DNA of 64,000 bases, from positions 273,626 through 337,625 of the forward strand of contig NZ_JAILWF010000001.1 in NCBI RefSeq assembly GCF_025699065.1, read 5' to 3'. Source of the stretch: Nitrosarchaeum sp. (lineage in GTDB: Archaea; Thermoproteota; Nitrososphaeria; Nitrososphaerales; Nitrosopumilaceae). Both the position numbers and the translations under genes were made by a program. A model generated the notes under the pieces. It had not been told where the DNA came from. It saw only the letters and a list, made by a program, of their open reading frames with translations, and ran no database searches. Below, one piece after another: positions 1-64,000 of this stretch (position 1 is the first letter of the stretch; each line of letters begins with the position of its first letter).

Positions 1-248
1 TGTCCTTTTTCAAGCATGAACTTGAATCGTTCGTTAGTTAATTTTGCATCTCCAAAACCAGAATACTGCCTCATCGTCCAAAATCGTTCACGGAACATTT
101 CGGTATGAATTCCACGAGTGTATGGATATACTCCAGAGTCTTCTTTAACATATTTTTTAGAGGATCTTTGATAGATTCGTTTTACTGGAAAATTAGAATC
201 AGTAACAAAATTCTTTGGTGTCTTTTTACTAGTTTGTTTTTTTATCAT
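1..248 (-). CDS. mcmA1: methylmalonyl-CoA mutase large (catalytic) subunit, 5' part only
   Basis: The first ~82 residues read on the minus strand before the window edge. They contain the N-terminal hallmark of the acyl-CoA mutase large subunit, with PYTRGIHTEMFRERFWTMRQ followed by YSGFGDA and TNERFKFMLEKG. In the family this region lines the CoA/substrate entrance of the TIM barrel. The enzyme isomerises (R)-methylmalonyl-CoA to succinyl-CoA with adenosylcobalamin, a step of the 3HP/4HB carbon-fixation cycle. The ATG at 248 lies 5 nt after the meaB stop, so the two are very likely co-transcribed. The B12-binding subunit is encoded separately at 5363-5785, the archaeal split arrangement. The C-terminal part lies outside the window. 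Confidence 0.93.
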   Translation of the reverse strand, partial: MIKKQTSKKTPKNFVTDSNFPVKRIYQRSSKKYVKEDSGVYPYTRGIHTEMFRERFWTMRQYSGFGDAKLTNERFKFMLEKG

Positions 249-253
249 CTTTT

Positions 254-1168
254 TCACTTTACCAATGATTTTGTAATTTTATCAGCAGCTTCAAAAGGAT
301 CCATCTTTTTTGATTGTATTTTTTTAAGATACTTTGAGAATGTTTTATCAGAACTTAACATCACTTCGATCTTTTCACTCATATTATTTAAAATAATATC
401 TTTTAATTCGGTTTCTAGTCTAAGCATATCTTTATCATGTTTATTTTTATTTTTTGCATTCATCATTTCTTTTAGAGTCTTAGCAAATTCAGATATTCCA
501 GAGTTTTTTTTGACCGATGTCTTCAAAAATACAGGATTCAAATTGGTAGAGCCGATATACTCACGAATTGCATCAAAGAGTTGATTGGCGCCATCAAGGT
601 CACTCTTGTTAACAATATAGACATCTCCGATTTCAGTCAGACCAGCTTTTATCGTTTGAATGCTATCACCGGTATTTGGATTAAAGACAACAACTGTGAT
701 ATCTGCAATGTTTGAAATTTCGACTTCAGTTTGGCCTGCTCCAACACTTTCAATTATTATTGGATTAAATCCGGCATATTCTAAAATTCTAATACTATTT
801 CTAAGTGATCTTGAAACTGCGCCAGTTGCACCTCTTGAAGCAATACTACGGATATAAGTTCCAGAGTCAGTAGATTCAGTCATTCTAACTCTATCTCCAA
901 GTATTGCACCACCAGTCACATGACTTGTAGGGTCTATTGCAAGAACTGCAGGTTTTGTTTTTAGTTTCTTTAACGCAACAGATGTTTTGTTAATTAGTGA
1001 ACTTTTTCCAGCACCGGCAGGTCCTGTAATACCAATTATAGATGCATTACCAGTATCTTTGTATATTTTTTTAAGTAATTTTTTTGCCTCTGAGGGATTA
1101 TTTTCAACTATACTAATGGCTTTAGCAATTGCGCCTCTCTTACCTTTTTTTAAATCAGAAATATCCAA
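254..1168 (-). CDS. meaB: methylmalonyl-CoA mutase-associated G-protein chaperone MeaB/ArgK
   Basis: 304 aa, TTG start. A P-loop GPAGAGKSSL lies near residues 48-57, followed by DPTSHVTGGAILGDRVRM, typical of the MeaB/ArgK branch of SIMIBI GTPases, then ESVGAGQTEVEI (G3 region) and NKSD (G4). MeaB gates loading of adenosylcobalamin into methylmalonyl-CoA mutase and helps eject the inactivated cofactor. It sits directly upstream of the mutase large subunit with a 5-nt gap, which supports that role. The length is close to that of bacterial MeaB, so the protein appears complete. Confidence 0.93.
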   Translation of the reverse strand: MDISDLKKGKRGAIAKAISIVENNPSEAKKLLKKIYKDTGNASIIGITGPAGAGKSSLINKTSVALKKLKTKPAVLAIDPTSHVTGGAILGDRVRMTESTDSGTYIRSIASRGATGAVSRSLRNSIRILEYAGFNPIIIESVGAGQTEVEISNIADITVVVFNPNTGDSIQTIKAGLTEIGDVYIVNKSDLDGANQLFDAIREYIGSTNLNPVFLKTSVKKNSGISEFAKTLKEMMNAKNKNKHDKDMLRLETELKDIILNNMSEKIEVMLSSDKTFSKYLKKIQSKKMDPFEAADKITKSLVK

Positions 1169-1213
1169 TATAAGATAATTTTTGTTAGCTGCAATAAAAT
1201 CTTGTGTGTGATC

Positions 1214-1624
1214 TTAGGGAGAACCGTAGATAATCTGAGGTGCATCTTCTCCAAATGAGTGAATTTCAGTTTTTAGAGAAACTTTACCCAGGTCTTGATG
1301 ATCTATTAAAAAAGTAACAGGGTGAACTTGCCAACCATGTTTTGGGAGTATTGGAAAAGGAACTATCTCTACAAATTTAGAACTAGATAGAGTTTTTTGA
1401 AAAGACTCATCCATTCCCAAAACTTCAAGCACCACATGATTTGTCTTTGAAGTTTTATCAAGATATGAAATTTCAACGTATCCTCCGTCATAATAGGTAG
1501 CATCAATTTCAAATGTAGATTCTAAAACATCATGATTAGAACCAGAATCAAAAATAAAAAACAAACCCAATACAGTAATTATCGCAATAGAAATCAAAGG
1601 AATAATTTTCGCCATATTAATCAT
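1214..1624 (-). CDS. hypothetical membrane-anchored extracytoplasmic protein
   Basis: 136 aa. One hydrophobic segment (about residues 7-24, IPLISIAIITVLGLFFIF) is followed by a polar, beta-rich domain, as expected for an N-terminal membrane anchor or uncleaved signal with the domain outside. The ATG overlaps the stop of the upstream aminopeptidase gene (ATGA), so the two are translationally linked; an internal ATG at 1615 is an alternative start. I do not recognise a family and see no catalytic motif. Confidence 0.75.
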   Translation of the reverse strand: MINMAKIIPLISIAIITVLGLFFIFDSGSNHDVLESTFEIDATYYDGGYVEISYLDKTSKTNHVVLEVLGMDESFQKTLSSSKFVEIVPFPILPKHGWQVHPVTFLIDHQDLGKVSLKTEIHSFGEDAPQIIYGSP

Positions 1625-4116
1625 GAAAATTCTTTTCTCATATTTCGTAAGAATTTAGAACTAATTCTAATTCTCTCAAGAGTTTGTTCTTGAGTTCTTT
1701 CAGTTCCCGGAGTAGGATTCATTTTGAAGAACTGACGAATCTCTTTTTCCATAGAATCATCAGCAATTGATGAAATACTTGCAACAATTCTATTAAACAG
1801 AGGATTACCACGACCAACTTTTTTACTTAGTTTTGGCCAGTTACTCTTTAACCAAGGCCAAAGTATCTTTTTACCATAAGGATTTCCTGCAACTTTCATG
1901 ATTGGGAGCTGCATGTTTTGAGAACGTACCTCAGATGTTTGAGAGAAATTCAATGATTTAAGAAGTAATTTCGGATCCTTAAAACTACACATTGCTCCAA
2001 GGAAGCGAAGTTTCTCTTCAGTAGATTTTGCATTTCTATAAAGACGCGTTAATTCATCATGTGTTTTAGAATTACCGTTCCATGCCATTACAGAACATAC
2101 AGGCTCAACTAAGTCAGGAGAAAGAGAGTTTTGGTTTTTCATGAATTGTTTATATCGATTTTCAGATTCAATTGTTACTTCTTCGTCATCTAATTTACCC
2201 AATGTAAAAATTACAAACCCACGCATGAGAGCATCTGTGTGTTTATCAGTTTTTTTAGGATCCCATCCAAGATTATGTAAAATTTTCTTTAGGTATTTTA
2301 CCGTATAATTTCTAATTTGATCAGAAAAGTCTTCATCAAATGCTCTAAAATACAAAGAGGACAGATTATGTGCTACATTTACTGTTGCTAAATAGCTGTC
2401 TTCATCATAATACGCATCAGAGAAATCAAGATAGTTACGTACTGTCTCGTCACCAGAAACACATAATGAGAACAGATCATTTTGAATTGCCCATCTATCG
2501 ATTGCAGGAATTTGTTTTTGGTCTACTAGCATCTTAAGGTCTATCAAAGTACCTTCATCATATTTTACACGATAGAACCCTTTTCTTCCAAAATTAGCTA
2601 CAAAGCCTAGATTATTCTTCGGTAATTTTACAGACATTGATTTTTTTGTAAATAGTTTTTGAAATAATTCATCTTGTAAACCTACAGAGAGTGGAATTGA
2701 CCACAAACCTTTGTTTGATTTTTTATCAGATTCTAAAACATAACGTCTCTGTTTGAGATGTAATGTAGAATCTTGTTTTTCTATCTCAACTACAGGGAAT
2801 CCAGGTTGCTTTAACCATGTCTGAACCATTGCACGAACTGGCATTTTAGAAATTTTTCCTATTGCATCCCAAAGATCTTTACCTTCAGCATTTTTGTATT
2901 TGAAATTAGCAAGGTATTGCTTCAATCCCTTTTGAAAATTTGATTCGCCAACATAGTGTTCTAGCATTCTTAGAACACATCCACCTTTATCATAAGAAAT
3001 GGCATCAAATATTTCACGAATTTCAGATGTAGAATTAACTTTAACATCAATTGGATGAGTATTTTTGAGCGAATCTAGAGCCATTGCATTGTTCATCGCA
3101 TCATCAACAAATTGATCCCATAAATCCCATTCAGGATAAAATTTGTCTACAAATTTTGTTGCCATAAAGGTTGCAAAACTTTCATTTAGCCACAGATCAT
3201 TCCACCATTTCATAGTAACTAAATTTCCAAACCACTGATGTGCAATTTCATGAGAGATAACTTCAGCAATGTATTGTTTTGTTCTAGTTGATGATGTCTT
3301 TGGATCATAAAGAAGAATTGTTTCTCTAAATGTTATAGCACCCCAGTTTTCCATCGCACCTGCTGCAAAGTCCGGTATTGCAATCAAATCTAATTTAGGC
3401 AATGGATATTTTATTCCAAAATATTTCTCATAAGATGAAAGGAGTTTCTTTCCTAATTCCAACGAATATTTTCCTTTAGATTTATTTCCTTTTGTTGTAA
3501 TTACACGAACTTGAACTTTACCAATCTTACCTGTAAGATATTCAAATTCACCAACACCAAGATAAATAAGGTATGTAGACATTATTGGAGTTTTTGCAAA
3601 TGTGTAAACAGTTTTATTTTTTAGTCTTTTTTTAGATGTTACTGGCATGTTTGAAATGGCAGTAAATTTATTTTCAGCAATTATAGAAATCTCAAATGTT
3701 GCTTTTACCTCAGGTTCATCCCAACATGGAAACGCCCTTCTTGCGTCAGCTGCCTCAAACTGTGTAGTTGCAAGATATTTTGTTTTACCATTTTGTCTGT
3801 ATTGACTTCGATAGAATCCAAGCAAACGATCATTTAACTGACCAATAAATTCAATATCAATAAAAAAAGTACCTTTAAGTTTATTTTTAATTATAATTGT
3901 TAATTCTTCATTTTTTGAATTTATTTTAGTAGTTGCTTTCTGAGACATTCCATTTTGTCGTACAGTGCATGATTTGATTTTGATCTCAGCACAGTGAAGG
4001 ATTATAGAATTTACAGGAGTTTTGCAGCCTACAGTAATGGTTTCCTTGCCATGGAAGGTAAAATTTTTGAAAATAGGCTCAAATTCAAGGGCATAATTTG
4101 ATGGAATTACATTCAC
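1621..4116 (-). CDS. M1-family zinc aminopeptidase (aminopeptidase N / tricorn-factor type)
   Basis: 831 aa. It shows the exopeptidase motif GAMENWG (near residue 255) and the zinc site HEIAHQWFGN (His289-Glu290-x-x-His293), followed downstream by the third ligand in WLNESFA. This is the gluzincin M1 family, which removes N-terminal residues from peptides. In archaea the tricorn-interacting factors F2/F3 belong here and finish protein turnover downstream of the proteasome. There is no signal peptide, so it is probably cytoplasmic. It is followed with a 4-nt overlap by a small membrane-anchored protein. Length and domain content are normal for the family. Confidence 0.95.
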   Translation of the reverse strand: MNVIPSNYALEFEPIFKNFTFHGKETITVGCKTPVNSIILHCAEIKIKSCTVRQNGMSQKATTKINSKNEELTIIIKNKLKGTFFIDIEFIGQLNDRLLGFYRSQYRQNGKTKYLATTQFEAADARRAFPCWDEPEVKATFEISIIAENKFTAISNMPVTSKKRLKNKTVYTFAKTPIMSTYLIYLGVGEFEYLTGKIGKVQVRVITTKGNKSKGKYSLELGKKLLSSYEKYFGIKYPLPKLDLIAIPDFAAGAMENWGAITFRETILLYDPKTSSTRTKQYIAEVISHEIAHQWFGNLVTMKWWNDLWLNESFATFMATKFVDKFYPEWDLWDQFVDDAMNNAMALDSLKNTHPIDVKVNSTSEIREIFDAISYDKGGCVLRMLEHYVGESNFQKGLKQYLANFKYKNAEGKDLWDAIGKISKMPVRAMVQTWLKQPGFPVVEIEKQDSTLHLKQRRYVLESDKKSNKGLWSIPLSVGLQDELFQKLFTKKSMSVKLPKNNLGFVANFGRKGFYRVKYDEGTLIDLKMLVDQKQIPAIDRWAIQNDLFSLCVSGDETVRNYLDFSDAYYDEDSYLATVNVAHNLSSLYFRAFDEDFSDQIRNYTVKYLKKILHNLGWDPKKTDKHTDALMRGFVIFTLGKLDDEEVTIESENRYKQFMKNQNSLSPDLVEPVCSVMAWNGNSKTHDELTRLYRNAKSTEEKLRFLGAMCSFKDPKLLLKSLNFSQTSEVRSQNMQLPIMKVAGNPYGKKILWPWLKSNWPKLSKKVGRGNPLFNRIVASISSIADDSMEKEIRQFFKMNPTPGTERTQEQTLERIRISSKFLRNMRKEFS

Positions 4117-4238
4117 AGAAGAAGTAGTTTTCTAGCGCTTTATCTAAATTTCTAAAAAGCAAAAATGTTGACATAAAAAGGAAAATTTAGTATTATCCAT
4201 AAGCACAAATTATAACTCATGTTTTTAACTGAGCATTT

Positions 4239-4637
4239 TTGAAAATAGATGTGACAAGCCCGGAAATAATTAAGGCATTAGATGAATCATGTAACAAGGT
4301 AATGGAATTACCCATGATTAGATTTGTCGGAGTATTAGACAAAATGGGAAAGAGAATAGCTGGAGGTTTTAAAAAAAATGTCAAATCATATTTGACTCAT
4401 CCTAATGACAGTAGAATGTATATTCAATTAACATTAGAATATCTAATGAGAAAAGATTTTGATAAGGAGTTAGGTCCTATTGACTATATTGCCTCTAGAA
4501 GAGGAAAGGTTACAATGATTAGCATCCCAACTGAGGAATATCTAGTATTAATTTCAGCGCAAAGAGACATAGATGTGGAAAAAGTAATAAAAAAAGTGAA
4601 CAGTGCATTTACAATGTTTCCAGATATTTATCCATAG
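4239..4637 (+). CDS. small protein of a four-member local paralogue family (unknown function)
   Basis: 132 aa, TTG start. It has the core pattern IRFVGVLDKMGKRIAGGFK, then RKDFDKELGPIDYIASRRGK and a final hydrophobic LVLISAQ strand. The same pattern recurs in the products at 24219-24611, 29099-29485 and 42775-43140. The alternation of beta strands around a central helix and the opening 'GV.D..G..IAGG' recall the Roadblock/longin-like fold, but that is inference. There is no signal peptide or membrane segment, so it is probably cytoplasmic. It is transcribed alone. Confidence 0.85.
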   Translation: MKIDVTSPEIIKALDESCNKVMELPMIRFVGVLDKMGKRIAGGFKKNVKSYLTHPNDSRMYIQLTLEYLMRKDFDKELGPIDYIASRRGKVTMISIPTEEYLVLISAQRDIDVEKVIKKVNSAFTMFPDIYP

Positions 4638-4721
4638 TAAAAATAAATCAAATGCAAGTATTGATTAAAAATACATCTGCATGAACTATAACTTTCAAAA
4701 AATCTTAAACGATATCATTTT

Positions 4722-5234
4722 ATGCAATATTCTGTTGTAAAAAATATGATTGACGATTATGAATCTTTAGAAAAAATCAGTGTCCAGTTTCATAATCGAG
4801 TTGTATTGAATCAAAAAAAACTCAACGAGATAAGAGTAAAACAATTCCAATCAATGGCAGGAAATAAGCCAAAAATTAACGTGGAAAAAATTAGAGAAAA
4901 AAATCAAGAACATAATCTAAAAGAAAAAGCACAGCTTGCAATGTTAGCTATTGAGATGAATCAGATATTATTAGATAAAATCAAAATTCTTGAAGAAGAT
5001 AAATTGTTTAAAGATAAAGAGGCAAGGCAAGAAAAAGCACTTTTAGAGGAATTAGAAAGAGAGCGTAAAAAACAGGCTGATGATGCACAATTACCCGTAG
5101 TGAATACAAATTCCCTTGTACCTTTACTAGTTCATGTGGATATGCTATTACAGAAACAAGAGTTAACTGAAAAACAAAAAAATCATTTAAAGGCCATAAG
5201 ACAAAACGTGATGGCAAGCATTACAGCCATTTAA
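4722..5234 (+). CDS. hypothetical coiled-coil protein
   Basis: 170 aa, rich in Lys, Glu and Gln. A long predicted coiled coil spans about residues 55-115 (heptad-like EKAQLAMLAIEMNQILLDK, then EEDKLFKDKEARQEKALLEE). A short C-terminal helical hairpin follows a linker (residues ~120-170). I recognise no family. It is flanked by the unassigned family gene and by the B12-binding mutase subunit, both on the same strand but with gaps of 84 and 128 nt, so an operon is not clear. Confidence 0.75.
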   Translation: MQYSVVKNMIDDYESLEKISVQFHNRVVLNQKKLNEIRVKQFQSMAGNKPKINVEKIREKNQEHNLKEKAQLAMLAIEMNQILLDKIKILEEDKLFKDKEARQEKALLEELERERKKQADDAQLPVVNTNSLVPLLVHVDMLLQKQELTEKQKNHLKAIRQNVMASITAI

Positions 5235-5362
5235 TTTTTAGATACATATCTAATGTTATTTTAAAAAAACTTAATCAAAGATCCAAAGGTAATTTCCTGC
5301 ATTGTTTTGAGGTTTCGAAAATCAAATAAAGCCTTTAAAATAATGAATAACAACCACAAGAT

Positions 5363-5785
5363 ATGAAACAAAAAACGGCTTCAAGACGTGTCAAGATTCT
5401 AGTTGCTAAGTTGGGCTTGGATGGCCACGATAGAGGAGCCCTAGTATTATGTAGAGCATTTAGAGATGCAGGGATGGAAGTAATTTACTCAGGTCTATTT
5501 GCAACCCCGGACAGAATTGCACAAATTGCTGAAGACGAAGATGTCGATGCAATTGCAATGAGTTTACTTAATGGTGCACATGGAACATTATTTCCAAGAG
5601 TAGTTCAGGCATTAAACAAAAAAGGAATCAAAGATGTACTAGTAGTAGGAGGCGGCGTAATACCTGAAGTAGATAAAAAAGATCTTAAAAAATCAGGTGT
5701 CGATGAGGTGTTTGGTCCAGGTACACCATTAAATGAAATAATTGAACATATCACCAATGGAGTTTCAAAATTAAGAAAATTATAA
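5363..5785 (+). CDS. mcmA2: methylmalonyl-CoA mutase small (cobalamin-binding) subunit
   Basis: 140 aa, a complete B12-binding domain. The signature D20-x-H22-x-x-G25 (LGLDGHDRGA) supplies the lower axial histidine to cobalt. SLLNGAH and VVGGGVIP are the other conserved loops that hold the dimethylbenzimidazole tail. In many archaea the mutase is split, and this subunit pairs with the catalytic subunit that begins at 248 on the other strand. Together they make succinyl-CoA from methylmalonyl-CoA in the 3HP/4HB cycle. It lies convergent with ilvC with a 4-nt gap. Confidence 0.95.
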   Translation: MKQKTASRRVKILVAKLGLDGHDRGALVLCRAFRDAGMEVIYSGLFATPDRIAQIAEDEDVDAIAMSLLNGAHGTLFPRVVQALNKKGIKDVLVVGGGVIPEVDKKDLKKSGVDEVFGPGTPLNEIIEHITNGVSKLRKL

Positions 5786-5789
5786 TAAA

Positions 5790-6800
5790 TTACTCAGTAG
5801 AGTCAGGCCACATCATCTTACGCATTTGCTTTCCAACTTTCTCAATTTGATGTGCTTCAGTCTCTTTCATGTATTTATCAAATGAATCTTTACCATGTTT
5901 CTGATATTCATTAATCCATTCTTTATTGAAAGTTCCATCCTGAATCATTTTTAGAACTTTTTTCATGTTGTCTTTACTTTCACTAGTAATTACCATCGGA
6001 CCACGTGTTAAACCACCATATCTTGCAGTCTCACTTACACGTCTCCACATTCCATTGATTCCGTATCTTTGAATCATATCTACAATTAATTTTAGTTCGT
6101 GTAATACCTCAAAATACGCAATTTCGGGCTGATAGCCTGCCTCAACTAGCGTTTCAAATGAAGCTTGTATCATTGATGCAGCACCGCCACAAAGATCTGC
6201 TTGTTCTCCAAACCAATCAGTTTCAACTTCTTCTTTGAACGTGGTTTGAATCAATCCTGCACGTGCACTACCAATTGCCTTTGCAATTCCTAGTGTTCGG
6301 TCCCAAGCTTTTCCTGTGAAATCTTGATGTACTGCAACAATTGACGGAGTACCAAAATTTTCAAGATATGTTTCGCGTACTTTGGAACCAGGTCCTTTTG
6401 GTGCAACCATGATAATGTCAATATCTTTTGGAGCATCAATCCATTTCCAATGAATTGCAGCTGCATGTGAAAACGATAATGCTTTTCCTTTAGAGAGATT
6501 TGGTCCAATTTCAGCTTTGTAAACTTCTGATTGGATCATGTCTGGAAGTAAAATGTGAATTATATCGGCTTTTTTGCATGCATCAGATACAGACATTACT
6601 TTATGACCATCAGATTCTGCTTTTTTCCAGCTGTTTCCACCTTTCTTTAGGCCAACAATTACGTTAAGACCAGAATCTTTCATGTTATTTGCTTGAGCAT
6701 CTCCTTGAATCCCATAACCAATTACGGCAATAGTTTGATCTTTTAATGGATCTAAGCTGATATCTTTATCTTTCCATGTTTTTGCCATATAATTACTCAA
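5790..6800 (-). CDS. ilvC: ketol-acid reductoisomerase
   Basis: 336 aa, the length of class I enzymes. It shows the NADPH-binding GYGIQGDAQANNMKDSG (about residues 28-44), the substrate loop MVAPKGPGSKVRETY, and the Mg-binding helices with DLCGG and EVLHELKLIVDMI. It converts acetolactate or acetohydroxybutyrate to the dihydroxy acids of valine and isoleucine synthesis. It is the only branched-chain amino-acid gene in the window. Confidence 0.97.
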   Translation of the reverse strand: MSNYMAKTWKDKDISLDPLKDQTIAVIGYGIQGDAQANNMKDSGLNVIVGLKKGGNSWKKAESDGHKVMSVSDACKKADIIHILLPDMIQSEVYKAEIGPNLSKGKALSFSHAAAIHWKWIDAPKDIDIIMVAPKGPGSKVRETYLENFGTPSIVAVHQDFTGKAWDRTLGIAKAIGSARAGLIQTTFKEEVETDWFGEQADLCGGAASMIQASFETLVEAGYQPEIAYFEVLHELKLIVDMIQRYGINGMWRRVSETARYGGLTRGPMVITSESKDNMKKVLKMIQDGTFNKEWINEYQKHGKDSFDKYMKETEAHQIEKVGKQMRKMMWPDSTE

Positions 6801-6827
6801 AATATTGCAAATATTAACTATAGAATT

Positions 6828-6947
6828 TCAGATTTCAATAATTTTGTCGCAACCACGACACTTTACTGTGACTTTATCACCAGGCAGACGTTGAAATCTC
6901 TTTGAGCCACAATTAGGGCAAATTGGGCAAGCACGTATTGGTTCCAT
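6828..6947 (-). CDS. 39-aa zinc-ribbon microprotein
   Basis: ATG at 6947, TGA at 6828-6830. The peptide begins MEPIRACPICPNCGSKRF and ends with KCRGCDKIIEI, giving CPxCPxCG and CxxC knuckles that could bind one zinc. Its ATG overlaps the last base of the nadM stop (TAATG), so it is very likely translated by coupling with nadM. Function unknown; such single ribbons often bind nucleic acid or protein, but nothing here decides it. Confidence 0.72.
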   Translation of the reverse strand: MEPIRACPICPNCGSKRFQRLPGDKVTVKCRGCDKIIEI

Positions 6948-7477
6948 TAGTATTCAGTTGGTTTTGTATCGGATTTTGCTATAACTTCTAATCTTTTTTT
7001 GCCATTGATCTTTTGCAAAAATTTAACAACTGCTCCAGGAACTAAAGCTTGCCAATTATTATCAGATATTATCATTTGGCGGATATGAGATGCGTTGTAT
7101 TGGGGTTTATCTAGAAATTTGGGCTCAATTACATCAATTGAAGAATCTGCCAATAACATTTTGACATATTCATTTCCACTGTATACTTTATCAAAGTGGG
7201 GTAATGCTGACTTTAGAAAAGAAGACCACGTTGCAATATTGAACTGATTTTCAATTGCAACAATAAAACATCGAGATAAATTAATTTTAGATTCTTTTAA
7301 CGAGTCATGAATCATTTCGATTCTCTCACCAGCTGTGAAAGGATCCTTTTCTAAATAATTGAATTGAGAGCTAGTTACTGCAATTACCACTTCATCACAT
7401 TGTTCAAGAATTTGTTTTACTAAATCTAAATGCCCCAAATGGAAAGGCTGAAACCTACCCATCATCAATCCACGCAT
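6947..7477 (-). CDS. nadM: nicotinamide-nucleotide adenylyltransferase, archaeal NadM type
   Basis: 176 aa. The nucleotidyltransferase signature GRFQPFHLGH sits at residues 8-17 and the second signature ASHIRQMI near residue 130. The middle carries FTAGERIEMI, as in archaeal NadM. It joins ATP and NMN (or NaMN) to give NAD (or NaAD). NAD synthetase is also in this window at 13645, so the last steps of NAD synthesis are covered. The gene is followed by an overlapping zinc-ribbon microprotein. Confidence 0.94.
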   Translation of the reverse strand: MRGLMMGRFQPFHLGHLDLVKQILEQCDEVVIAVTSSQFNYLEKDPFTAGERIEMIHDSLKESKINLSRCFIVAIENQFNIATWSSFLKSALPHFDKVYSGNEYVKMLLADSSIDVIEPKFLDKPQYNASHIRQMIISDNNWQALVPGAVVKFLQKINGKKRLEVIAKSDTKPTEY

Positions 7478-7511
7478 AAAATACGATAAATTTTGATTTA
7501 ATTAAATGAGT

Positions 7512-8432
7512 CTATTTGATTGGACCACTACCAAGAATTCTAATTGTGGTTGATTCTGGTTTTAAAATGACGGCAATATCTCCAGGATTGTAAACTATTG
7601 GTTTTTCAAATTTTAGTTTCAAAGGAATAATTGACGAAAACTTGGCAGCCTTTATTTGTAAACCTACGCTAACTAGACACCCTTGATTTTCAGCAATGTC
7701 AGTTTTATAAAATGGGCTTTTAGTAAAATCAAGCTCAATTTCAGATTTAACAATCACAGTTCCTTCCTTTGCAATGACATCGCCTCGTCCAATCTCATCT
7801 GGTTTTGCACCCTTTACTGCAAGACCAACTCTTGCAGGACATACAGATTCCTCAACAGGATCATCGTGCATTTGAATTGATTTTATCATTACATCAATTC
7901 CTGCAGGATATAGTTTGAGGTTATCATATTGTTTGATTGTTCCACATGTTACTTTACCAAGAATTACTGTCCCAACGCCTTTAACATCAAAGCAGTGATC
8001 AACTACCATTTTAGGAGGGTCAATGTTTGAAGTTGGCTGAATCTTGTCCATCTCTTCTTTAAGTTTGTCCTGTTCAACTTTGAGGTATTTTTCAACTACA
8101 GTACCTTTTATCATTGAATTTAATTTTGATTCATCAACATCAAAAGTATGGGATAAGATTCCTTGAGTTTTTTTTAGTGTATCAAGTGCAATAATTTGCT
8201 CCCCAGTGAATTTGTCAAGTTTATCAACAAGAAATATGACAAATTCTGCCAAATTGATTGATTGTAAAAGTGGCTGTATCTTATCAGGAAATCCGCTAGG
8301 AGTCACCCAAGTTTTGATAACATCTGCTTCTTTTCTATCATAAAGAGAAAGATCCGTTACAGTTCCTTTTTTTCCAAATTCTAGGGCAATGTCTTGTTTT
8401 CCCAAGACTACAAAATTGATTGACTTCACCAT
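7512..8432 (-). CDS. EF-Tu/SelB-like translation-factor homologue with degenerate GTPase domain
   Basis: 306 aa. The C-terminal two thirds look like the beta-barrel domains 2 and 3 of EF-Tu-type factors (VKGVGTVILGKVTCGTIKQY, VGLAVKGAKPDEIGRGDVI, then a domain with IVYNPGDIAVIL). The N-terminal domain keeps the start of a G domain (INFVVLGKQD) but has no GxxxxGK[ST] P-loop, and the G4 position reads DKLD instead of NKxD. It therefore probably does not hydrolyse GTP in the usual way. Similar degenerate SelB/EF-1A-like proteins occur in archaea without selenocysteine; their role is not settled. It lies 34 nt upstream of nadM on the same strand. Confidence 0.8.
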   Translation of the reverse strand: MVKSINFVVLGKQDIALEFGKKGTVTDLSLYDRKEADVIKTWVTPSGFPDKIQPLLQSINLAEFVIFLVDKLDKFTGEQIIALDTLKKTQGILSHTFDVDESKLNSMIKGTVVEKYLKVEQDKLKEEMDKIQPTSNIDPPKMVVDHCFDVKGVGTVILGKVTCGTIKQYDNLKLYPAGIDVMIKSIQMHDDPVEESVCPARVGLAVKGAKPDEIGRGDVIAKEGTVIVKSEIELDFTKSPFYKTDIAENQGCLVSVGLQIKAAKFSSIIPLKLKFEKPIVYNPGDIAVILKPESTTIRILGSGPIK

Positions 8433-8892
8433 ACGTTGAGAGTGAAAATCGGGTTTTATGAATTAAGTAGGAGGTTGGAAAAATAAAAAAAGAAATATTT
8501 TGTTTATGAGGTTATAGATTTAGTTTGATTGAGGTTTTTTAGATTAGATTTGTTTTCGGATTACTTTTTCTTTTTATCCAAGACAATTGCCTCCGAGATT
8601 GTCGATTATACTACAAGATAATAAACATTATTTAGAATTCGTAAATGAAAAAATCATTCAAACCTTTTGTAAATGTACAATGGACCAGAAACTAAAAGAG
8701 TTTGGAATCAACGATAGTACAAAAATTTTATCAGCATGAATACTCAGATAGATCTTCTGAATCATCAGTCTTTTGATCAATCACGTTCAAATGGTATAGG
8801 ATTAGTTTATGGTATTGCGTCATACTTTATCTAATCAAACAACCTGTTTTGAAATATAAAAAGAAGACTGAGGAATCATACTAGTGTAATAC
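8433..8892. other. 460-base gap without a recognised gene
   Basis: Between the start of the EF-like gene and the end of a hydrolase gene. It holds a small hairpin (GACAAT at 8582-8587 pairing with ATTGTC at 8598-8603), a T-rich stretch on the minus strand near 8853-8870 that could end hydrolase transcription, and two tiny overlapping plus-strand reading frames (19 codons at 8680-8739 and 32 codons at 8736-8834, joined by ATGA). I cannot assign either frame; they could be microproteins or chance. Confidence 0.4.
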
Positions 8893-9648
8893 TTAAGGAA
8901 AGGATGACAAGACTGCAACATAGCTTGCAAATCTATGATTTTTAGGTCTGACAGATTTTTGATGATATTTAGAGATAGGTTTACCAACTGCTCCGTTTAG
9001 TCCAAGAGGACATTTGACAAGTTTTTTCACATTAGCATACTTTAGAACTTCATCAGTAGGGCTAAAATAATTCACAATCTTACTTCGAATTATTTTATCA
9101 AGTAGTTTACCATATTTTTTTGATGATGGCACATCGCTTGTAATTGATGCTCCAAAAAAATATACACCTTCAACAATGCCAGTATTTTGAGATTTTTTTG
9201 CCAAGTATTCAACAGTACTAAGAATTACCTGTGAGCCCAAAGAATGACCCATTAAACGAATCTTTGTTTTAGGACTAGAAGATTTGAAATCTTCAATAAA
9301 CATTGCCAAGTTTCGGCCATTTTTCTTTGCAATGATTTGACCAGTAGAGAGAGATCGTCGGACATGTTTTAGTAGGTGAGCACCAGTGGTGTTAGAATCA
9401 TAGCTAAATCCAATCACAGGATGACGATATCCTAATTTTGACAATCTATTTTTTGCGAGAACAACTTTTGCAATAGCTCCTGCATTATCGTTACGTAACC
9501 CATGAATCATTATTACAAGTTCTTTTGAACCCACAAGGTCATCAAATGCTTTTTTTGGATACAAAAAATACGGGTTATTTTTTATAGTTTTACCATACAT
9601 CAAATCATAATATCCTCGAGTAGAGATTCTTGGGATTATTTTTTTCAT
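8893..9648 (-). CDS. alpha/beta-hydrolase fold protein
   Basis: 251 aa. The strand-loop LVIMIHGLRND (oxyanion region) and the nucleophile elbow GHSLGSQV (serine near residue 134) mark an alpha/beta hydrolase. A later Asp (SPTDEVL) and a His near the C terminus could complete the triad. There is no signal peptide, so it is probably cytoplasmic. Its start overlaps the metG stop (ATGA), so it is translated with metG although no functional link is known. Substrate unknown. Confidence 0.85.
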   Translation of the reverse strand: MKKIIPRISTRGYYDLMYGKTIKNNPYFLYPKKAFDDLVGSKELVIMIHGLRNDNAGAIAKVVLAKNRLSKLGYRHPVIGFSYDSNTTGAHLLKHVRRSLSTGQIIAKKNGRNLAMFIEDFKSSSPKTKIRLMGHSLGSQVILSTVEYLAKKSQNTGIVEGVYFFGASITSDVPSSKKYGKLLDKIIRSKIVNYFSPTDEVLKYANVKKLVKCPLGLNGAVGKPISKYHQKSVRPKNHRFASYVAVLSSFP

Positions 9649-11300
9649 TCTATTGGGCCTAGTTGTTTTTTATATTTTGCAATATCTTCATCTTCTACTT
9701 TAACAAATAGCGGTGATACTTCACCTAAGACATGTCCGGATTTAATTCCAATATCAGAGATTGACTCCCATTTGTTTTCATTTACTTTACCATCTAGTCC
9801 AATCTGATTCCATATTTTTTGTGAGGATTCCGGAATAAATGGAAACAATGCAATTGCCATACTACGTGCAGCATTTACTGATAAGAATACACAGGTCGTA
9901 GTTCCAGGTTCTTTCTTCCAAGGTTCTTTATGTTGAAAGTATTGATTGAAAAATGTTGAAAACTCCATGATTTTCTTGAGAGCCCTATCCAAATGATTTT
10001 GTTCCATCAAAACTCCCAGTTCTGAAGATAGAGACTTGATCTTATTTTCAGCCTCTATGTCTTTATCATCATACTTTTCAGTTTCAGGAATTATTCCATA
10101 AAACGCTTTTTTTGTAAATCCTAATGCACGATTAACAAAGTTTCCAAGATTGCCAATTAATTCAGAGTTAATTCTATTTGTAAATTCATTCCAATCAAAA
10201 TTCAAATCATCTTGGGAGTAGGGATTGATTGCAACTAGATAGTATCGTAAATAGTCAGCAGGGTAATATTCTAAGAACTGCTTCAATCCAATGTACCAGT
10301 TTCTACTCTTTGAGATTTTCTTTGATTGTAAAGTAAGGTGGCCCCTAGTTGGAATATAATCAGGCAATTTGTATTCACTGTTTATTCCCAAACGCATTGC
10401 AGGTAAGAACAGATAATGATGATAAACAATGTCTTTTCCAATAAAATGATAGATATCAGCAGAATTCCAAAATTCTTTTCCATCAATTCCTTTATCGTTA
10501 AGGAATTTTACAGCAGTAGAAATGTAGGCAAGATGATTATCAAACCAGCCATAAAACACCTTGTCTTTGTATTTTTCAAGAGGGATATGTACGCCCCAAG
10601 AGATATCACGCGTAATATCCCAATCAATTAAACCAGACTTTATCCAATTTTGAACATATTTTTTAACATCTTTTTGCAGATTCTCATTTTCATCTAGCCA
10701 TTTGTATAATGAGTCACCAAAATTTTTTAGTTTGAAAAAGAAATGTGTTGTCTTTTCTTTAGTTGGAGTTTGTCCACAAATAGAACATTTTGGATCAGAT
10801 ATCTCTTCAGGTACTCGGCCACAACTTTCACATAGATCAGAATATTGATCAACTGCTTTACAATAAGGACAGGTTCCTTTCACATATCTATCAGGTAAGA
10901 ATTTTTTATCGTTATTACAATAAAATTGAATGATTTCTTTTTCGTAAACGTGACCGGCGGCATTTAGTTTGTTAAATACATCTTGAACAAATGATATGTT
11001 TTCTGATGAGCTAGTTTTGTAAAAAAAATCAAAATCAATACCAAATGATGTGAAATCGTCATAGTCTCGTTTATTCCAATGAGCAACATATTCTGACGGT
11101 GTTTTTCCCTCTTTTTCAGATTGTATCAAAATAGGAGTACCAAAATCATCAGACGCACAAACATAGTATGCCTCAACACCATTTAATTTCAGAAACCTAG
11201 TAGTCACATCAGCTGGCAAGTATGTTGACGCAACATGACCTAGATGGATTTCTCCATTAGCATAAGGTAATGCACTAGTAATGATTGCTTTGTTTTTCAT
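9645..11300 (-). CDS. metG: methionyl-tRNA synthetase
   Basis: 551 aa. Class I signatures: SALPYANGEIHLGH (HIGH, residues ~9-22) and KKISKS (KMSKS variant, near residue 328). Two CxxC zinc knuckles lie in the connective insertion (CPYC, CESC, CSIC region, residues ~145-180), as in archaeal/MetG2-type enzymes. The protein stops after the anticodon-binding helical domain and has no C-terminal EMAP-like tRNA-binding domain, which many archaea encode separately. A hydrolase gene overlaps its end by 4 nt. Confidence 0.97.
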   Translation of the reverse strand: MKNKAIITSALPYANGEIHLGHVASTYLPADVTTRFLKLNGVEAYYVCASDDFGTPILIQSEKEGKTPSEYVAHWNKRDYDDFTSFGIDFDFFYKTSSSENISFVQDVFNKLNAAGHVYEKEIIQFYCNNDKKFLPDRYVKGTCPYCKAVDQYSDLCESCGRVPEEISDPKCSICGQTPTKEKTTHFFFKLKNFGDSLYKWLDENENLQKDVKKYVQNWIKSGLIDWDITRDISWGVHIPLEKYKDKVFYGWFDNHLAYISTAVKFLNDKGIDGKEFWNSADIYHFIGKDIVYHHYLFLPAMRLGINSEYKLPDYIPTRGHLTLQSKKISKSRNWYIGLKQFLEYYPADYLRYYLVAINPYSQDDLNFDWNEFTNRINSELIGNLGNFVNRALGFTKKAFYGIIPETEKYDDKDIEAENKIKSLSSELGVLMEQNHLDRALKKIMEFSTFFNQYFQHKEPWKKEPGTTTCVFLSVNAARSMAIALFPFIPESSQKIWNQIGLDGKVNENKWESISDIGIKSGHVLGEVSPLFVKVEDEDIAKYKKQLGPIE

Positions 11301-11336
11301 TAATGATATTTGGAACCTAATTGAGGTTAAGAAGTT

Positions 11337-12578
11337 TTACCAGCTATTAGCATATTTGACTTGTTGTGGAGTAAGTTTATCGATTTTTACATCCATGGCT
11401 TTTAGTGCATCAACTGCAACTTGTTTATCAATCTCTTCTGGAACATTAATAATTTTGTTACCAATCTTTGCATGATTCTTGAGAATATACAAGACGGATA
11501 GAATTTGATTAGAGAATGATTGAGCCATTACTTCTGGAGGATGCCCTTCCGCAGCTACAAGATTTGCTAGGCGCCCTTCACCAATTAAATAAACATGTTT
11601 ACCATTTTTGAGAGTACATTCATCAAGATTTGCTCTTACTCGTTTTACTGATTTCGATTCTTTTAGCAAAAATTTACTATCGATTTCAACATCAAAATGT
11701 CCAACGTTACCCATGATTGCACCATTTTTCATTTTTATGATGTGTTCTTTTCTAATTACACTTGTCATTCCAGTACACGTGATAAATATGTCACCAACTT
11801 TACAGGCTTGTGCCATTTGCATTACTTCAAAACCATCCATATGAGCTTCTAATGCTTTGATAGGATCAATTTCAGTTACAATTACTTTAGAACCCATTCC
11901 TTGACATCTAGATGCAACACCACGTCCTACCCAACCATAACCAACAACTACAACTCGCTTAGAGGCCATCAAAAGATTCATTGCGCGTAGATAGCCATCG
12001 ATTGTACTTTGTCCTGTTCCATAACGATTATCAAACATATGTTTTGTGTATGCTTCATTTACTAAAATTACTGGATATCGGAGTTTTCCTTGGTTTTCAA
12101 CTGCTCTTATTCTAGTAACACCAGCAGTAGTCTCTTCAGTTGCACCAAGAATTTTCATATTCTTATATCTATTATCAAAATGTGCCTTGACATTCATATC
12201 AGCACCATCATCAGTTAAGATAGTTGGCTTGTGATTCAAGACTTGATCAATACACCAATCATATTCTTTTACAGATTGACCATGCCATGCATAAACATGG
12301 ATTCCTTTTGATGCCAAAAATGCTGCAATGTCATCTTGGGTGGTAAGTGGATTTCCACCGCAGCATGCAACAGTTGCGCCAAGTTCCTTTGCACCCATTA
12401 AAAGTACAGATGTCTCTTTTGTAATATGTAAACAAAATCCTAAAGTAACACCTTTGAGTGGTTGAGATTTTTTAAATCGATTTATTGTGTTATCAAGAAT
12501 TTGCATATGAGATCTAGCCCATTCATAGGACAGTTTACCATCTTGAATCAATTTTGCACTAGATTTTACCTTGCTCAT
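11337..12578 (-). CDS. ahcY: S-adenosylhomocysteine hydrolase
   Basis: 413 aa, the short archaeal/thermophilic form. NAD binding is shown by VVVGYGWVGRGVASRCQGMG (residues ~213-232), and family motifs include NVGHFDVEID and LLIEGRLANL-like LIGEGRLANLVAAEGHP. The C terminus ends KYANSW, where bacterial and eukaryotic forms end in a longer tail with a -KYPYRY motif. It splits SAH to homocysteine and adenosine and so keeps methyltransferases running; three methyltransferase genes lie in this window. It is transcribed divergently from the Rieske gene. Confidence 0.96.
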   Translation of the reverse strand: MSKVKSSAKLIQDGKLSYEWARSHMQILDNTINRFKKSQPLKGVTLGFCLHITKETSVLLMGAKELGATVACCGGNPLTTQDDIAAFLASKGIHVYAWHGQSVKEYDWCIDQVLNHKPTILTDDGADMNVKAHFDNRYKNMKILGATEETTAGVTRIRAVENQGKLRYPVILVNEAYTKHMFDNRYGTGQSTIDGYLRAMNLLMASKRVVVVGYGWVGRGVASRCQGMGSKVIVTEIDPIKALEAHMDGFEVMQMAQACKVGDIFITCTGMTSVIRKEHIIKMKNGAIMGNVGHFDVEIDSKFLLKESKSVKRVRANLDECTLKNGKHVYLIGEGRLANLVAAEGHPPEVMAQSFSNQILSVLYILKNHAKIGNKIINVPEEIDKQVAVDALKAMDVKIDKLTPQQVKYANSW

Positions 12579-12630
12579 GTATTTTGACGTTAAAAAAGAG
12601 TATAAAATTCTATCATGCGAATATAAATAA

Positions 12631-12957
12631 ATGACAAATTATCGAATTAACAGTATGACTTGGAAAAAGATTGCAGAAAAAGGAGACATAGCTATTGGCA
12701 AAGGAAAAGCCTTTAAAATTGATGGAAAACAAATTGCAATTTTCAATCAAGATGGATATCATGCTATTGATGATCTTTGTGTTCATCAAGACGGATCTAT
12801 TGCACCAGGTAAATTAGATGGAGACATAGTAGAATGTCCATTGCATTTTTGGCATTATAACATCAAAACAGGAGAATTGAAAGACTATCTCAAAGATGTG
12901 AAATTAGCAACATATCATGTGGAAGCCAGAAATGATGGAATTTACGTTGATGTGTAA
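12631..12957 (+). CDS. Rieske [2Fe-2S] ferredoxin-like protein
   Basis: 108 aa. A single Rieske domain with the two ligand pairs C-x-H (CVHQDG) and C-x2-H (CPLHFWHY), spaced as in NirD and dioxygenase-type ferredoxins. It has no membrane anchor or signal peptide, so it is a soluble electron carrier. The start could also be the ATG at 12655, directly before the WKKIA strand where these domains usually begin. The partner oxidoreductase is not evident from the neighbours. Confidence 0.93.
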   Translation: MTNYRINSMTWKKIAEKGDIAIGKGKAFKIDGKQIAIFNQDGYHAIDDLCVHQDGSIAPGKLDGDIVECPLHFWHYNIKTGELKDYLKDVKLATYHVEARNDGIYVDV

Positions 12958-13053
12958 CTAAAATCATTATTAAAAAATTTTGTAAAATTAAAAAAATACA
13001 ATACAATTTTAGTCGTTAATTTTGTAATTTTTTGTAAATACAAAAAGGAGAAA

Positions 13054-13069
13054 ATTCCAAATATGGAAT
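13054..13069. promoter_or_regulatory. short inverted repeat, possible operator
   Basis: ATTCCA and TGGAAT are separated by AATA in the AT-rich region upstream of the secreted-protein gene that starts at 13111. The size would suit a dimeric regulator, but the site is short and could be chance. Confidence 0.25.
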
Positions 13070-13110
13070 ATTTGCATTTACCTTTTATGTAATCAGAATG
13101 AAATCATTGC

Positions 13111-13497
13111 ATGAATAGTAAAATAATTCTTCCAGTTCTATTAGGAATTATATCTATTAGCATTACACAATTTACATTTGCTGAAGAATTAGAAACTTTC
13201 TCGTTTATTATGGCAGATACTGAACAAATTGAACAACCTAGATCAAGATACAATTCTGAGCAAATTGCTTTGTACGGATATGTGGATAATTACACACGAG
13301 GACTTGAAGTAGGCATAATACTTACTCATCCAGATGGAGTGATAGAAGAATTAAACACATATGCAACAAAAGATGGAGAAATCTATATGATAATTCAAGT
13401 TAATGGAGAATCACAAGTAGGTGTTCATCAAGTATCGTTATACTACGAAGGGTCAGAATTAGCATCAACTACTTTTGAAGTTTTAGAAAAAAAATAG
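13111..13497 (+). CDS. hypothetical secreted protein
   Basis: 128 aa. An N-terminal signal peptide (about residues 1-24, charged start, hydrophobic core ILPVLLGIISISI, then FTFAEE) is followed by an Ig-like beta-rich domain (residues ~45-128) with QIALYGYVDN and QVNGESQVGVHQVSLYYEGSE split over several strands. Many thaumarchaeal exported proteins have this arrangement. Its function is unknown. It is monocistronic. Confidence 0.8.
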   Translation: MNSKIILPVLLGIISISITQFTFAEELETFSFIMADTEQIEQPRSRYNSEQIALYGYVDNYTRGLEVGIILTHPDGVIEELNTYATKDGEIYMIIQVNGESQVGVHQVSLYYEGSELASTTFEVLEKK

Positions 13498-13644
13498 TTA
13501 TAAAAATAATAAATTAACAAATTTCCAAAAAACAAATTATTCATAATTAAAGTAGGTATTCATTCAAAACAAGTGTAAAAGTAGTTCAAATGTGTTTGAA
13601 TATTTGGTACAATTTTTATTCTCACATATTATGTAAATTAATTA

Positions 13645-14439
13645 TTGAATCAAGACATCATAAATGAAATTAAGAATCAAAATTATGCTGCAATTACAGA
13701 GTCTATTGAAAATTTCTTAATAGAGCAAATAGAAAAAAAACAAGTAAACGGATTAATTTTAGGATTAAGCGGAGGTGTAGATTCGGCGGTTTTAGCTTAC
13801 ATTTGCAAAAGAAAACTAAAAGAAAAAACACTTGCAGTAATAATGCCAGATACACAGATTACACCAAGTGTAGAAACAGAAGACGCAATGAAGATGATTA
13901 CATTAACAGGATTAGAATACAAATTAATCGACATCAAACCAATTGTTAACGAATACATGCATTATGTAGAACCAAATAATTGGGCTAAAGGAAATCTAAG
14001 AGCTAGAATAAGAACCAATATTTTGTATTATTATGCAAATGCAAAAAAATATCTCGTGTTAGGATCAAGTGATAAGAGTGAATATCTAATTGGATATTTT
14101 ACAAAATATGGGGATGGAGCATCAGATTTAGTACCAATAATTTCATTATACAAATTACAAGTCAGAGAAATTGCAAAATTTTTAGGAGTTCCTCAAAACA
14201 TTATTGAAAAAAAGAGTAGCCCTCATCTATGGAAAGAACATGAAGCTGAAAAAGAATTAGGAGCATCATATGAAGAGATAGATTCTATACTTTATTGCAT
14301 CATAGATAAAAAACTATCAATTGATAAAACTAGTGATATATTAGAAATAGATAAACAAACGGTTGAAAAAGTACATCAGATGTACATTAACAGTGCTCAC
14401 AAAAGAGAAACTGCACAAAAACTATCTGAGGAAAAATAA
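13645..14439 (+). CDS. nadE: NH3-dependent NAD+ synthetase
   Basis: 264 aa, TTG start. The ATP-pyrophosphatase P-loop LGLSGGVDSAVLAY lies near residues 40-53, with GSSDKSEYLIGYFTKYGDG (residues ~145-163) as the NadE signature. There is no glutaminase domain, so it uses free ammonia, which suits an ammonia oxidiser. It amidates nicotinic acid adenine dinucleotide to NAD. Its stop overlaps the cysS start by one base (TAATG), indicating an operon. Confidence 0.96.
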   Translation: MNQDIINEIKNQNYAAITESIENFLIEQIEKKQVNGLILGLSGGVDSAVLAYICKRKLKEKTLAVIMPDTQITPSVETEDAMKMITLTGLEYKLIDIKPIVNEYMHYVEPNNWAKGNLRARIRTNILYYYANAKKYLVLGSSDKSEYLIGYFTKYGDGASDLVPIISLYKLQVREIAKFLGVPQNIIEKKSSPHLWKEHEAEKELGASYEEIDSILYCIIDKKLSIDKTSDILEIDKQTVEKVHQMYINSAHKRETAQKLSEEK

Positions 14440-15830
14440 TGAAGCTACAAGATACACTTAGTAATTCAGAGCAAACACTAGAAGTTTCAAAAAAAATAAG
14501 AATTTACTTGTGCGGAGTCACAGTTTATGATGAATCTCATATAGGACATGCCAGAACAATAATTGTTTTTGATGTATTAAGAAAATATTTGGAAAGTAAA
14601 AAAATAGAAGTAGAATTTATCCAAAATTTTACCGATGTTGATGATAAAATAATTAATCGGGCTAAAACAGAAAACACAACTGTAGAACAAATTAGTTCAA
14701 GATACATTCAAAGATACTTTAACGATTTTGATGGATTGAATGTAAAACGTGCAACAAATTACCCTAAAGCAACTGAACATATAGAAGACATTAAGAATTT
14801 CATAAGGAAATTAATTGAAAAAAATATAGCATATGTATCAAAAAACGGGGTTTATTTTTCAGTTTCAAAGTTTCCAGAATATGGAAAACTATCAAAAAAG
14901 AAAATAGATGAATTGCAATCAGGGGCAAGAATAGAAATTGACGAGGCAAAAAAAGACCCTCTAGATTTTGCTTTATGGAAATTTTCTGATGAAAATCCAC
15001 TTTGGGATAGTCCATGGGGAAAAGGTAGACCGGGGTGGCACATTGAATGTTCTGCAATGAGCATAAAGTATCTCGGAGAAAATTTTGACATACATGGAGG
15101 CGGAAGAGATCTGATATTTCCACATCATGAAAATGAAATTGCACAATCAGAATCATACACGACAAAACAATTTGCAAAAATTTGGATGCATGTAGGAATG
15201 GTCACTATTAACGGAGAAAAAATGTCAAAATCACTTGGCAACATAAAATCAATAAAACATGTATTAGATAATTGGGGGTCTAACATAATTAGATTATTTT
15301 GCTTGTCAGGACATTATTCAAAACCAATAGACTATTCTGAGGAATTATTAAAAGAGAACCTGATAAAATGGCGCCAAGTAGAATCTTGCTATTATGAATT
15401 AATTCACGCAAGTAATTCATCAGATTCAGGTGAAATTAAATTATTAATTAATAACATAGGTAAAGAGTTTGATAATTCCCTAGAGTCGGACATCAATACA
15501 CATCTTGCTCTTTCAGCGTTTTTTAAACTTGTGAAAGAGGTAAACCATATGGCCGCAGAAGAAAAATTGAATTCATCAGATGCAAAAAGAATCATCCAGG
15601 AATTTGAAAGAATGCTTGATATTTTAGGACTTGTAATTCCAAAAATTACACCAGACGAAAAAAAAGAAATTGACAATATGATCACATCAAGAGAACAATT
15701 AAGAAAAGAAAAAAAATTTCAAGAAGCAGATAATATTAGAGATAAACTCAATGAAATGAATATCGAATTAATTGATCATAAAGGAAAAACAATTTGGATT
15801 AGAAAAGAAAAGATCACTGCAGAAACATAA
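14439..15830 (+). CDS. cysS: cysteinyl-tRNA synthetase
   Basis: 463 aa, normal length. It shows LCGVTVYDESHIGHART (HIGH region with the zinc-binding Cys, residues ~24-40), HGGGRDLIFPHHENEIAQSE (zinc ligands and adenylate site) and EKMSKSLGN. It charges tRNA-Cys directly, so the SepRS/SepCysS route is not needed. It is co-transcribed with nadE by a one-base overlap. Confidence 0.97.
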   Translation: MKLQDTLSNSEQTLEVSKKIRIYLCGVTVYDESHIGHARTIIVFDVLRKYLESKKIEVEFIQNFTDVDDKIINRAKTENTTVEQISSRYIQRYFNDFDGLNVKRATNYPKATEHIEDIKNFIRKLIEKNIAYVSKNGVYFSVSKFPEYGKLSKKKIDELQSGARIEIDEAKKDPLDFALWKFSDENPLWDSPWGKGRPGWHIECSAMSIKYLGENFDIHGGGRDLIFPHHENEIAQSESYTTKQFAKIWMHVGMVTINGEKMSKSLGNIKSIKHVLDNWGSNIIRLFCLSGHYSKPIDYSEELLKENLIKWRQVESCYYELIHASNSSDSGEIKLLINNIGKEFDNSLESDINTHLALSAFFKLVKEVNHMAAEEKLNSSDAKRIIQEFERMLDILGLVIPKITPDEKKEIDNMITSREQLRKEKKFQEADNIRDKLNEMNIELIDHKGKTIWIRKEKITAET

Positions 15831-15930
15831 TTTATCTGCAGAAAACACATATCTAGTAAAAATTAGTCTAGTCTAATTAGTCCCGTCTAATTTTAACATT
15901 GTTTAATAATTAATAAAAATAAACTAAATT

Positions 15931-16215
15931 ATGAATGCATGGACTAAATTTTGGAATTGGTATGAAAATAAAATTTTAGGTAGTGTAATCATAATTGCAA
16001 TAATACAGTTTATTCAAATTCCACATATGATTTGGAATGCAGATTTGATGTTAGAAGCAGGATATGTTTCAAGAGTTCATCCATTAATTGATTGGTTACT
16101 ATATGGAGTTGATTTAATCGAAATAATTTCAATCGTAAATGTAGGAATGATTATGTTCAGTTTGATTAAAAAAAGAAGAGCAACCAAAACCATAAAGACC
16201 ATTAAAAAAGAGTGA
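15931..16215 (+). CDS. hypothetical small membrane protein
   Basis: 94 aa with two hydrophobic segments (about residues 16-36 and 52-78) and a very basic tail (KKRRATKTIKTIKKE) that should stay cytoplasmic. The region just upstream (15868-15895) carries repeated TAGTC/GTCTAAT words of unknown meaning. No family recognised. Confidence 0.72.
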   Translation: MNAWTKFWNWYENKILGSVIIIAIIQFIQIPHMIWNADLMLEAGYVSRVHPLIDWLLYGVDLIEIISIVNVGMIMFSLIKKRRATKTIKTIKKE

Positions 16216-16254
16216 ATTAACTCGGTACAAATAGAGGAAGAAGTACAGTGAACT

Positions 16255-16395
16255 ATGTCATTATTTTGTGAAAAATGTAATAATCGAAGATTACCACAAT
16301 GGGATAAAGTGGAAAATAAAACAAAATGGCTTTGTGAAACTTGTTGCAATTATGCTGATGATAAAAACAACATAATAGATCAATATCAAAAATAG
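16255..16395 (+). CDS. 46-aa Cys-rich (zinc-ribbon-like) microprotein
   Basis: ATG at 16255, TAG at 16393. The peptide starts MSLFCEKCNNRR and carries a second pair in WLCETCCNY, giving CxxC-x(n)-CxxC, a single zinc ribbon. It begins 39 nt after the membrane-protein gene on the same strand. Function unknown. Confidence 0.65.
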   Translation: MSLFCEKCNNRRLPQWDKVENKTKWLCETCCNYADDKNNIIDQYQK

Positions 16396-16410
16396 TTAAA
16401 ATTTAATCAA

Positions 16411-17622
16411 TCATTTTTTTGATGCACTAACCAAAGAGACCACATCCCTATCTCGGAGTTGATAGTCCACAGGCAGTCGTAAGTTGTATCTCAAGTCTTT
16501 TCCATATAGGAGTCCTTTTGTCAGATCTGTGTGAATTTCTTTTGCTAGATCAGCAATTGTTGCACCAGCCTTGAGCAATATCAAGTCAGGTAAAACACGC
16601 CCTTTTTTATCAGCTAAAAGTTTCTCATCAGCCACGGGATAAATAGAATTCATCTTCAGTAGTTTGAATACGGCAACATTAATTGCAAATTGAACGCCAG
16701 TTCGCATATACTCACCCATTATCCCTTTTTTAATAAAATCCAAAGCATTTACCTGTTTTTCATTAAGATCTTCTGATTTTATTATTTCAAATTGTTCAGA
16801 ACCGGGAGAATATTTGATCAATCCCTTTTGTTCAGCTCTTCTTAAACTAAATTCACTATCTCCGCTAACAGGAATTACAATAGAATCATTGAATCGTTCT
16901 CGCAATCTAGCAAAATTTTTGTCTGCACCTTCCACATCAATTTTATTTGCAACAATGAGTGTAGGTTTTGAAATTTTTCTAATATATGACGCAAGTTTTT
17001 TTGTATCAACCATATCAAAATTATCAAATTCCTTATCACTCAATCCAAGTGTCAATAATGAATCTTTTACATGAATAGGATTAACACCAATTCCACGATA
17101 AAGATCAGTGATTGCATCTACAATACTTGAACCTGTTCGAATTGACTTTGATACTTTATCTCGATTTCCTTCTAAAATTTTATGATACCATAAAATTAAT
17201 TCCTCTTCGATATCTGCAAAATCAGATATCGGATCACCACTACCAACTTCTGTGATTTTTCCAGATGAGTCTATACCGCCAGATGCATCAACAACATGAA
17301 GTAATGCATCTGATTGAGCGGCAATTGAAAGAAATTGATTCCCTAATCCTTTTCCTTTCCATGCATCTTTGATAAGACCAGGCAAATCAATTAATTCGAC
17401 TGGGATGTATCTCCATCCTTCAACACATTTTGAATTATTTGGATTATCTTGTATTTTAAACTCTGGATGAACACATAAAGTAATTGCATGTGCAACACCA
17501 GAAACAGGTTTTTTTGTTGTAAATGGATAAGACGATATTTCTTCAGACGACAAAGTGGCAGCATTGTAAAAAGTTGTTTTGCCAGTGTTTGTTTTACCTA
17601 TTAGTCCAAGTTTAATTGGCAT
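16411..17622 (-). CDS. YchF/Obg-related GTP-binding protein with TGS domain
   Basis: 403 aa. The G domain opens with LGLIGKTNTGKTTFYNAAT (P-loop residues ~9-17), followed by YPFTTKKPV (switch I), DLPGLIKDAWKGKGLGNQFL (G3 and Obg-type switch II) and VANKID (G4). The last ~75 residues form a TGS domain ending in DYQLRDRDVVSLVSA. This layout matches the archaeal YchF/DRG-like group of Obg ATPases/GTPases that associate with ribosomes. NKID at G4 favours GTP over the ATP used by bacterial YchF. Confidence 0.93.
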   Translation of the reverse strand: MPIKLGLIGKTNTGKTTFYNAATLSSEEISSYPFTTKKPVSGVAHAITLCVHPEFKIQDNPNNSKCVEGWRYIPVELIDLPGLIKDAWKGKGLGNQFLSIAAQSDALLHVVDASGGIDSSGKITEVGSGDPISDFADIEEELILWYHKILEGNRDKVSKSIRTGSSIVDAITDLYRGIGVNPIHVKDSLLTLGLSDKEFDNFDMVDTKKLASYIRKISKPTLIVANKIDVEGADKNFARLRERFNDSIVIPVSGDSEFSLRRAEQKGLIKYSPGSEQFEIIKSEDLNEKQVNALDFIKKGIMGEYMRTGVQFAINVAVFKLLKMNSIYPVADEKLLADKKGRVLPDLILLKAGATIADLAKEIHTDLTKGLLYGKDLRYNLRLPVDYQLRDRDVVSLVSASKK

Positions 17623-17656
17623 GGTTTATTTGCAATCTAAGAATATTTATCTCTGC

Positions 17657-18016
17657 CTAGATATCATTGATTTTTTTGGTTATCTTTTCTAGGGATTGTT
17701 TTAATTCCTTTATTGACCATTCGATGTCACTAGTATCTTTTTTGGATAATTCACTGTTCCATTTTTCTAAAACAATATTTGTTATTTCTGAACAGTTGTA
17801 AAGTAGATTCCAATAAGGATGATGCTCTGCGGTTGCATATGCAAGTTCTGTTACATCGAGTAACCCATTTTTTGCACGTGCCAAGGCTGTAATATTTTCA
17901 CCAAAAATTTTTACAATATTCACATCTAGATCTTTTTGTACTTTTAACGGAGTGTTATTTTTTTCATGTTTATTTATTAATTCATGTAATTCATTGTAAA
18001 AAGTATCAAAAGTCAT
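17657..18016 (-). CDS. hypothetical helical protein
   Basis: About 119 aa from the ATG at 18016, which lies 2 nt after the stop of the CoA-binding gene; a longer frame from 18052 would overlap that gene and is less likely. The sequence is helical (LHELINKHEKN, AYATAEHHPYWNLLYNCSEI, and a C-terminal coiled coil SIKELKQSLEKITKKI). No motif recognised. Probably co-transcribed with the CoA-binding gene. Confidence 0.7.
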   Translation of the reverse strand: MTFDTFYNELHELINKHEKNNTPLKVQKDLDVNIVKIFGENITALARAKNGLLDVTELAYATAEHHPYWNLLYNCSEITNIVLEKWNSELSKKDTSDIEWSIKELKQSLEKITKKINDI

Positions 18017-18018
18017 AA

Positions 18019-18429
18019 TTAAGACAATCTCTGATGTTCTGCTAACATACACCTATTAAATACAATTTTTATGCCATTATCTCTAGCCAATTTTTCTGCT
18101 TCAACATTATGAATTCCTTCTTGAAGCCAAATCACCTTAGGTTTTTTCTTTATAGCTTCTTTGACTACTGGAAGTACTTGATCAGATGGTCTAAACACAT
18201 CAATGATATCAACATCATCAACAACTTCAGAAATTGTACTAAAACATTTTTTACCTAAAATCTCATCAGCCGTAGGGTTTATTGGAATTATATTAAATCC
18301 ATTTTCAGACAGATATTTTGGAACATAATGTGCAGCCTTATGTTCATTTTTAGATATACCAATTACTGCAACACGCTTCAATGAAAGAATATCTCTTATT
18401 TCATCATCGGTGTAAGAATCACACTCCAT
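18019..18429 (-). CDS. CoA-binding domain protein (YccU family)
   Basis: 136 aa from the ATG at 18429 (MECDSYTDDEIRDIL); an in-frame ATG at 18489 would add an unrelated hydrophobic leader. The Rossmann-like CoA-binding fold is marked by VAVIGISKNEHKAAHYVPKY, IIPINPTADEILGKKC, VDIIDVFRPSDQV and VIWLQEGIHN. Family members bind CoA, but their cellular role is poorly known. The following gene lies 2 nt downstream. Confidence 0.9.
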   Translation of the reverse strand: MECDSYTDDEIRDILSLKRVAVIGISKNEHKAAHYVPKYLSENGFNIIPINPTADEILGKKCFSTISEVVDDVDIIDVFRPSDQVLPVVKEAIKKKPKVIWLQEGIHNVEAEKLARDNGIKIVFNRCMLAEHQRLS

Positions 18430-18507
18430 GAAAAAAGTAAAGCAGTGTAGGATATAATTTTTAAAGGAAATAGCATGGTATTTTAACAACTGAGAAAATT
18501 AAACGAC

Positions 18508-19032
18508 ATGGAATCTATGCCAGAAGAGCCAAAAGATGTAGTGGTATTAGGAGCAATTGCAAGAGGAATAAAAAAATTCGACAAAATACAGAAAGCCGCT
18601 CAGATTGACGGTGAGGAATTAAACGAAATTCTTGAGAAATTAGAAAAAAGAGAATTGATACAGGTAGAAGAAAAAAAAGGATTATTTGGAAAAAAAATTG
18701 AGCTTAAAATTACAGATAAAGGAACAAAAGAACTAGAAGAAAGAATTCACGAATTACAAGATAAATGGAATCAAATGTCTTTATTGTATAAAAGCGGGGA
18801 TAAAGAAAAACTAAAGCAATACATGGACGATAACAAATCATTTCTTCCTACTATGATGTTTTTTGGAATAATGGACATTATGATGTTTTCAATGATGTTT
18901 AGTATGATGGGTATGATGATGACAGATTACGTACCAGCAGAAAGCATTCCAAATGACATGGGCGGAGAAGCTGCATCAGATGGAGGAATGGATTCAGATG
19001 GTGGCGGATTTGACTTTGATGTCGGATTCTAA
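18508..19032 (+). CDS. winged-helix protein with Met-rich hydrophobic segment and Gly/Asp tail
   Basis: 174 aa in three parts. Residues ~8-80 form a winged helix (VLGAIARGIKKFDKIQKAA, then a recognition-helix region and ITDKGTKELEERI). Residues ~110-137 are an unusual segment with about a dozen Met (MMFFGIMDIMMFSMMFSMM), hydrophobic enough to sit in a membrane or bind a hydrophobic partner. The last ~35 residues are acidic and Gly-rich (SDGGGFDFDVGF). It could be a membrane-tethered regulator or a Met-rich chaperone-like protein; nothing decides this. It is followed by birA on the same strand after 37 nt. Confidence 0.85.
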   Translation: MESMPEEPKDVVVLGAIARGIKKFDKIQKAAQIDGEELNEILEKLEKRELIQVEEKKGLFGKKIELKITDKGTKELEERIHELQDKWNQMSLLYKSGDKEKLKQYMDDNKSFLPTMMFFGIMDIMMFSMMFSMMGMMMTDYVPAESIPNDMGGEAASDGGMDSDGGGFDFDVGF

Positions 19033-19069
19033 GTTGATGTTTTATACCACAAACAAAAAATAAAATCAA

Positions 19070-20074
19070 ATGACATATAGTTCGTATGATAATCAAGGAG
19101 TAGTCAAAGTATTATCATTTCTAAAATCTCACAATACAGAATATCTTTCAGGGCAAGATTTGAGTGACGTATTACGAATAAGTAGAGTTGCTGTTTGGAA
19201 ACATATTAAAAAAATCAGAGCGTTGGGATATAAAATCGAGTCAAAACAAAAACTAGGATATAGATTAGAATCAAGTACTGATAAATTACTTCCATGGGAG
19301 ATAACATCAGGATTAAAGACCAAAACGTTTGGAAAACATATGTATTATTTTGATTCGGTTGATTCAACCCAAAACCATGCAATGAAAATAGCATCAGAAG
19401 CAATTCATGGTACAATGATCATTGCAGAGAAACAAACTAATGGAAAGGGAAGGATAGGAAGAAAGTGGATTTCGCCTAAAGGAGGAATATGGCTTTCCAT
19501 AATTCTGCATCCAAAATTCGACATGTCGTTAATCACATTATTTCCAATAGCATCAGCACTTGCATTATCAAACGCAATTGAGAAAACATTAAACATAAAA
19601 TCTGAATTAAAATGGCCAAACGACATTACAATTAATGGTAAAAAAGTTGCAGGAATGTTAGTTGATGCATCTATAGAATCAAACAAAATTGAAAATATGA
19701 TTCTTGGAGTAGGAATAAATTATAATGTTGAAGTTAAACAAATTGAAAAAATACTAAAAGATACTCCGAATTTTTACGGAGTTGCATCATTAAGTGAATA
19801 CAACAATACAATAAAACCAGTTTTACTGGTTCAATCGTTTTTATTAGAATTAGAAGAAATTTTTAATCAATTAAACAAAGGAGATGTTAAAAAAATAATT
19901 AGAGATTGGACAAAGAAATCATCTACCATAGGTCAAAATATAGAGCTAATTACAGAAGATGAGAAAATCAAAGGCAAAGCACTCAAAATAGATAATGATG
20001 GAGCATTAGTCATATCATCTAATAAAAAAAATAAAAGAATCACATCAGGAGATATAATTCATATTATAAAATAA
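19070..20074 (+). CDS. birA: biotin-[acetyl-CoA-carboxylase] ligase with N-terminal HTH (BirA type)
   Basis: 334 aa. The N-terminal winged helix (residues ~10-65, SDVLRISRVAVWKHIKKIR) is followed by the catalytic domain with GKGRIGRKWISPKGGIWLSI (biotinyl-adenylate loop), LKWPNDI and KVAGMLVD, and a C-terminal SH3-like domain. It attaches biotin to the carrier protein of acetyl-/propionyl-CoA carboxylase, the CO2-fixing enzyme of the 3HP/4HB cycle. The HTH domain suggests it also represses biotin or carboxylase genes, as in bacterial BirA; this is inference. Confidence 0.95.
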   Translation: MTYSSYDNQGVVKVLSFLKSHNTEYLSGQDLSDVLRISRVAVWKHIKKIRALGYKIESKQKLGYRLESSTDKLLPWEITSGLKTKTFGKHMYYFDSVDSTQNHAMKIASEAIHGTMIIAEKQTNGKGRIGRKWISPKGGIWLSIILHPKFDMSLITLFPIASALALSNAIEKTLNIKSELKWPNDITINGKKVAGMLVDASIESNKIENMILGVGINYNVEVKQIEKILKDTPNFYGVASLSEYNNTIKPVLLVQSFLLELEEIFNQLNKGDVKKIIRDWTKKSSTIGQNIELITEDEKIKGKALKIDNDGALVISSNKKNKRITSGDIIHIIK

Positions 20075-20083
20075 GACACTAAA

Positions 20084-20440
20084 TTATTTTTTAATGATTT
20101 TTTTATGTATAGTTTTTTTCTTGTTTTTTGAAACATTAGGTTTCTGGTCATGGATTAACTTTGACTGTTCTTTAAGTAGATTTTTTAGATCATTTTGAAT
20201 ATCAAAAATAGTGTCAACCAGGTCCTCTAATGCTTTAGAATATTGACTGTATGCAGACAGTAATTCTAACTGTTTTTTAGTAACTTTTGAAAAATACTCA
20301 TTTGAGCGTAAAAGATTAGTAGATGTAATTAGTTCAGGCATATCAGGTATTGGCCCTCCGAGTTTATCTAATTCTGATTGAATATCTTGAATTTTCTTAC
20401 GTAGTTCATAAATAATTTCACCTGTGCCTAATTTACTCAA
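20084..20440 (-). CDS. hypothetical coiled-coil protein
   Basis: 118 aa, almost wholly helical. Two coiled-coil stretches (residues ~8-30 and ~50-90) are followed by a very basic tail (KNKKKTIHKKIIKK), which may bind nucleic acid. It is convergent with birA, with a 9-nt gap. No family recognised. Confidence 0.7.
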   Translation of the reverse strand: MSKLGTGEIIYELRKKIQDIQSELDKLGGPIPDMPELITSTNLLRSNEYFSKVTKKQLELLSAYSQYSKALEDLVDTIFDIQNDLKNLLKEQSKLIHDQKPNVSKNKKKTIHKKIIKK

Positions 20441-20505
20441 TCTAAGATTTTGTAATTGTTAGAAGATTAAAGATTTACTGAAAATAAATAAAATGTGTAG
20501 CAAAA

Positions 20506-21996
20506 ATGACAAAAATATATCAAAATACAAATCATCTCAAAATAGAAATAAATTATAACCAAAGTACATCAGAGACATTGTCAATACGCATACTATGTGG
20601 AATGTTATTATTTATCAGTTTTTCAGTTCCATCATTTGCTCAAACTACATTTGATGCACAATCAATGTTCAAACAAGCTAATGAACACTTTTCAAAAGGA
20701 GAATATAACCAAGCAATTGTAATTTATGATGAAATTTTAGAAGAGATTCCAAATAACATATCCACAATGAAGATGAAGGCCATTGCACTAAGCAATTCAG
20801 GATATCATGACAGATCACTTAAAGAATTCTTCAAGATTCTTCAGGAAAAACCAAATGATGTAACTTCACTCATTGGCATGGGTGTTGGTTTTGGAAATTT
20901 AGGGGAATATCAAGAATCAAAATATTATTTTAAAAAAGCATTAAATGAAAAACCGGACAGCATTGTAATTAATAATTATAAAGAATTCACAGACCAGGTA
21001 ATTGCAAAATACCCATACATACCAACAGAAAAGCCTATGGATCTTCGAAAAGAAGGAACAGTTCAAATTCCAGAATGGGTCAAATTAATTGCAAAATGGT
21101 GGTCAGAAAAGCAAATTGAAGATTCAGAATTCACATCAGCATTATTATTTATGATTGAAAACAAAATAATACAAATTCCAATCATTGAAACAAAATCAGT
21201 AACAGAGAATAAAATACCAGACTGGATAAGAAACAACGCTTCATGGTGGGCTCAAAATATAATAAATGATCATGATTTTGTTTCAGGAATTCAATACATG
21301 ATAGAAAAAGGCATCTTAGTTGTAGACATTAAAAAATCACAAGAAGAAATTCAAAAAGATAAAGAATACAAATATAGTTTGTTTGAAAAATATATTCGTA
21401 ATATTTCAAAAAATATTTCAGATGAAAAAAGATACATTGAATATCCAAATCCAAGCGGAGATGTAATAAAAAAATTCCTCAGAGATTATACAAAATGGAA
21501 TTTTGAAGAAGAAGCAAAGACCGCTGCCAGTAATTTTCCAGATCCAACATATGAGATAGTCGACGGAACATATATTGTAAATTACAAAGTCTTCATTAAT
21601 GAACAACCATCAGGATTACCATTAAATCATGTAAGTACATTAAAAAATTCTTTCGGATTTTGGGAAAAACAGGAATTAAGTTCTGAAGGAAATAAAGTTA
21701 AAATAATTTTTGAAATTACTACTCAGAAACATGAAGCAAATGTTTGGGTTACATGGGTAGTACGCAATATTGGAGAAGGAGTATTAGGCCATGCACATCT
21801 AGGAAAAGGAGTTGTAGAAGTAACATTAGGCGATTATAATTGTGATGGAAGATTTCAACTGTATGATGTTAAAACAGTTGAAACTATTATGACACATGAG
21901 TTGGGTCATTCGATAGGATTGACACATGTTTCTGATCCAAACAATATCATGTATCCATCATTAAAACCAAATTATGCATATTGTCTATTAGGATGA
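20506..21996 (+). CDS. secreted TPR-containing metalloprotease (matrixin-like)
   Basis: 496 aa in the longest frame. A signal peptide (ILCGMLLFISFSVPSFAQT) begins near residue 25, so the real start may be the TTG at 20578. Mature domains in order: TPR-like helices (~50-155); two copies of a ~40-residue Trp-rich module starting IPEWVKLIAKWW (~188) and IPDWIRNNASWW (~236); then a C-terminal metalloprotease domain with the metzincin zinc site HELGHSIGLTH (~464-474) and a downstream Met (NNIMYPS), as in matrixins. It is probably exported and anchored or held by its repeats. The Trp module recurs in many thaumarchaeal exported proteins. Confidence 0.88.
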   Translation: MTKIYQNTNHLKIEINYNQSTSETLSIRILCGMLLFISFSVPSFAQTTFDAQSMFKQANEHFSKGEYNQAIVIYDEILEEIPNNISTMKMKAIALSNSGYHDRSLKEFFKILQEKPNDVTSLIGMGVGFGNLGEYQESKYYFKKALNEKPDSIVINNYKEFTDQVIAKYPYIPTEKPMDLRKEGTVQIPEWVKLIAKWWSEKQIEDSEFTSALLFMIENKIIQIPIIETKSVTENKIPDWIRNNASWWAQNIINDHDFVSGIQYMIEKGILVVDIKKSQEEIQKDKEYKYSLFEKYIRNISKNISDEKRYIEYPNPSGDVIKKFLRDYTKWNFEEEAKTAASNFPDPTYEIVDGTYIVNYKVFINEQPSGLPLNHVSTLKNSFGFWEKQELSSEGNKVKIIFEITTQKHEANVWVTWVVRNIGEGVLGHAHLGKGVVEVTLGDYNCDGRFQLYDVKTVETIMTHELGHSIGLTHVSDPNNIMYPSLKPNYAYCLLG

Positions 21997-22056
21997 TTTT
22001 AGAATTAAAGCTAAATGTTTCTAAATCCTTAAGTTGATAATTTACACAGAAAATTT

Positions 22057-22164
22057 GTGAGTTTTAGAGCAAGTATTTTTTCAAAAAAAGAATTATTAAT
22101 TATAATTGGATCTTCAGTTATTATTTCAGTGATATTGTATACCACTTATGTTACAAGTAAATAA
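22057..22164 (+). CDS. 35-aa single-span membrane microprotein
   Basis: GTG start, TAA stop. It begins VSFRASIFSKKELL and has one strongly hydrophobic segment (LLIIIGSSVIISVILYTTYV). Positive residues before the helix suggest the N terminus is inside. An AT-rich box about 25 nt upstream could be its promoter. It might be chance, but codon use and a clean TM helix favour a real gene. Confidence 0.45.
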   Translation: MSFRASIFSKKELLIIIGSSVIISVILYTTYVTSK

Positions 22165-22496
22165 TTAGATCTAAACTCATTTGTAGCCTCAAATAAATAA
22201 AATTTTGAATTAGATTATCAGATTGAGATAGTTATCAATCACATCATTTAATAAAATAAATAAAAGGTAGAACAAAAACAAAATACTAAAACATTTAACA
22301 AAATCAGAATATTCGATCAAAATTCAAATATATTAAAAATAGTTTTCAAAATTTATTATGCAAACATTGTTAAAATATTACATTTTATTTATTCTAGTTT
22401 CATAGAATTAGAATAAGAATTAGCTTAGCCTACATACAATTAACCTGTTGAAGCAATGTAAAACGATAATAAGGTAAATGAGATATTGTAATTATT
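22165..22496. other. 332-base AT-rich gap before tfb
   Basis: No convincing gene on either strand. It is very AT-rich with many A/T runs and probably contains the tfb promoter and 5' region. I see no clear hairpin or repeat. Confidence 0.4.
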
Positions 22497-23408
22497 ATGC
22501 TTAAGAGTACAACGGTGTCTGGGCCTAAATGTCCTTCGTGTGGAGATAGAAAAATGGTTACTGATGAAACCACGGGAGAATTATTTTGTGGCAGATGTGG
22601 TTTTGTAGTTACGGATAAAATTTCAGATACTGGTGCAGAGTGGCGTTCATTTACAAATGACGACACAAATAGAGCTAGAACCGGAGCTGGAACATCATTG
22701 ACAATGCATGACATGGGATTATCAACAGTTATCGGAGCTGCAAACAAAGATTCTACCGGAAAACCTTTAACATCATCGATGAAAAGTTCAATCGAAAGAT
22801 TACGAACTTGGGACAGTAGATCACAAGCTCATTCTTCTGCAGATAGAAATCTAAGACAGGCATTAAATGAGATGGGAAAATTAAAAGACAAACTTGCATT
22901 AACTGACGCAGTAGTTGAAAAAGCTGCATACATTTACCGAAAGGCCATGGAAAAAAAATTGGTAAGAGGCCGTTCAATTCAAGGATTAGTTGCAGCTTGT
23001 CTTTATGCAGCATGTAGAAATACAGAGACCCCTAGAACATTAGACGACGTTGCAAATGGCATCAACATTAGAAGAAAGGATGTTGCAAGATGCTATAGGT
23101 TAATTTTTAGAGAATTGGAGCTAAAAATGCCAGTGGTTGATCCAGTTAAAGGAGTATCAAGAATTGCAAGTATTGCAGAATTAAGTGAAAAAAGTAAACG
23201 AAAAGCAGTAGAAATTTTAGAACAAGCAAAAAAAATAGGCATGGTGGCGGGAAAAGACCCAATGGGAATAGCTGCTGCTGCACTGTATTTAGCATGTATT
23301 AGCACAGGGGAGGTAAAATCTCAAAAAGATATTTCAATTGCATCAGGAGTTACTGAAGTAACAATCAGAAATAGATGCGCAGGTTTAAGAAAAATGCTTC
23401 AAAACTAG
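22497..23408 (+). CDS. tfb: transcription initiation factor TFB (TFIIB)
   Basis: 303 aa. An N-terminal zinc ribbon (CPSCGDRKMVTD ... FCGRCGF, residues ~9-34), a B-finger/linker (EWRSFTNDD) and two cyclin-like repeats, each with a conserved helix (GLVAACLYAACRNTETPRT; GIAAAALYLACISTGE). It recruits RNA polymerase to TBP-bound TATA promoters and reads the BRE. Thaumarchaeota often carry several TFBs; only one is in this window. The small downstream gene starts within a few bases of its stop. Confidence 0.97.
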   Translation: MLKSTTVSGPKCPSCGDRKMVTDETTGELFCGRCGFVVTDKISDTGAEWRSFTNDDTNRARTGAGTSLTMHDMGLSTVIGAANKDSTGKPLTSSMKSSIERLRTWDSRSQAHSSADRNLRQALNEMGKLKDKLALTDAVVEKAAYIYRKAMEKKLVRGRSIQGLVAACLYAACRNTETPRTLDDVANGINIRRKDVARCYRLIFRELELKMPVVDPVKGVSRIASIAELSEKSKRKAVEILEQAKKIGMVAGKDPMGIAAAALYLACISTGEVKSQKDISIASGVTEVTIRNRCAGLRKMLQN

Positions 23409-23416
23409 TGGAAAAT

Positions 23417-23710
23417 ATGCTGAACAGTGAAAATACATGGTCAGATTGGCTTGACTTTAATGAAGATACAATTTCAAAAATACCTCAATCAGCAGGAGTG
23501 TATATGATGCATGCATCAATGAAAATTTTATTCATTGGAGGTGCTGAAAATATTAAAAAAAGTATACAGGAAAAAGAAAAAGAGCCATGCATGTCAAAAG
23601 CCACCAGAGTAAGATACATGCAAACTAGTTCTTATGAACAAGTTTCAGAAGATTTAATCAAAGATTATCAAGATAGACATGAAGGAAAGATTCCACTATG
23701 TATGGGTTAA
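23417..23710 (+). CDS. small protein with possible GIY-YIG-like fold
   Basis: About 97 aa from the ATG at 23417; a GTG at 23408 overlapping the tfb stop is an alternative, and a longer frame from 23375 would overlap tfb. The pattern AGVYMMHA ... KILFIGGAENIKKSI resembles the start of the GIY-YIG nuclease fold (GVY, then FIG and a helix), but the usual catalytic Arg and Glu are not obvious. It is immediately downstream of tfb and presumably co-transcribed. Confidence 0.65.
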   Translation: MLNSENTWSDWLDFNEDTISKIPQSAGVYMMHASMKILFIGGAENIKKSIQEKEKEPCMSKATRVRYMQTSSYEQVSEDLIKDYQDRHEGKIPLCMG

Positions 23711-23748
23711 CCCCAAACAATTCCAAAATATTTTCCGAATTTCAAAAA

Positions 23749-24171
23749 CTATAATGCATGATTTTTGAATCTTTCATATTCAAGTGCATCCCAAGGAAAC
23801 ACAATGTATTCAGTCCCTTTTGTTTTTTGAGCATATACTAATTGTTTAGGATATTTTTTGCCGGTTCTAGCAAATAAAGTAGCATATACAAAATCAGAAG
23901 GATTGGTTACTTTTTGAATTATTTTCTTAAATGTTTTTCCAGAATCGTAAATATCATCAACAAAAAGAGAGTCCGAAGAAATTTTATTTTTATCCACAAG
24001 TATTGTATCAATTCCCAAGTGATCAGCTAATAACCTTGCAGGAATTAAACCACCACGACTAACTGTAGAAATACTTGAAAAAAAATGTGAAGATTCTAAA
24101 ATTTTTTTAGAAAGCAATTCTGTCAATCGCTCAATATCAGTCCAAGTAACATTTTGTGAAAGAGTATTCAT
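23749..24171 (-). CDS. phosphoribosyltransferase-fold protein (purine PRT type)
   Basis: 140 aa. The PRPP-binding motif SLFVDDIYDSGKTF (residues ~73-86) and the early loop TVSRGGLIPARLLADHLG are typical of xanthine/hypoxanthine-guanine PRTs. The base specificity cannot be told from sequence alone. The short length matches compact archaeal Gpt/Hpt-like enzymes. It is convergent with the tfb pair. Confidence 0.88.
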   Translation of the reverse strand: MNTLSQNVTWTDIERLTELLSKKILESSHFFSSISTVSRGGLIPARLLADHLGIDTILVDKNKISSDSLFVDDIYDSGKTFKKIIQKVTNPSDFVYATLFARTGKKYPKQLVYAQKTKGTEYIVFPWDALEYERFKNHAL

Positions 24172-24218
24172 GTATGTTTGGTGCTTGTACCTAGATTAAG
24201 TTGTTATGATAAAATGAT

Positions 24219-24611
24219 TTAAAAAGTACCCATTACCGGTTTTTTTAGAGGCTCAATAATCTCAAGGATATTAAATGCGTATTTACTGAAATTTGCTTCC
24301 TTTTCAGAAGATACTAACAAAACATCATCGTTTGCTAATGGAAAACTCATCACAATTACCTTATCTCGATAAGACATTGAAAAATGAACTTCACCAAATT
24401 CTTTATCAAACTCATGCCTCATGCGAACTCTAAGTGCAAGTTCCATGAACATCATTTCATCTTGTTTTTGAGATTCTAATGAGTGCATTCCCTTTTTCAT
24501 TCCCCCTGTAACAAGATGACCTCGACTATTGATTATTCTAGCAGACCTAAGAAGGGGGTCCAATTGAATAATTTTTTGACATGTTTGTTCTAGTTCTTCA
24601 ACACTAGCCAC
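24219..24611 (-). CDS. second member of the unassigned ~130-aa paralogue family
   Basis: 130 aa. Aligns by eye with the product at 4239: ARIINSRGHLVTGGMKKG, then MRHEFDKEFG and DKVIVMSF with the closing DVLLVSSE strand. The central GPIDYIA motif is diverged here (GEVHFSM). It is divergent from phaE with only 53 nt between the two starts, so they share a promoter region; a link with PHA metabolism is possible but unproven. Confidence 0.85.
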   Translation of the reverse strand: MASVEELEQTCQKIIQLDPLLRSARIINSRGHLVTGGMKKGMHSLESQKQDEMMFMELALRVRMRHEFDKEFGEVHFSMSYRDKVIVMSFPLANDDVLLVSSEKEANFSKYAFNILEIIEPLKKPVMGTF

Positions 24612-24664
24612 TTGTCTAATTAAACAAGCGATCTATTTATTGAGAGCTATCACAATAATAATCC

Positions 24665-25258
24665 GTGGAATCAGAATCTCAAAAAGACGTTACAGATTAT
24701 TATAAACACCTATCCTTATTCTGGACAGATATTCTTCATTTAATGTCCAGTAAGCCTCAAGCCTTGACTTCATTAGGTCCAATGAGAGCTTTTGCTTCAA
24801 ATTCAAAGAAAATATCAACTGAGCTAATACAGATTAATGAAAACTTGATGGAATTTAACAAATATGTCACAGAATACTATAAGCAATTAGCAGAAACATG
24901 GAATGAGGCACAAAAGAAAGTAAATCTAAAAGCTCCGGATGTACCACATGACATTGAGCAAATTGAATCATTTAAAAGAATATGGATAGATATTTTTGAT
25001 AATGATTTTACAGAATTATTTGATTCTGAAAAATTTGGAGTAAATTATGGAAAATTAGTTTCAAAAGAGCTTGAACTGACAAAAAATTGGCACAACATTT
25101 CAAATGTGATATTACAGGCTGCAAATCTTCCAAGCAAAGAGGAGATTGATGAGGTATACAAAGAAATACATGCGCTGAAAAAAAGAGTTACAAAGCTAGA
25201 GATTGAATTAAAAAAGAAAAAACCAAGTAACGTGGAGATAACAAAAAATGAAAAGTGA
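24665..25258 (+). CDS. phaE: class III PHA synthase subunit PhaE
   Basis: 197 aa, GTG start. A helical protein with the PhaE C-terminal signature LPSKEEIDEVYKEIHALKKR (residues ~160-180) followed by a coiled coil (VTKLEIELKKKK). PhaE has no catalytic site; it binds PhaC and is needed for polymerisation. It overlaps phaC by 11 nt. Archaeal PhaE proteins diverge strongly outside the C-terminal motif, as here. Confidence 0.9.
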   Translation: MESESQKDVTDYYKHLSLFWTDILHLMSSKPQALTSLGPMRAFASNSKKISTELIQINENLMEFNKYVTEYYKQLAETWNEAQKKVNLKAPDVPHDIEQIESFKRIWIDIFDNDFTELFDSEKFGVNYGKLVSKELELTKNWHNISNVILQAANLPSKEEIDEVYKEIHALKKRVTKLEIELKKKKPSNVEITKNEK

Positions 25259-26312
25259 GTCAAAATTTGATCCTAAAATCATCGAAGAGATGATAAAATT
25301 TAGTAAGCATGTTATAGATGCACCCAAGTTAGTTTCAGCTCCTGATGAAATCAGTCTAGAAATTACACCTCATGATGTAGTTCAAGAAATTGATAAAACA
25401 AGACTATTACATTACAAACCACTAACAGATAAACAACATAAAACACCGTTACTAATTTCATATGCGTTAATTAACAGATATCATATTTTAGATATACAAC
25501 CAGAAAAAAGCTGGGTTAGAAATTTGCTAATGCAGGGATTTGATGTGTATATGCTAGATTGGGGATCTCCAACTAGTATGGACAAATATTTGGATTTTGA
25601 TGATTATGTTAATGGATATTTAGATAGTAGTGTAGAGTTAATCAAAGACGAATCATCAGTAGAAAAAATATCCCTACAGGGATATTGTACAGGAGCTACA
25701 ATTGCAACTGCATATACAGCATTACATCCAGAAAGTGTGAAAAACTATATCGCGACAGCACCAGTCATTGATGGATGGAGAGATACCACAGTAATTAGTA
25801 ATCTTGCAAAGCATATGGACGTAGACAAAATGGTAGAAACTATAGGAAATATGCCTCCTGAATTCATGTATTACTGTTTTTCCGTTCTAAAACCGTTTGA
25901 ACAGGGAATTGAAAAATATGTCAATTTTTTCAAAAATATAGAGAATAAAAAATTTGTTGATAATTTTCTAAGAGTAGAAAAATGGCTTGGGGACACACCG
26001 CCTATTCCAGGTGCTCTTTTCAGACAATGGATTAAGGATATTTATCAAGATAATCTACTAATTCAAAACAAGATGTTTGTTGGTGGAAGTCACATAGATT
26101 TGAAGAAGATAAACATGCCAATATTTACACAAGTTGCAGTAGGGGATCACCTAGTATCACCTGAGTGTAGTATGCCACTCCATTATGCGGTAGGAAGTGA
26201 GGATAAAACATTGAAAATATACCCAACTGGGCATGTAGGAATGATTGCTAGTTCATTATCTCAAAATAAGGTATTACCAGAGCTAGGAAATTGGCTTGCT
26301 GAAAGATCATAA
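25248..26312 (+). CDS. phaC: class III poly(3-hydroxyalkanoate) synthase subunit PhaC
   Basis: 354 aa, typical for class III. The lipase-like box has Cys in place of Ser (GYCTGA, Cys147), with Asp300 (VGDHLVSPE) and His329 (TGHVGM) completing the triad. VYMLDWGSPT is the other family hallmark. It polymerises (R)-3-hydroxyacyl-CoA into PHA granules. A 3-hydroxyacyl-CoA dehydrogenase of the carbon-fixation cycle is encoded at 48224, but it probably makes or uses the S isomer, so an R-specific reductase or hydratase is also needed. Confidence 0.95.
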   Translation: MKSESKFDPKIIEEMIKFSKHVIDAPKLVSAPDEISLEITPHDVVQEIDKTRLLHYKPLTDKQHKTPLLISYALINRYHILDIQPEKSWVRNLLMQGFDVYMLDWGSPTSMDKYLDFDDYVNGYLDSSVELIKDESSVEKISLQGYCTGATIATAYTALHPESVKNYIATAPVIDGWRDTTVISNLAKHMDVDKMVETIGNMPPEFMYYCFSVLKPFEQGIEKYVNFFKNIENKKFVDNFLRVEKWLGDTPPIPGALFRQWIKDIYQDNLLIQNKMFVGGSHIDLKKINMPIFTQVAVGDHLVSPECSMPLHYAVGSEDKTLKIYPTGHVGMIASSLSQNKVLPELGNWLAERS

Positions 26313-26341
26313 AATAAAAAATAAAAAAATAAAATTTACCA

Positions 26342-26767
26342 CTAGTTGTTCTTTGTGGTGAATGCAGATATCCAGGATTGAAGAATGTTTCTATTCAAGT
26401 CAGCAAAGGATTTTGCATTATCGTTGAATGTTTTGATGTTTTGTTGGGTTGAATCAATTGTTGCTAGTGTTATCTGATTGTGTATTGATGCTACTTTAAC
26501 AATTTCTTCAGCAGTATCATTCATTACTTTTAGTGTTGCTTGTGGAATGTTTGTTGCAACACCAAATTTCTTTGCATACTCTTTTTGTAATGTGATTGTA
26601 GAATCAACAACATTTTCATATGCTTGTAAATATTCTTGCTGAACATTTGTAATTGATTGATGATACTGTGGTACTGATTGTCTAATACCGGTAAATATTT
26701 TGTCTATGTTTTCCTGATATACAGAAAATATATCTTTAGATCCTGGTGTTTGTTCGTTTTTACTCAT
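26342..26767 (-). CDS. phasin-like PHA granule-associated protein
   Basis: 141 aa, fully helical and amphipathic (QEYLQAYENVVDSTITLQKE; TAEEIVKVASIHNQITLATI), with the build of PhaP phasins that coat PHA granules. Its start overlaps the end of the upstream AbrB-phasin gene (ATGA), and a near-perfect Shine-Dalgarno site lies at 26771-26781. It is convergent with phaC, 29 nt apart. Assignment rests on composition and context. Confidence 0.78.
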   Translation of the reverse strand: MSKNEQTPGSKDIFSVYQENIDKIFTGIRQSVPQYHQSITNVQQEYLQAYENVVDSTITLQKEYAKKFGVATNIPQATLKVMNDTAEEIVKVASIHNQITLATIDSTQQNIKTFNDNAKSFADLNRNILQSWISAFTTKNN

Positions 26768-27189
26768 TGTTTCACCTCCTTATTTTTTGATTTTTTGGCT
26801 ATTGGAAGGACTATGACTTGTACCAAGTCGCCCTCACCTAATCCAAGTGCATTACGTTCTGCCTCTGGAATTGAAATTCTTCCATTACTACTTACAGTTG
26901 TTTTGTATGCTCCCCAATTCATAAAAGATGGAAGCATTTGACCGATTTGAAACATAGTCTCCATACTTTTGTTTTGCATAGAGGACATATTTTTCATCAT
27001 ATCAGATTGAACTTGTCTCGTATTATCAGAAACTTCTCTAAGAGTTTCTAAAGGATTGAATGTTTGTGTATTTTGATTTGTCATCAACATGCCAAAATGC
27101 TTCATAAATTCAGCTTGTGCACGACCATTTTTTTGAATCCAATCTTTGAACATTTCAGAAGGATTGAATTGGTTATAATTACCACTCAT
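26764..27189 (-). CDS. phasin-like protein fused to a C-terminal AbrB/SpoVT domain (PhaR-like)
   Basis: 141 aa. Residues ~1-90 are helical and granule-protein-like (MFKDWIQKNGRAQAEFMKHF). Residues ~98-135 form an AbrB/SpoVT swapped-hairpin DNA-binding domain (VSSNGRISIPEAERNALGLG, then GDLVQVIVLPI). In haloarchaea a PHA regulator with an AbrB domain, PhaR, sits next to the phasin gene and binds both granules and DNA; this fusion plus the overlapping phasin gene suggests the same logic. Upstream lies a hydrolase gene at 36 nt. Confidence 0.85.
   Translation of the reverse strand: MSGNYNQFNPSEMFKDWIQKNGRAQAEFMKHFGMLMTNQNTQTFNPLETLREVSDNTRQVQSDMMKNMSSMQNKSMETMFQIGQMLPSFMNWGAYKTTVSSNGRISIPEAERNALGLGEGDLVQVIVLPIAKKSKNKEVKQ
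26771..26781 (-). promoter_or_regulatory. strong Shine-Dalgarno site for the phasin gene
   Basis: Read on the minus strand, AAGGAGGTGAA lies a few bases before the ATG at 26767 and inside the preceding coding frame. It is complementary to the 16S 3' tail in this window (TCACCTCCTT). It should allow high, independent initiation of the phasin. Confidence 0.75.
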
Positions 27190-27225
27190 TGGTAAATATT
27201 GGAACTAGAAGGTATATAAACTAAT

Positions 27226-28011
27226 CTAAGAAAGAAACTCCAGAACAGATGAGGAAAAAGTTTCAGGATCTTGAACATATGGAGTATGGCCGCAGTTATC
27301 CATTCTAAAAAACCTACAATCTTTGATATTTGAGAGAAAATTATCAGCATATTGAATCGGGATCACTGGATCTTTTGACCCCCAGATAATAAGAGTAGGA
27401 CATGAAATGGAATTTAATTTAGTGGTTATAACTTCAGAATTTTTCAATCCTAAAACAGTAGACATGAAAGCTAGTTTTGCATTTGGTAGTTTCATTCTTT
27501 CAATAAAACCTTGAATAATTTGGGTGTCGGCTTCATGACCAGATGATTCCATTAACTCAAATACATTTTTTGCACTTTCATCGTTTGGGTATAATGCGGC
27601 CATTATGTAAGCATCTAATGCGGGGGTAGATTGTTTCATTGAACCAGCAGGAGATACAAGAATTAATTTTTCAACTTCATTTGGATGTATAGATGCATAA
27701 TTAGCTGCAATTTGGCCACCTAATGAAGAGCCAATTATAATTGGACGTGTAATTTTCAAAGCGATAAAAAATTTTTCAAGAAAAGAGGAAAAAAAATCAG
27801 GGGTATAATCTGCAACAGGTTTATCACTATAACCATAGCCGATCAGATCAGGAACAATCACACGATATTGTTTTGCAAAAATTGGAATTACTTTATTCCA
27901 TCGTTCAGCTGACGCACCTAATCCATGGATCAATACCAAAACATGTTTAGAATCTCCAGATTCTAGATACCTAATTTTGTTACCATCAACCTGTATGAAA
28001 TTTTCTTTCAT
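27226..28011 (-). CDS. alpha/beta hydrolase, possibly PHA-related
   Basis: 261 aa. Classic fold markers: LVLIHGLGASAERW (oxyanion loop), VPDLIGYGYSDKP, nucleophile elbow GSSLGGQIAA (Ser near residue 93), IIWGSKDPVIP (Asp) and DNCGHTPYVQDPE (His). There is no signal peptide. It heads the operon with the AbrB-phasin and phasin genes, so an intracellular PHA depolymerase or oligomer hydrolase role is plausible, but the sequence alone only supports a general hydrolase. Confidence 0.85.
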   Translation of the reverse strand: MKENFIQVDGNKIRYLESGDSKHVLVLIHGLGASAERWNKVIPIFAKQYRVIVPDLIGYGYSDKPVADYTPDFFSSFLEKFFIALKITRPIIIGSSLGGQIAANYASIHPNEVEKLILVSPAGSMKQSTPALDAYIMAALYPNDESAKNVFELMESSGHEADTQIIQGFIERMKLPNAKLAFMSTVLGLKNSEVITTKLNSISCPTLIIWGSKDPVIPIQYADNFLSNIKDCRFFRMDNCGHTPYVQDPETFSSSVLEFLS

Positions 28012-28142
28012 GGTTTTAGCTTCAATTATTTAGCTAGATAAGTTTAGTTACTATTAACGATCAATTGTTTTTGGTATTTTACTAAATTATCACCTCAGAA
28101 AACATAGATTAGGTTTTTTAAGATCCAAGTAGAAAACATACT

Positions 28143-28577
28143 ATGATAGATGAAAAAATCAAGAAAATTCTTGTTCCATTAGACGGTTCAAAAAATTCTA
28201 TACGAGCACTTGAAATGGCAATATCCATAGCAAAACAGTTTGAGGCTACAATTATAGGAGCATATTCAATGAATGTTCAATCACGTTCTGAGTTTCGAAC
28301 AACACCCACAGTTAGTAAGGAGTGGAAAAACGAGGCAAAAAAAATTCTAGATAATGCTAAAAAAATAGCATTACAAAATAATGTAGATTTTAAAGAAAAA
28401 ATGATGACAGGAAACATAGGATACAATCTCATAAAATTGGCGCATGATAAAAAAGAAAATTTCAGTCTAGTCGTAATGGGATCCAGAGGAAGAAGTGCAG
28501 TAAAAGAATTATTCTTAGGAAGTGTTTCAAACTATGTCATCCATACATCAAAAATTCCAGTACTTATTGTGAAATAA
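28143..28577 (+). CDS. universal stress protein (UspA family)
   Basis: 144 aa. KILVPLDGSKNSIRALEMA at the start and the ATP-binding motif G-x2-G-x9-GS(V/S) seen as GSRGRSAVKELFLGSVS near the end. It is probably an ATP-binding stress regulator that dimerises. It is divergent from the hydrolase operon and convergent with msrA (2-nt gap). Confidence 0.93.
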   Translation: MIDEKIKKILVPLDGSKNSIRALEMAISIAKQFEATIIGAYSMNVQSRSEFRTTPTVSKEWKNEAKKILDNAKKIALQNNVDFKEKMMTGNIGYNLIKLAHDKKENFSLVVMGSRGRSAVKELFLGSVSNYVIHTSKIPVLIVK

Positions 28578-28579
28578 GT

Positions 28580-29035
28580 TTAGGATAAACCGTGCTTTTG
28601 AAAATATTTTTGATGATAGTCTTCAGCTTTATAAAATTCTGGAGCTGGAACAATTTCAGTTACAATAGGTTTATGAAATTTTCCTGATTTTTCAAGTTCT
28701 TTTTTTGATTTTTGTGCAATTTGTGCTTGTTCTTCATTATGAAAAAATATTGCAGAACGATATTGATGTCCAATATCAGGTCCTTGTCGATTAAGTGTTG
28801 TCGGATCATGATTACTCCAAAAAACTTTTAGTAGTTCATCATAAGTGATTTCATTTGGATCATATTCCACTTGAACTGCTTCAGCATGTCCAGTTCTATC
28901 GGTACATACCTCTTCATAAGTAGGGTTTGGTAATTTGCCTCCAATATAACCTACTTGTGTTGACTTGACACCTTTAGTTTTTCGGAGCAAGTCTTCAACA
29001 TGCCAAAAACATCCAGCACCAAATGTAGCTTTCAT
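28580..29035 (-). CDS. msrA: peptide methionine sulfoxide reductase A
   Basis: 151 aa. The active-site motif [10 protein letters not shown] (Cys8 in FGAGCFW) is at the N terminus, with HQYRSAIFF and the GYIGG loop. It repairs the S form of methionine sulfoxide, of use to an organism with aerobic ammonia oxidation. I see no clear pair of C-terminal resolving cysteines, so it may use another reductant path. No msrB is in the window. Confidence 0.96.
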
Positions 29036-29098
29036 ATTTTAATTATAATTTTATCAAATTAAAACCATGTGATTAACAATTAGAATTAAAAGAAAGCT

Positions 29099-29485
29099 TT
29101 AGCTAACATTAGTAAAAATTTCAACAACCTTTTTAGCCAAATTTTCAATATTGGCAGAAGGTTCTGCAGAAATCAAAAGAAGAACTTGAGTGATAGGAAA
29201 TGGAAAACTTACTAAAACCGCTTTATCTCGTCTTGCAGCAATATAATTAATTGGTCCTAAGCTATCATCATAGTCTTTCCTAATTGATGCTTTAGATACA
29301 AACTCAAAAAATGAATGAAGTCTAGTTTCGTCGTCCTCATATGGAACAAGTCCTTCTTTAAATCCACCTGCTATTAGTTTGCCATCTTTATCAACAATTC
29401 CAGCAAATCTGATTTCTGGTTCCTTTTGAATCTGCAAACATTTTTCATTGTATAGTTGAAGGGCAGCATTATTTGAAACGGACAA
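29099..29485 (-). CDS. third member of the unassigned ~130-aa paralogue family
   Basis: About 128 aa from a TTG at 29485; a frame from 29524 would add a hydrophobic N-terminal stretch not seen in the paralogues, so I prefer the later start. Core: EIRFAGIVDKDGKLIAGGFK, then RKDYDDSLGPINYIAARRDK and VLLISAE. Of the four it is closest to the 4239 product. No catalytic motif is apparent. Confidence 0.82.
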   Translation of the reverse strand: MSVSNNAALQLYNEKCLQIQKEPEIRFAGIVDKDGKLIAGGFKEGLVPYEDDETRLHSFFEFVSKASIRKDYDDSLGPINYIAARRDKAVLVSFPFPITQVLLLISAEPSANIENLAKKVVEIFTNVS

Positions 29486-29541
29486 TATACATTGTGGAGA
29501 TATCAAAAATAAAAACCTAGCCAATTACATTGCAAACTAGT

Positions 29542-30387
29542 TTAAAACTTGCATTTTAAAACAACATAATCGATAATTTTTTGATCAGATGCCTTTTTCA
29601 TTTTTAAAATTGACTTGTAAAGTATTTTTTCAACATAATTTGGATATTTTTGCAATATGGATTTTTTCAATTTTTTACGATTTTCAATGTAATAATTTGC
29701 CAATGGAGTATATACTTGATTTCCAATTAATTGTTCATCATGAATTTTAAAACCTCCTAATTTCACAAGTTTTTTGACATGATCTAATCTATAATGTTCT
29801 GATGACCAGGTAAATTTCAAGATCCCTAATTTGAACATGGATGTATGCTGTAAAGTTACAGGTAATGCCAAAGTAAATACTCCTTCAGATTTTAAAACCC
29901 GTTTTGATTCAGAAATAAAATCTTTTAAAGGTTTGAAATGTTGTGATGATTCTAATGCCAATACACGATCTACGGAAGCATTAGAAAAAGGCAATTTAGT
30001 AGAAGTAGAGTTAATGAATTCAATGTTTTTCTGAGGACCAGAAAAATGCAATTGCTTATAGTTGATATTTACACAAAATAGTTTGAGATAGCCATAATTT
30101 TTTCTCCAAAAAATTGCAGGGGCAGAAAGGCCACTTCCAACATCAACTACAGTTTTGGCATTTTCTAATTCAGCCATACTACCAAAGTAAGAACAGAGGT
30201 TTTCTTGAGCAGCGATTGGTTCGATTGTATTTTCTTCCCAATAACCAAAATTCAACATAGAACCTCCAGTTGCTAGCTGCATTATCGGTGAAAGTGAATT
30301 GTAAAGATTAATGACATCTTTTTCATTTTTTCGAATTGTCCAAAAAAACATATCAACAGGATTAATCACGTTCAAAAAGATTTTCAC
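29542..30387 (-). CDS. SAM-dependent methyltransferase
   Basis: 281 aa, GTG start; later starts near 30351 are possible. Class I motif I is AKTVVDVGSGLSAPAIFW (~residues 79-96), followed by FSNASVDRVLALESSQHF, typical of the Methyltransf_11/UbiE-like group, and VLKSEGVFTLALP. The C-terminal part is basic and helical. The substrate (small molecule or lipid/quinone) cannot be told. Confidence 0.85.
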   Translation of the reverse strand: MKIFLNVINPVDMFFWTIRKNEKDVINLYNSLSPIMQLATGGSMLNFGYWEENTIEPIAAQENLCSYFGSMAELENAKTVVDVGSGLSAPAIFWRKNYGYLKLFCVNINYKQLHFSGPQKNIEFINSTSTKLPFSNASVDRVLALESSQHFKPLKDFISESKRVLKSEGVFTLALPVTLQHTSMFKLGILKFTWSSEHYRLDHVKKLVKLGGFKIHDEQLIGNQVYTPLANYYIENRKKLKKSILQKYPNYVEKILYKSILKMKKASDQKIIDYVVLKCKF

Positions 30388-30492
30388 ATATAGTTGAAAT
30401 TAGTGACTATTAATCTCTAATGCACTAATCAAGATAATTACAAGTAGATCGAGAGGGTCATCTTTTATTAATTTGGATAAGATAGTTAGTAA

Positions 30493-30990
30493 ATGAGTAA
30501 ATCAAATTCAGGAAATATTTCAGAAATTATGATTGCAAAGTGGAGTGATAGGTTTTTTGCATGGTTAATTGATTTTTTGATAATTACTATGATTTCTACA
30601 CTCATCATGTTTACATTGTTTGGAAAAATTGATTTTGAAATAAATGAGAAATGGATGTGGGCAGAAACAACACAATATGTTCAGACTAGCATAATATTTT
30701 TTGCATATTGGACAATTTTAGAATATAAAACGGGACAATCAATTGGAAAAAAGATCTTAAATGTTAAAGTAACAAATTTGTATGGAAAGCAAGCAGATTT
30801 GAAAAGTGTTGTAATCAGTAGTTTTGGAAAAACGTTTCTCATTCCAATAGATGTGGTTTTAGGATTAATATTTACAAATGAAAAACGTCAAAGAATCTTC
30901 AATAAAATTGGCGATACAATAGTAATAAAAATAAAAAATAATGAAAAAAATGATGATGTAAATATCAAATACAAAAAAGATGGAATTTAG
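30493..30990 (+). CDS. RDD-family membrane protein
   Basis: 165 aa. The RDD signature is seen as DRFFAWLIDFLI (residues ~15-26), with three or four hydrophobic segments and YKTGQSIGKKILNVKV, the conserved loop of the family. Its role is unknown; RDD proteins are proposed to be ion or solute transporters. Monocistronic. Confidence 0.88.
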   Translation: MSKSNSGNISEIMIAKWSDRFFAWLIDFLIITMISTLIMFTLFGKIDFEINEKWMWAETTQYVQTSIIFFAYWTILEYKTGQSIGKKILNVKVTNLYGKQADLKSVVISSFGKTFLIPIDVVLGLIFTNEKRQRIFNKIGDTIVIKIKNNEKNDDVNIKYKKDGI

Positions 30991-31065
30991 TCATTTTTTA
31001 TTATACAATTGTTTTCTAGAATTAACCATTAGATCTATTACCAACTTTAGATCTGTGTATTTTGA

Positions 31066-31137
31066 ATGTCTGAGAATCTAAAATGGTGGGTTGGGCTTCC
31101 TAAAGAATTAGAAAAAGACATAGAATTTGAAGAATAA
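31066..31137 (+). CDS. 23-aa acidic microprotein (tentative)
   Basis: ATG at 31066, TAA at 31135. The peptide MSENLKWWVGLPKELEKDIE continues for three residues (FEE). It lies in the gap between the RDD gene and a secreted-protein gene. The Trp pair and charged helix look non-random, but at this length chance cannot be excluded. Confidence 0.35.
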   Translation: MSENLKWWVGLPKELEKDIEFEE

Positions 31138-31208
31138 AACACCATCAAAATTCAAAAATATGGACACATTAACAAGTGTAATTATAACGAAATCAATAGA
31201 TTAAATGA

Positions 31209-31637
31209 TTATTGGGCCCAACCCCAAGCAATCAATTTTTCAACACTTGTTGCTTGAATGCATGCCGGCTGTCCACTAATTTTGAAAATAAGTTCTAAAC
31301 CTTCTTTGCAGACTATGTTTTCGGGTGCAATACCTTCTTTGATTTGTTTTAATGGTGAAAGAATAGATGGAACTACATCTTCCATTGTTTCTTCTTCATC
31401 TTCCATGACTTGCTCATTATCCAAAAGTTCTTCATCGTCTGTCATTTCTTCATCACCGGTCATTTCAAATTCCATCTCATCATCTACAACAACATTTTCT
31501 TCTGTAGATGTAGAGTTAGTAGAAGTACCATTATTTGCAGTTCCATTTACATGATCATCTGCAAATGAAGAAGGAAAAACCATAATTCCAGTAATAAGTA
31601 CCGATAATAACACAAACAAAGTAAAAGAATTATTCAC
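31209..31637 (-). CDS. secreted acidic protein with C-terminal Cys-pair domain
   Basis: 142 aa. Signal peptide (residues ~1-26, LFVLLSVLITGIMVF ... SFADD), a long Asp/Glu/Asn/Thr-rich linker (~30-85), and a C-terminal domain (~90-142) with NIVCKEGLELIF and QPACIQATSVEKLIAWGW. The two Cys can form a disulfide outside the cell. The same domain occurs at the N terminus of the protein at 43993-45288. Function unknown. Confidence 0.8.
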   Translation of the reverse strand: MNNSFTLFVLLSVLITGIMVFPSSFADDHVNGTANNGTSTNSTSTEENVVVDDEMEFEMTGDEEMTDDEELLDNEQVMEDEEETMEDVVPSILSPLKQIKEGIAPENIVCKEGLELIFKISGQPACIQATSVEKLIAWGWAQ

Positions 31638-31735
31638 AAAGGTACGTAATGAGAGTATAATTTAAGATTTATGATAATTATGAATCTAATACTTTTAGAT
31701 TACTTTCTTAAAATCGTGTAAAGCATTCGCTAAGG

Positions 31736-31748
31736 AAATATAAAAAAT
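31736..31748 (-). terminator. possible T-rich terminator after the rRNA operon
   Basis: On the minus strand the first long T-rich run downstream of the 23S processing stem lies here (TTTTTTATATTT). Archaeal RNA polymerase stops at such U-tracts. There is no independent support. Confidence 0.3.
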
Positions 31749-31849
31749 CAAACTGCATAGCATTTGCTAGAGTGATTTAAAATAAAATCATCGTACATGT
31801 CGTGTATTATTTTTGTGAATTCTAAAATGAATTCATCGTGCATAGTCTC

Positions 31850-34857
<3,008 letters not shown>

Positions 34858-34868
<11 letters not shown>

Positions 34869-34889
34869 ATTACACGACTATGCACGACG
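34858..34889 (-). other. 5' arm of the 23S processing stem (bulge-helix-bulge)
   Basis: Pairs with 31834-31865: 14 bp outer helix, 5-6 bp middle helix and helix 1, with 3-nt bulges on opposite strands. The cut on this arm should fall in the bulge at 34867-34869. Confidence 0.75.
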
Positions 34890-35004
34890 ATCATTGCAAG
34901 TCCTCCGGTAAGAGGAACCTGCTACATCCTTCATACATCACTTTCGTGATGCATTGCATCGATGATTTTGCGAAGATTATGTGCACCCGGCACATTCACT
35001 TGTC
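34890..35004. other. 16S-23S internal transcribed spacer without tRNA
   Basis: Very short spacer between the 16S 3' end and the 23S stem. It carries the 3' arm of the 16S stem and a hairpin near 34939-34958 (CATCAC/GTGATG). No tRNA-Ala is present, as is usual for group I.1a Thaumarchaeota. Confidence 0.8.
34972..34988 (-). other. 3' arm of the 16S processing stem
   Basis: The 17 bases pair with 36530-36546 (GAAGATTATGTGCA core, one G-U). Together they enclose the whole 16S gene. The unpaired bases between this helix and the mature ends could form a BHB, but I could not draw a canonical one. Confidence 0.6.
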
Positions 35005-36477
<1,473 letters not shown>

Positions 36478-36529
36478 CTTTCTTTTACTTGATTATTGAA
36501 GTACACATTGTACTATAATTGGAATTGAC

Positions 36530-36546
36530 GGATGCACATAATCTTC
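36530..36546 (-). other. 5' arm of the 16S processing stem
   Basis: Complementary to 34972-34988 over 17 bases. It lies about 55 nt upstream of the mature 16S 5' end in the leader. Confidence 0.6.
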
Positions 36547-36690
36547 ACATTTCAGATTTGATCAGTTGATCAGATCCTCATTTTGTATGCGTAAATGGAG
36601 GCCCATGAATCACAAAATGGTATAATACCATGCTTTCATCACAAGCGCCGCCTATTGCTTTACGTATGCAGAAACAGAAGAATTACAAAT

Positions 36691-36700
36691 CCATATAAAC
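36691..36700 (-). promoter_or_regulatory. probable rRNA promoter TATA box
   Basis: On the minus strand GTTTATATGG matches an archaeal box A (TTTATA). Transcription would start about 25 nt downstream, near 36665-36670, leaving a leader of roughly 190 nt before 16S, which includes the 16S processing arm. There is no better candidate between 16S and the divergent aminotransferase gene. Confidence 0.5.
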
Positions 36701-36857
36701 CATGCCTAAAATAATTTCTGATCTCAGTTTATTTTTGTAAAAAGGATAATAAATTAAATTTCATATCCCTCTCAAGGACAAAACATTCACAAAAAACGGT
36801 TAATTTAGTACAAATATTGATAGTTAAAATTGATGAAATGGCATCAAAGATTAACTT

Positions 36858-38156
36858 TTGACAGATTACATTTCAGAATACAAGAAAAAAACAAAAGGAT
36901 CATCAAAACTCTTTGACAAGTCTTTAAAATTTCATGTAAATGGAGTAAGTCACAATATTAGATTTTTTGAACCATATCCATTTGTTGTAAAGTCATCGGC
37001 TGGAAAAAATCTAGAGGATGTTGATAATAACAAGTATACAGATTATTGGATGGGTCACTGGAGTTTGATTTTAGGCCATGGACCAAAACCTGTAAAAGAT
37101 GCAGTGAAAAAACAGATTGAAAAAAGTTGGATGTATGGCACTGTAAATGAGCAAACCGTCAAGTTATCAGAGTTAATTTCAAAAGCAGTTCCAGTAGCTG
37201 AAAAAATTCGTTACGTCACATCTGGTACTGAAGCTACAATGTATGCAGTAAGACTAGCGCGCTCTGTAACTGGAAAAAAGATCATTGTAAAAATAGATGG
37301 GGGGTGGCATGGATATACATCTGATTTACTAAAAAGTGTGAATTGGCCATTTACAGAATCAGAAAGTACCGGTGTAGTAAACGAAGAAAAAATAGTATCA
37401 ATACCATTTAATAATTTAGAAAAATCACTTGAAATTTTAAAAAAAGTTTCAAATGATTTGGCAGGGGTAATCATAGAACCAGTATTAGGAGGCGGAGGAT
37501 GCATTCCAGCAAATGCAGATTATCTTAAAGGAGTACAAGAGTTTTGTAAAAAGAATAATTCGTTATTTATTTTAGATGAGATCGTTACAGGATTCAGATT
37601 TAGATTTGGATGTTTGTATCCTACAATGAATCTTGATCCGGATATTGTAACATTAGGAAAAATTGTAGGTGGTGGAATGCCAATTGGAGTTATGTGTGGT
37701 AAAAAAGAGATAATGGAACACTCTAACACAAAGGGGAAGAAAAAAACAGAACGAAGCTATATTGGAGGAGGAACATTTTCTGCAAACCCAATGTCAATGA
37801 CTTCTGGATTTGCCACATTAACAGAACTAAAATCTGGAAAAACAATTTATTCAAAAATAAATTTGTTAGGAGATATGGTAAGAAAAGAACTAACGAAGGT
37901 ATTTGACGGAAAGGTAATTGTTACAGGTAAAGGGTCGTTATTTATGACTCATTTTGTAAAAGATGGAGTTACAGAGGTCATCAATTCGTCTCATGCTGCA
38001 AAGTGCAATACAACATTACTAAACAAATATCACTTTAAAATGATTGCTCATGACGGAATATTCTTTTTACCAGGAAAACTTGGTGCCATATCCAATGCAC
38101 ACACCAAAGAAGATATAAAGAAAATGATCAATGCAACTGAGAACTTTCAGGAATAA
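36858..38156 (+). CDS. class III aminotransferase, glutamate-1-semialdehyde 2,1-aminomutase-like
   Basis: 432 aa, TTG start (no in-frame ATG nearby). PLP fold type [39 protein letters not shown], the PLP-lysine region [18 protein letters not shown] and [15 protein letters not shown]. These place it with HemL, which makes 5-aminolevulinate for haem and cobalamin synthesis. Several motifs differ from canonical HemL (WHGYTS instead of YHGHxD), so it could be a related aminotransferase instead. No other tetrapyrrole gene is adjacent. Confidence 0.8.
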
Positions 38157-38201
38157 AAAAGCAATCTAAACTTTCATTACTACGATATCTCATAATTAAT
38201 C

Positions 38202-39023
38202 ATGGGCTTGTTTGGTTCAAAAGAAGATACTGAAGACATGATGTACAATGCGATGTCTTTACTTGAAAAAAATCAGCCAAAAGGAGCAATTCAAATATTT
38301 ACTAAAATATTAAAACAAGATCCAAAAAATATATCTGCATTATACAATAAAGGACTTGCATTAAATCAAATCAAAAAATACAGCGATGCAGTAACTTGCT
38401 TTGATTTACTATTAGAAATTAACCCCAAAGATGCAGCAGCAATTAACAATAAAGGAATAGCAATGGCCGAATTAGGAAATATACAAGGAGCATCAGAGTG
38501 TTATGATAAAGCAATTGAAGTAGACCCAAAATACGGGCCATCATATTTTAACAAAGGAGTTTTGCTTGACAAATTACAAGAACATGAGGAAGCCTTGAAT
38601 TGTTTTGAAAAGGCAATACAAGTATCACCAAGTAAACCAAATGCCCAGTTTTACAAAGGAATCATTTTGGGTAAATTAAAGAGGCATGAGGAAGCCTTGA
38701 ATTGTTTTGAAAACGTATACAGAAAAAACCCAACTCATATGGATGCATTGTTTCATAAAGGAATAGAATTAGCAGAAATAGGAAAACATGTGAAAGCAAT
38801 TGAGATATTTGATCAAATCCTATCAAAGCACAAAGATAATGTAAATATTATATATGCAAAATCAAGAAGCAAGGCATCTCTAGGAATGTTTCCGGAATCA
38901 TTAGAATTGCTAAAACAAGCAATCTCAAAAAACCCCAAAACAATTAGGGCATGGGCTAAAGAAGAAAAAGCATTTACCCAATTGCACACAAATGACAAGT
39001 TTAGAGCACTTGTGAAATTATAA
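38202..39023 (+). CDS. TPR-repeat protein
   Basis: 273 aa made of about seven 34-residue TPR units (for example ALYNKGLALNQIKKYSDAV, AAINNKGIAMAELGNIQGA and SYFNKGVLLDKLQEHEEAL). Two units share near-identical DNA encoding HEEALNCFE, a sign of recent repeat duplication (around 38583-38608 and 38685-38710). There is no signal peptide, so it is probably a cytoplasmic protein-protein scaffold. Confidence 0.9.
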   Translation: MGLFGSKEDTEDMMYNAMSLLEKNQPKGAIQIFTKILKQDPKNISALYNKGLALNQIKKYSDAVTCFDLLLEINPKDAAAINNKGIAMAELGNIQGASECYDKAIEVDPKYGPSYFNKGVLLDKLQEHEEALNCFEKAIQVSPSKPNAQFYKGIILGKLKRHEEALNCFENVYRKNPTHMDALFHKGIELAEIGKHVKAIEIFDQILSKHKDNVNIIYAKSRSKASLGMFPESLELLKQAISKNPKTIRAWAKEEKAFTQLHTNDKFRALVKL

Positions 39024-39032
39024 AAAAATTAT

Positions 39033-39740
39033 TTACAAAATTTTGTTTCTAACCGCGTCGATTCGAAATATTTCAATTTTTTTGTTTGGACCTACTAACC
39101 GAGCTTCAAATATCGGAATGTAAATTTCTGAGATAGTATTTAGAGTAAATTTATCATTTAGATTACGTATATCTTGCTCTAATGGTTTTTTTAGAATGAT
39201 TTTTAGTTGTTCAACAGCAACATCATATGTTATTTCGGGTTTTTTAGTAGTAGAAGAATTAGATTTCAATATTTGCTGAGGATAATTCTCGACAGTTTTA
39301 GAATTAATCGTAAATTGAAATTTTATCTCTCTACCATGATGATCAAAAGTAACTTCACCTTCTTCTTCGATAAACACATGTTCTTCCAATGGAAGTTCAA
39401 TCTTGTTTTTTCCACGATTTCCAACAAATGCCTTTCTAAGAGTAGATTTTGATTCAATTGGAAAAATACCACCTCCAAGAACAACTTCCTTGACATTAGA
39501 ATCCACAGAAATAATATGAGTTGACTTTCTAAAATAATCAGCAACATATCTCCCAGAAATTTTCAATATGCTTTCGTAACAAAGAGTAAGAGACTGAACA
39601 TGAACTTCTTCTGGGCTAGGTTTTTTTAACAATTTTTTAAATAGTGAAGTTTTTTTATCTTCAATTATTACTGATGCTTCTTTTTCATCAATAATTTTTT
39701 TTAGAACTATTGTTTTAATATCATATTTGTTTTCAGTCAA
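39033..39740 (-). CDS. hypothetical protein
   Basis: 235 aa, cytoplasmic by composition. The middle has several beta strands (VKEVVLGGGIFPIES, EEHVFIEEEGEVTFDHHGRE) and the C terminus reads SEIYIPIFEARLVGPNKKIE. No family recognised. It is divergent from the SHOCT-domain gene and convergent with the TPR gene. Confidence 0.75.
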   Translation of the reverse strand: MTENKYDIKTIVLKKIIDEKEASVIIEDKKTSLFKKLLKKPSPEEVHVQSLTLCYESILKISGRYVADYFRKSTHIISVDSNVKEVVLGGGIFPIESKSTLRKAFVGNRGKNKIELPLEEHVFIEEEGEVTFDHHGREIKFQFTINSKTVENYPQQILKSNSSTTKKPEITYDVAVEQLKIILKKPLEQDIRNLNDKFTLNTISEIYIPIFEARLVGPNKKIEIFRIDAVRNKIL

Positions 39741-39835
39741 AATTCCATAAAATTTAGAGCGTTGTCGCTATTAAATCAATTGTAAAATTCAACGCTTAGG
39801 AAAAATATATTACATTTGAAAAGACCATACATTGT

Positions 39836-40201
39836 ATGGTCACAGAAAAGAAAGTGGGACGCATTGAAAGATTTCTAAAAAAAGCTGACAGAGCAATAGA
39901 TGAAGGAATCAAGAGAGCCGATGAGGCTTTAGATGACGCCGTAGAATTTGGAGGAATGGCTGCAAATCAAGCAAAAAAGACAAGTAATGAACTCAGAAAT
40001 AGAGCAATTAAAGAAAAAGCAGAAATCACAACAAAAGGAATTAAAAAAATTAATGAAAGCATTGCTGCAGTTAAACAGGCCACGATTAAAACCAATGAAG
40101 AGTTAGCAACATTAGAAAAATTAGGAGAACTACGAAAAGCAGGAGTATTAACAGAAAAAGAATTTCAAGAAAAGAAAAAGAAAATTTTATCGAGAATATA
40201 A
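39836..40201 (+). CDS. SHOCT-domain protein with helical N terminus
   Basis: 121 aa. Residues ~1-90 are charged helix (AIDEGIKRADEALDDAVEFG), and the last ~30 are a SHOCT domain (LEKLGELRKAGVLTEKEFQE). SHOCT is a small C-terminal oligomerisation motif of unknown partner. A cupin gene starts 1 nt after its stop. Confidence 0.82.
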   Translation: MVTEKKVGRIERFLKKADRAIDEGIKRADEALDDAVEFGGMAANQAKKTSNELRNRAIKEKAEITTKGIKKINESIAAVKQATIKTNEELATLEKLGELRKAGVLTEKEFQEKKKKILSRI

Positions 40202-40202
40202 T

Positions 40203-40655
40203 ATGAAAAAATCAAACATAAACTCTAAAGGAGATAAAAGAAAAATCAATCCAAATTGGTTTACAAATAAAGTTCACATGAAAGATATTTCTTCAAAAAT
40301 CAAATCTAAAGAACAAGATATCTACCATGTCTATTTTGAAAATGGAGCAAAAACAAAGATTCACTCTCATAATGGAAATCAAATACTAATAGTTACCAAA
40401 GGAGCAGGCAGCCTTGAGATGTTTAGAAAATACGGGACAAAGAAAACAGAATTTAAAATCAAAAAGATTGAAAAAATTAGCCTCAATGAAGGCGATGTTG
40501 TATACATTCCATCAAATACACTTCACACGCATGGAGCAACTAGTAAAAAGATGTTTTCGCACATTGCAATCAATATCCTACCAGCTAAAAATTCAGAGTA
40601 TAAAACGGCATGGTATGAATCAGACTTTAAGACAAAAGTCACAAAAAAAATATGA
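40203..40655 (+). CDS. cupin-domain protein
   Basis: 150 aa. The double-stranded beta-helix metal motif is recognisable as TKIHSHNGNQILIVTKGAGS and GDVVYIPSNTLHTHGAT, so His ligands are present. Function unknown; cupins range from dioxygenases to isomerases and sugar-binding proteins. It is directly followed (9 nt) by a second cupin gene on the same strand, and the pair follows the SHOCT gene. Confidence 0.85.
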   Translation: MKKSNINSKGDKRKINPNWFTNKVHMKDISSKIKSKEQDIYHVYFENGAKTKIHSHNGNQILIVTKGAGSLEMFRKYGTKKTEFKIKKIEKISLNEGDVVYIPSNTLHTHGATSKKMFSHIAINILPAKNSEYKTAWYESDFKTKVTKKI

Positions 40656-40664
40656 ACATCCAAA

Positions 40665-41027
40665 ATGTCAGTTAGAAAAAGTTCTGAAATTGAAGAAATT
40701 CCAGGCAGTGAAGGATCAAAGATAAAACAATACTTTCATCCACACAATACACTAAATGGTATTGGGTATAGCTTAGCTCATTTCACATTAGAACCTGGGA
40801 AAAAAACCATCTTACACAAGATAAAATCCTCAGAAATTTACTTTATTTTAGAAGGAGAAGCTACACTGATGATCGATGATGAAAGACATCAAGTAAAAAA
40901 AGATGATTCTGTTTATGTACCGCCATCATCAAAGCAATACATAGAAAATACAGGAACCGTAAATCTACGATTTTTATGCATAGTAGAACCAGCATGGAAA
41001 CCAGAAGATGAAACCGTCTTAGAATAA
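40665..41027 (+). CDS. second cupin-domain protein
   Basis: 120 aa, the small single-domain cupin form: GYSLAHFTLEPGKKTILHKI, SEIYFILEGEATLMIDDE and DSVYVPPSSKQYIENTG. The first metal motif has only one clear His (ILHKIKSSEIYF), so metal binding may be altered. It resembles mannose-6-phosphate isomerase-type cupins, but no activity can be assigned. Confidence 0.85.
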   Translation: MSVRKSSEIEEIPGSEGSKIKQYFHPHNTLNGIGYSLAHFTLEPGKKTILHKIKSSEIYFILEGEATLMIDDERHQVKKDDSVYVPPSSKQYIENTGTVNLRFLCIVEPAWKPEDETVLE

Positions 41028-41086
41028 ACATAAAAACGATAAATCGTATGAAATTGTTTTTAAGATAAAAGATATCCTTAGAATTA

Positions 41087-41761
41087 TTGAATAGATTTCA
41101 AGCCCTCAGAACACTAAATATAAAATCAGATTCATCAATGGAGGACGTGAAATTAGCATATAGAAAATTAGCTCTAGAATATCATCCAGACAAAAATATT
41201 AGCGAAAAAGAAGGAATTGAATTTAAAAAAATTACAGAGGCATATAATTATTTGAAGAAAAACACTACAGAAGATAACAATAATTCTAAAGAAAAATTCA
41301 CAGATTCAAATAACAAAACTAATTTTGAAAGAAAATCGCAATGGGGAGCACCGCCGGGTGGAAAAATACCAGAGGAAGACTGGAGTAGATACACTAGGGA
41401 GTTTGAAGAAGGAGATCCCACTTTTTGGAGAGAGTATGAAAAAAAATTCTGGGAAGAATACAATGCACGTGTACGCTCAGATGGAAAACAAGGAGAGTAT
41501 GAAAAAGCTAAAGAGCCTGAAAAACAACCAAATCTCTTTGTGAATGTTGATAAAAGTTTGTGCATAGGATGTTGTAGTTGCGAAATGATTGCTCCTGATG
41601 TGTTTTCAATTAATAGAAATTCAAGATCAAATCCAAAATCGTCAGTTATTAATCCAAAAGGTGCAGGAATTAATAAAATAATGAATGCGGCAGAAACATG
41701 TCCAACTAAAGCAATAATTGTAGAAAATGTAGATACAAAAGAAAGATTATTTCCTTATTAG
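41087..41761 (+). CDS. DnaJ-ferredoxin fusion protein
   Basis: 224 aa, TTG start. Residues ~2-65 are a J domain with the HPD motif (33-35), which stimulates DnaK ATPase. Residues ~150-224 are a bacterial-type ferredoxin domain with CIGCCSC (159-165) and a distant CP (ETCPTKAI, Cys205), enough for one 4Fe-4S cluster. A charged Trp-rich linker joins them. J-ferredoxin fusions are known from Thaumarchaeota and plant plastids and may link chaperone activity to redox state or Fe-S handling. dnaK is not in the window. Confidence 0.93.
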   Translation: MNRFQALRTLNIKSDSSMEDVKLAYRKLALEYHPDKNISEKEGIEFKKITEAYNYLKKNTTEDNNNSKEKFTDSNNKTNFERKSQWGAPPGGKIPEEDWSRYTREFEEGDPTFWREYEKKFWEEYNARVRSDGKQGEYEKAKEPEKQPNLFVNVDKSLCIGCCSCEMIAPDVFSINRNSRSNPKSSVINPKGAGINKIMNAAETCPTKAIIVENVDTKERLFPY

Positions 41762-41763
41762 AA

Positions 41764-42165
41764 TTATTTTAATTTATCATAAATTTCTTCAATTTCATAA
41801 TCAGAAAATTTTACAGTTTTAAACATACAATGAATTGGTCCTGCAGAATCACCGTGAGTACGAGGAACTAGATGCACATGAACATGCGGAATCTCTTGTC
41901 CGGCATCTTTACCATTATGAACTGCTACAAGTGTTGAACCAGTTAATTTATCAACTTTTGAGAGCACTTTGTGTACAAGTGAAAATAAATCAGAATTTTC
42001 CTCATGACTCATGTCTTGGATTTTCATGTGATGATTTTTTGGGATTATCAAAGTATGTCCTTTTGCAAGTGGAAAAGCGTCCAAAAATGCAATAGAATGA
42101 CTAGTCTCTTGAATAATTTTTGCAGGAATTACTCTAGAAATTATTTTACAAAATATACAATCCAT
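41764..42165 (-). CDS. HIT-family hydrolase
   Basis: 133 aa. CIFCKI at the N terminus (zinc-binding in Hint-type proteins) and the histidine triad HVHVHLVPR near residue 100. Family members split nucleoside phosphoramidates or dinucleotides. It is convergent with the DnaJ-ferredoxin gene, 2 nt apart. Confidence 0.93.
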   Translation of the reverse strand: MDCIFCKIISRVIPAKIIQETSHSIAFLDAFPLAKGHTLIIPKNHHMKIQDMSHEENSDLFSLVHKVLSKVDKLTGSTLVAVHNGKDAGQEIPHVHVHLVPRTHGDSAGPIHCMFKTVKFSDYEIEEIYDKLK

Positions 42166-42197
42166 ATCCTATTAACAAATAAACAAAATATTAACTT

Positions 42198-42476
42198 CTA
42201 TGGTTGAACAATAGTAGCCCAAGCGAGTCCTCTTCCAAACTTTATCGTTGTTTTATCTCCTGCCTGTAATTCACATTTTTGAATTTTTTTAGGAATCATA
42301 TCTTTTGTTTCAACATAACACGTACCTTGGTCATTATTCAAAATAATTACTTCTTCAAAAACGTCTTCTCGTATTAAATTCCAAAATGGAAAAACAATTG
42401 TAGATAAAACTAAAGCGGCAACAACAAAGGCTCCACCAAAAATAAAACCCATTTTTTGGCTATATGTAAATTCCAA
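42198..42476 (-). CDS. small membrane protein
   Basis: 92 aa from a TTG abutting the stop of the upstream zinc-finger gene; an ATG at 42452 is an alternative. One strong TM segment (IFGGAFVVAALVLSTIVFPF) is followed by a soluble domain with two Cys (QGTCYVETKDMIPKKIQKCE). Co-transcribed with the C2H2 microprotein. Confidence 0.75.
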   Translation of the reverse strand: MEFTYSQKMGFIFGGAFVVAALVLSTIVFPFWNLIREDVFEEVIILNNDQGTCYVETKDMIPKKIQKCELQAGDKTTIKFGRGLAWATIVQP

Positions 42477-42644
42477 CTACCAAGTACCGCCTGCGCCAGA
42501 ATTTGGATCAAGCTTCTTTTCAGGAATATTACCATGTGCCTTTTTTGTGTGTCTCTTTAGTCGTTCTGGATCATGTAACTCTAAACCACATACATTGCAT
42601 TTGGTTTCATTTCCATTGTCTTTATTTCGTTTGAATAGACCCAT
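42477..42644 (-). CDS. 55-aa C2H2 zinc-finger microprotein
   Basis: ATG at 42644, TAG at 42477. The peptide holds TKCNVCGLELHDPERLKRHT followed by KKAHG, that is C-x2-C-x12-H-x4-H, a single classical finger, with an N-terminal basic patch (GLFKRNK) and a flexible tail ending GAGGTW. It is absent from longer-ORF calls because of its size. The fold is known from eukaryotic DNA-binding fingers; here it could bind DNA, RNA or protein. Confidence 0.75.
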   Translation of the reverse strand: MGLFKRNKDNGNETKCNVCGLELHDPERLKRHTKKAHGNIPEKKLDPNSGAGGTW

Positions 42645-42774
42645 AATTATTCAATATTTGAAATACATTAAAAACGATACGGTCTTTTTATAATTTTAAC
42701 TTTAGAAAACAGTTATCATTAAAAATTTTTTGGCAACAGTGAGTTTGAAACATTATAAAATGAATAATTAAATT

Positions 42775-43140
42775 TTAGTTTAGATTTTTGTAGTAAAGTT
42801 TGATAATTGTGTCTACTACTTTATCAGTATCCACTTCTTTTTCTGCACTTACTAAAAGTAAATGATCATCACCCAAATAAAGCGAAAAACGTTTAACCTC
42901 ATCATATTCAGCCAACGTGTATTTTGTTTTACCAAGCCATTTTGACACTTCCTTTCTTGATTGCCAGTCTAAAATAGCCAAGGTAACCAATTCATTTTCT
43001 TTGTGTTCAGAAAGAATACTTGTCAAACCCTTACGTAAACCGCCACCAACACGAACAGCCCATTGGTCATAAACAGTTGCAAATCTAATTTTCGGATTTG
43101 AATCTAAAATTTCTGAGCAAAAATTTTCGTAATTCAACAA
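42775..43140 (-). CDS. fourth, most diverged member of the unassigned ~130-aa family
   Basis: 121 aa, TTG start. It aligns by position: IRFATVYDQWAVRVGGGLRK, then SRKEVSKWLGKTKYTLAEYD and HLLLVSAEKEVDTDKV. The central GPIDYIA motif is replaced. The hydrophobic strands and the final 'LLLVSAE' are kept, which supports a shared fold. Confidence 0.8.
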   Translation of the reverse strand: MLNYENFCSEILDSNPKIRFATVYDQWAVRVGGGLRKGLTSILSEHKENELVTLAILDWQSRKEVSKWLGKTKYTLAEYDEVKRFSLYLGDDHLLLVSAEKEVDTDKVVDTIIKLYYKNLN

Positions 43141-43234
43141 AGATACTATTTCTTTCTAAGTATTAGAGGTTTAGTTTTAAAAAAATATAGGCATAAACCT
43201 ATTTGAGATATTTCATAAATTGGATTAATTTTTG

Positions 43235-43858
43235 CTATTTTGTCTTAAAAGATATTTCTTGTCCATTTCCAATTGGAACGGTAATAGATTCAATAGAGGG
43301 AATTCCATGAATGTGGTTAAGATATTTTTTTATATATTTTTTAAATCGTATTGGATAAAGTATGTTGTCTGCAGCAATTATACCATCTTTTTTTAACATT
43401 GATAAGCAGATATCAAAATAAATTGAATACAGTTCTTTATCGGCATCAATAAATACAAAATCAAAATAATTTTTAGAATTAGATTTTACAGATTTTTTCA
43501 ATTCTAATAAAACGTTTTTAGCTGTACCCTCTTTGATTTCAATCATTTTAGATACACCTGCTTTACGAAAGTTTTTTTGTGCAATGTTTATTTTGTATGG
43601 ATTTTGCTCTATAGTAATTATTTTTGAGTTTTTTCCAATGATTGCATTAGCAAACCACAAAGTAGAGTAACCAAAAGAAGTACCTATTTCAAGTATTTTT
43701 TTTGGTTTGTGGGTTTTAAGAAGAATGTTATAAAAAATTCCAGTATCTTTAGTAATTGCGAGTATTCTTTGATCATGTGAAATTTTTTTATAGTTTTTTT
43801 CTTCATATTTTGATCTTTTTTCCAATGAATGCAAAACTCGGGCAATTTTTTTATCCAA
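43235..43858 (-). CDS. O-methyltransferase (catechol/caffeoyl-CoA type)
   Basis: 207 aa. SAM motif KILEIGTSFGYSTLWFANAI, then FDFVFIDADKELYSIYFDIC (the DADK metal/substrate site) and IIAADNILYP. These are hallmarks of the metal-dependent OMT family. Physiological substrate unknown. The frame runs from an ATG at 43858. Confidence 0.92.
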   Translation of the reverse strand: MDKKIARVLHSLEKRSKYEEKNYKKISHDQRILAITKDTGIFYNILLKTHKPKKILEIGTSFGYSTLWFANAIIGKNSKIITIEQNPYKINIAQKNFRKAGVSKMIEIKEGTAKNVLLELKKSVKSNSKNYFDFVFIDADKELYSIYFDICLSMLKKDGIIAADNILYPIRFKKYIKKYLNHIHGIPSIESITVPIGNGQEISFKTK

Positions 43859-43992
43859 TAATAAACATTACACATAACCTGAATTTAATAGTATGAACCA
43901 ATCAATAACACTAAGGAAGATATTATCAATGTTAAGTGAGAAACAAATCTACAATGTAGTTAAATGACAAATAGAAAAAATTTAATTATTTT

Positions 43993-45288
43993 CTATCCAT
44001 ATGTTTTATACAATATTTCATTTAATTGTGCTTTCAAGGCTCCAATCTGACCTCGTAAATCAATAATATTGGCAGTATGCATTTCTATCTGCTCATTATA
44101 ATTTGATGGTTTATTTGGGTCATGAGTAATAGAGCGCAACATATTTCTTTCACTTACAATATCGTTTTGAAGTTTAGTTAATTGATTTTCTATATCAGTG
44201 ATTTTAGAATTAGATTCTGCATTTCCAGCAGGAGCTGCCTTGATTGATGTTAGATTTCCAGACAATATCTTTACAGAAGACATCTGACATGTATTTGGAG
44301 CGATTTTATCACCTAATTTGACATTGATGGTTTCCATATCAGAAGTTACTGAAATAACAGGAAGTTTTACTGTTGTTTTACCTGCACATGCTTCAAAGAC
44401 CGCATCATATGTATTCTCACCAGTAAGTGCTTTTTTTGCCATTACTAAAGTTGCGGATTGGTCTTCAATCGGAGTACCAGTAAAGGATAATTTTTGAACA
44501 TCATATTTTTCTTGGGGTACTGCATATACAGCAAAGTACAACCTGTAAAGATCTTCTTTGGTTTCATTTAGTTGCTTTCTAAGTTCAGTTATCTTTGCAG
44601 TTTGAGTAACATCTGGAGCCGATTTGGTACCTAATAATTTTCTTGCAGTATCAAGTTCTTGTTGCAAAGATAATACCTTTGCTTCTAAATCAGACAGGGT
44701 CTTTGAAATATCGCCCTGGTTTAGTAAAGTAATTTTTATAGTATTTGGATCAGTTGCTTTGATAAAAGTAGCACTGATAATGCAGGTATTTGGCTCAACT
44801 GTTTCGGGTATCTCATAGCGTTGTGTCTCACTATCAGATTTTATCAAAATATCAGGAACGTAGATCTTTTGAGACGACGAACATATTTCAAATGCAACAT
44901 CATACCCAGATACAGCATATTTTGGAGATACCTTTCCAAATTGAGTCTTTATTGGTTCTACATACAATTTATTTATCGTTCCCAAAACAAAGTCGTCTTG
45001 AGAAGATTGAGCGTTCAAAAGTGTTTCATCAACTGGTTTTGCCCAGCCTTTTGATACAAGCTTTAAAACATTATCAGTTTTTACACATGCAATAGAATTT
45101 GTTCGTTCACGAATTACTTTGAACATTCCACTGTCACATGTTAGATCATCAGAAGAGATACCCAGATTGATCTGTTTTTTTAAAGAAAGAATATCTGCAA
45201 ATGAATCTTGCAAACTAGGCACCATCATAAGCATTGAAACAGAAAATAATAAAAATATTAAAAATAAATTAAATTTTTTTACAAACAT
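43993..45288 (-). CDS. secreted protein with Cys-pair domain and coiled coil
   Basis: 431 aa. Signal peptide (LFLIFLLFSVSMLMMVPSL), then the same ~50-residue Cys-pair domain as the protein at 31209 (DLTCDSGMFKVI ... SIACVKTDNVLKLVSKGW), followed by beta-rich repeats containing DVAFEICSSSQKIYVP and DAVFEACAGKTTVKLP, and coiled coils (SDLEAKVLSLQQELDTARKL; a C-terminal one). It is an exported, probably cell-surface, structural or binding protein. Each repeat has its own Cys pair. Confidence 0.85.
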   Translation of the reverse strand: MFVKKFNLFLIFLLFSVSMLMMVPSLQDSFADILSLKKQINLGISSDDLTCDSGMFKVIRERTNSIACVKTDNVLKLVSKGWAKPVDETLLNAQSSQDDFVLGTINKLYVEPIKTQFGKVSPKYAVSGYDVAFEICSSSQKIYVPDILIKSDSETQRYEIPETVEPNTCIISATFIKATDPNTIKITLLNQGDISKTLSDLEAKVLSLQQELDTARKLLGTKSAPDVTQTAKITELRKQLNETKEDLYRLYFAVYAVPQEKYDVQKLSFTGTPIEDQSATLVMAKKALTGENTYDAVFEACAGKTTVKLPVISVTSDMETINVKLGDKIAPNTCQMSSVKILSGNLTSIKAAPAGNAESNSKITDIENQLTKLQNDIVSERNMLRSITHDPNKPSNYNEQIEMHTANIIDLRGQIGALKAQLNEILYKTYG

Positions 45289-45438
45289 GATATTTTTAAG
45301 TTATGATAATATTTAAGTGGTCTCAATTTGATATCATCAAAAATTAAAGTCATTTGAATTGCTCAAGTATATCAGAATTAAAATTCATATGACCATTTTT
45401 TCTCATAGTACTAGAGATACAAAATAATATTTTTTGAA

Positions 45439-45612
45439 TCAAGAGTAATCATCCTCAAAAATCCAAGATAATCCCATCATGTCAAGAGCACAAATATTTT
45501 GTCTTGAAACAATATTCAAGTGAAGTTTTTCTTCCTCTTTTACTGGGAGACTTTCAACCAGATTTTCTGTAGCCTCGGAGTGGCTATTTTCAACATATTG
45601 TATTTGTTGCAT
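45439..45612 (-). CDS. uncertain small protein
   Basis: 57 aa from the ATG at 45612 (MQQIQYVENSHSEATENLVE ...), ending SWIFEDDYS; a frame from 45699 adds 29 residues of unlike composition. Acidic with no motif. It may be a real small protein or an ORF by chance. Confidence 0.35.
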   Translation of the reverse strand: MQQIQYVENSHSEATENLVESLPVKEEEKLHLNIVSRQNICALDMMGLSWIFEDDYS

Positions 45613-45717
45613 TTTCAAAATTATTAAATCAAAAAGATATTTGTCAATAGTGTCGTGTTTGTGGCATGCCTTTATTTTGAATTTAAAACATAATTTCAAA
45701 TGATAGAAATTTGAAAT

Positions 45718-46113
45718 TTATGATGTTTTGTATTTGTTAGATAATATCAAACAAACGAAAATTCCTTTTCCAGAGATAGCATCAGCCCTATGATTCACGC
45801 CTTTTGGGATAAAGATTGTTGTAGGGGAGCTAACCTTATAGATTTCATCATCTAATTGAATTTCATAAACTAGTTTATCATCATGTGAAAGGATCAAATT
45901 TACTTCATCCACATCATGCTTATGCAAACAACTGTATTTTGATATTTTTTTATCAGATACATTAACAAAATGAACTGCAGTATGAATTTTGGATTCAGGG
46001 ATAATTTTTTGACTCAACATAGAAATACGTTTAATAGATGTTTTTTGATGGAACGGAATTTTTGATAATGGTTCATTAATTCCCTTTGTAATGTATTTTT
46101 TATATTTCTTCAT
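45718..46113 (-). CDS. cupin-like protein
   Basis: 131 aa. The second cupin motif is clear (SSPTTIFIPKGVNHRADAIS), and the first is HKHDVDEVNLILSHD. It lies in a low-density region upstream of an unrelated membrane-protein gene. Function unknown. Confidence 0.72.
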   Translation of the reverse strand: MKKYKKYITKGINEPLSKIPFHQKTSIKRISMLSQKIIPESKIHTAVHFVNVSDKKISKYSCLHKHDVDEVNLILSHDDKLVYEIQLDDEIYKVSSPTTIFIPKGVNHRADAISGKGIFVCLILSNKYKTS

Positions 46114-46191
46114 AATTTAGAAATATAATTTTTAGTATAAAACAAGTCTGATTACAAGTCATCATATAAACAACAAAGAATATCAAGATAC

Positions 46192-46875
46192 ATGCAACAA
46201 GACAGAACCTCAGAATGGTTTGTTCCAAAGATTGGTCCAAAAAACTTTAGAATTGGAATTGGAATGTTGTTTTTACCTTATACTGCCATTGTTACATGTT
46301 TTGCATTATGGGGGTCACTTGTAACTGATTTTACTCTTGACAGAATAGTTTCAATAGGGATAATCTATTTTCTTGCAGTGGGGGTAGCAGCTCACTTTCT
46401 TGATGCGGTATGTGGAAAAACTAAACCTTGGGGGCCACTACCAAAAAGAAAAATAACATCAATTGCAATATCATCACTTGTAATTGTATTTACTATTGGA
46501 CTATATTATGCATTTTTGGATTCCCCATTATTATTCCCCATAGGAATAATTGAAGGATTTTTTCTGTTTGCATATAATCTAGAACTTTTTGGTGGAAAAT
46601 TTCACAACAATATATCAACCATAATATCTTGGGGAATTTTACCAGTGTTTGCAGGGTCTGCAATACAATCAAACTCAATTTCAATTGAGACAATAATTTT
46701 AAGCTGTATTTCTGCAGGGGTAACTTATGTTCTAATAACAACATCTAGAAAATACAAAGAACTCAAAAAAGATGAAATTGAAATTAGTAAAATCAAAAAT
46801 AAAGAAAATGTTTTAAAAATCATCACATTAGTTGTGTTATCAGGAACTATTTTGTTTTTTATTTTACGAGTTTAA
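46192..46875 (+). CDS. polytopic membrane protein
   Basis: 227 aa with about six to seven hydrophobic segments. Cytoplasmic-loop motifs: HFLDAVCGKTKPWGPLPKRK and LFAYNLELFGGKFH. The conserved polar residues at membrane edges recall UbiA-type prenyltransferases, but the Asp-rich motifs are not complete, so I only infer a lipid or quinone link. It converges with the methyltransferase at 46864 with a 12-nt overlap of 3' ends. Confidence 0.8.
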   Translation: MQQDRTSEWFVPKIGPKNFRIGIGMLFLPYTAIVTCFALWGSLVTDFTLDRIVSIGIIYFLAVGVAAHFLDAVCGKTKPWGPLPKRKITSIAISSLVIVFTIGLYYAFLDSPLLFPIGIIEGFFLFAYNLELFGGKFHNNISTIISWGILPVFAGSAIQSNSISIETIILSCISAGVTYVLITTSRKYKELKKDEIEISKIKNKENVLKIITLVVLSGTILFFILRV

Positions 46876-47547
46876 TTTTTGTCCTATTATCACTGCACAT
46901 GAATTGAGCGTCATGTATTCAATATCTACATCTAAACCATACTTTTTCATAACAGAAACATAATCGCCAAGCCAATTACTTGAACGAATTAGTTTTGGAA
47001 GTTCAACAAATGCATCATGCCAAGTTGGGATGAAATATCCAATAAAATGTAATAAAACAAAATAACTATTCCATAAATAACGAATGAAAATATTTTTAGG
47101 ATATGTGAAATCATGTAAGATTATTACTCCGTTTGGATTTAAGTGTAAAATGCATTTTTTGATTAATGTTTGTGCATCACAATATTTTGGAATGTAAGAC
47201 GACACAATTGAATCAAATTTTTGTTCAATTTTGAGGACTTCTGCATCTTGATGAAGAAATAGAATATTTTTAAATGATTTAGAATTGGATTTTGCAACAT
47301 CAAGATAACTAGGAGTAATGTCAACCCCTACTATAGTGGCATCTTGAAATTTTTGTGCTATCATTCTAGTCAATATTCCAGTACCACATGCCAAATCTAA
47401 GATAGAGTTCCCATGAATTTTATTAAGAATATGTCTTTTCCAGAGTAGATCTTTACCAAATGTTGCATATCTAACAATTTTATCATATGAACCAGCCGTA
47501 TTTGTAAAAAATTTTGACACGAGATTTTTCGGAAAATAAATTGACAA
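46864..47547 (-). CDS. UbiE/COQ5-like SAM-dependent methyltransferase
   Basis: 227 aa, TTG start. NTAGSYDKIVRYATFGKDLLWK is the typical start of menaquinone/ubiquinone C-methyltransferases, followed by SILDLACGTGILTRMIA (motif I) and a HDFTYPKN loop. It could methylate a quinone or other lipid. The neighbouring polytopic protein on the opposite strand may act on the same pathway; this is inference. Confidence 0.88.
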   Translation of the reverse strand: MSIYFPKNLVSKFFTNTAGSYDKIVRYATFGKDLLWKRHILNKIHGNSILDLACGTGILTRMIAQKFQDATIVGVDITPSYLDVAKSNSKSFKNILFLHQDAEVLKIEQKFDSIVSSYIPKYCDAQTLIKKCILHLNPNGVIILHDFTYPKNIFIRYLWNSYFVLLHFIGYFIPTWHDAFVELPKLIRSSNWLGDYVSVMKKYGLDVDIEYMTLNSCAVIIGQKLNS

Positions 47548-47666
47548 TCATAAGACATAGATCCATGTGACGTATATGCATTAAGAGTAAATTAAAAAAG
47601 ATCAAAGTCATTATCAAACTTGAAAATTTGCAATAATTTGTTAAATTAGGCATACAAAATACAACC

Positions 47667-48140
47667 ATGGCGAAATCAAAAAAACCTGCCAAAACAAGTT
47701 CCAGAACAACTCTAACATCAAATTGGTTTGACATTAACAAGTCAATTGATAACCTAAGACAGGAAATGGAAAAAGCGTTTTTGTCATTCCCCTCAATATC
47801 CATGCCAAAAATGAACCATACCTCTTGCGATATCATTGATGAAGGAAATCAATTCAGAGTAAAAATGGACACTCCTGGAATTCAAAAAAATGAGATAAAG
47901 CTCAATGTAACTGAAAACTCAATTGAGGTTACCGGAGAACATAAAGAAGAAGAAGAAAAGAAAAAGAACTATCTAAGAAAAGAAAGACACAGCATGTCAT
48001 ACTATCAAACAATTCCTCTCTCGGAGAAGATAGTTCCAAACAAAGTAAAAACAAAACTAACAGATGGAGTGTTAGACATAGTATTGCCAAAAAGTAAACC
48101 AACACCCACACCAAAGAAAAAAGCTGTAAACGTACAGTAG
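47667..48140 (+). CDS. small heat-shock protein Hsp20 (alpha-crystallin family)
   Basis: 157 aa. An alpha-crystallin domain spans residues ~50-140 (FRVKMDTPGIQKNEIKLNVT, ENSIEVTGEHKEE and VLDIVLPK). There is a basic N terminus and a C-terminal basic tail. It lacks the classical IxI tail motif, so assembly may differ. It is an ATP-independent holdase chaperone. Confidence 0.94.
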   Translation: MAKSKKPAKTSSRTTLTSNWFDINKSIDNLRQEMEKAFLSFPSISMPKMNHTSCDIIDEGNQFRVKMDTPGIQKNEIKLNVTENSIEVTGEHKEEEEKKKNYLRKERHSMSYYQTIPLSEKIVPNKVKTKLTDGVLDIVLPKSKPTPTPKKKAVNVQ

Positions 48141-48223
48141 TTTTTTCTTATTTTTTAATTGAATGATTCGGTAGAAATCCAGAGTAATACATTATAAAGG
48201 ATAATTGATTTTAAAAAAGTCTG

Positions 48224-49363
48224 ATGAATCTCAAAAACATCACAGTATTAGGTTCTGGAATTATGGGTCATGGTATTGCACAAGTTTCAGCTACTGCAGG
48301 ATACAACGTAGTTCTAAGAGATATCGAACAGGGATTTTTAGATAAAGCAATGGAGAAGATCAAATGGAGTTTAGACAAATTAGCAACTAAAGGAAAAATA
48401 ACACAACAAGAGGCAGATGCTATTTATTCAAGAATAACACCGGTTGTAAATCTTGCAGATGCTGTAAAAAATGCACAATTAGTTATCGAGGTAGTTCCAG
48501 AAATTATGGATTTAAAGAAAAAAGTCTATGCAGAACTAGATTCAGTTGCAGACAAAGATGTAATATTTGCATCAAATACAAGCACTTTACCAATTACAGA
48601 AATCGCAAACACGACATCGCGTCCAGACAAATTCATCGGAATTCATTTTTTTAATCCACCTCAATTAATGAAATTAGTAGAAGTGATTCCAGGTGAAAAA
48701 ACATCACATGACATAGTTGATTTAACTTTAGAATATGTAAAATCTGTAAAAAAAGAATCGGTAATTTGCAGACGAGATGTTCCAGGTTTTATTATCAATA
48801 GATTATTCATTCCAATGGTTCATGAAGCATGTTACATGATGGACAGAACCGGAGCAACAATGACTGAAATTGATTCGGCGGTAAAATTTAAGCTTGGTTT
48901 TCCAATGGGGATTTTTGAGCTAGCTGACTTTACTGGAATGGATGTAATACACAAGGCAACTACAGAGATGTATCTTAGAGATAAAAAAGTGATTTTACCA
49001 CATCCGACAATTGAAAAAATGTTTGATGCAAAAAAACTTGGTCAAAAATCAGGGGAAGGATTTTACAAATACTCGGACGATAAATATGAACGTGTTGCAT
49101 TATCTGAAGAGATGGCACAAAAATGCAATCCAATTCAACTTGTTGCAAATATTTTAAACAATGCAGCTTGGCTTGTTTCTAACAAAGCAAGTGATATTGA
49201 AGAAATTGAAAAAGCTGCATTTCTTGGATTAGGATTAAAAAAACCACTCTTTGAGACAGCAAAAGAAATAGGAATTAAAAACATTGTAAATGAATTAAAA
49301 CAGTTAGCAACAAAACACGGTAAATTTTACGAGCCAGATCCGTTGCTAATTGCTATGCAATAA
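48224..49363 (+). CDS. 3-hydroxyacyl-CoA dehydrogenase (3-hydroxybutyryl-CoA type)
   Basis: 379 aa. NAD motif VLGSGIMGHGIAQVSATAGY (residues 8-27), the central FIGIHFFNPPQLMKLVEVI with the catalytic His, and DVPGFIINRLFIPMVHEACY. It carries an extra C-terminal domain beyond the ~280-aa short forms. In the 3HP/4HB cycle an enzyme of this kind oxidises (S)-3-hydroxybutyryl-CoA to acetoacetyl-CoA before thiolysis to two acetyl-CoA. It shares 18 nt of 3' overlap with the convergent LOG-family gene. Confidence 0.92.
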   Translation: MNLKNITVLGSGIMGHGIAQVSATAGYNVVLRDIEQGFLDKAMEKIKWSLDKLATKGKITQQEADAIYSRITPVVNLADAVKNAQLVIEVVPEIMDLKKKVYAELDSVADKDVIFASNTSTLPITEIANTTSRPDKFIGIHFFNPPQLMKLVEVIPGEKTSHDIVDLTLEYVKSVKKESVICRRDVPGFIINRLFIPMVHEACYMMDRTGATMTEIDSAVKFKLGFPMGIFELADFTGMDVIHKATTEMYLRDKKVILPHPTIEKMFDAKKLGQKSGEGFYKYSDDKYERVALSEEMAQKCNPIQLVANILNNAAWLVSNKASDIEEIEKAAFLGLGLKKPLFETAKEIGIKNIVNELKQLATKHGKFYEPDPLLIAMQ

Positions 49364-49858
49364 TTCAAGAACTTTCTTTACAGCATCTTTTGCAGTGTCA
49401 ACACCAATAATTTTGACGTTTTTTCTATGATCAACATATCCGTCAATGAATTTATCTGCAGCCCCACCTGTATTTCTGATTGCAACCATAGGTTTTTTGT
49501 GCATATATGCGGCGCAAATCTCAGATAATGTTCCAGAGCCTCCACCGACTATTATTATTCCATCAGCAGATAACGCAGTTAGAAAATCTCTTGTAAGCCC
49601 CATACCACTTGGAATCACAATGTCACAAAATTCATTTGCATAGGACGGATCATCTTGAGGAATTATTCCAACAGTTAGACCATTGGAGTCATGAGAACCC
49701 TTAGCTGCTGCTTTCATCACACCGCCCAATCCACCAGTCATTAAAACACAATTAGATTTTGCTACTTCACACCCAATTTCATATGCAATTTTTTCATGTG
49801 CGGGAGTACAGCCATTATCATTATGACCAATTACCAAAATCTGGGTTTTCTTTATCAA
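49346..49858 (-). CDS. LOG/TIGR00725-family protein
   Basis: 170 aa, TTG start. The nucleotide-binding motif of Rossmann-like LOG proteins is seen as GGLGGVMKAAAKGSHDSNG and GGGSGTLSEICAAY. LOG proteins release free bases from nucleotide monophosphates, but this shorter bacterial/archaeal type is of unproven activity. The gene ends inside the dehydrogenase stop region. Confidence 0.9.
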   Translation of the reverse strand: MIKKTQILVIGHNDNGCTPAHEKIAYEIGCEVAKSNCVLMTGGLGGVMKAAAKGSHDSNGLTVGIIPQDDPSYANEFCDIVIPSGMGLTRDFLTALSADGIIIVGGGSGTLSEICAAYMHKKPMVAIRNTGGAADKFIDGYVDHRKNVKIIGVDTAKDAVKKVLELLHSN

Positions 49859-49933
49859 TAAAATGATTCAATTATTCACCATCTAATACTTTCCTAACGC
49901 AAAAGATATTAAATAATAAAATACAAATCAGTC

Positions 49934-50056
49934 ATGGAAAAACGTTCAATGCCAGTTTGTTTTACAGCAAAACAATACAAAATGATCGAAGAATTTGCCA
50001 AGAGAAACGGTATGCTAAATACAAGTCAAGCTCTTGAAAAGATCTTAAGCAGTTAA
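49934..50056 (+). CDS. 40-aa ribbon-helix-helix-like microprotein
   Basis: ATG at 49934, TAA at 50054. The peptide (MEKRSMPVCFTAKQYKMIEE ... FAKRNGMLNTSQALEKILS) matches a strand-helix-helix arrangement as in CopG/Arc-type DNA-binding dimers. It could be a small transcriptional regulator. No toxin gene is next to it. Confidence 0.55.
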   Translation: MEKRSMPVCFTAKQYKMIEEFAKRNGMLNTSQALEKILSS

Positions 50057-50167
50057 TTATTTTCGTCATTTTTTGTTTTTATTTAATCCAAAATGACATG
50101 GTTTTAGGCTTTAATTAGACAGATGAATTCTGTATTAACTTAAATTATTTCAATTATAACATGTGGT

Positions 50168-50578
50168 GTGGGATTACTAAGTAGAAAGCCAACATATTGT
50201 AGTATTTGCAATAAGGAGCTTACACACAAACATAAACCAAAAAGAGAATGGAACATCAAAGGAAGACTTTGCGGAGACTGTCATTTTGAGAAATCAAAGG
50301 AATTCTATGAAGGAAAAGTCAGACAAGCATGTGTTTTGTGCGGAACTACAAAGATAATCTCAGAGTTATGGGAACCAAGATGGCAGTGGGATATGGAAGG
50401 ATTGTTGTGCAAAGAATGTTTTGACAATAAAGAAAAATCATTTGATATAAAAAAGAAATTTTGTGCAATATGTGGGACAACTATGGGGTTTATCAGACAT
50501 AATCCAAAAAGTAAATGGAAGATTGAAGGTCAACTTTGTAGAAAATGTTGGGACGATAAAAAAGCAGAACTGGGATAA
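50168..50578 (+). CDS. triple zinc-ribbon protein
   Basis: 136 aa, GTG start. Three similar units, each with CxxC ... CxxC (YCSIC/LCGDC; ACVLC/LCKEC; FCAIC/LCRKC), of about 40 residues separated by short linkers, suggest three zinc ribbons. Each carries W and a basic patch (KPKREWNIKGRLCG). It may bind nucleic acids or serve as a scaffold. A C2H2 gene follows 1 nt downstream. Confidence 0.8.
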   Translation: MGLLSRKPTYCSICNKELTHKHKPKREWNIKGRLCGDCHFEKSKEFYEGKVRQACVLCGTTKIISELWEPRWQWDMEGLLCKECFDNKEKSFDIKKKFCAICGTTMGFIRHNPKSKWKIEGQLCRKCWDDKKAELG

Positions 50579-50579
50579 A

Positions 50580-50777
50580 ATGGGGTTTTTTAAGAAATTT
50601 GCATGCGATATTTGTAATAGAAAATTTTCTCATCAAGAAGAATTGATGAATCATAAGCAGATTGTACATGGAAAAGATCTACAATACGATTGTAAAGAAT
50701 GTAAAAAATATTTTTCAAATATGGAAGATATGAGAACTCATTTACAAAGAGAACATAGTTACAAAAAAGACAGATAA
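50580..50777 (+). CDS. two-finger C2H2 microprotein
   Basis: 65 aa from the ATG at 50580. Two consecutive C2H2 fingers: CDICNRKFSHQEELMNHKQI (ending VHG) and CKECKKYFSNMEDMRTHLQR (ending EHS). Two classical fingers in tandem can read DNA or RNA. It is co-transcribed with the triple zinc-ribbon gene, so both may act together. It is convergent with rpoP. Confidence 0.8.
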   Translation: MGFFKKFACDICNRKFSHQEELMNHKQIVHGKDLQYDCKECKKYFSNMEDMRTHLQREHSYKKDR

Positions 50778-50972
50778 TTAAATTGCCTTTACTGTTTTTA
50801 CTACAGGCGGTCTTACCTTAGTAAATACTCTAAATCCACAAATGCATTTTATTTCAGGTAATCTAGATAGCTCTGTATTTGAGACGTTAGTTCCACATCG
50901 TAGACATGAATAGATTACATCAAATGTTTCAATAGGAGTTTCTTCAACTGTTTCAAAATTTTCTTCGGCCAT
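50778..50972 (-). CDS. rpoP: DNA-directed RNA polymerase subunit P (Rpb12 homologue)
   Basis: 64 aa from the ATG at 50972; an upstream ATG at 50984 would add four residues. Zinc knuckle pattern YSCLRCGTN ... IKCICGFRVFTKVRPP is the RpoP/Rpb12 signature. It is a small subunit that stabilises the archaeal polymerase. It is downstream of rps10 and EF-1A, a typical archaeal arrangement. Confidence 0.88.
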   Translation of the reverse strand: MAEENFETVEETPIETFDVIYSCLRCGTNVSNTELSRLPEIKCICGFRVFTKVRPPVVKTVKAI

Positions 50973-51010
50973 ATTTATCATCAAAATTTCTATAATTTAA
51001 GGATACCAGA

Positions 51011-51319
51011 TTAAGTCAGAGATAATTCAATGTAAACATCATCAGGGATTTTCAGTCTCATTAATTGTCGTATTGCTTTATCATCGGCATTAATGTTAAT
51101 TATTCTTCGATGCATTTTCATCTCCCATTTTTCATATGTCTCAGTTCCGCTGCCACATGGGGATTTTCTTGTTGCAACATGTAATTTTTTAACAGGAAGC
51201 GGAGTTGGACCTTTAACTTTAACACCGGTCTTTTTACCAATACCCATGATCTCATTACAAACACCATCAAGTTTAGGAAGACTTATGCTTGTTAATTTGA
51301 CACGAGCAGTTTGAGTCAT
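51011..51319 (-). CDS. rps10: 30S ribosomal protein S10
   Basis: 102 aa. The conserved block GPTPLPVKKLHVATRKSPCG and the C-terminal MRLKIPDDVYIELS match archaeal S10/eS20 (uS10). It lies 11 nt downstream of EF-1A, the common archaeal order. Confidence 0.97.
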   Translation of the reverse strand: MTQTARVKLTSISLPKLDGVCNEIMGIGKKTGVKVKGPTPLPVKKLHVATRKSPCGSGTETYEKWEMKMHRRIININADDKAIRQLMRLKIPDDVYIELSLT

Positions 51320-51330
51320 AGCAACTCAAC

Positions 51331-52629
51331 CTATGGTTTGTACTCTTCAGTAATTTCCTTAACAATTCCTGCTGCAATAGTTGCACCCATGTCTCGTAGT
51401 GCAAATCTACCCATTTCAGGAAATTCTTGGAAAGTTTCTATGCAAGTTGGTCTTACAGGTCTAATTTTTACAATTGCTGCATCACCAACTTTAAGGAACT
51501 TTGGATTTTCTTCTTCAACTGCTCCTGTAGCTGGATTAATTCTTTGTAAGAATTCAGTTACAGTTGCTGCTACTTGTGAAGTGTGACAGTGCATTACTGG
51601 AGTGTAACCAGGTGCAATTGCAGTTGGGTGATGAATAACAATAATTTGTGCTTTGAATTCTTTTGCAACCTTTGGTGGTGCATCAGGAGTTCCAAGTACA
51701 TCCCCTCTTTTGATATCTTTCTTTTCAATACCTCTGAGGTTGAATCCAATGTTGTCACCTGCTTCTGCAGTTGGCATTTCAGTATGGTGAGTTTCAATTG
51801 ATTTGATTTCACCAAGTGCACCAGAAGGCATTACAATAATTTTTTGTCCTGCTTTCATGATACCAGTTTCAACTCTACCTACAGGTACAGTACCTACACC
51901 AGTAATTGTGTAGACGTCTTGAATTGGAACACGTAGTGGTTTACCAATTGGTTTTTCAGCTACTGTAAAGTCATCAAATGCTTGAATGAGTGTCTTTCCA
52001 GTATACCATGGCATGTTTTCAGATTTTTTAACCAAGTTATCGCCCTTCCATCCAGAAACTGGAATGAATGGTACATTTTCTAATTTATAACCGACAGATC
52101 TGACTAGTTTTTCGCCTTTTTCTTTTGCTGCTTTGTATGCTACCTCTTTGTATTCGACTGCATCCATTTTGTTAATTGCAACAATGATTTGGCCCACACC
52201 TAGTGTTTTAAGCAAAAATGCATGTTCTCTTGCTTGACCGCCTGCAGCAATTGCAGTATCAGTTTCACCTTCTTTTGCAGAAAGTACTAGAATAGCAGCA
52301 TCTGCTTCAGAAGCACCAGTAATCATGTTTTTGATAAAGTCCCTGTGACCAGGTGCATCAATTAATGTAAAGAAGTATTTTGGTGTCTCAAATTTTTGGA
52401 AAGCAAGATCAATTGTAATTCCTCTTTCTCTTTCATCTTTAATATTATCCATAACCCAAGCGTACTTGAAAGTATCACCTTTTCCGGTCTTCTCGGATTC
52501 GGCTGCGTGTGCTGCAATAGTTCTATCATCTACAACACCGAGATCCATTAAGAAATGACCCATAGTTGTTGATTTTCCATTATCAATATGACCTGTAACA
52601 ATCAGGTTCAAGTGTGGTTTAACTGCCAT
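51331..52629 (-). CDS. tuf: translation elongation factor EF-1A
   Basis: 432 aa from the ATG at 52629; an in-frame start at 52734 adds 35 hydrophobic residues not found in EF-1A and is rejected. G1 GHIDNGKST, G3 DAPGHRDFIKNMITGASEAD, G4 NKMD, plus domains 2-3 with VPIQDVYTITGVGTVPVGRV. It brings aminoacyl-tRNA to the ribosome. The Asn in GHIDNGKST instead of DHGKST is a thaumarchaeal variation. Confidence 0.97.
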   Translation of the reverse strand: MAVKPHLNLIVTGHIDNGKSTTMGHFLMDLGVVDDRTIAAHAAESEKTGKGDTFKYAWVMDNIKDERERGITIDLAFQKFETPKYFFTLIDAPGHRDFIKNMITGASEADAAILVLSAKEGETDTAIAAGGQAREHAFLLKTLGVGQIIVAINKMDAVEYKEVAYKAAKEKGEKLVRSVGYKLENVPFIPVSGWKGDNLVKKSENMPWYTGKTLIQAFDDFTVAEKPIGKPLRVPIQDVYTITGVGTVPVGRVETGIMKAGQKIIVMPSGALGEIKSIETHHTEMPTAEAGDNIGFNLRGIEKKDIKRGDVLGTPDAPPKVAKEFKAQIIVIHHPTAIAPGYTPVMHCHTSQVAATVTEFLQRINPATGAVEEENPKFLKVGDAAIVKIRPVRPTCIETFQEFPEMGRFALRDMGATIAAGIVKEITEEYKP

Positions 52630-52760
52630 ATGACATCCGTGTTGGAGGGGATTTATTACTGTTATGAATTTTTGAAAAAAATATAGAAATTTTTCTAGAT
52701 TTTTCAGATCAAAAAAAAATAAAAAATTACACATAAATCAAAGGGAAAAACAGAGAAGTT

Positions 52761-53897
52761 ATGAAAATTACAGTTTCAGTTATCAAAGCTGATGTAGGAG
52801 GAATCGGCGGACATACTAGACCAAGTGATGCACTAATAGAAGCAGTTAGAAAAACTGTCAAAAATTCTGGAGATTTACTAATTGACCACTATATTGGATA
52901 TTGTGGAGACGATGTCCACATTGTCATGTCACATAAACATGGAATTGATAATGATAAAATTCACAAACTTGCATGGGATGCATTTATGGCAGGTACTCAA
53001 GTTGCAAAGCAAGAAGGACTTTACGGAGCAGGACAAGATCTTCTAAAGGATTCATTTTCAGGAAATGTAAAAGGAATGGGTCCAGGTGTTGCAGAAATGG
53101 AATTTGAAGAAAGACCAAATGAAGCATTTACAGTTTTTGCTGCAGATAAAACAGAACCAGGCGCATTTAATTATCCAATTTACAGAATGTTTGTAGATAG
53201 TTTAAGTAACACAGGTTTGATCGTAAACAAGTCACTTGCAAGTGGAGTGATAATTAATGTAATGGATGTTGAAGAAGGTAAGATTGCAAAATTATCTTTG
53301 TGGGAAGACAAACCAACTATCGAAGCAGCGTTGATGTATCCAGGAAGATATGTTGTTTCAACAGTAACTACAAAGCAAGGAGAACCGATACTTGCAGCAT
53401 CAACTGACAGACTACACAACATTGCAGGAACTTATGTAGGAAAAGATGATCCAATATTACTGATTAGAACACAAAAGAATTTTCCAGCGACTGAAGAAGT
53501 AGGAAGTGTATTTAACAATCCACATTATGTTGCAGGCAATACAAGAGGAAGTCACAACATGCCATTGATGCCAGTAAAACTAAATTCTGCAGCATCGATC
53601 AATTTTTGCATTCCAATTGTAGAGGCACTAGTCTTTAGCATGCATGATGGAAAGTTTACGGGCCCATTTGATGGATTTTCAACTCCTGATTGGGATTATG
53701 TCAGAGAGATCGCAACAAAAAAAGCACTTGCAATGAGAAGTCAAGGATTCATTCATCCAGCAACACTTGTTCCATCAGAATTAGAATATGCCGAAGGATA
53801 TAGAGCAAGAATGGATATACTAGAAACCAAGATGGTTCCAATTGATGACACAATATCAAAGTCCGAAAAGAAAGAAAATTACGAAGACCCAGATTAA
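52761..53897 (+). CDS. fbp: bifunctional fructose-1,6-bisphosphate aldolase/phosphatase
   Basis: 378 aa. The class V FBPase N-terminal ITVSVIKADVGGIGGHTRPS with the acidic metal site, plus GDDVHIVMSHKHG and the catalytic Lys/Tyr region YAEGYRARMD. The enzyme makes fructose-6-phosphate from triose phosphates unidirectionally and is a hallmark of autotrophic archaea. It carries carbon from the 3HP/4HB cycle into sugars. It is divergent from EF-1A across a 131-nt promoter region. Confidence 0.96.
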   Translation: MKITVSVIKADVGGIGGHTRPSDALIEAVRKTVKNSGDLLIDHYIGYCGDDVHIVMSHKHGIDNDKIHKLAWDAFMAGTQVAKQEGLYGAGQDLLKDSFSGNVKGMGPGVAEMEFEERPNEAFTVFAADKTEPGAFNYPIYRMFVDSLSNTGLIVNKSLASGVIINVMDVEEGKIAKLSLWEDKPTIEAALMYPGRYVVSTVTTKQGEPILAASTDRLHNIAGTYVGKDDPILLIRTQKNFPATEEVGSVFNNPHYVAGNTRGSHNMPLMPVKLNSAASINFCIPIVEALVFSMHDGKFTGPFDGFSTPDWDYVREIATKKALAMRSQGFIHPATLVPSELEYAEGYRARMDILETKMVPIDDTISKSEKKENYEDPD

Positions 53898-53943
53898 ATA
53901 ATCAGAAAGGGTTAATACAAATCAGAGCGTATCAAAATCACCC

Positions 53944-54351
53944 ATGCAAATCTTGAAAGTGTTTGATTGGAAGACATATATTTTCACGGCAATTGCAGTT
54001 ATCTCATTTTCAAACTTTATGGCAGTATTATTTGGACAAACTATACCTGCAACATTTATGACATTTTTCAAATATGCCGGAGAGACAATAATTTTAGCAA
54101 CTGTCTTTTTGTTTGCACTTACATGGTTTTTAAAAGCAAGACCACATAATCGTCCAAAAAACTATTCAATAGTGGTGTTTGACGTGTATGGGCAGATAAG
54201 CAAGATACAAGATATTCGTACAGAATTCAAAACGCATGATGTAGCATGGAGTTTTATGAAACAGTACAAAAAAGAATACCCGTTATACAATTTTGCAATG
54301 GTATCAAAGCTTTCAAAAACAGACAAACCAACTATTTTCAGATATATCTAA
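53944..54351 (+). CDS. hypothetical membrane protein
   Basis: 135 aa. Two TM segments (IFTAIAVISFSNFMAVLFG; ETIILATVFLFALTWFL) followed by a ~70-residue cytoplasmic domain (KNYSIVVFDVYGQISKIQD) with no known motif. It lies between fbp and DNA ligase on the same strand. Confidence 0.78.
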   Translation: MQILKVFDWKTYIFTAIAVISFSNFMAVLFGQTIPATFMTFFKYAGETIILATVFLFALTWFLKARPHNRPKNYSIVVFDVYGQISKIQDIRTEFKTHDVAWSFMKQYKKEYPLYNFAMVSKLSKTDKPTIFRYI

Positions 54352-54401
54352 AAACCATACAAGATTCAGACTTTTATTCAGGATGATGTAATAAAACTAG
54401 A

Positions 54402-56174
54402 GTGGAGTTTGCCATTCTAGCTGATGCATTTAGTAAAATGGAGTCAACTACAAAAAGACTAGAACTGACTCAACATCTAGTAGAGTTATTTGAAAAAACG
54501 CCACAAAACGTAATTTCAAAAATCGTTTATCTTTTACAAGGAAAACTCAGACCAGATTTTGAAGGAGTTGAATTGGGGGTAGCAGAAAGATTAGCAATAA
54601 GAGCAATTGCAAAATCGGCAGGCTCTGATAGTGCCGAGAAAAAAATAGAGGAAGAATATAGAAAGAGTGGAGATTTAGGACATGCTGCATCTAAAATTTT
54701 GGAACAAAAAGAACAGACAACATTCATGATGCAAGACATTACAGTTGAGCGAGTTTATGAGAACTTGTTTACAATTGCAAAGTTAGAAGGTTCAAAGACT
54801 CAAGATAGGAAAATGAAATACATCTCAGGGTTGCTAAACGATGCAAATCCAAATGAAGCCAAATTCATCTTAAAGATTTTACTTGGAACATTAAGACTAG
54901 GCGTAGCAGAAAACACAGTAATGGATGCTCTTGCAATTGCATTTACAGGAAATAAAGAAAACAGAAAAGCATTGGAGCATGCATACAATGTATCAAGTGA
55001 TTTGGGTAAAGTTGCAGAAACAATTGCAAGTAAAGGACTCGAAGGCATAGAAGAATTTGAAATCAATTTGTTTAATCCTATACGACCAATGCTTGCAGAT
55101 AGAGTGAAAAGTGAAGAAGAGGCAATTGAAAAACTAGGCAATATTTTTGCAGTAGAATACAAGCTTGATGGAGAAAGAGTTCAGTTACACATTGAAGGAG
55201 AGAAAGTGATATTATTTTCAAGAAGTTTAGAAAATATCACGAGTTATTATCCAGACATTGTAGAAAAAATTCCTAAAACAATTCAAGCACAAAAAGTAAT
55301 TTTAGAGGCAGAAGCAGTAGCAATAAATGAAAACACTGGAGAATTTTTACCGTTCCAAGAACTGATGCATAGAAGAAGAAAATATCAAGTAGAAAAAGCA
55401 GTATCACAGTATCCAATTACTGTAAACTTTTTTGATGTATTGTATTACGATGGAAAAAGTTGTCTTGGATTATCATACAAAGAAAGACGAAATCTGTTAG
55501 AAAAAATTGTAAAAGAAGACGATTATGCAAAACACATACCAATGAGTACGGTAAAAAGTCAAGAAGACATAGAAGAATTTTTGGAAAACAGTATCAACGC
55601 AGGATGTGAAGGAGTGATGTTAAAGATGTTAGATAAACCATACCAAGCTGGGTCCAGAGGTAGTTACTGGTTAAAACTAAAAAGAGAATACAGAAATGAG
55701 CTCGGAGATAGTCTTGATCTAGTAGTAATAGGAGCATTTTTTGGAAAAGGTAGAAGAACAGGAAAGTATGGGACGTTACTTTTAGCTTCATATGATTATG
55801 ATACGGATGTTTTTACAAGCATATGCAAAGTGGGGACAGGATTCACAGATGAAGACTTGGATCAGCTCTATCAAATATTATCAAATAAAGTAACAATAAA
55901 GAAAAATCCAAGAATAGATAGTGATATGGAAGCTGATGTTTGGTTTGAGCCAGAATTAGTAATTGAAGTCGTAGCATCAGAAATTACTTTAAGTCCAATC
56001 CACAAAGCAGCAAGAAATGAGATCAGAAAAGATACAGGATTGGCGTTAAGATTTCCAAAATTTACTGGAAAAATAAGATTAGAGAAAGATGCCGAGGACG
56101 CATCGACTAATGAAGAGGTATTGACCTTATTCAAAGGACAGAAAAAAGTAGCTCATGATAAAAATTTGATGTGA
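54402..56174 (+). CDS. lig: ATP-dependent DNA ligase
   Basis: 590 aa, GTG start. Adenylation motif I YKLDGERVQLH (Lys254), the helical DNA-binding N terminus, EGVMLKMLDKPYQAGSRG (motif IV) and YWLKLKREY (motif V). It joins Okazaki fragments with PCNA, as all archaeal ligases do. The usual C-terminal PIP box is not evident by eye. Likely co-transcribed with the membrane protein upstream. Confidence 0.97.
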   Translation: MEFAILADAFSKMESTTKRLELTQHLVELFEKTPQNVISKIVYLLQGKLRPDFEGVELGVAERLAIRAIAKSAGSDSAEKKIEEEYRKSGDLGHAASKILEQKEQTTFMMQDITVERVYENLFTIAKLEGSKTQDRKMKYISGLLNDANPNEAKFILKILLGTLRLGVAENTVMDALAIAFTGNKENRKALEHAYNVSSDLGKVAETIASKGLEGIEEFEINLFNPIRPMLADRVKSEEEAIEKLGNIFAVEYKLDGERVQLHIEGEKVILFSRSLENITSYYPDIVEKIPKTIQAQKVILEAEAVAINENTGEFLPFQELMHRRRKYQVEKAVSQYPITVNFFDVLYYDGKSCLGLSYKERRNLLEKIVKEDDYAKHIPMSTVKSQEDIEEFLENSINAGCEGVMLKMLDKPYQAGSRGSYWLKLKREYRNELGDSLDLVVIGAFFGKGRRTGKYGTLLLASYDYDTDVFTSICKVGTGFTDEDLDQLYQILSNKVTIKKNPRIDSDMEADVWFEPELVIEVVASEITLSPIHKAARNEIRKDTGLALRFPKFTGKIRLEKDAEDASTNEEVLTLFKGQKKVAHDKNLM

Positions 56175-56242
56175 TTTGTGCTCAATAATTCCAAAAAATC
56201 ATAGAGGATTTAAATTACCTCACGATATTTTGGAATTCAGAA

Positions 56243-56896
56243 ATGTATAGCGGAGAGCTTGAAGTTCAAGCAAAAAGAAAGGCTATAGCAGTTTTACAAG
56301 ACGAAATCAACCGAATCTTAAATGCTGCCAGAGAACTTGCAACACTACCAGATTTGATGATGAAAAAAGACAAAACAGGTATTAAAAATTCATTGGAGCA
56401 GATATCAACTATCGAAGAAGAAGTAGAAAATCTTAGAAGAAAAATAACTAGAGAAGTTGCTGACGTTGGTGGTTTAATCATGAATAGAGAAAATCTCCTA
56501 AACACAGCATATACAATGGATGAGATTGCAGGTTACATTACTGGAATTGCATTCAAACTTTCAAACATCAAGATTACTACATTAAAGAGCGCAAAGTTAG
56601 ACGAAGATATTACAAAGTTGATTGAGCTGGTTGTAGACGAGGTTTACAAACTAAATGAAATCATACGTAGTCTAAATACCAATACTGCTAATGCCATTGA
56701 ACTTGCACAAGAAACACAAAAAATAGAACGTGAGATAGACATCAAATATAGACATGCTACAATCAAGCTTTTATCAGAAGTTACTAACACCAAAGAGCTA
56801 TTGCTGATAAAAGATGTAATTGAAGGAATTGAAGAAATGTCAGACAAATGTCAGCGTGTCTCTGATTCTTTCATATTATTAGCATTGAGTCTATAA
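56243..56896 (+). CDS. PhoU-like/DUF47 protein
   Basis: 217 aa, entirely helical (RRKITREVADVGGLIMNREN; IIRSLNTNTANAIELAQETQ; LIKDVIEGIEEMSDKCQRVS). DUF47/PhoU-like proteins are usually next to Pit phosphate permeases and regulate phosphate uptake. No pit gene is adjacent here, so a different partner is possible. Confidence 0.88.
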   Translation: MYSGELEVQAKRKAIAVLQDEINRILNAARELATLPDLMMKKDKTGIKNSLEQISTIEEEVENLRRKITREVADVGGLIMNRENLLNTAYTMDEIAGYITGIAFKLSNIKITTLKSAKLDEDITKLIELVVDEVYKLNEIIRSLNTNTANAIELAQETQKIEREIDIKYRHATIKLLSEVTNTKELLLIKDVIEGIEEMSDKCQRVSDSFILLALSL

Positions 56897-57040
56897 CACA
56901 TTCACCACACCTAACTTTTTACTTAATTTTTATCTTGATTCACAAAACAAATGATAAATTACCCAATTTTAAAAAAAACCATTACAACATACATGCGTAA
57001 AATAGAGAATTCATATACGCAAGTAAATTAAAAAAACTAA

Positions 57041-57577
57041 ATGAAAACAGAGCTTGTCGAAAATAGAATAATTGTATGGAACATTGAAGATTCTCGTAAA
57101 TTATTTAGTCATGGATATTATGGCAAACCGATTGGGATATCAAAACCAAAACCGGAAGAGATTAACGTTCCATTAATTTTAGACCTAATTGAAGGGCTTT
57201 ACCTACTAGAAAATAAAAAAATTACAATTTACAAATCAAATCAAAAGATCACAATAGATTACATGATAGAGATGTGTAAAAAGGAGTATCATGATTTTGA
57301 CAAAAAATATCTAGTATACAAAAACTTTCGCGATAAAGGATATGTAATTAATCCAGGAATAAAGTTTGGATGTGATTTTGCAGTTTATGAGAAAGGTCCA
57401 GGTATTGATCATGCACCGTTTTTAATTCAAGTATACAATAGAAGTGACCCAATCACATCCACAGGAATTGTTTTAGCAGGAAGATTAGCAACTACAGTAA
57501 GAAAGCAATTCATTTTGGCAATTCCAAGAGGAAAAGATAAAGTAGATTTTCTAGCTCTTGATTGGTGGAAGGCTTAG
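57041..57577 (+). CDS. endA: tRNA-splicing endonuclease EndA
   Basis: 178 aa, the compact homotetramer type. Catalytic triad Tyr116 (DFAVY), His124 (GIDHAPF) and Lys155 (TVRKQF). It cuts bulge-helix-bulge structures in pre-tRNA introns and pre-rRNA; the 23S BHB in this window is one likely substrate. Its 3' end overlaps the next minus-strand gene by 4 nt. Confidence 0.96.
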   Translation: MKTELVENRIIVWNIEDSRKLFSHGYYGKPIGISKPKPEEINVPLILDLIEGLYLLENKKITIYKSNQKITIDYMIEMCKKEYHDFDKKYLVYKNFRDKGYVINPGIKFGCDFAVYEKGPGIDHAPFLIQVYNRSDPITSTGIVLAGRLATTVRKQFILAIPRGKDKVDFLALDWWKA

Positions 57578-57951
57578 AGTTTTTTTATGTGTCCAGCTAT
57601 TCTATCATAAATCTCAAAAAGCTCTTTTGTAATTCCAAATGAAAGATGATTTTTCCATTTAGGTCGAATTCGAATAGCACCGTCAGTTGGTTCGACAAAT
57701 ATTGTTGCATCATCAATTGATTGTTTTGCAATCATCTCATTAAGCTCGGCATCTTCATTTAGTCTTCTTGCAAGACTGCCACTACCATTCCATTCTACTT
57801 TAAGAATAGTCTTTGATGAAAAATGCCCCTTTGTGATTAGTTTAGTTTTAGTAACATAATCTTGATCATTTTGTCCGGATTCCTTTCTAACAATAAAGTG
57901 TGCCTGATATCTATCTAGTGCGCCCCATGGCATTGGATTTGTATCTTGCAT
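57574..57951 (-). CDS. hypothetical protein
   Basis: 125 aa. Pattern of beta strands with TIFVEPTDGAIRIRPKWKNH. No family recognised. It lies 2 nt after a small gene on the same strand and shares its 3' end with endA. Confidence 0.75.
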   Translation of the reverse strand: MQDTNPMPWGALDRYQAHFIVRKESGQNDQDYVTKTKLITKGHFSSKTILKVEWNGSGSLARRLNEDAELNEMIAKQSIDDATIFVEPTDGAIRIRPKWKNHLSFGITKELFEIYDRIAGHIKKL

Positions 57952-57953
57952 CG

Positions 57954-58199
57954 CTATCCCTTTTGAATAATTTGAATTACATCAATATTAGAATTAGCAA
58001 CATCAAGGCAACCCTTGTTTGATACCATTCTAGGTGTTTGAGAAAAATATCTACTATAATACTCGCCTTTTTCAACATCATCACTTCCAATCTCTTTAGA
58101 TTTAGAATCTACTCCGATCGCCTTTAACATATCAGAGAATTTCTCAGGCCAGGATTTTAAAACAAATGTATCTGACTCAGAATCATGCATAAAATACAA
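57954..58199 (-). CDS. hypothetical protein
   Basis: 81 aa (or 78 from ATG at 58190). Acidic, alpha/beta by eye, no motif. Same strand and close spacing suggest co-transcription with the gene at 57574. Confidence 0.68.
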   Translation of the reverse strand: MYFMHDSESDTFVLKSWPEKFSDMLKAIGVDSKSKEIGSDDVEKGEYYSRYFSQTPRMVSNKGCLDVANSNIDVIQIIQKG

Positions 58200-58286
58200 A
58201 AAACCATACCCACAAATAAAGATATCAAGAAATTATTCTAAGAGATCAATCGAATTAAATAATACAAAAGTTTCGTAAGTATATCT

Positions 58287-60071
58287 ATGCTGAAATTTCA
58301 AGGCAAAGTTGCACTAGTAACTGGCAGTGGAACAGGAATAGGTCAAGCCATTGCTAAAAAATTTATTGAAAATGGTGCCAGTGTGATAATTTTGGGCAGA
58401 CGAAAAGAACCCTTAGAAGAAACATCAATTATGCTTAAAGAAATTATTTCCAAAGTAAACAGCGGAGCATCAGTAAGAATTTTCTCAGGAGTGGATGTAA
58501 GCGATGAATCTGGAATGAATGAAATGTTTGATACATTAAAAAAAGAAAATGTTACAGTAGATTATGTAATTAATAATGCGGGTGTTTCAGGCCCGGTAAC
58601 ATGTTTTTCTCATGCATCACTGGATGAATTCAAAAGTGCTGTAGAGATTCATTTGACAGGTACATTTTGGGGTTCAGTACAAGCTCTCAAAGTAATGAAA
58701 GAAAATGGCAAGATTGTAACAATATCTACATTTTTCACTGAAGAAAGACCACACGAACAAAGACCATACAGATTTAGAAGTCCGTACACTGCAGCACAAG
58801 GTGCAAAGAACAGGTTAGTTGAGGCTATGTCTTGGGAATTAACTGATAAAAAAATCATATCTATTGGAACAAATCCAGGTCCAGTTCACTCAGATAGAAT
58901 ATACAAGACAGTATATCCAAAAGCAGCAGCGGAATTTTTACGTGTCACTGGATTTGAAGACTTGACACCTGTTCAAGTTGATGCAACAAATAAAGAACTA
59001 TTCCCATTACTAGGAGAAGATGAAAATGTGGTAAAAGAAGGAATTACAAAAGCTGCACAAAAATTAGCAAAAGAGATGAACAAAGATGTTTCAAAATTAA
59101 CTGTTACAATTACAAACCTATTAAACAAAATTCAAACGATAGCTGAAAAAGTTCAAAAAAATACATCACATATGATTGCAGACCAGCAATTCTTATCACA
59201 AGTTCAAGTTGCTGAATCAGTTTTGAATCTGTGTGATGACAATATTGCAAAAATATTAAACGGCAAAGTAATTCCGGGGGATAGAGTATTTTATCCAGTA
59301 AAACCATTCATTGGTACAACAACACCAGGAGTTCACCAACCTGACTTTACAGGAAGATCAGTTGTTTTTACAGTTGATGCAACTGAAAAATCAGACGCAC
59401 AAAGAGTAGAGTATCTTGCTCAACACGTTATAAAAAATGGTGGCAAAGTTGCATGTTTTATCTCTGAATCAACTCCCAAAGAATTACAAGAATACATCAG
59501 CTCAAAGTTTCATTCACACATAGTAAATATCAAGAATCCAGATGAAGTTAAAAAATGGCTAAACACTGCAAATACTAATCTTGGAAGTATTTTAGCGGTT
59601 ATACATATCACAGGTAAACTACCAAACATTTCAAAATTAGTCGAACTATCAAGAGCAAAATGGGAAGAACTAGTTGAAAAATTCATCACCACGCCTGCAA
59701 TAGTAGGACAAGGTGCACTAGAACAATTTGTTCCAGGAGGAGGCAATGACCCAAGACTATTCAAAGATGCAAAAGGTGCACTGATGATAATTGGTCCAGA
59801 TTTGCCTGTTGGTCCAAAAGTTACAGGAATGCAAAGAGCACAAGTAGAGGTATTTCGTGGGGCCCTAAGACCATTTACTACTACAGTAAATCAAGAACTT
59901 AGTGATGTTCTAAATTCAAAAATTAGATTATTTACTATTTTCCCAGGTTCTGTAACAGGAATAGAACCAAAAAATGAGAAAATAGTTCAAGCGTTGAATT
60001 TCCTAGTAACTGATAGTGCGCTTGATTCATCGGAAGTCACATTTTGTGTTGATGAATCAAGATTAGAATGA
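58287..60071 (+). CDS. tandem short-chain dehydrogenase protein, resembling one half of Chloroflexus malonyl-CoA reductase
   Basis: 594 aa. The first SDR domain (residues 1-250) has the cofactor motif TGSGTGIG (12-19), NNAG (96-99), the active-site Ser in VTISTFF and Tyr167, but the normal Lys of YxxxK is Gln171 (YTAAQGAK). A helical linker (about 260-345, LCDDNIAKILNGKVIPGD) leads to a second, degenerate Rossmann-like domain with SVVFTVDATEK, GPKVTGMQRAQVEVFRG and ALRPFTTTVNQEL. Domain order and these motifs resemble, from my memory of that protein, the C-terminal part of bifunctional malonyl-CoA reductase of Chloroflexus. It overlaps the MaoC gene (ATGA). Confidence 0.85.
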   Translation: MLKFQGKVALVTGSGTGIGQAIAKKFIENGASVIILGRRKEPLEETSIMLKEIISKVNSGASVRIFSGVDVSDESGMNEMFDTLKKENVTVDYVINNAGVSGPVTCFSHASLDEFKSAVEIHLTGTFWGSVQALKVMKENGKIVTISTFFTEERPHEQRPYRFRSPYTAAQGAKNRLVEAMSWELTDKKIISIGTNPGPVHSDRIYKTVYPKAAAEFLRVTGFEDLTPVQVDATNKELFPLLGEDENVVKEGITKAAQKLAKEMNKDVSKLTVTITNLLNKIQTIAEKVQKNTSHMIADQQFLSQVQVAESVLNLCDDNIAKILNGKVIPGDRVFYPVKPFIGTTTPGVHQPDFTGRSVVFTVDATEKSDAQRVEYLAQHVIKNGGKVACFISESTPKELQEYISSKFHSHIVNIKNPDEVKKWLNTANTNLGSILAVIHITGKLPNISKLVELSRAKWEELVEKFITTPAIVGQGALEQFVPGGGNDPRLFKDAKGALMIIGPDLPVGPKVTGMQRAQVEVFRGALRPFTTTVNQELSDVLNSKIRLFTIFPGSVTGIEPKNEKIVQALNFLVTDSALDSSEVTFCVDESRLE

Positions 60072-60517
60072 AAAAATTTTCTGAACTTAAAGTTGGAGAT
60101 GAGTTTTTTTCCACGTGTAGTATTTCCGAAAAAGAATTGACAGAATATTTCAAATTCTCAAGGGTGAAAAATGCATTTTTAGAAGACATGCAAAATGCAA
60201 AACAGAAAATTGTTTCTGGAAGAGCAATTTTATCTAGAATGGAAGGAGAGTTTACTAGGCTGAGTCAAATTTATGGCAACCACATAGTTTTTGTTGGAAC
60301 GGATGGGGATTCTGAATGGGAGAATAGAAGTAGCAGATTTCTAAAACCGCTATATACTGACGATGTATTGAAGATAAAATTTACAATATCTGCAAAAGAA
60401 GACATCGATGATGAATTTGGAAAGATTGCAATTAACTATGAAGGAACAAAACAAGACGGAGAGATAGTTGTACTTTCAAGGAAAAACTGGTATAGAATAA
60501 AAAAATCAATAACCTAG
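60068..60517 (+). CDS. MaoC-like hotdog-domain protein
   Basis: 149 aa. ELKVGDEFFSTCSISEKELT is the usual opening of MaoC dehydratase/hotdog proteins, followed by IVSGRAILSRMEG, where enoyl-CoA hydratases of the family carry the catalytic His (HGxxxxS-like); that His is missing here. Co-translated with the tandem SDR by overlap, so it probably acts on the same acyl-CoA or thioester. Confidence 0.82.
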   Translation: MKKFSELKVGDEFFSTCSISEKELTEYFKFSRVKNAFLEDMQNAKQKIVSGRAILSRMEGEFTRLSQIYGNHIVFVGTDGDSEWENRSSRFLKPLYTDDVLKIKFTISAKEDIDDEFGKIAINYEGTKQDGEIVVLSRKNWYRIKKSIT

Positions 60518-60652
60518 ATCATGATATCTAATTGGTTTTAACTCACACGTACAGTCTTCTCTTTTTCCACATTTAGGGCAATTACAAAGGCACGTCAGTA
60601 ATGAAGTATCACATACATTACACTTAGTATATTCAGCAAAATCTTCTCTCAT
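60506..60652 (-). CDS. 48-aa Cys-rich microprotein
   Basis: ATG at 60652, TGA at 60506-60508, overlapping the MaoC gene 3' end by 12 nt on the other strand. CNVC, CLCNCPKCG and CTCE give eight Cys, enough for one or two zinc or metal sites. Function unknown. Confidence 0.6.
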   Translation of the reverse strand: MREDFAEYTKCNVCDTSLLTCLCNCPKCGKREDCTCELKPIRYHDLGY

Positions 60653-60845
60653 TTGATATAATTATAGATTAAAGAAAAATAAACCTAAAATTATCAATCT
60701 TAAAATTTGTTTGATATTTTATGGAATTCCATACAAGTATCAACTAGAGGTAGAACACCATAGAGGATTAAACACCATTGTATCAAATAACAACATCATA
60801 CAATTGCATAGTAATGGTTTAAAGTAAATATTAAAAATATACAGC

Positions 60846-60935
60846 ATGACTTTAGATTGCAATTGCACAGTCAATGATTACGGAGAACTCCTCCAAGAAT
60901 GCGAAGGACATAAAGAAGCCAACTTCATGAAATAA
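60846..60935 (+). CDS. 29-aa Cys-containing microprotein (tentative)
   Basis: ATG at 60846, TAA at 60933. The peptide starts MTLDCNCTVNDYGELLQECE. It has an A/T-rich box about 30 nt upstream. Three Cys could bind metal. Size leaves the call uncertain. Confidence 0.4.
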   Translation: MTLDCNCTVNDYGELLQECEGHKEANFMK

Positions 60936-60950
60936 ATTTTTTAAAAATTT

Positions 60951-61055
60951 TGATGCCCCCTCAAAAATGGAGGCAAATGAAATGCGTTAACTAGTTTATG
61001 TGAGCTTTTTGGCTTCCAGCTAACACCGCGAGATGTCCCTGACTCAATGAAATGG
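60951..61055. ncRNA. possible structured RNA element
   Basis: A GC-richer island in AT-rich sequence between a microprotein and the permease gene. A first hairpin pairs GCCCCC (60955-60960) with GGAGGC (60969-60974). A second imperfect stem joins GCG...TTA at 60984 with TAACACCGC at 61021-61029 around an AGC/GCT inner helix. The nonamer AATGAAATG occurs twice (60976-60984 and 61046-61054), flanking the second stem. Strand and class unknown. Confidence 0.35.
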
Positions 61056-61249
61056 CAAATACAAAACACAGTAATAATAAACATTAGTTAAAAAAAGACA
61101 CTTTTTAGTAAACTCTTACAACATATTTTTATGAAAATGTAAAAAATGTATTAAATTCACGTTAAAAATAAAAATAATATAGATTTTAAAGAAATTTTTA
61201 AAATAATATCCCGAGTAAAAGTCTGCTGCACACACAGAACATGTTTTGA

Positions 61250-62044
61250 TCAAATATACAATAATTTAACAAACAAAAATAAATTTTCAGACGCAGAATC
61301 AAAAAATAATTTGATCGCAGCCAAAATAATAATTGATGAAACTAGAATTTGCAAATATCTTTCTTTGATATCTAATGAAAGTCTTGCACCGACTAATCCA
61401 CCAGCAAATGCGCCGGCAGCCAATAATCCTGCGTGTATAAAGTCAGGGTGACCCAAAATACTGTGAACAATAACTCCAGATAGAGATGCAAAAAGCAAAA
61501 TAAATTGTGATGTAGGAGCTGCTTTTTTCATAGTCATTCCCATTCCAACTACCATTAATGGAACAAAGATGATACCTCCACCGATTCCAAAAAAGGACGA
61601 TATTATCCCTGCAAAAAAACTTGCACCTATTGCAAATACGATCATTTGTTTTGTTAGAGTCTTTTCTCTAGTCTCTATCTTTTTTCTCAAAAATATATAG
61701 ACAGCAGAGGATACTAACACTAATCCGAATAGAACCTTAAAGATCGAAGGAGTTACATCACTTGAAATATAAGCACCAAGTATTGTACCAGGAATACACA
61801 GAAGTCCTAGCTTTAATCCAAGAGAATATTCAATTCGCTTTTGTCTAGAATATGAAAATGTAGAAGCTACGGCATTACTAAATGCCGCAAACAAACTATT
61901 GCTTGCAGCTAAAGTGGGAGGAAACCCAAAAAAAGTCAACACAGGAACTACAATTATTCCACCGCCAAGACCTATCATCGAACCAAGGATTCCAGCCACA
62001 AATCCTAATGGAATGAACCATAATTGATCAATCAAGATATTCAA
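61250..62044 (-). CDS. TauE/SafE-family permease
   Basis: 264 aa with about eight hydrophobic segments and two repeats of GGGIIVVPVLTFFG/GGGIIFVPLMVVG, the family signature. TauE/SafE proteins export sulfite, sulfoacetate or other organic anions. Start is a TTG at 62044. The substrate is not known here. Confidence 0.92.
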   Translation of the reverse strand: MNILIDQLWFIPLGFVAGILGSMIGLGGGIIVVPVLTFFGFPPTLAASNSLFAAFSNAVASTFSYSRQKRIEYSLGLKLGLLCIPGTILGAYISSDVTPSIFKVLFGLVLVSSAVYIFLRKKIETREKTLTKQMIVFAIGASFFAGIISSFFGIGGGIIFVPLMVVGMGMTMKKAAPTSQFILLFASLSGVIVHSILGHPDFIHAGLLAAGAFAGGLVGARLSLDIKERYLQILVSSIIILAAIKLFFDSASENLFLFVKLLYI

Positions 62045-62072
62045 CCATGCAAATTGTAAACATTACTTAAAT

Positions 62073-62720
62073 TTAGTTTGATATGATAAGCTTCCAAAGA
62101 TATCCATCAGAATTTGTAGTAATTTCTAAGAAGAGTTGTTTATCTGCCAATCCACTTATCTCAGAGGAACTAGTAGTTCGCTTTGCCTCCAAGTGATGAG
62201 ATTTTGCAGCATCAATCCATTGAGATATAGATTCAAAATTTCCAGGTTTTTTATCTTGCCAACAATCACACACAAGAGAATTGATCATAATTTGATAAGT
62301 TGTCTTTAGTGAATCAAGATTAGAAAGATATGGGTCTGTTTGGATTACACCAAGTACAGCATCAGGATAATCTAAAGTTCCAACCATGTGAATGTTTCCA
62401 AGAAAGTTACCCTCATGATCTTTAAGCTCAGTCGAGGTACAGTAATTGATTGAATTTTGTTTTATTTCATCCTGATAAAAAGTACAATATTTGGCAATAG
62501 AACTACCTGTGAATGTTAATGGACTGGACATCAAAATTCCATCTGATGCAAGTGATGATTTTAAAATAGAATTAGAATCCACATAAGAGAAATTCAGTTT
62601 TTGATACACCGTAGGCTCACGTAAGATTGGTTCAACAGTTAGTTGACTAGAAGTAATACCCAGAAAAACAAGGATGATTCCAATGCCGACAACAATTGGT
62701 AGTAGAACGGTATTTTTCAT
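62073..62720 (-). CDS. hypothetical exported protein
   Basis: 215 aa. A hydrophobic N terminus (VLLPIVVGIGIILVFLGI) acts as signal anchor; the rest is a soluble extracytoplasmic domain with several Cys (KYCTFYQDE; LVCDCWQDK). No family recognised. It lies upstream of the permease gene on the same strand. Confidence 0.78.
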   Translation of the reverse strand: MKNTVLLPIVVGIGIILVFLGITSSQLTVEPILREPTVYQKLNFSYVDSNSILKSSLASDGILMSSPLTFTGSSIAKYCTFYQDEIKQNSINYCTSTELKDHEGNFLGNIHMVGTLDYPDAVLGVIQTDPYLSNLDSLKTTYQIMINSLVCDCWQDKKPGNFESISQWIDAAKSHHLEAKRTTSSSEISGLADKQLFLEITTNSDGYLWKLIISN

Positions 62721-62763
62721 TTTATCGTTTAATTTTTCATTAATAAAATAAGGTTTTGCAATT

Positions 62764-63255
62764 CTAAATTGAAATAATACTTAACTTGGAATCTTTAGTA
62801 ATGTTAAATTTATCTACAAAACCAGAAGTGACCTCTAATATATACAGGGCTTTGCCATCAGGGGCAAAACTTTGACAGGTCATCGTCTCAAGAGCAGTTT
62901 TACATGGGGGAACATTTTTTTCAATATGAATAATGTTTCCGTTTTGATCAAACCAAATCATATCAAGTGAGAATTGCATGTTTAACATCCAAAGAGAATA
63001 AACGCCAACCTCATCAAATACAAAGATCATTCCTTGATCATATGGGAGCTGATCTTGGAACATTAATCCCCTTACTCGTCGCGGTTCAGTATCTGCAACT
63101 TGGACTTGCAATGCAATGTCATCTATTTTGATTGTACCTCTTGGAAATTGTACAGATTCTAGTTTACTGTCACTTGGAATAGACATCAATCCAACAACCC
63201 CAATTATCACTGCAGCTATTGTCACTGGGATCAGAGTCTGAGTTCTAGTTGCCAT
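62764..63255 (-). CDS. DUF192-family exported protein
   Basis: 163 aa. N-terminal anchor (LIPVTIAAVIIGVVGLMSI) and a DUF192 domain with RRVRGLMFQDQLPYDQGMIF, SLWMLNMQFSLDMIWFD and KNVPPC. DUF192 proteins are small beta-barrel-like domains of unknown activity. The Cys near the end may form a disulfide. Confidence 0.92.
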   Translation of the reverse strand: MATRTQTLIPVTIAAVIIGVVGLMSIPSDSKLESVQFPRGTIKIDDIALQVQVADTEPRRVRGLMFQDQLPYDQGMIFVFDEVGVYSLWMLNMQFSLDMIWFDQNGNIIHIEKNVPPCKTALETMTCQSFAPDGKALYILEVTSGFVDKFNITKDSKLSIISI

Positions 63256-63304
63256 AAAATTAGTGTGAGTTTCCTTTTAAAATAGTTAGAGTAAATAACC
63301 GAAT

Positions 63305-63490
63305 TTAAACGCCAAACGACTTGAATTTTTTATCACACTTTACACATTTTAGTCCTTTTGTTTCACTACCGCATTGTTTACAACGCAAGGAAACACCCAA
63401 TACTACTTTGGGGTTGATTTTTGAAGTTTTGATGATCAAAGCCACCACTAAAATTATTCCAACTGCAATTCCAATCCAAATAAGTACCAT
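63305..63490 (-). CDS. membrane-anchored zinc-ribbon protein
   Basis: 61 aa from the ATG at 63490 (an upstream TTG would add three residues). One TM helix (LIWIGIAVGIILVVALII) followed by CKQCGSE and CVKCDKK, a zinc ribbon facing the cytoplasm or outside. Function unknown. Confidence 0.72.
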   Translation of the reverse strand: MVLIWIGIAVGIILVVALIIKTSKINPKVVLGVSLRCKQCGSETKGLKCVKCDKKFKSFGV

Positions 63491-63588
63491 ACATAACAAT
63501 ACATTAAATGCATATTAAAACAGTGGCACCAATAGACCTATAATTGAGAGTCTAAAAATGTTAAATCTAATCTTTGTGTTGTTAATTC

Positions 63589-63690
63589 ATGAAGCCTCAT
63601 TCTTGTAGGAATTGTGGAAAAGAATTATGGCAAAACCAGAAAATTTGTCCTAGTTGTAAACAAAGTACAGGATATGACGGTCCAGATTAA
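63589..63690 (+). CDS. 33-aa zinc-ribbon microprotein
   Basis: ATG at 63589, TAA at 63688. The peptide begins MKPHSCRNCGKELWQNQKIC and continues PSCKQSTGYDGPD, giving CxxCG ... CxxC. It is one of several single-ribbon microproteins in this window. Confidence 0.6.
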   Translation: MKPHSCRNCGKELWQNQKICPSCKQSTGYDGPD

Positions 63691-63709
63691 TTTGAAGCAT
63701 AATCAAATT

Positions 63710-63958
63710 TCAAGGCCCATCAAGAATTGATTGAAGTTTCTCTATGACAATATTGTGTATTATTATCTCCATAGGAATTGATGAATTTGCCACTAGGTTT
63801 TGATTGTCTTTTATTGCCTTTTGAACTCTTTCTTTGATTTCTTGATCTTCAAAGATTTGTTTTCTTAATGAAAACGCATCTTTTTGATTCTTTACAAAAA
63901 TTTGCAGCCAGTAATATCCAGTCTGACTATCATCAATATTGATTTCAGTTATTTTCAT
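63710..63958 (-). CDS. hypothetical protein
   Basis: 82 aa from ATG at 63958 (a TTG at 63973 is the longer alternative). A beta-hairpin (KITEINIDDSQTGYYWLQIF) is followed by two helices with many Lys, Glu and Gln (REQIF-like LRKQIFEDQEIKERVQKAIK). No family recognised; possibly truncated by no more than a few residues at the start. Confidence 0.65.
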   Translation of the reverse strand: MKITEINIDDSQTGYYWLQIFVKNQKDAFSLRKQIFEDQEIKERVQKAIKDNQNLVANSSIPMEIIIHNIVIEKLQSILDGP

Positions 63959-64000
63959 AACAATATTTCTCAAATTACTATTTTAACATACAGAGCAATA

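Follow-up and report, generated by a model that had tools for sequence, protein, structure and literature searches.

RESULTS

A tandem-SDR gene in an ammonia-oxidizing archaeon

The genome that carries this locus (1.6 Mb in 11 contigs, 99.7% complete) contains archaeal amoA, and its host is therefore an ammonia-oxidizing archaeon (AOA). Within the window, by which we mean the whole stretch of 64,000 nucleotides that was analyzed, an open reading frame at 58287-60071 of the forward strand starts with ATG, has its stop at 60071, and encodes a protein of 594 amino acids; the minus strand opposite it is closed (Table 1). This is not a chance open reading frame, since four AOA families have orthologs of full length. 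The coordinates of the tandem-SDR gene described in an initial annotation are confirmed, and its Gln171 and the stretches IAKILNGKVIPGD and ALRPFTTTVNQEL are found as given there.

Pfam finds only SDR in the 594-amino-acid protein (adh_short, residues 7 to 203, 1.5e-38), and NCBIfam finds generic SDR models alone, each below its own cutoff. An AlphaFold2 model built from 23 orthologs (pLDDT 88, pTM 0.90) has, in order, a Rossmann SDR core, a helical insertion, a return to the core, and, from about residue 350, a second Rossmann-like domain; residues 150 to 160 and 331 to 340 are weakly predicted. Of the parts named in the initial annotation, the classical SDR is seen both by Pfam and in the model, and the helical stretch and the second domain are seen in the model.

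Table 1. Features of the MCR-like gene, in window coordinates
Feature	Position	Strand	Evidence
Candidate AOA malonyl-CoA reductase (594 aa), a stand-alone tandem SDR of the MCR family	58287..60071	+	Sequence, profile, fold, distribution
Catalytic SDR core (aa 1-204)	58287..58898	+	Pfam adh_short 7-203; hhalign to MCR SDR3 core, E 7e-30
TGSGTGIG (aa 12-19), a dinucleotide-binding loop, then GRR with R38	58320..58343	+	23 orthologs; residue map
YxxRxxY predicted malonate-binding motif and active-site helix (aa 161-174): Y161, R164, Y167, Q171, K174	58767..58808	+	
GPVHSDRIYKTVYP (aa 198-211), with R204 at the position of MCR R785 (CoA-binding)	58878..58919	+	Residue map, orthologs
Helical insertion within first SDR domain (~aa 205-300), where MCR-C has its extra domain	58899..59186	+	AlphaFold2 helices 209-295; alignment
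SDR core return (~aa 301-340), 'FLSQVQVAESVLNL..NGKVIPGDRVFYP'; the "linker helix" of the initial annotation	59187..59306	+	Alignment with MCR
Degenerate second SDR domain (~aa 350-594), without cofactor motif and without YxxxK	59334..60068	+	AlphaFold2 model

Similarity to bacterial malonyl-CoA reductase by sequence and fold

The reference for comparison was the bifunctional malonyl-CoA reductase (MCR) of the 3-hydroxypropionate bicycle, from Chloroflexus, Roseiflexus, and some proteobacteria (K14468; PDB 8hjw, 8hi4, 8j2b, and 6k8s), whose N-terminal and C-terminal halves are referred to here as MCR-N and MCR-C. When all PDB sequences are searched with phmmer, bifunctional MCRs rank first (8hi4, 7e-30; 8hjw, 2e-28), with alignments that cover both catalytic SDR domains of each MCR, and the best non-MCR match is a glucose dehydrogenase at 2e-20. 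The lead is wider when the ortholog profile is compared with the PDB (1.4e-45 for MCR versus 5.9e-26 for the next family). Profile-profile comparison by hhalign, which had been proposed with the initial annotation, is colinear with bacterial MCR-C across 552 columns (E 7e-25).

In a Foldseek search of the PDB, MCR structures occupy ranks 1 to 24, with TM scores of 0.66 to 0.73 across the whole protein. The top matches are MCR C-terminal halves (8j2b, E 2e-25, TM 0.71 by query), and MCR N-terminal halves are slightly lower (8hi6, 1.6e-23, TM 0.69). The best structural match of the predicted model is therefore MCR and not an unrelated SDR. Another tandem SDR, 2et6, has an rmsd of 18.9 A and a TM of only 0.54, and the TM of single SDRs is 0.31 to 0.37. 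Because the MCR values are far above these, it is the arrangement of the domains, and not the SDR fold alone, that is MCR-like: the MCR layout of catalytic SDR, extra domain, and degenerate SDR is present with a whole-length TM of 0.71. The four tandem SDR domains of the bifunctional layout are absent from the 594-amino-acid AOA protein, which has two.

Taken by itself, the second domain shows no specific likeness to MCR, whether in sequence or in fold. With hhalign, the tail (residues 225 to 594) matches the MCR-C and MCR-N tails at E values of 0.017 and 0.002, respectively, and a separate AlphaFold2 model of residues 228 to 594 matches generic SDRs (E 5e-9) and not MCR first. Since the tail-only matches are this weak, we have left the second domain out as independent evidence. 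They also bear out that the two stretches on which the initial annotation had drawn are weak evidence for MCR. SDRs usually end in the pattern 'VA..v..L......G..i..d', and the supposedly MCR-like 'IAK-L-NG...P-D' stretch falls on this generic ending; the helix likened to 'TLHAF-T-T' falls on the generic SDR alpha-F helix, whose usual pattern ALRPFTTTVNQEL follows. The case for an MCR-type enzyme rests on the catalytic domain, the substrate-binding motif, and the global architecture.

Active-site and substrate-binding residues

In Roseiflexus castenholzii MCR-C, S593, R616, and D651 bind NADP+, and S731, Y749, K753, and R799 are essential (Zhang et al. 2023, PMC10470521). Malonate is held by Y743xxR746xxY749, R785 and L795 serve CoA, and R1164 is contributed by SDR4; in each MCR half, the carboxylate is bound by YxxRxxY (PMC10470521). 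We mapped these residues to the AOA protein through HMMER alignments, which give the pairs R616 and R38, D651 and D70, S731 and T148, Y743 and Y161, R746 and R164, Y749 and Y167, K753 and Q171, and R785 and R204. All eight AOA residues are invariant among the 23 orthologs, as are N97 and the cofactor loop. The NADP(H)- and CoA-binding residues R616, D651, and R785 are all kept (as R38, D70, and R204), and the sole functional exception among the eight is K753. That is, Tyr167 of the catalytic Tyr-x-x-x-Lys is retained, and the lysine is replaced by Gln171, in every ortholog. R799, which lies in the extra domain, is unaligned, with R219 the nearest arginine at one residue off, and R1164 of the second domain has no evident counterpart by alignment. 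T148 corresponds to Thr165 of MCR-N, and the segment GPVHSDRIYKTVY resembles GPIASERIRTVF of MCR-N.

The pattern YxxRxxYxxx[KQ] is found in 23/23 AOA proteins, 17/17 MCR-C, and 9/10 MCR-N, and in 0/93 generic SDR domains (the comparison set comprised 92 to 93 bacterial and archaeal domains). Both MCR halves have arginine at the positions of R164 and R204 in 18/18 cases; among generic SDR domains, arginine occupies the R204 position in 1/92 and is outside the commonest letters at that of R164. Judged by these alignments, YxxRxxY together with R204 is the MCR-specific signature of the protein, one that the initial annotation did not contain.

Within residues 161 to 174, the AOA helix reads Y167-TAA-Q171-GA-K174 and the MCR-C helix reads Y749-AVS-K753-AG-Q756, with the lysine and the glutamine invariant on both sides. 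Lys174, invariant in AOA, is thus matched by an equally invariant glutamine (Gln756) in MCR-C. From the alignment, lysine and glutamine look exchanged over one helical turn between the AOA protein and MCR-C, and Lys174 may take over from the usual lysine.

Phylogeny of the catalytic domains

In a tree of catalytic domains with 45 other SDRs, the AOA proteins, MCR-N, and MCR-C come together (83/91), and the AOA and MCR grouping is kept, with a support of 84, when the motif is masked and 60 other SDRs are used. These sequence trees give the grouping moderate support. Within it, a sister grouping of MCR-N and MCR-C is weakly favored (90/61), and the AU test rejects neither placement of the AOA protein with MCR-C (p 0.44) nor its placement with MCR-N (p 0.447). 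As neither is rejected, the tree cannot assign the reaction to that of the CoA-reducing or that of the aldehyde-reducing half, and the AOA branch may represent a third lineage, one that lies outside the duplication behind the bacterial fusion. The initial annotation had likened it to the C-terminal half; the Foldseek ranking agrees with this, but in the trees it is equally near both halves. Full-length bifunctional MCR genes also occur outside the Chloroflexota, at L045 (5926-9645) and L097 (5926-9642); the hosts are a gammaproteobacterial MAG and Aerophototrophica crusticola, and the proteins, of ~1239 amino acids, are 57% identical.

Distribution among archaea

The orthologs have 43 to 99% identity over the four AOA families. 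Among 201 order-level genomes, the MCR-like gene is present in 109 and amoA is present in 109: 106 have both, 89 have neither, 3 have only the MCR-like gene (G628, G700, and G707), and 3 have only amoA (G587, G690, and G692). All six mismatched genomes are fragmented MAGs of 140 to 350 contigs. The gene is single copy, with two fragments on two contigs in one genome. Across 397 genomes of the phylum there are 88 matches, all inside AOA families f1, f2, f3, and f8, and non-AOA relatives have single SDRs only. We treat the co-occurrence with amoA as supportive only, since AOA share many core genes. In viral contigs, unrelated proteins matched through their SDR domain alone, at ≤36% identity.

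Pathway context and neighboring genes

AOA extracts show malonyl-CoA reductase activity, and the gene is given as unassigned (PMC6038301, PMC6964070), in keeping with the remark in the initial annotation that this thaumarchaeal enzyme has been hard to assign. A curated marker set of February 2026 lists the Nitrosopumilus maritimus-type malonic semialdehyde reductase (K18602) and no malonyl-CoA reductase (PMC12894919). No later assignment was found in the literature searched; an earlier one elsewhere is possible. In N. maritimus, succinyl-CoA reductase likewise figured among the unassigned enzymes (PMC6038301). As cited in PMC6964070, the AOA malonic semialdehyde reductase has been characterized (Otte 2015).

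A crenarchaeal-type MCR was not found in the genome, in which Semialdhyde_dhC occurs in two proteins, one asd and one argC. With a single aspartate-semialdehyde dehydrogenase homolog, there is no crenarchaeal-type MCR paralog and no duplicated asd as in Sulfolobales. The genome has one aldehyde dehydrogenase (L140, SSADH-like), one iron-type alcohol dehydrogenase (L221), and a glycerol-1-phosphate dehydrogenase-like protein (L222), the last two named by eye.

The statement in the initial annotation that the window holds other genes of the 3HP/4HB cycle stands for one clear case, a 3-hydroxyacyl-CoA dehydrogenase (48224-49363, 9 kb upstream of the MCR-like gene) that is probably of the Nmar_1028 type; no other cycle genes lie directly beside the MCR-like gene. 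The next gene (60068-60517, forward strand) begins with an ATG that overlaps the MCR-like gene's stop. Its 149-amino-acid product has a hint of a hot-dog/MaoC-like fold (1q6w, profile E 2e-4), without an evident hydratase motif, and because this gene occurs in only part of one family, we dropped it as operon evidence. A convergent gene at 61250-62044 (minus strand; also at L031, L033, L034, and L035) encodes a TSUP-like membrane protein (TauE/SafE-type, named by eye). This neighborhood is conserved: the gene lies near the MCR-like gene in the majority of Nitrosopumilus-family loci and in three further AOA families. Farther away, at 25248-26312 (forward strand), is a PhaC-like alpha/beta hydrolase, possibly a polyhydroxyalkanoate synthase.

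DISCUSSION

Membership of the AOA protein in the MCR family is well supported. Lacking the YxxxK lysine and the four-domain layout, it is a variant within that family and not a plain member. Based on sequence comparison and the predicted model, it is a stand-alone, half-size member that probably acts as an NADPH-dependent malonyl-CoA reductase, with substrate, reaction, and cofactor all inferred. The candidacy raised in the initial annotation thus gains support from sequence, profile, fold, malonate-binding residues, a distribution that tracks amoA, and the gap in the pathway. The main caveat is that the catalytic lysine that is essential in MCR-C (K753) is Gln171 in AOA.

In the proposed mechanism, the TGSGTGIG loop and R38 would bind NADPH; Y161, R164, and Y167 would grip the malonyl carboxylate; and R204 would hold the CoA side beneath the helical insertion. 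Hydride would pass to the thioester carbonyl, after which CoA would depart. The degenerate second SDR domain would have a structural role in closing the pocket, and a second enzyme, an iron-type alcohol dehydrogenase, would then reduce the malonate semialdehyde. The fuller proposal, that a third, undivided lineage of the MCR family, distinct from either half of the bacterial fusion, supplies malonyl-CoA reduction in AOA through a rearranged SDR active site, its essential lysine moved by one helical turn (Gln171/Lys174, versus Lys753/Gln756 in MCR-C), we consider evenly balanced between right and wrong.

The protein might instead carry out the reaction of MCR-N, reducing malonate semialdehyde to 3-hydroxypropionate, or both steps like the bacterial fusion. 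The tree, being equally near both MCR halves, allows this, the YxxRxxY motif is a carboxylate binder in both halves, and T148 and GPVHSDRIYKTVY have their likenesses in MCR-N. However, a malonic semialdehyde reductase of AOA is already characterized, according to the citation of Otte 2015 in PMC6964070, and has its own KO (K18602, PMC12894919), and the genome carries the iron-type alcohol dehydrogenase L221. Moreover, the insertion of ~127 residues, counted from GPV to the core return, is nearer to that of MCR-C (~187) than to that of MCR-N (~71), and MCR-C ranks first in Foldseek. We therefore regard an MCR-N-type reaction as unlikely.

It is quite unlikely that the substrate is another CoA thioester, above all succinyl-CoA, or that the enzyme is promiscuous for malonyl- and succinyl-CoA. 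Crenarchaeal malonyl-CoA reductase accepts succinyl-CoA, which counts for such a reading, as does the fact that the N. maritimus succinyl-CoA reductase likewise lacks an assigned gene. Against it, no feature of the protein is more conserved than its malonate-recognizing triad, and the succinyl-CoA step has a candidate in the SSADH-like L140. The replacement of an essential lysine by Gln171, which might block hydride transfer, and the missing R1164 equivalent could also point to an SDR that belongs to another pathway, or to a noncatalytic scaffold, with nothing more than shared MCR ancestry, and the PhaC-like synthase in the genome means that other acyl-CoA reductases may be needed. Yet the cofactor loop, R38, D70, N97, the tyrosine, the malonate motif, and R204 are invariant despite the deep divergence of AOA, which is unlike a dead enzyme, and the gene is retained as a single copy in almost every AOA. 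We find this last explanation very unlikely.

AOA rank with the most abundant autotrophs of ocean and soil, and the cycle by which they fix CO2 includes the reduction of malonyl-CoA. If this is the function of the protein, its gene would account for that step in AOA and could serve to mark their version of the cycle in genomes, and the reductase, small and with a single function, would be of interest for making 3-hydroxypropionate. AOA and Chloroflexus would then have recruited one and the same enzyme family for the step, and Sulfolobales an unrelated one, and the Lys/Gln exchange would bear on SDR catalysis.

Comparison with known systems

The crenarchaeal MCR (Metallosphaera type, K15017) catalyzes, in the cycle as crenarchaea run it, the step proposed for the AOA protein, but it belongs to the aspartate-semialdehyde dehydrogenase superfamily and is unrelated to it in fold and ancestry; the semialdehyde dehydrogenase fold is absent from the AOA protein, which is an SDR by Pfam. 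The malonate semialdehyde reductase half, MCR-N (8hi6 and 8aew), shares with the AOA protein its architecture, YxxRxxY, a threonine at the T148 position, and a similar GP(I/V)xSxRI segment, with TM scores of 0.66 to 0.69. MCR-N differs in having a much shorter insertion and in the presence of Lys182, and its best Foldseek E value is about two orders weaker than that of MCR-C. Compared with the whole bifunctional MCR, which has ~1220 amino acids and two catalytic sites, the AOA protein has ~600 amino acids and one site. It is archaeal, has 27 to 29% identity to MCR-C in the core only, has an insertion of ~127 residues rather than ~187, lacks a conserved R1164, and has Gln and Lys at the positions of MCR-C Lys753 and Gln756. 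What it shares with MCR-C is the order and packing of its parts (a catalytic SDR, then the helical insertion, then a degenerate SDR), YxxRxxY, equivalents of R616, D651, Y743, R746, Y749, and R785, and an NADPH-type site.
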